DNA of 15,059 bases from Solirubrobacteraceae bacterium (lineage in GTDB: Bacteria > Actinomycetota > Thermoleophilia > Solirubrobacterales > Solirubrobacteraceae). A program made the translations under genes and the position numbers. Below, in pieces: positions 1 to 15,059 of the stretch (position 1 is the first letter of the stretch; each line of letters starts with the position of its first letter). Location: assembly GCA_030149625.1 (NCBI GenBank), contig JASLHP010000386.1, positions 1 through 15,059 of the forward strand. The letters are read 5' to 3'. The notes under the pieces were generated by a model that did no database searches, had not been told where the DNA came from, and saw only the letters and a list, made by a program, of their open reading frames with translations.

Positions 1-1980
1 GGGTGAGCTCGAGCTTTCCTGGGCCTGGAGCGCAAGGCCGGTGCTCGCGTACTTGCCGTAGAACGGCTGGTAGGCGATCGCTTCCTTGGATGGCGGGAAC
101 GGAGCGCATGACTGGCCTTCGGTGACCGCCGCCATGTAGGCGTGCCAGATTTCTGCCGGCAGATAGCCGCCCTGCTGTGGCTCGCCGTGCACGTCCGTCA
201 TCGGGATGTCGCGCTTTGGGTAACCCATCCACACGGCCGTCGCGTAGTTCGGCGTGTAACCGTCGAGCCATGCGTCGATCAGTTCTTCGGTCGTGCCGGT
301 CTTGGCCGCGGTCGGACAGTCGATCGCCGAGCGTGTGGCCGTGCCGGCCTCGACGTTTTCGTGCAGGATGCTCGTCTCTACCGCCGTGACGGCTTCGCTG
401 AGCACTTTCACGCGGTGTGGCTTGCCCCAGTTTTCGTCTGCGTGCCCGTTGGGGAACACGACCTTCGTGATCGCGATCGGCGTGTTGCGGTAGCCGCCGT
501 CGGCGAGCGTCGCATACACATTCGCCATTTCCAGCGGCGTCACCCCTACTCGCAGGCCACCGAGGGCCTGCGCCGGGTTGCCGAGCAGGTGCTCTTTCAC
601 GCCCATCTCATACGCGGTATGTGTGACCGTTTCCTCACCCAGGTCTGCCGCGAGCTGCGCATAGACGGTGTTGTCGGATTTGAGCGTCGCGGTGACGAGG
701 TTCATCGACTTGTCTTCGGAGACACCCTCGAACGTCTGCACTTTGTACTTCGGTTCCGCCGCCAGCCAGCCTGGCTCGAGCGTGTGCGAGTAGTAATAGG
801 TCGTGTAGGGATCGATGCCGCGCGAGAGCGCGTCGGCGAGGTCGATCGCCTTGAATGTCGAGCCTGGCTGGCGGTGGCCGTCGGCGGCGAGGTTGTACTG
901 CGACTGCTCGTAGCTCTCGGACTCGGCCATCGCCTCGATGTCGCCGTTATGCGGATCGATCGTCACGATCGCCGCCGCGGGGTCGCCGGGCTCGTCGAGC
1001 ACTTCGGCGATCGCTTTGCGCGCGAGATGCTGCATGCGCAGGTCGAGTGTCGTGTAGACCTTCAGCCCGCCCTGTTCGACGGTCTTCGCGCCATAGCGTT
1101 CGATCAGCAGCTGGCGCACATATTCGAAGAAGAACTTTTCGATGCGTTCCGAGTAGTAGTAGCCGCGGTGAGTCTCCAGCGGTGCCCGCTCGGTCGCCGC
1201 GGCGCGCGCCCTGGTGATGTAGTGCAGTTCGGCCATCTTCGCCAACACCTCGTTCCGGCGTTCCTTGGCGGCCGCGGCGTTCAGCAGCGGGTTGTACTGC
1301 GAGGGCGCCTGCGGCAGGCCGGCGAGCAGCGCGCACTGCTCGAGGTCCAGTTGCGAGACGGGCTTGTCGAAGTAGATGCGCGCCGCCGCCTGTACGCCGA
1401 TCGTCGTCTGGCCGCCGAGCGTGCCGTAGTCGACGTCGTTGAGGTAGCTGTTCAGGATCGAGCGCTTGCTGTGGTGTTCGTTGTATTCGAGCGCGAGCTT
1501 CGCCTCGGCGATCTTCTGCTTGAACGTGTGCTCGTCACCTCCGAGGTACAGGTTGCGCACGAGCTGCATCGTGATCGTCGAAGCTCCCTGCAGGGCCTGT
1601 CCGTGCACGAGGTCCTTGACGGCGGCACGGAAGATCCCCGTCACGTCGATGCCGTCGTCTTTGTAGAAGCGCTGGTCCTCGATCGCCACGGTCGCGTTCT
1701 TGAGATCGGTTGGGATTTCGCTCCAGCCGACCGGTGTGCGCAGTTCGTCGGACTGGATCGCGCCCAGACGCGCGCCGTCGGCGGCGTACACCTCCGAGGT
1801 GCCGCCGCCGATACGTGCCGTGCGCTCGCTCAGCCCGCGGGTGTCGTGCGCGACGTGCAGGACATATCCGACCGCTGCGATCACGCCGACCACGAGCGAT
1901 ACGGTGGCAGCGGCTGCCCCCACCAGAAGGATCCGCGTGCTGCCGCGGCTTCGGCGTCGCTTTCGTGATTGCCGGGACAT
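1..1980 (-). CDS. Class A penicillin-binding protein (PBP1a-like glycosyltransferase/transpeptidase), C-terminus off the window
   Basis: This is a bifunctional murein synthase that polymerises lipid II and cross-links stem peptides at the outer face of the membrane. The visible 660 residues start with a basic Arg/Ser-rich tail and one membrane anchor (about residues 17-42). The GT51 glycosyltransferase domain follows, with catalytic Glu101 in EDQRFY, then QGASTITMQLVRN (131-143) and PQAPSQYNP. The transpeptidase domain carries STFK (374-377, nucleophile Ser374), SDN (435-437) and KTGT (560-563). The usual His of the EDxxFxxHxG motif is Asp108 here. The frame runs off position 1 without a stop, so the tail is missing. 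I chose the ATG at 1980; only GGAG directly abuts it, and an in-frame ATG at 2061 would add 27 residues. It is divergent from the mannosyltransferase gene. The family is certain, the exact start is not. Confidence 0.95.
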   Translation of the reverse strand, partial: MSRQSRKRRRSRGSTRILLVGAAAATVSLVVGVIAAVGYVLHVAHDTRGLSERTARIGGGTSEVYAADGARLGAIQSDELRTPVGWSEIPTDLKNATVAIEDQRFYKDDGIDVTGIFRAAVKDLVHGQALQGASTITMQLVRNLYLGGDEHTFKQKIAEAKLALEYNEHHSKRSILNSYLNDVDYGTLGGQTTIGVQAAARIYFDKPVSQLDLEQCALLAGLPQAPSQYNPLLNAAAAKERRNEVLAKMAELHYITRARAAATERAPLETHRGYYYSERIEKFFFEYVRQLLIERYGAKTVEQGGLKVYTTLDLRMQHLARKAIAEVLDEPGDPAAAIVTIDPHNGDIEAMAESESYEQSQYNLAADGHRQPGSTFKAIDLADALSRGIDPYTTYYYSHTLEPGWLAAEPKYKVQTFEGVSEDKSMNLVTATLKSDNTVYAQLAADLGEETVTHTAYEMGVKEHLLGNPAQALGGLRVGVTPLEMANVYATLADGGYRNTPIAITKVVFPNGHADENWGKPHRVKVLSEAVTAVETSILHENVEAGTATRSAIDCPTAAKTGTTEELIDAWLDGYTPNYATAVWMGYPKRDIPMTDVHGEPQQGGYLPAEIWHAYMAAVTEGQSCAPFPPSKEAIAYQPFYGKYASTGLALQAQESSSSP

Positions 1981-2059
1981 CTCCGGATTCGAGATTACCG
2001 TGCGTCGTTGTGATTTCCTGCCGCTTGCGAGCGCGGTGATCCGTACGCTCGATCTCGAC

Positions 2060-3523
2060 ATGAACCCCGATACCGCCGAGCTCGCCATCAGCGACGAAGC
2101 CAGCGAGCTCGCGCAGCCGCCGGATCGCCCGCGGGCCTTTGCCGCGACGGCGCCCGCGCGTAGGACGTCTGCCGTTGCGGCGTGGCTTGCGCGTCTGCGC
2201 ACGGACCCCGCTCGCATGACCGCCGCGCGTGAGAGCTGGCGGGCGCTGTGGAGCTCGCGGCTGCTCGTGTGGGCGGCAGGCGTTGGCACGGTCCTCGCGT
2301 TTGGCTTCGGGCCAGAGCGAAAAGCGTTCAATCCACCTGGCATCACCGGCGGCTTCGGCTGGCTCGGAGACCTGCTCGCCGCCCCCGCGGCGCGCTGGGA
2401 CTCGGCCTGGTACCTGGTGATCGCCCGCTACGGCTACCGGCCGGACCTCGGTGTCTACACGTCCTCGCGCACGGCCTTCTTCCCGCTGTACCCGCTCGGC
2501 CTGCGGGGAATCGCGCTGCTCGGCGTGCCTCCTGTGCTCGCCGGCGTGCTGCTGTCGAGCTGCGCGTTGGCGGGCGCGCTGTACGGCATCCATCGCCTCG
2601 TCACGCTCGAGCTGGGGCGTGGCACGTGGGCCTCGCCGAGCAGCGAGCGCGCGGCTACGGCAGCGCGTCTGGCAGTCGCGCTGACCGCGTTCGCGCCGAT
2701 GGCCTTCTTCTTTTCGGCTGTCTACTCCGAGTCGCTGTACCTGGCGCTTTCGGTCGGGCTGTTCTGGAGCGCGCGTCATGGGCGCTGGGCGTGGGTGGGC
2801 GTGCTCGGCGCGCTCGCCGGCGCCACGCGCAGCACGGGCCTCGTGCTGATCTTGCCGGCTCTGATCATCTACTTGTACGGGCCTCGAGAGGACCGTGCGC
2901 CGGATCGCGCCATCGATCGCCGGAACGCTCGCGGGCGGCTGCCCGCCCCGCGCTACGCGCTGCGTCGCGACGTGCTGTGGCTCGCGCTGCTGCCTCTCGG
3001 AGCGGTTGTCTACGGGGCCTACCTGGCCGCCGCGGGCGGCGATCCGCTCGCGCCGCTGCATGCCCAGGAAGTGTGGGCAAGGCATTTCGCGGGCCCCTAC
3101 GCCGGCGTTTGGGATGGCCTACGCGCGGCGTTCGAGGGCGCCCGTCAGCTGCTCTCGGGTCAGCGTCGTCACATCTACTTCCCGACTGGCAAGGACAGCC
3201 CATTTGTGATGGCGGGCCACAACCTGATGCTCGTTGCATTTCTCGTGGCGGCGGTGCCGGCTGTCATCGGCGTGTTGCGCCGGCTGCCGCTCGCGTATGG
3301 CGCATACGTGCTCGCGGCGCTCGCGCTGCCCCTGTCCTACCCGGTCACCGCGCAGCCGCTGATGTCGCTGCCGCGTTTCCTGCTGGTGCTGTTCCCGCTC
3401 GGCATCTGGCTCGCGGCGTGGCTCGCCGAACGTCCGCGCCTGCAGCGTCCCGCGCTGTTGCTGTCGACGGCTCTGATGGTCGGCTTCCTCGCCCAGTTCG
3501 CCACCTGGCATTGGGTGGCGTAG
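2060..3523 (+). CDS. PIG-V-like mannosyltransferase family membrane protein
   Basis: This 487-residue polytopic membrane protein resembles the bacterial members of the PIG-V/GT-C mannosyltransferases. These use a polyprenyl-linked sugar to glycosylate lipid or protein acceptors on the outer face of the membrane. Recognisable motifs are WDSAWY (113-118) with the acidic residue typical of the first extracytoplasmic loop, FFPLYP (140-145) and SAVYSES (219-225). The motifs are followed by several hydrophobic segments up to the C-terminus. The first ~75 residues are polar and Ala/Arg-rich, presumably cytoplasmic. The start is uncertain: ATG 2060 has no clear ribosome binding site, GTG 2036 lies upstream in frame, and ATG 2217 would give a protein starting just before the first membrane helix. 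It heads a run of three close genes (the next start is 2 bp past this stop). The acceptor and sugar cannot be read from the sequence. Confidence 0.87.
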   Translation: MNPDTAELAISDEASELAQPPDRPRAFAATAPARRTSAVAAWLARLRTDPARMTAARESWRALWSSRLLVWAAGVGTVLAFGFGPERKAFNPPGITGGFGWLGDLLAAPAARWDSAWYLVIARYGYRPDLGVYTSSRTAFFPLYPLGLRGIALLGVPPVLAGVLLSSCALAGALYGIHRLVTLELGRGTWASPSSERAATAARLAVALTAFAPMAFFFSAVYSESLYLALSVGLFWSARHGRWAWVGVLGALAGATRSTGLVLILPALIIYLYGPREDRAPDRAIDRRNARGRLPAPRYALRRDVLWLALLPLGAVVYGAYLAAAGGDPLAPLHAQEVWARHFAGPYAGVWDGLRAAFEGARQLLSGQRRHIYFPTGKDSPFVMAGHNLMLVAFLVAAVPAVIGVLRRLPLAYGAYVLAALALPLSYPVTAQPLMSLPRFLLVLFPLGIWLAAWLAERPRLQRPALLLSTALMVGFLAQFATWHWVA

Positions 3524-3525
3524 AG

Positions 3526-4413
3526 GTGGACGCGCTCAATCGCGTGGCGGGCGAGCGCTCGCGTTCGCCGACGACGGGCTGGCCGCCGTGGAGCGCGCCG
3601 CTCGCGCTGATCGGCGGGCTCGCGCTGGCGCTCGTGGGCGGGCTCGTCGTGGAGGTTCCGGCGCTGCTCCTCGGCGTGAAGATCACGAGCTCGCACACCC
3701 CGCCTGGAGTGACGATCGCCGACACTGTCGTGCAGGACGTCGGCTTCGTCCTGGCGGCCGTCTACTTCGCGCACATCGGCGGCCGGATCGTGCGCGCGTG
3801 GCAGTTCGGCCTGCGCCGCCCCGGTGCGGGATGGCGCTCGGCGAGCGGCCTGATCGTGCTTCTGCTCATAGCCTTCATCGTGCTGAGCGCAGTCTGGTCC
3901 GCGGCGGCTCACCCGAGCGAAGAGAAGGTGCTCGAAACGCTCGGCTCCAACGAAGGCACAGCGCTGCTGTTGCTGAGCGCCGCGCTGACATGCGTGGTTG
4001 CGCCGATCTGCGAGGAGTTCCTGTTCCGCGGTTTCATCTTCACGGCGCTGCGCAACTGGCGCGGGACGTTCCCGGCGGCGCTGATCACCGGCGTGGTGTT
4101 CGGTGGCGTCCACTATGGCTCGGCGCCGGCGCTCGATCTCGTGCCGCTGGCGGCGTTGGGCTTCGGCCTGTGTCTGCTCTATCGCTACACGGGCTCCCTG
4201 TACCCGTGCATGATCGCCCACTCGCTGAACAACTGCCTCGCGTTCTCTGGCCTGGAGGGTTGGGGGTGGCAGTTCTTCGTGCTCGCCGTCTGCGCGCTCG
4301 CGGGGATCGGCACGCTCGTGGCGCTGTTCGAGCGCGCCGGGTTGATCACGCCCGAGGACGAGCCTGCCGCCGAGGCCGAGCTCGCCGCCCCGGCGCATAG
4401 GATGAGCCCATGA
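3526..4413 (+). CDS. CPBP-family intramembrane metalloprotease (CAAX/Abi type)
   Basis: This 295-residue multi-pass membrane protein has the full motif set of the CPBP (CAAX protease and bacteriocin-processing, Abi) family. EEFLFRG is at 163-169, FGGVHYG carries His196, and HSLNN carries His232 and Asn236. These are the glutamates, histidines and asparagine expected to form the metal-binding active site inside the membrane. Members process prenylated or secreted peptides, or act in bacteriocin immunity, but the substrate here is unknown. The GTG start lies 2 bp after the mannosyltransferase stop, and the stop codon overlaps the ATG of the L,D-transpeptidase gene (ATGA), which implies co-translation within one operon. 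A TTG at 3511 is an in-frame alternative start. The C-terminal tail is Glu/Ala-rich. Confidence 0.92.
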   Translation: MDALNRVAGERSRSPTTGWPPWSAPLALIGGLALALVGGLVVEVPALLLGVKITSSHTPPGVTIADTVVQDVGFVLAAVYFAHIGGRIVRAWQFGLRRPGAGWRSASGLIVLLLIAFIVLSAVWSAAAHPSEEKVLETLGSNEGTALLLLSAALTCVVAPICEEFLFRGFIFTALRNWRGTFPAALITGVVFGGVHYGSAPALDLVPLAALGFGLCLLYRYTGSLYPCMIAHSLNNCLAFSGLEGWGWQFFVLAVCALAGIGTLVALFERAGLITPEDEPAAEAELAAPAHRMSP

Positions 4414-5474
4414 GCCGCGACCGTCGCCTGCGCCGTCGTTGCCGGTTGGGGGCGCTCTGTGCAGTGCTCGCGTGCACGCTCGTGGCTCAATCGGCCAACG
4501 CCGAAACTGTCGCTTCGCCTGCTCCGCCCGCGGCCACGACCACCGGCGCGCCCGCGCCGGGACGGCTTCGGCTGGTGCTGCGGAAGGTGGGTGGTAGGCC
4601 TCTGTTCGCGCTGGACGGCGCCCGGATCGCGGTGCGCGGGATCGTCACTCCCTACGTGGCCGGCCAGACGGTCGCGGTCGACTTCTACCTCGACGGCCGC
4701 AAGGTTGGCGCGAACGTCGCGAACGTGGTGGCGCTCGGCGACGGCGCGGGTCAGTTTGACCTGGACTTCTCGAGCCACCACGGCGGTCTGCTGTCGGTGC
4801 GCGCGGCGCACGCCGCGACCGCCCAGCAGCAGGCGTTCAGCGCGCGCGCGCCGGCGGTCAGGTTCGTCGAGCCAGATCTCGGCCCGGGCGATCGCGGGCA
4901 GTCCGTACGTCTGTTGCAGTCCGAGCTCGACGCGCTGCACTACGCCGTGCCGCTCACGGGCACCTTCGACGAAGGGACCGGCCAGGCCCTGATCGCCTAC
5001 CGCAAGATGACGGGGCTCGAACGCGTCGCGTACGCGGGCGGGAAGGTGTTCAGGCTGCTCGCGCGCCACGAGGGCGGCTTCCGCGTGCGCTACCCGCGCG
5101 ACGGGCGCCACGTCGAGGCGGACTTGACCAAACAGGTGCTCGCCGAGATCGAACCGGGCGGCCGCGTGTACAGGATCTACACGACCAGCTCGGGCAAGCC
5201 CTCGACCCCAACCGTGATCGGGCGCTTCCAGGTCTACGAGAAGACCCCCGGCGAAAACAGCGAGGGCATGGTCGACTCCAACTACTTCATCCGCGGCTAC
5301 GCGATTCATGGCTACGCCGAAGTTCCCACGTATGCCGCCAGCCACGGTTGTTTGCGCGTGCCAATCCCGGATGCGCCGGCGATCTACGCGTGGGTGCGCA
5401 CGGGCACGCCCGTGGACGTGTACGACGAGGATGGCGGCGGCAGCGCGCGCGTGAGCGCCGACGCCGGCCCCTAG
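4410..5474 (+). CDS. Secreted L,D-transpeptidase (YkuD domain) with peptidoglycan-binding domain
   Basis: The product cross-links peptidoglycan stems through 3-3 bonds outside the membrane, a route not blocked by most penicillins. The 354-residue protein begins with an Arg-rich n-region and hydrophobic core ending near SANA (about residue 31), which is a signal peptide. An Ala/Pro-rich linker and a beta-rich region of about 100 residues follow. Then comes a peptidoglycan-binding domain (PG_binding_1 type, about 158-205: GDRGQSVRLLQSEL...). The YkuD catalytic domain makes up the last 130 residues, with His300 in AIHGY and SHGCLR carrying His312 and nucleophile Cys314. Its ATG overlaps the protease stop, so translation is probably coupled. 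Along with the neighbouring penicillin-binding protein, this gives the locus both 4-3 and 3-3 cross-linking enzymes. The short tail after the catalytic domain is Gly/Ser/Asp-rich. Confidence 0.95.
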   Translation: MSRDRRLRRRCRLGALCAVLACTLVAQSANAETVASPAPPAATTTGAPAPGRLRLVLRKVGGRPLFALDGARIAVRGIVTPYVAGQTVAVDFYLDGRKVGANVANVVALGDGAGQFDLDFSSHHGGLLSVRAAHAATAQQQAFSARAPAVRFVEPDLGPGDRGQSVRLLQSELDALHYAVPLTGTFDEGTGQALIAYRKMTGLERVAYAGGKVFRLLARHEGGFRVRYPRDGRHVEADLTKQVLAEIEPGGRVYRIYTTSSGKPSTPTVIGRFQVYEKTPGENSEGMVDSNYFIRGYAIHGYAEVPTYAASHGCLRVPIPDAPAIYAWVRTGTPVDVYDEDGGGSARVSADAGP

Positions 5475-5481
5475 CCGGGGC
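5464..5481. terminator. Possible short hairpin between convergent genes
   Basis: GC-rich inverted repeats overlap the transpeptidase stop codon: CCGGC/GCCGG at 5464-5468/5474-5478 and GCCCC/GGGGC at 5467-5471/5477-5481. The two genes converge with only 9 bp between them, so a shared terminator would be expected here. There is no T-run, and five-base arms arise easily in DNA this rich in GC. Confidence 0.2.
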
Positions 5482-5483
5482 GT

Positions 5484-5840
5484 CTACACCCTCACGCGCA
5501 GCACGCGCGCGAGGTAGCTGAGGCCGAAGCCATAAACGGCGAGCGCGAGCAGCAGCTTCACGCCGCGAACCGCCCATTCGCTCGAGTTCGACACGATGCC
5601 GGCGAAGGGCGAGGTCAGTTCGTCGGAGGCTTCGTCGATGTCCTTGTGCAGGCTGCTCTCGTGGGCGCTCGTACCGCTCGCGTGGGCGCCGCTCGACTTC
5701 GCATTGCCGCTCACCGCTTCGGTCTGGCGCTTCGACGCGCTTTTGGTCTGGCCGGTTGCGAAGATCACGAAGGACGCGATCACGATCAAGCAGATCACGA
5801 ACGACGCCAATCGCAGCAGGCGCACGATCAGGCTGATCAC
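5484..5840 (-). CDS. Small membrane protein of unknown function with two hydrophobic segments
   Basis: I do not recognise this 118-residue protein. It has a hydrophobic segment at about residues 5-28 (LIVRLLRLASFVICLIVIAS) and a second near 92-112. The polar stretch between them is rich in Ser, Ala, Lys and His with charged Asp/Glu residues. The topology suggests a small protein with both ends on one side of the membrane and a loop on the other. The GTG start at 5840 is 21 bp from the divergent pyrE start, with no clear ribosome binding site, so a slightly later start is possible. Its 3' end nearly meets the L,D-transpeptidase stop. Codon use looks native. It is kept because the composition is clearly membrane-like and no better frame covers this interval. 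Confidence 0.7.
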   Translation of the reverse strand: MISLIVRLLRLASFVICLIVIASFVIFATGQTKSASKRQTEAVSGNAKSSGAHASGTSAHESSLHKDIDEASDELTSPFAGIVSNSSEWAVRGVKLLLALAVYGFGLSYLARVLRVRV

Positions 5841-5851
5841 AACGCTAGATT

Positions 5852-5857
5852 AGGTGG
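5852..5857 (+). promoter_or_regulatory. Ribosome binding site of pyrE
   Basis: AGGTGG, close to AGGAGG, lies 4 nt upstream of the GTG at 5862 and decides that start. The start leaves a protein of the usual OPRTase length. Confidence 0.55.
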
Positions 5858-5861
5858 CCGG

Positions 5862-6452
5862 GTGGACACGATCGGCGCATATACGAGCGACCTCGGCGGC
5901 GCGCGCGCACGCTTGGCGGATGAGCTGCGCGAGCACGCGCTCGTGATCGGCGAGGTGACGCTCACGAGCGGCGCGCTGGCGCCCTACTACGTGGACGCGA
6001 AGCGCGCGATCCTACGCCCGGCGGGGTTCGCCGCGCTCGCGGCGCTGCTCGCCGCGCAGGTGCAGGACTGGCAGGGCACCGCTGTGGGCGGGATGACGAT
6101 GGGCGCGGATGCGGTCGCGTGCGCGGCGCTCGCCGGAGGCGCGCGCGCGAAGGCGTTCTTCGTCCGCAAGGACGCCAAGGCGCATGGGCTGCAGCGCCGC
6201 ATCGAGGGGCCACCTCTCGACGCCGGCGATCGCTGCGTCGTCGTGGAGGACGTCGTCACGACGGGCGGCTCGACGCTCGCCGCGATCGCGGCGCTTCAAG
6301 ACGACGGCCTGCGGATCTGCGGCGTCGTCAGCGTGCTCGACCGACTGGCCGGCGGCGGCGCCGCGATCGAGCGCGCGGCTGGCGCGCCATACGTGGCGTT
6401 GAGCACGATCGACGACATCTACCCCGAGCGCCCGGACAGGCAGGCCGGCTGA
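5862..6452 (+). CDS. pyrE: Orotate phosphoribosyltransferase
   Basis: It catalyses orotate + PRPP to orotidine 5'-monophosphate + pyrophosphate, the fifth step of de novo pyrimidine synthesis, in the cytoplasm. The 196-residue length fits a single-domain enzyme. The N-terminal part has the LTSGALAPYYVDAK segment typical of OPRTases, with YYVD contacting orotate. The flexible catalytic-loop region reads FFVRKDAKAHG, and the PRPP-binding loop is VVVEDVVTTGGST (about 126-138, with Glu129 and Asp130). The start is GTG with a good ribosome binding site. The gene stands apart from other pyr genes. The next gene, an acetyltransferase, begins 5 bp after its stop, so the two are probably co-transcribed. 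No pyrimidine attenuator is apparent in the 21 bp upstream gap. Confidence 0.94.
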   Translation: MDTIGAYTSDLGGARARLADELREHALVIGEVTLTSGALAPYYVDAKRAILRPAGFAALAALLAAQVQDWQGTAVGGMTMGADAVACAALAGGARAKAFFVRKDAKAHGLQRRIEGPPLDAGDRCVVVEDVVTTGGSTLAAIAALQDDGLRICGVVSVLDRLAGGGAAIERAAGAPYVALSTIDDIYPERPDRQAG

Positions 6453-6457
6453 CCTGC

Positions 6458-7027
6458 GTGGGGGTGGTCGAGCACGAGGACCTCGCCGAGGCCCCGCTCG
6501 TACGCGCCGCGTCTGCGCGAGACGTCCCGGTCCTGCTGGAGCTGTTCCGGGAGCTGGCGGAGTACGAGCACCTCGAGCAGCTGGTGTGCGCGACCGAGCA
6601 GCGGCTGCACGACGCGCTGTTCGGAACGCGCCCGGCGGCCTCGGCGCTGATCGCCGAGCGCGGTTCGCGGGTCGCCGGCTATGCGGTGTTCTTCCCTACG
6701 TTCTCGAGCTTCCTGGCGATCCAGGGCGTGTGGCTCGAGGACCTGTTCGTGCGTCCGGCACATCGCGGCGTCGGCGTCGGCAAGGCACTGCTCGCGGCGG
6801 TCGCAGCGCACGTGCGCGAGTCCGGCGGCGAGCGGTTGGAATGGTCGGCGCTCGACTGGAACGAGCTGGCGCTCGGCTTCTACCGGCGTATCGGCGCGCA
6901 GACGATGACCGAGTGGATCACGCACCGGCTCGTGGGTGAGGAGCTCGAGCGGTTGGCCAGCGAAGCGACTGGCGGAAGACCGTCGAGTCGGTCGACGGCA
7001 GGCGCCTTGCCTCGTAGGCGCGAGTAG
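6458..7027 (+). CDS. GNAT-family N-acetyltransferase, diamine/thialysine acetyltransferase-like
   Basis: This 189-residue acetyl-CoA-dependent N-acetyltransferase resembles the spermidine/spermine (SSAT) and thialysine acetyltransferases. The family pattern is clear: an LFRELAEYEHLE helix near the N-terminus, then FSSFLAIQGVWLEDLFVRP and the acetyl-CoA pyrophosphate loop RGVGVGKALL (103-112). The C-terminal part is WSALDWNELALGFYRRIGA, with a conserved Asn and Tyr. A small amine such as a polyamine or a lysine analogue is the likely substrate by family, but this is not proven. The start is GTG 6458; GTG 6464 is in frame and equally possible. The last 25 residues are Ser/Arg-rich and probably disordered. 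It follows pyrE by 5 bp and precedes the tRNA gene by 21 bp. Confidence 0.88.
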   Translation: MGVVEHEDLAEAPLVRAASARDVPVLLELFRELAEYEHLEQLVCATEQRLHDALFGTRPAASALIAERGSRVAGYAVFFPTFSSFLAIQGVWLEDLFVRPAHRGVGVGKALLAAVAAHVRESGGERLEWSALDWNELALGFYRRIGAQTMTEWITHRLVGEELERLASEATGGRPSSRSTAGALPRRRE

Positions 7028-7048
7028 CCTTCGCTGCTGTCGTGCGAC

Positions 7049-7120
7049 GCCCTCGTAGTCCAATGGATAAGACGACCGCCTCCTAAGCGGTAAATCCAGG
7101 TTCGACTCCTGGCGGGGGCA
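7049..7120 (+). tRNA. tRNA-Arg, anticodon CCU
   Basis: A full cloverleaf can be folded. The acceptor stem pairs 7049-7055 (GCCCTCG) with 7113-7119 (CGGGGGC), and A7120 is the discriminator base. The D arm lies at 7058-7073. The anticodon stem is ACCGC/GCGGT (7075-7079/7087-7091) with loop CTCCTAA, giving anticodon CCT at 7082-7084, which reads AGG. The T stem is CCAGG/CCTGG with loop TTCGACT (7096-7112). CCA is not encoded. The 3' 43 nt are repeated at 9115-9157, which marks this gene as an integration target. Confidence 0.96.
7078..7120 (+). repeat. Left attachment-like repeat (3' part of the tRNA-Arg gene)
   Basis: These 43 nt run from the anticodon stem to the discriminator base and match 9115-9157 at 42 of 43 positions. 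The only difference is A7093 versus G9130, in the variable loop. A tRNA 3' end duplicated on both sides of accessory DNA is the classic footprint of site-specific integration by a tyrosine recombinase. The copy next to the intact 5' half would have been brought in by the element. Confidence 0.85.
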
Positions 7121-7137
7121 TTTGGAGAAGTCACATT

Positions 7138-7488
7138 TTGGACAGCCAGCTCGGCTGTTCTCAGATGCCGCTCTGTGGCAAGGGCTGGGGCTACCTGCTG
7201 GCGGATAGCGACGACCGCTACCGCTTAAACACCGTCGGGTTCAGCGCCATCCGGCGACGGCGATCCGTCTACTAGCCTGCGCAGCAGTTCATAACCCTGC
7301 TGGCGGGCCGACCATCAGCCTCGGTAAAGACGTGGCGCGCAGAGTTCAGAGCCATGCTCGCCGATAGTCGCCGAGGTCTCGTAGTGGCTGATGACTCCAT
7401 CAAATGCGACCTCGAGTGGTACCGAGAAACTGGACCGTGCTGCCCCAGCAAGGCGCACCTGCAGCGGCCGAACCGCCCGCAGACCTAG
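7138..7488 (+). pseudogene. Possible broken reading frame interrupted by an in-frame TAG
   Basis: A single frame runs from TTG 7138 (preceded by GGAGAAG at 7124-7130) to TAG 7486, with one in-frame TAG at 7273. The first part encodes 45 residues (MDSQLGCSQMPLCGKGWGY...). The second encodes 70 residues with a protein-like stretch (TWRAEFRAMLADSRRGLVV). I recognise neither half. It overlaps the start of the GIY-YIG-like gene in another frame, so it may be a decayed element gene, or chance. Apart from this frame I see nothing in the 283 bp between the tRNA and position 7404. Confidence 0.22.
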
Positions 7489-8315
7489 GCACCGAAGACT
7501 TCGCCTACTTCTTCATCACGGAGGACCACACACGGATCAAGATCGGCCACAGCGTCGATCCGACCGGCCGCCGCGGCGACCTGCAGACCGGCTCGCCAGA
7601 GGAGCTTGAAATCCTGCACGTGACTACAGGCGGCGAAAAGGTAGAGAAGCAGTGGCAGCGACGGTTCGCCCACCTGCGCATAGGTGCCGGCGAGGAGTGG
7701 TTCAGAGCGGACCGAGAGCTGCTCGACGCGATCGAGCGTGACCGGGAAGCGAACCCGAAAGAGGCGGAGCGCATGCTTCGCGTCGCTGAGGAGCGCCGCT
7801 GGCAGGACCGAGCCCGACGCGAGCTACGCAAAGCCGGATACGAAGGACGCTACTGTCCCGCGCAGCTCAGGGTTGGTGCCGCAGCCTACAAGTGGCGCTC
7901 CATGACCCGTCGCGCGCGGTATTTCGTGCTTCCTTGGAAAGACCCGAAGGAGCACTGCGCCATAGTGTCATTCGGCAAGCTGCTGCCGCCCCACGACGAC
8001 GATCCCGCCGAGGAACAGCTACGCGCCCGCGGCAAGGTGCCGGCTTGGACGCACTCGATCATCTTCCCCGAAGGAGAATACGGCCACGTTCCCCTAGCGC
8101 ATTTGACGCTTATCCGCGACGTCGATTTCGAGCGTGCTGCCGCTAAAGATTTCGACTACACGATCCCTGACCTGATCGCCGACCACATGCGCGACGGTCT
8201 CGACCGCTCGCTCGTCCACCACAAGCTCCTCGAGTGGTGGCGCAAGGGCTTCGCATTCGACCCTGAGCGGGAGCGTGCTCGCCTGCCACCGCCGTGGAGC
8301 GAATCAGGCGAGTAG
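7404..8315 (+). CDS. T5orf172/MUG113-type GIY-YIG-like protein with an unrecognised C-terminal half
   Basis: The 303-residue protein has a recognisable N-terminal domain (about 33-110). FAYFFI and IKIGHS (45-50) stand in for the GIY and YIG strands. RRGDLQTGSPEELEIL has the conserved Arg and the LQTGsPe motif, and the domain closes with RRFAHLR...GEEWF (86-100). This pattern is that of the bacteriophage T5 Orf172/MUG113 branch of the GIY-YIG superfamily, found in phage and mobile-element proteins and presumed to bind or cut DNA. A charged, probably helical linker follows (about 111-150). Residues ~165-303 form an unfamiliar region with WTHSIIFPEGEYGH and HHKLLEWWRKGF. ATG 7404 is the first start after an in-frame stop, but has no clear ribosome binding site; GTG codon 5 is an alternative. 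It sits alone on the plus strand of the island, converging on the DUF2283 gene. Nuclease activity is not shown. Confidence 0.78.
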   Translation: MRPRVVPRNWTVLPQQGAPAAAEPPADLGTEDFAYFFITEDHTRIKIGHSVDPTGRRGDLQTGSPEELEILHVTTGGEKVEKQWQRRFAHLRIGAGEEWFRADRELLDAIERDREANPKEAERMLRVAEERRWQDRARRELRKAGYEGRYCPAQLRVGAAAYKWRSMTRRARYFVLPWKDPKEHCAIVSFGKLLPPHDDDPAEEQLRARGKVPAWTHSIIFPEGEYGHVPLAHLTLIRDVDFERAAAKDFDYTIPDLIADHMRDGLDRSLVHHKLLEWWRKGFAFDPERERARLPPPWSESGE

Positions 8316-8381
8316 TGCGCTGGTTTTGGGCAGCGGCGGGGGCTTTCCCGAACGAGCTGGATCAGACGACTTGCGAGAGCA

Positions 8382-8654
8382 TCAGGCTACGGCCAGCTTC
8401 AGCTCGGCAGAGTCCGCCACGGTCGGCAGCTCGATCGTCAGCTTTCCCCCGTCTGCGTTCTCGAGCAGACGGCGCACATCGACGAGCGTCAGGCCGACCA
8501 GCGCTCCATCGGCGTCGTAGCTCACGGCGTGGCCCTCGGGCGTCTCATCGAAGTCCACGGCGCGTCCGGGATTGCCGGTAGCGAGATACAGCACGTCGGC
8601 CTCGGCGTCGTAGCGGACGCGATCAAAGGTGTATGGGCCGATCTGAACGCTCAT
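8382..8654 (-). CDS. DUF2283-family protein, probable antitoxin
   Basis: The 90-residue protein carries the DUF2283 pattern: an N-terminal VRYDAEADVLYLATG segment, then GHAVSYDADGALVGLTLVDVRRLL, i.e. two beta strands, an Asp-Gly turn and a helix. Proteins of this family are often encoded next to small toxin-like genes, and an antitoxin role is generally inferred from that context. The ATG overlaps the TGA of the upstream toxin-like gene (ATGA), and a strong AGGAGA lies just upstream, so it can be translated well on its own. It converges on the GIY-YIG-like gene, 66 bp away. The family assignment is from motif memory, and the role is inference. Confidence 0.75.
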   Translation of the reverse strand: MSVQIGPYTFDRVRYDAEADVLYLATGNPGRAVDFDETPEGHAVSYDADGALVGLTLVDVRRLLENADGGKLTIELPTVADSAELKLAVA

Positions 8655-8938
8655 GGCTTGCTTCTCCTGGGAAACGCCGTGCGAACTCTCCCAGTTGAGT
8701 CCTCGTCAAAGGCTACTACGACCTTGAGCCAGCGACTGGGGCCTGCGCCCTCCAGGTAGAACCAGTCTTGGCCTGGGCGTGCCTGCTCGATTCGCTCCGA
8801 TGGTTCTCGGATGGCGCGGAGCACGTCGGCTTGGTGCGCGGCCATGTAGGGGTGACCGCCAACAATGTGCTCCCACCGCTCGTCGGTCAGGTGGACCGTG
8901 CGCCCAAGGGGATCAGCGACCGAATTGATCGAGGGCAT
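8651..8938 (-). CDS. Small PBECR/RelE-like nuclease candidate, probable toxin
   Basis: This is a 95-residue basic protein. It matches, as far as I can judge by eye, the barnase-EndoU-ColicinE5/D-RelE-like (PBECR) fold pattern. An N-terminal helix has LTDERWEHIVGGHP (17-30, with His24 and His29), and a second helix reads ADVLRAIREPSERIEQ. Beta strands follow, DWFYLE and RWLKVVVAFDED (70-80), then the C-terminal strand RVRTAFPRR (84-92) with Thr87. His, Lys, Arg and Thr are the sort of residues used by metal-independent RNases. It is first in a two-gene unit whose stop overlaps the DUF2283 start. The ATG at 8938 has no clear ribosome binding site. An RNase toxin is the leading hypothesis, and DUF4258-like toxins are a related alternative. 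Confidence 0.65.
   Translation of the reverse strand: MPSINSVADPLGRTVHLTDERWEHIVGGHPYMAAHQADVLRAIREPSERIEQARPGQDWFYLEGAGPSRWLKVVVAFDEDSTGRVRTAFPRRSKP
8663..8668 (-). promoter_or_regulatory. Strong ribosome binding site of the DUF2283 gene
   Basis: On the minus strand AGGAGA (within AGGAGAAG) lies 8 nt before the ATG at 8654, inside the end of the toxin-like gene. The toxin-like gene has no comparable site. That would favour more antitoxin than toxin from one message. Confidence 0.6.
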
Positions 8939-8976
8939 CAGGCGGCAGACTACTCGAGTCCTGCGATCCTCTATTC

Positions 8977-9009
8977 GTTTGGGCAGCAGCCCGATTCCGC
9001 TGCCCAAAC
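8977..9009. promoter_or_regulatory. Perfect 11-bp inverted repeat upstream of the toxin-antitoxin pair
   Basis: The arms GTTTGGGCAGC (8977-8987) and GCTGCCCAAAC (8999-9009) are exact inverted copies around an 11-nt spacer, 39-71 bp upstream of the toxin-like ATG. TTGGGC recurs just upstream on the minus strand near 9029 and 9062. A second imperfect palindrome centred on CTCGAG (about 8947-8964) sits nearer the gene. The position suits an operator for an autoregulated pair. A terminator is less likely because there is no T-run. Confidence 0.4.
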
Positions 9010-9114
9010 CCCGCCGAATCGAGCCCAATCCCGCCTGATCCAAGGTCGTCTCAGATAGCCCAAAACGCTTGCAGTTGCGCCCAGATGCTGCCTTTCTGGC
9101 GACCGCCTGGGCCA

Positions 9115-9157
9115 GCCTCCTAAGCGGTAGATCCAGGTTCGACTCCTGGCGGGGGCA
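9115..9157 (+). repeat. Right attachment-like repeat (displaced 3' end of tRNA-Arg)
   Basis: This is a 43-nt copy of tRNA-Arg positions 7078-7120 with G instead of A at 9130. It lacks the 5' half of the tRNA and cannot encode a functional tRNA. It marks the right end of the island, 20 bp before the end of the BI-1-family gene. If integration was canonical, this copy is the original chromosomal 3' end. Confidence 0.85.
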
Positions 9158-9177
9158 CTCTCGCTTGTCCCTCGCGG

Positions 9178-9840
9178 CTAGTTGCGCCCGCCGCCGAACA
9201 GCCGCAAGAAGAACAGGAAGATGTTGACGACGTCGAGGAAGATCCCGGCGGCGAGCGGCACCGCTTCTTCCATGCCCGCGCGTCGCATCCTGTTGAAGTC
9301 GAGCACGGTGTAGGCGCCGAAGATGCCGAGGCCGAGCAGCGCGTAGATGACGTTGCCGCCGGGGATCGAAACGAACACCGTCACCAGACCGAACACGATC
9401 AGCGCGAGCAACGCGAAGAACAGCATCCGGTAGCCCCCGGAGAGGTCCCGGCGGATCGCGTAGCCGACGCTGCCGAGTCCGCCGACGAACAGCGCGGTCG
9501 CGGCCGCCGCCTGCCAGACCGCGTCGGGCTCGGCTTCGGCGTAGCGATCCAGCACGCCGCCCATGCCGAGCCCAAGGAGCAGCCCGGCCGCGAACAGCAG
9601 CGTGATCGAGAGCGCCTCCGAGCGCCGCGCGATGTTCAGCCCGAGGATGCACACGAAGCCGCCGATGAAGCAGACGATCGACGGGCCCTCGCCGATTTCG
9701 CGGCCAATGTAGGAGCCGAGCGCGTAAAAGCAGAGCGTGACCGCGACGAGTCCCATCACCTGGCCGAAGACGCCGGCTGTGCCGACTGTCTCGACGGTGC
9801 CGAACATCCCTTCGTCTCTGTAACCCGTCAGCTGCGGCAT
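9178..9840 (-). CDS. Bax inhibitor-1/YccA family membrane protein
   Basis: This 220-residue multi-pass protein has about seven hydrophobic segments and the BI-1 (UPF0005, YbhL/YccA) signature. It begins with MGLVAVTLCFYALGSYIG and ends with LGIFGAYTVLDFNRMRRAG, followed by AAGIFLDVVNIFLFFLRLFGG. The conserved C-terminal Asp in YTVLDFNRM, and the D of LDVVNIFLF, match the di-aspartyl pH-sensing pair described for bacterial YetJ. Family members behave as calcium-leak channels or modulators of membrane stress; the role here is not known. The ATG at 9840 was chosen on family length, as no strong ribosome binding site is visible. ATG 12 codons later is an alternative. It faces away from the lipoprotein gene across a 124-bp gap. 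Confidence 0.92.
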   Translation of the reverse strand: MPQLTGYRDEGMFGTVETVGTAGVFGQVMGLVAVTLCFYALGSYIGREIGEGPSIVCFIGGFVCILGLNIARRSEALSITLLFAAGLLLGLGMGGVLDRYAEAEPDAVWQAAAATALFVGGLGSVGYAIRRDLSGGYRMLFFALLALIVFGLVTVFVSIPGGNVIYALLGLGIFGAYTVLDFNRMRRAGMEEAVPLAAGIFLDVVNIFLFFLRLFGGGRN

Positions 9841-9955
9841 GCGCCAAATGCTACTCGCAACGAGGGGCGAGGCTGCGCCGATCGGCCCGCTAGCCTTGGC
9901 TTCGCGTCCGTGTGACTGTGGCCACGCGGCCCGATCCGGTGCTTCTCGAATCCAA

Positions 9956-9960
9956 GGGGG
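9956..9960 (+). promoter_or_regulatory. Ribosome binding site of the lipoprotein gene
   Basis: A GGGGG run preceded by AA lies 4 nt upstream of ATG 9965. An overlapping ATG at 9961 opens a different frame without a lipobox and with a composition unlike a real protein, so 9965 is the start. Confidence 0.5.
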
Positions 9961-9964
9961 ATGA

Positions 9965-10393
9965 ATGACCGCCAGGCGATCTCCGCTGTTCGCCGTCGCC
10001 CTGCTCTGTGCGGCGCTGATCACGGCTTGCGGGAGCAGCAGTTCGACCACGAGCAGCTCGCCGCCGGCGGCGTCTACATCCAAAACCACCGCCGCGAGCG
10101 CAACCACGAGCGCGAGCAGGAGCACGGCCATCCCGAGCGCTGTGCCCAGCGGTCCTGTCAGCACCGCCGCGCTGGCGAGCGCCGTCGCGGAGTGCAGGTC
10201 AGTCGTCAAACACGCGCCGACGCTGTCGGCGAGCTTGAAGGTCAAGGTCGAAGGGATCTGCAACAAAGCCGCGAGCGGCAATCTCGCCGCGGCGCGCGCC
10301 GCGGCGAAGGAAGTGTGCGTCGAAGTGATCGACGCCACGCCGATTCCGAGCGCGGAGAAGACGCAGGCGCTCGCGGCCTGCAGGACGAGCTAG
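9965..10393 (+). CDS. Small secreted lipoprotein of unknown function
   Basis: The 142-residue protein begins with a basic n-region and a hydrophobic core ending in the lipobox ITAC, with Cys22 as the lipidation site. A Ser/Thr/Ala-rich linker of about 40 residues follows, typical of actinobacterial surface lipoproteins. The C-terminal ~75 residues form a small Ala/Lys-rich, probably helical domain with four cysteines (AECRSVV, GICNKAA, EVCVEVI, AACRTS) that could make two disulfides. I do not recognise the domain. The start is set by the GGGGG motif upstream. It is a single gene between divergent BI-1 and convergent minus-strand genes. Confidence 0.82.
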   Translation: MTARRSPLFAVALLCAALITACGSSSSTTSSSPPAASTSKTTAASATTSASRSTAIPSAVPSGPVSTAALASAVAECRSVVKHAPTLSASLKVKVEGICNKAASGNLAAARAAAKEVCVEVIDATPIPSAEKTQALAACRTS

Positions 10394-10418
10394 CGGCTAC
10401 ACCTCGGCGGGGCCGTGA

Positions 10419-11066
10419 TCAGCCCGCCGCGGTTCCGTCGTCGTGCTCGTCCTCGTCCTCGTCGTAGAGCGACTCGCGCGCGAGCTCCTTCCCGCGGCCG
10501 TCGAACAGCTTGATGTCCAGTAGGTCGTGACGGTAGTCGTCCGGGGCGATCAGCGTGAAGCGCTCCTCGACCAGCGCGCACTGATCGACCGCCAGGTCGG
10601 CGAGCTCGGCGGTGACGATCCGGCCTCCGGAGATCAGCGGGCGCCCCCACACGAGCGTCATCGTCGCGCTCGCCGCCGACTCGCCGCGCCAGGTGCCGAT
10701 GATCTCGTCGCACAGGTCGAGCTCCCAATCGGGATTGCGCTCGGCGGTCTCGTCGGTGAAGTCGACGTGGGCGGCGAAGTCGCTTGGCTCCTCGCCTTCG
10801 CCGCCCGCGATGAAGCGCACATAGCCGAACAGCTCATACCCGGTCGACGTCAGCGTCGTGCCCGGCACGTAGGTGTGTCCGTGCCACGTTCGGTCCGGGT
10901 ACCACACGATCGTCCCCGGCCCGCCCAGATCCTGGCCTTCCGCATCGAGACGCAGCGCCGCTCCCAAGAACTCCTGGCACAGCCGCTCCTCCCAGCGCCC
11001 GTAGGGCAGCTCCTCCTGGGGAGGCTCGGCGGCGAAGCGGGGGACGAAACGTTGCTCGGGAGGCAT
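10419..11066 (-). CDS. Uncharacterised acidic protein
   Basis: I do not recognise this 215-residue soluble protein. The middle contains aromatic-rich stretches, GTIVWYPDRTWHGHTYVPG and TGYELFGYVRF (about residues 52-85). An LDLCDEIIGTWRGE motif and a strand-rich second half (MTLVWGRPLISGGRIVTAEL) follow. It ends in an acidic tail (YDEDEDEHDD). There is no signal peptide or membrane segment, so it is probably cytoplasmic. ATG 11066 is preceded by a plausible AGGCTGG. It lies 38 bp after galT on the same strand and is probably the last gene of the tlpA-like/galT operon. It could be a beta-barrel or lipocalin-like fold, but that is a guess. Confidence 0.75.
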   Translation of the reverse strand: MPPEQRFVPRFAAEPPQEELPYGRWEERLCQEFLGAALRLDAEGQDLGGPGTIVWYPDRTWHGHTYVPGTTLTSTGYELFGYVRFIAGGEGEEPSDFAAHVDFTDETAERNPDWELDLCDEIIGTWRGESAASATMTLVWGRPLISGGRIVTAELADLAVDQCALVEERFTLIAPDDYRHDLLDIKLFDGRGKELARESLYDEDEDEHDDGTAAG

Positions 11067-11104
11067 CGCTGCAGCCAGCCTAGCCGGCCGCTGCGCGCCG
11101 CGGC

Positions 11105-12121
11105 TCACGCATCGCGCAGCACGCTCGCGGCGTGCTCCGGCGCGACGATGTTGAGGTTGACGTCGGTCGAGAGCTCGAGGCCGGCGAGATGCGTCAGACG
11201 CGGCAGCACGTCGATTCGCCAGCAGAAGTCCTCGGCTCCGCGCGGAGCGGTGCGCACCCACAGGTTCAGCGGCGGGCTGGAGCCGAGGTGGCGCGCGAGG
11301 CGGCGCAGCCCGTCGTGCAGCAGCGCGGCGCCCGTCGGGCCGTCGTCCTCGAAGCGGGCGCGCGGCCTGCGCGGCGCGAGCATCAGCTGGAACGGCAGGC
11401 GCGAGGCGTACGGCGCGATCAGCACGGCCTCCTCGTCGATCGCCACGACCCGCTCGCGCCGGCGCACCTCCTCGGCGACGAGATCGCCCAGCAGGCTCTG
11501 GCCCATCGTACGTGTCGTATACGCGCTCGCGCGCTCGCGCTCACGCGCGACAGCCGCGGGCACGAAATCGAGCGCGTACAGCTGCGCGTGCGTGTGCGGC
11601 AGCGACGCGCCGGCCTCGCGGCGCTCATTGACGATCAGTTGCAGGTAGGCGCTGCCGGCGTGCGCGCGCATTCGCTCGCGCCACGTCGCTACCGCGGCCA
11701 CGACCTGCTCGAGTGGCAGCTCCGCGAGCGACAGCACCGGCTGCGGGCCGTTGACGATCACCTCGTGCGCGCCGGTCGCCGGCTGCGAGGCGAACAGCTC
11801 GGGTGCTCCGCGTACTTCCGACGGCGCGGGCAACGGTGCGGCCGAGCTGCCGTTTTCCTGGGAGGGCGTCAGCGCGGGATAGAGGTTCGGTACGACGCGC
11901 ACCGTCCAGCCGGGTGAGTCGGCCGGGCCACCGGCCGGGCGCAGCGCGTAGAGCTCGGGCGGCGTGCGCTCCTCGTGACCCTCGGCAAACGGATCCTTCT
12001 CGGGATCGATCGGCTCGGGTGGCTCGCAGCGCGGCTCGCCCCCGGGGCGACGCGAGCGCTCGCCGGCGACGATCGTGCGGTGCCCGCTCAGCGGGTCGAT
12101 GCGCAACTCTCGCAAGGTCAC
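11105..12121 (-). CDS. galT: Galactose-1-phosphate uridylyltransferase-like protein
   Basis: The family exchanges UMP between UDP-glucose and galactose 1-phosphate in the Leloir pathway, through a uridylylated histidine. This 338-residue protein has the HIT-superfamily active-site motif ASLPHTHAQL with His176 and His178 (HxH). It also has the family's RVVPNLYPAL and GAHEVIVNGP segments, and an FCWRIDVLPRLT motif near the C-terminus. The N-terminal segment that usually reads CPFCxGxExxTPPE is DPFAEGHEERTPPE here (43-56), so both zinc cysteines are replaced by Asp43 and Ala46. The start GTG overlaps the TGA of the TlpA-like gene, which implies coupled translation. No galK or galE is nearby. A nucleotidyltransferase with another sugar phosphate is a possible alternative. 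Confidence 0.85.
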   Translation of the reverse strand: MTLRELRIDPLSGHRTIVAGERSRRPGGEPRCEPPEPIDPEKDPFAEGHEERTPPELYALRPAGGPADSPGWTVRVVPNLYPALTPSQENGSSAAPLPAPSEVRGAPELFASQPATGAHEVIVNGPQPVLSLAELPLEQVVAAVATWRERMRAHAGSAYLQLIVNERREAGASLPHTHAQLYALDFVPAAVARERERASAYTTRTMGQSLLGDLVAEEVRRRERVVAIDEEAVLIAPYASRLPFQLMLAPRRPRARFEDDGPTGAALLHDGLRRLARHLGSSPPLNLWVRTAPRGAEDFCWRIDVLPRLTHLAGLELSTDVNLNIVAPEHAASVLRDA

Positions 12122-12702
12122 GCGTCCAGCGCGTAGCGCCTGACGGCGGATTCGAGCTTGGCCACGCTGAGGAACGGACCCTGATGGATGAACTTGCTGC
12201 CGCCCCGGTCGATGAACACCGTCACCGGCGTGTTGCCCGAGTCCGTGATCGCGAGCCCTGCCTGCCCGCCGGGGTCGTAGAAGCTTGGGTAGCTGACCGG
12301 AAAGGCGCGCAGGAACGCGAGCGCGTGCTCGCGGCTGTCGCCGGAGTCGATCCCGAGAAACGCGACTTCGCGGCCGCGTGAGACAGAGACGCGCTGAAAC
12401 ACGCCGAACTCGTCGCGGCATGGTTCGCACCACGAGGCCCACTTGTTGATCACCACGGGAGTCCCGTGCAGGGCCGCCAGCCGCGCGCGGAGCGCGGACA
12501 GGCCGCCGGAGACAATCTCGTTGGCCTGCGCGTGCAGCGCAGCCAGCGCCGGCGGCGAGCCGGCCAGCCGCGCGCGCATCTGCGTGAGCGTCAGCCTCGA
12601 CGGCGCCGGCGGCGCGGAGCCGCCCAGTTGCAGCAGGCCGACGACGAGCATGACGAGAACTGCAGCGATCGCGATCGTGATCGAGAGGCTCTTCGGCGTC
12701 AC
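12118..12702 (-). CDS. TlpA/ResA-like membrane-anchored thioredoxin-fold protein
   Basis: The product is likely an extracytoplasmic thiol-disulfide oxidoreductase. With the GTG start at 12702 it has 194 residues. A single hydrophobic anchor lies at about 6-25, then a Pro/Ala linker. The thioredoxin fold follows, with VVINKWASWCEPCRDE carrying the CxxC pair Cys92 and Cys95. The cis-proline segment is NTPVTVFIDRGG. I preferred GTG 12702 because it puts the membrane segment directly at the N-terminus. TTG 12735 adds 11 residues and has GAGG at a workable spacing, so either could be used. It heads the operon with galT (GTGA overlap) and the acidic protein. Partners might be cytochrome maturation or secreted disulfide proteins, but none are in the window. 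Confidence 0.88.
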   Translation of the reverse strand: MTPKSLSITIAIAAVLVMLVVGLLQLGGSAPPAPSRLTLTQMRARLAGSPPALAALHAQANEIVSGGLSALRARLAALHGTPVVINKWASWCEPCRDEFGVFQRVSVSRGREVAFLGIDSGDSREHALAFLRAFPVSYPSFYDPGGQAGLAITDSGNTPVTVFIDRGGSKFIHQGPFLSVAKLESAVRRYALDA

Positions 12703-12751
12703 CGCCGTAAGGGTGTCAGATCGCGTGCACTTCAATCGCGCCTCTGGGTGC

Positions 12752-12757
12752 TATATC
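12752..12757. promoter_or_regulatory. Candidate -10-like element in the divergent gap
   Basis: TATATC (GATATA on the other strand) is the only AT-rich hexamer in the 146 bp between the TlpA-like and helicase genes. It could serve either direction. I see no convincing -35 at 17 bp, so this is a weak call. Confidence 0.2.
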
Positions 12758-12819
12758 CTGGTGCTACGTCAGAGCCGGGTCGCGATCAGCACCCGGCGAA
12801 CGGTGCCGCGGGGCGCCAT

Positions 12820-12868
12820 CTTTCGAGTCGCGCCGAAGTCAAGCTTCGAAAGCGGCTCTGTCTCGAAG
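12820..12868. promoter_or_regulatory. Repeated TTCGA inverted motifs upstream of the helicase gene
   Basis: CTTTCGA (12820-12826) pairs with TCGAAAG (12846-12852). CTTCGA (12844-12849) pairs with TCGAAG (12863-12868). All lie in the 62 bp before the helicase ATG. They could be operator half-sites or alternative hairpins in the leader. They do not match the actinobacterial LexA box spacing. Confidence 0.25.
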
Positions 12869-12881
12869 TCCACAGCCTGCA

Positions 12882-15059
12882 ATGGCCGAGTCCACCTCAG
12901 TGGCCCTCGCGGCCGCGACCATTCCCAGCTCCGCCGACATAGCTCGCGCGGAAAAATTCGTGCGCGAGCGCTTCGTGCACGCGGGCGAGGATGCCGCTGT
13001 CGCGCTCGCGTCGGGAACTCCCCGCCGGCGCGCGCTGGACCGTGCGCTCGATGAGCTGGAGGCCGATCCGAAGACGAAAAACCCCTCGACGGCGTGGCGG
13101 CGCGAGTTCTCGCTGCTGCTCGGTCTCGAGCGGCTGCTCTCCGACGAGGAGCCGAAGCTGGAGGACGGGACGGTGCTTTCGGCGCACCAAGTCGACGCGC
13201 TCTCGGGCACGCTCACGGCGCTGCTGGCCGAGGCGCAGCGCAGCGCCGACGGCAACGGCCGCGCGCTCGCGTCTGCGTCGCCGGAGCTGCTTGCCTCGGC
13301 GGACATCCTCGGGCCCGACGGAGCGAGCGATGGCCCCGCCCGTGCCGACGCCGCCGAGGTCGAGGGCGTCGACGAGGACGAGGAGGACGACGAGCTCGAC
13401 GAGGACGAGGACGAGGACGACGAGGACGACGAGCTCGGGCCAGTACAGCGCGCCGCGCCCGACGACGACGAGGACGAGGACGAGGACGACGAGCTCGAGG
13501 AGGAGCCGGACGAGGAGCAGGAGGACGAGCTCGAGCAGGAGGACGAGCTCGAGCAGGAGAGCGACCCTGAGGAGGAGCCGCGCGACTGGGTCGACGAGGG
13601 CGAGGGCGAGGAGGAGTCGCTCGCGGACCAGCCCGAGGACCCGAATGCCGCCAAGCGCTTCTGGTTCGAGCACGCGACCGGCGCCGGCAAGACCGTCGCG
13701 GCGCTCGGCTTCGTGGAGGCTTCGCACACAGGCGGCGTGCTGATCCTCACGCACCGGCGCAACCTCGTCGACCAATTCCTGGGCGAGCTGCGCGATCGCG
13801 GCTATTCCAAGCGCATCAGCCGGCCGCTCTTGAAAGGCGAGGATTCGGTCAAGGGTCCGGTGACCGTGGAGACCTACCAGTGGTTCGTGCGCAACGCGGG
13901 CAAGATCTCCAGCGCGTACACGATCGTCATCTGCGACGAGGCGCACACGGCGCTCGGCGAGAAGACGAGCGGCGCGATTCGCGAGTGGACAGGCCCGATC
14001 TTCATCGGCATGACGGCGACAGGCGCGCTGATCGCGCGTCATGTCACCGATCTGTTCCCGACGCAGACCTCGCGCTTCGACCTAGCTCAAGCGGCGCGCC
14101 GCGGCGTGATCGCGCCGCTGCGCTGCGTACGCATCTCGCCTGGCGTCGGCGTGCGTACGATCGCGAAGGTGCCGCTGCGCCGGGGCGAGGTCGACACGGA
14201 GTTCGACCAGGACGAGCTCGCGAAACTGCTCGACCAGCAGCCCTTCAACCTCGCCGTGGCGAACCTCTACAAGACGCGCTTCAACGGCGTTCCCGGTGTC
14301 GTGTACGCGGCGGGCGTGCGCCACGCCTACAACCTCGCGGAAGCGTTCCGCGCGGAGGGCATCAAGGCGGAAGGCGTCTCCGGCGAGACGCCCAAGCGCG
14401 AGCTGGTGGAGATCCTCGCACGCTACGAGCGCGGTGACATCGACGTGCTGATCAACGCGCAGCTGTTGGCGGAGGGCTGGAACAGCCCGCGCGCGACCGT
14501 GTGCGTGCACCTGGCGCCGACGGCGTCCAAGCGCATCTACCAGCAGCGTGTCGGACGCGTCACGCGCCGCCACCCGGGCAAGGAGGCGGGGCTCGTCGTC
14601 GATTTCGTGCATCCGGCGACCAAGCACGACGACCCGGTCGTGACGCTGCACTCCCTGCTCGACAGAGACGTCTACAGAGGCGGAGCGATCGTGGTCGGTC
14701 CCGTGCGCCGCGGTCGCGGGCGCCGGATGCGCGTGGAGCGCCGCGTGCTGCCGGTGTGCGCGGAGGAGGAGCGGCGCTTTCAGGTGTTCGAGCGCGAGCT
14801 GTGGCGCATCGCGGTCGAGCACCTCGACTATGGCGAGCAGCACCTGTGGGCGGCGCTGGCGGGCGCGCGGGTGGCGCCCAACGGCTGGCGCCGGGCGCGC
14901 GCGATGCTGCACTTCGATCGCACCGGCGAGCTCAAGAGCCGCTTTCTGCTCACGGCCGTCAAGCGCAACAAGAACTCGCAACTGCGGCTGCGCGCGCTGA
15001 CGGACCTGGCGGCGCTGCGTGACCCCGACGCGTTCGACGAGGCGATCGACATCATCGGC
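12882..15059 (+). CDS. DEAH-box superfamily 2 helicase with a long acidic insertion, C-terminus off the window
   Basis: The 726 visible residues encode an ATP-dependent nucleic-acid helicase or translocase. The N-terminal ~150 residues are helical and include a SAHQVDAL segment (Gln103) resembling the motif-0 region. Residues about 159-250 are almost entirely Asp and Glu with short repeats such as EDELEQ. RecA domain 1 then has ATGAGKT (265-271), CDEAH (351-355) and MTATG. RecA domain 2 has LAEGWNSPRAT and the arginine-finger motif QQRVGRVTR (554-562). A basic segment and a C-terminal domain of about 140 residues follow, open at the window edge. ATG 12882 has no ribosome binding site, so a leaderless or differently placed start is possible. 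The family is secure, but the substrate (RNA, DNA or repair fork) is not known. Confidence 0.9.
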   Translation, partial: MAESTSVALAAATIPSSADIARAEKFVRERFVHAGEDAAVALASGTPRRRALDRALDELEADPKTKNPSTAWRREFSLLLGLERLLSDEEPKLEDGTVLSAHQVDALSGTLTALLAEAQRSADGNGRALASASPELLASADILGPDGASDGPARADAAEVEGVDEDEEDDELDEDEDEDDEDDELGPVQRAAPDDDEDEDEDDELEEEPDEEQEDELEQEDELEQESDPEEEPRDWVDEGEGEEESLADQPEDPNAAKRFWFEHATGAGKTVAALGFVEASHTGGVLILTHRRNLVDQFLGELRDRGYSKRISRPLLKGEDSVKGPVTVETYQWFVRNAGKISSAYTIVICDEAHTALGEKTSGAIREWTGPIFIGMTATGALIARHVTDLFPTQTSRFDLAQAARRGVIAPLRCVRISPGVGVRTIAKVPLRRGEVDTEFDQDELAKLLDQQPFNLAVANLYKTRFNGVPGVVYAAGVRHAYNLAEAFRAEGIKAEGVSGETPKRELVEILARYERGDIDVLINAQLLAEGWNSPRATVCVHLAPTASKRIYQQRVGRVTRRHPGKEAGLVVDFVHPATKHDDPVVTLHSLLDRDVYRGGAIVVGPVRRGRGRRMRVERRVLPVCAEEERRFQVFERELWRIAVEHLDYGEQHLWAALAGARVAPNGWRRARAMLHFDRTGELKSRFLLTAVKRNKNSQLRLRALTDLAALRDPDAFDEAIDIIG
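13356..13635 (+). repeat. GAG/GAC-rich coding repeat tract
   Basis: The acidic part of the helicase is built from runs of GAG and GAC codons. It includes an exact tandem copy of an 18-nt unit (encoding EDELEQ, about 13529-13558) and two longer related blocks ending in GACGACGAGCTC. Such DNA is prone to slippage, so the tract length may vary between strains. Confidence 0.7.

What the first reader, a model, noticed from the sequence alone, without database searches (positions are those of the whole stretch)
7049..9157. A 2-kb island lodged in tRNA-Arg(CCU), bounded by a 43-nt direct repeat, with no recombinase
Seen: an intact tRNA-Arg and, 2037 bp later, its last 43 nt repeated with one mismatch. 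Known: tyrosine-recombinase elements insert at tRNA 3' ends and leave this footprint. Inferred: the cargo is only a GIY-YIG-like protein and a toxin-antitoxin-like pair, so this would be a minimal passenger element moved in trans, or a deleted remnant held in place by an addiction pair. Removing one repeat leaves the tRNA 20 bp from the BI-1-family stop.
Basis: partly seen in the sequence, partly recalled or inferred. Interest (0 to 1): 0.7.

Follow-up and report, generated by a model that had tools for sequence, protein, structure and literature searches.

The report
Stripped-down tRNA island with toxin pair
A two-kilobase piece of once-mobile DNA sits at the end of a transfer-RNA gene in a bacterium; it has lost its own integration enzyme but keeps one well-preserved attachment end and a toxin-antitoxin-like gene pair, and similar leftovers sit at transfer-RNA genes in its relatives.

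Summary
In detail: tRNA-Arg(CCU) at 7049-7120, its last 43 nt repeated at 9115-9157 (42/43), no recombinase between. It is a real tRNA-integrated element. A profile of the right ends of congeneric units, trained without the window, picks out window 9025-9103 (E 8.6e-7); 22 nt are identical to, and equally far (92 nt) from the core in, a 10.7-kb integrase-bearing element at the same tRNA in a close relative. The right end carries a covarying hairpin and ATC repeats 10 nt apart; 14 of 22 non-training copies of this module in 24 congeners lie before a tRNA half. The left end is damaged: no recognisable arm, no integrase, and the GIY-YIG gene has lost its N-terminus and frame. The remaining pair is a RelE-fold (PBECR2-like) protein plus DUF2283, coupled in 29 of 30 related loci; in 9 of 33 it lies directly downstream of a tyrosine integrase or a piece of one. 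Best reading: a decayed genomic island (CIME-like), one end intact, probably kept by its toxin-antitoxin pair, in a genus where such units accrete in tandem. Trans-mobilisation is not excluded. The window's own genome is not held, so helper integrase and excision could not be tested.

The parts
7049..7120 (+). tRNA-Arg(CCU), intact; the insertion target
   Evidence: ARAGORN; Rfam
7078..7120 (+). left attachment core (anticodon stem-loop to 3' end), inside the intact tRNA
7121..7287 (+). left end of the unit: no recognisable left arm, no DNA relative in 1.87 Mb of fetched loci; lies where the GIY-YIG N-terminus would be expected
7288..8315 (+). broken GIY-YIG-type (MUG113/T5orf172) gene; open frame 7404-8315 (303 aa); relatives of 325-419 aa; homology resumes at 7288 (weak, P0004-P0007) or 7369 (P0001-P0003) in another frame, frame change near 7428-7450
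8382..8654 (-). DUF2283 protein, putative antitoxin
   Evidence: PF10049; adjacency 29 of 30 loci
8654..8938 (-). PBECR2-like, RelE-fold small protein, putative RNase toxin
   Evidence: active-site pattern
8975..9050 (+). right-end module: inverted repeat 8977-8987/8999-9009 and three ATC repeats at 9018, 9028, 9038 (10-nt spacing)
9023..9103 (+). right arm: 9025-9103 found by a profile trained on other units' right ends; 9023-9044 identical to the G021 element
9115..9157 (+). right attachment core: displaced 3' end of tRNA-Arg(CCU), 42/43

Best explanation
This is a decayed genomic island. A tyrosine-recombinase element inserted at the anticodon loop of tRNA-Arg(CCU); the inserted copy of the tRNA 3' end restored the gene and the old 3' end was displaced to 9115-9157 (the copies and the related element are shown; the event is inferred). 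Its left part, where the related G021 element carries its integrase, was later lost or scrambled together with the left arm and the start of the GIY-YIG gene (absence of these parts is shown; that one event removed them is inferred). The right attachment end stayed intact: a hairpin, three phased ATC repeats and a further arm before the core, which I take to be the DNA to which integrase and its helper proteins bind (inferred). The RelE-fold/DUF2283 pair most likely acts as a type II toxin-antitoxin addiction module that penalises loss of the remnant (fold and gene coupling shown; toxicity, neutralisation and stabilisation inferred). Without an integrase the unit should be fixed unless a related integrase in the cell acts in trans, or a new element inserts at one of its cores and carries it along (inferred).
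Confidence: 0.68

Rival explanations
1. A live non-autonomous passenger: a small cassette with attachment ends and an addiction pair, moved by an integrase encoded elsewhere in the cell, as one of many integrase-less units in the genus.
For: The right-end module of the window scores 91.2 bits and that of the integrase-bearing G021 element 91.5, though both are training members of the model. Of 31 modules examined 5 have any integrase of this family within 10 kb upstream, two of them full length; of the 18 with at least 9 kb held, 13 have none. Units of 1.5-3.2 kb bounded by cores in one direction and without integrase in G156, G167, G162. Cargo differs from unit to unit while the right end stays alike.
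Against: Left arm not recognisable in the window and GIY-YIG gene damaged on that side. The one unit searched at DNA level across congeners (G156, DUF4143) was matched elsewhere only over its coding part, without its ends. Upstream room was under 9 kb for 13 of the 31 modules, and other integrase families were not counted.
Confidence: 0.22
2. A fixed piece of a larger composite array: successive insertions at the tRNA, with BI-1 and other genes up to 10419 also imported, the 2-kb unit being only the tRNA-proximal layer.
For: What lies between the tRNA and X10419 differs among the congeners where both are held, and none of the fetched loci has BI-1 there. Congeners G156, G117 and G125 show stacked units.
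Against: No third core copy between 9157 and 10419 in the window at 30 of 43 matches or more. BI-1 has relatives in 37 of 101 related genomes, so it is an ordinary gene of the family.
Confidence: 0.08
3. Chance or assembly artefact: a tRNA fragment joined wrongly in an assembly, not a real insertion.
For: The window's assembly is not held; several congeneric contigs end at these cores, as repeats do.
Against: The right copy is preceded by a conserved attachment end with correct spacing, which a random misjoin would not give. GIY-YIG and toxin relatives at 96 and 98% identity each list 32,503 bases as their longest public contig, which suggests one contig with both.
Confidence: 0.02

Closest known systems
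CIMEs (cis-mobilizable elements), as defined in PMC7563491 (passages read)
   Same: Decayed elements that keep attachment sites but lack recombination and transfer genes; sizes 1.2-13 kb; stand in tandem with integrase-bearing elements at the 3' end of a gene, in other species also a tRNA gene.
   Different: CIMEs derive from ICEs or IMEs; the nearest element here (G021) has an integrase, but 11 of its ORFs scanned gave no relaxase or conjugation family. Only one end is recognisable in the window. A conserved hairpin plus phased-repeat end was not mentioned in the passages read.
Dehalococcoides ssrA islands, PMC3146451 (passages read)
   Same: Several tandem islands in one direction behind one RNA gene, each bounded by a copy of its 3' end, some without integration genes.
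   Different: There a serine recombinase and a 20-bp repeat in tmRNA; here tyrosine integrases and a 43-nt repeat from the anticodon loop of tRNA.
tRNA genomic islands stabilised by toxin-antitoxin pairs, e.g. CGI48 with HipAB in Shewanella, PMC8978831 (abstract and outline)
   Same: An island at a tRNA gene whose maintenance is helped by a toxin-antitoxin pair.
   Different: CGI48 is 48 kb and is excised on expression of integrase and excisionase; here a 2-kb leftover and another pair (RelE-fold/DUF2283), untested in the laboratory.
Tycheposons (named in the listing; content recalled, not read)
   Same: Small tRNA-linked elements with tyrosine recombinases, some said to be non-autonomous (recalled).
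   Different: Marine lineages (recalled); no comparison of ends was made here.

Membership tests
tRNA-integrated genomic island of the tyrosine-recombinase type | intact tRNA at one end, displaced 3' fragment at the other, direct repeat | tested here: met
tRNA-integrated genomic island of the tyrosine-recombinase type | tyrosine integrase inside the island | tested here: not met
   no hit in the unit with 14 related integrase sequences, 13 distinct; present in the G021 element at the same tRNA. Hence filed as a remnant, not as a complete island
tRNA-integrated genomic island of the tyrosine-recombinase type | attachment arms shared with an integrase-bearing relative | tested here: inconclusive
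   right end met; left end without hit
tRNA-integrated genomic island of the tyrosine-recombinase type | island-free or different occupancy in relatives | tested here: met
   G041 has 163 nt at the locus; the three genes are absent there in all loci fetched, several of them short; no exact empty site with BI-1
CIME | no recombination or transfer genes, both attachment sites kept | tested here: inconclusive
   both cores present, left arm not recognisable
CIME | derives from an ICE or IME | tested here: inconclusive
   no relaxase or conjugation family among 11 ORFs of the G021 element; parent of the window unit unknown
CIME | mobilised by accretion with a neighbouring element | not testable with these tools
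   needs excision assays
type II toxin-antitoxin pair | two small adjacent co-oriented genes, conserved as a unit | tested here: met
   29 of 30 loci; natural fusion P0132
type II toxin-antitoxin pair | toxin of a known toxin fold with a plausible active site | tested here: inconclusive
type II toxin-antitoxin pair | toxicity and neutralisation | not testable with these tools
   no experiment

The most novel reading that the evidence does not exclude
In this lineage tRNA genes carry a cassette-like system: small units with a standard right end (hairpin, three 10-nt-phased repeats, arm, tRNA core), mostly without integrase, accrete in tandem behind several tRNAs (Arg-CCU, Arg-CCG, Ala-TGC, Val-CAC), are moved in trans by a few integrase-bearing elements, and are held by integrase-coupled addiction pairs (RelE-fold/DUF2283), down to units of about 1 kb that hold the pair alone.
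Probability: 0.25. Interest if true: 0.7.

Novelty: new variant of a known kind. Interest (0 to 1): 0.5.

Why it matters
It shows how mobile islands may end: the integrase is gone, while an attachment end and an addiction pair remain. The conserved right-end module is a handle by which leftovers without any integrase gene can be found. The putative RelE-fold/DUF2283 pair, found next to tyrosine integrases, can be tested directly; no paper in the open-licence library searched contains the term DUF2283.

Tried and rejected
Led nowhere: BI-1 as a locus anchor, since it is not beside this tRNA in the relatives fetched. Phage or plasmid origin: no exact core match in viral contigs, one marginal 34-residue piece for GIY-YIG, no toxin match in phage or plasmid records, two 53-base GIY-YIG pieces in Azospirillum plasmids. 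Known defence system: no PADLOC or NCBIfam match up to E 1. GIY-YIG relatives in genomes: 0 of 101 and 0 of 232; 12 proteins found in 5.8 billion, so their setting is unknown. A solved relative of the toxin by sequence: one match at E 0.93 only. Left-arm motif in the window: best E 4.3, rejected. Integrase remnant in the window unit: none. Unit-level mobility of the G156 DUF4143 unit: coding part only matched elsewhere. Known RNA family for the hairpin: none; the three hits up to E 1 in 8930-9180 overlap the tRNA copy. Of 22 non-training module hits 8 are not at a recognisable tRNA half (7 of the 21 examined, plus G021:C35:7266, inside the G021 element). Paper searches on toxin-antitoxin islands and BECR toxins were seen as listings only, apart from the papers named above.

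Limits: control loci were placed by hand. Gene calls in fetched loci are simple ORF picks, not a gene caller; names such as galT, L,D-transpeptidase and HicA are by eye unless a Pfam call is cited. The tRNA-copy scan used a library of 66 tRNA 3' ends from the fetched loci.

Full report
Observation. ARAGORN finds one tRNA, tRNA-Arg(CCU), at 7049-7120. Its last 43 nt recur at 9115-9157 with one mismatch, 2037 bp on; chance gives about 1e-16 such matches. The repeat runs from the anticodon stem to the 3' end. The unit holds a GIY-YIG-type protein (MUG113, T5orf172), a DUF2283 protein and a small protein with a weak DUF4258 match. The BI-1 gene (PF01027) ends 20 nt after the repeat.

Kin. The window's assembly is not held. 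The closest kin by flanking genes are a genus labelled g15 (24 genomes searched). Flanking gene order is shared, in names by eye except the acetyltransferase: penicillin-binding protein, L,D-transpeptidase, phosphoribosyltransferase, acetyltransferase, tRNA-Arg(CCU), then a variable stretch, then X10419 (my label for the gene at 10419-11261), galT, thioredoxin-like gene and helicase. Most of the helicase is 96% identical in G021.

The site in relatives. A search for the tRNA gave matches in 19 of 24 congeners; 17 have the full gene and 7 have extra partial copies: G021, G117, G153, G156, G158 (24 nt), G162, G167 (a short match in G164 was dropped because it is part of another tRNA-Arg). G021 holds a 10.7-kb element at this tRNA: a tyrosine integrase about 1.1 kb from the tRNA, a helix-turn-helix protein, a nucleotidyltransferase/HEPN pair, Vsr, then the displaced core. 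G156 has three cores in a row, 1.48 and 1.54 kb apart, before X10419; G167 has two, 3.19 kb apart; G162 has five on four contigs, two of them 2.53 kb apart. G041 has 163 nt between the tRNA and X10419. None of the loci fetched has the window's GIY-YIG, DUF2283, toxin or BI-1 gene there; several of these loci end within 2 kb of the tRNA. tRNA-Arg(CCG) shows displaced copies in G125, G158, G021, G168 and G153, and tRNA-His in another genus has two stacked integrase elements (G003).

The right end. I aligned 96 nt before the partial tRNA-Arg(CCU) copies of other units and searched the window with that profile: one significant hit, 9025-9103, E 8.6e-7, the next at 2.9. Over all loci then held (209 records, 1.33 Mb) 15 distinct places scored above 11 bits; 14 lie at a tRNA-Arg copy and one at a partly deleted core in G117 that my copy scan had missed; 12 of the 15 are training members. 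Window and G021 share 22 nt exactly, both starting 92 nt before the core, and are 92% alike over 73 nt. The module is an inverted repeat followed by three ATC triplets exactly 10 nt apart, each letter shared by at least 10 of the 11 aligned sequences. The inverted repeat covaries: 88.8% of cells paired against 83.1% shuffled (0 of 500), 5 pairs changed on both sides (1 of 500); sliding the pairing gave 1 to 2. A covariance model found matches in 16 of 24 congeners at E <= 0.01, among them 22 full-length non-training hits at E <= 1e-6. I looked at 21 of the 22: 10 lie before a tRNA 3' half (nine with the T-loop 85-88 nt past the module by pattern, one by eye), 4 before a reversed tRNA-Val 5' half of 36-42 nt, 7 before neither; the one left out lies inside the G021 element. 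I read the phased repeats as integrase arm sites, by analogy with phage lambda (recalled). Of 31 modules, window included, 5 have an integrase of this family or a piece of it within 10 kb upstream, two of them full length; for 13 the held sequence upstream was under 9 kb, and of the other 18, 13 have none.

The left end. Many congeneric units have a motif (about CCCTGCAAAT or AAAGCCCTG) some 8-12 nt after the tRNA; a profile of it finds nothing significant in the window (best E 4.3). The 12 GIY-YIG relatives are 225-419 aa, eleven of them 325-419. I compared 8 of the 12 (P0001-P0007, P0012) with the window by tblastn: homology begins at 7288 (weak; residue 57 of P0006) or 7369 (residue 83 of P0001), changes frame near 7428-7450, and the residues before that have no counterpart. 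Nothing in 1.87 Mb of loci resembles 7121-7300 as DNA. The unit is damaged at the end where G021 carries its integrase.

Decay in relatives. Ten units under 5 kb with two boundaries at the two tRNA-Arg genes (window, G156 two, G167, G162, G158 three, G125, G153) were searched with 14 integrase sequences (13 distinct): 5 hold integrase fragments, 5 hold none (window, G156 two, G167, G162), none shows a full-length match.

Reading. The window holds a decayed tRNA island with one intact attachment end and a probable addiction pair. It works like a CIME (PMC7563491, passages), but membership is open, since the left arm is not recognisable and the parent is not shown to be an ICE or IME. Tandem islands behind one RNA gene are known (PMC3146451, passages), as is stabilisation of an island by a toxin-antitoxin pair (PMC8978831, abstract). 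What I did not find in print, by the searches, is any paper with the term DUF2283, or a study of such islands in Solirubrobacter or its order (one paper holds the three terms, on sialic acid; listing only); the library holds open-licence papers only. That most right ends examined lack a nearby integrase of this family, yet stay conserved, keeps a trans-acting system possible.

Noticed in passing
L223 (G168:C103) 1-1061: A 0.97-kb unit between tRNA-Leu(GAG) and a copy of its 3' part holds only the toxin-like/DUF2283 pair; an AAAGCCCTGC left-arm motif follows the tRNA; the contig ends at the copy.
   Followed up: partly
L227 (G196:C245) 799-2702: tRNA-Pro 3' copy, tyrosine integrase, toxin-like gene and DUF2283 in one overlapping row, like an operon.
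   Followed up: partly
L296, L297, L298, L299, L300 (G156): Five right-end modules before partial copies of tRNA-Ala(TGC) on five contigs of one genome: probably another tandem array.
   Followed up: no
L267, L301, L302, L308; also L193: Right-end module followed by a reversed 5' half (36-42 nt) of tRNA-Val(CAC), the full tRNA lying 3.3-8.1 kb inward where held (L301, L302, L308), and one similar case at tRNA-Ala(TGC) in L193: these elements seem to insert the other way round at the anticodon loop and to displace the 5' half.
   Followed up: partly
L064 4354-4391 and 7304-7342: The same kind of hairpin also occurs inside the G021 element, away from its end; it may have a second role such as transcription termination.
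   Followed up: no
window 9178-9840: The BI-1 family gene stands next to this tRNA in none of the loci fetched from relatives; it may itself be an import into the variable stretch.
   Followed up: partly
window about 13335-13580: A long acidic low-complexity stretch (D/E runs) inside the helicase reading frame; relatives align on either side of it.
   Followed up: no
L197 (G158:C31) 6520-8018: A 1.5-kb unit with about 140 residues of the C-terminal part of an integrase and, by eye, a HicA/HicB-like pair (no Pfam match for the HicA-like one): another remnant keeping a possible toxin-antitoxin pair.
   Followed up: partly
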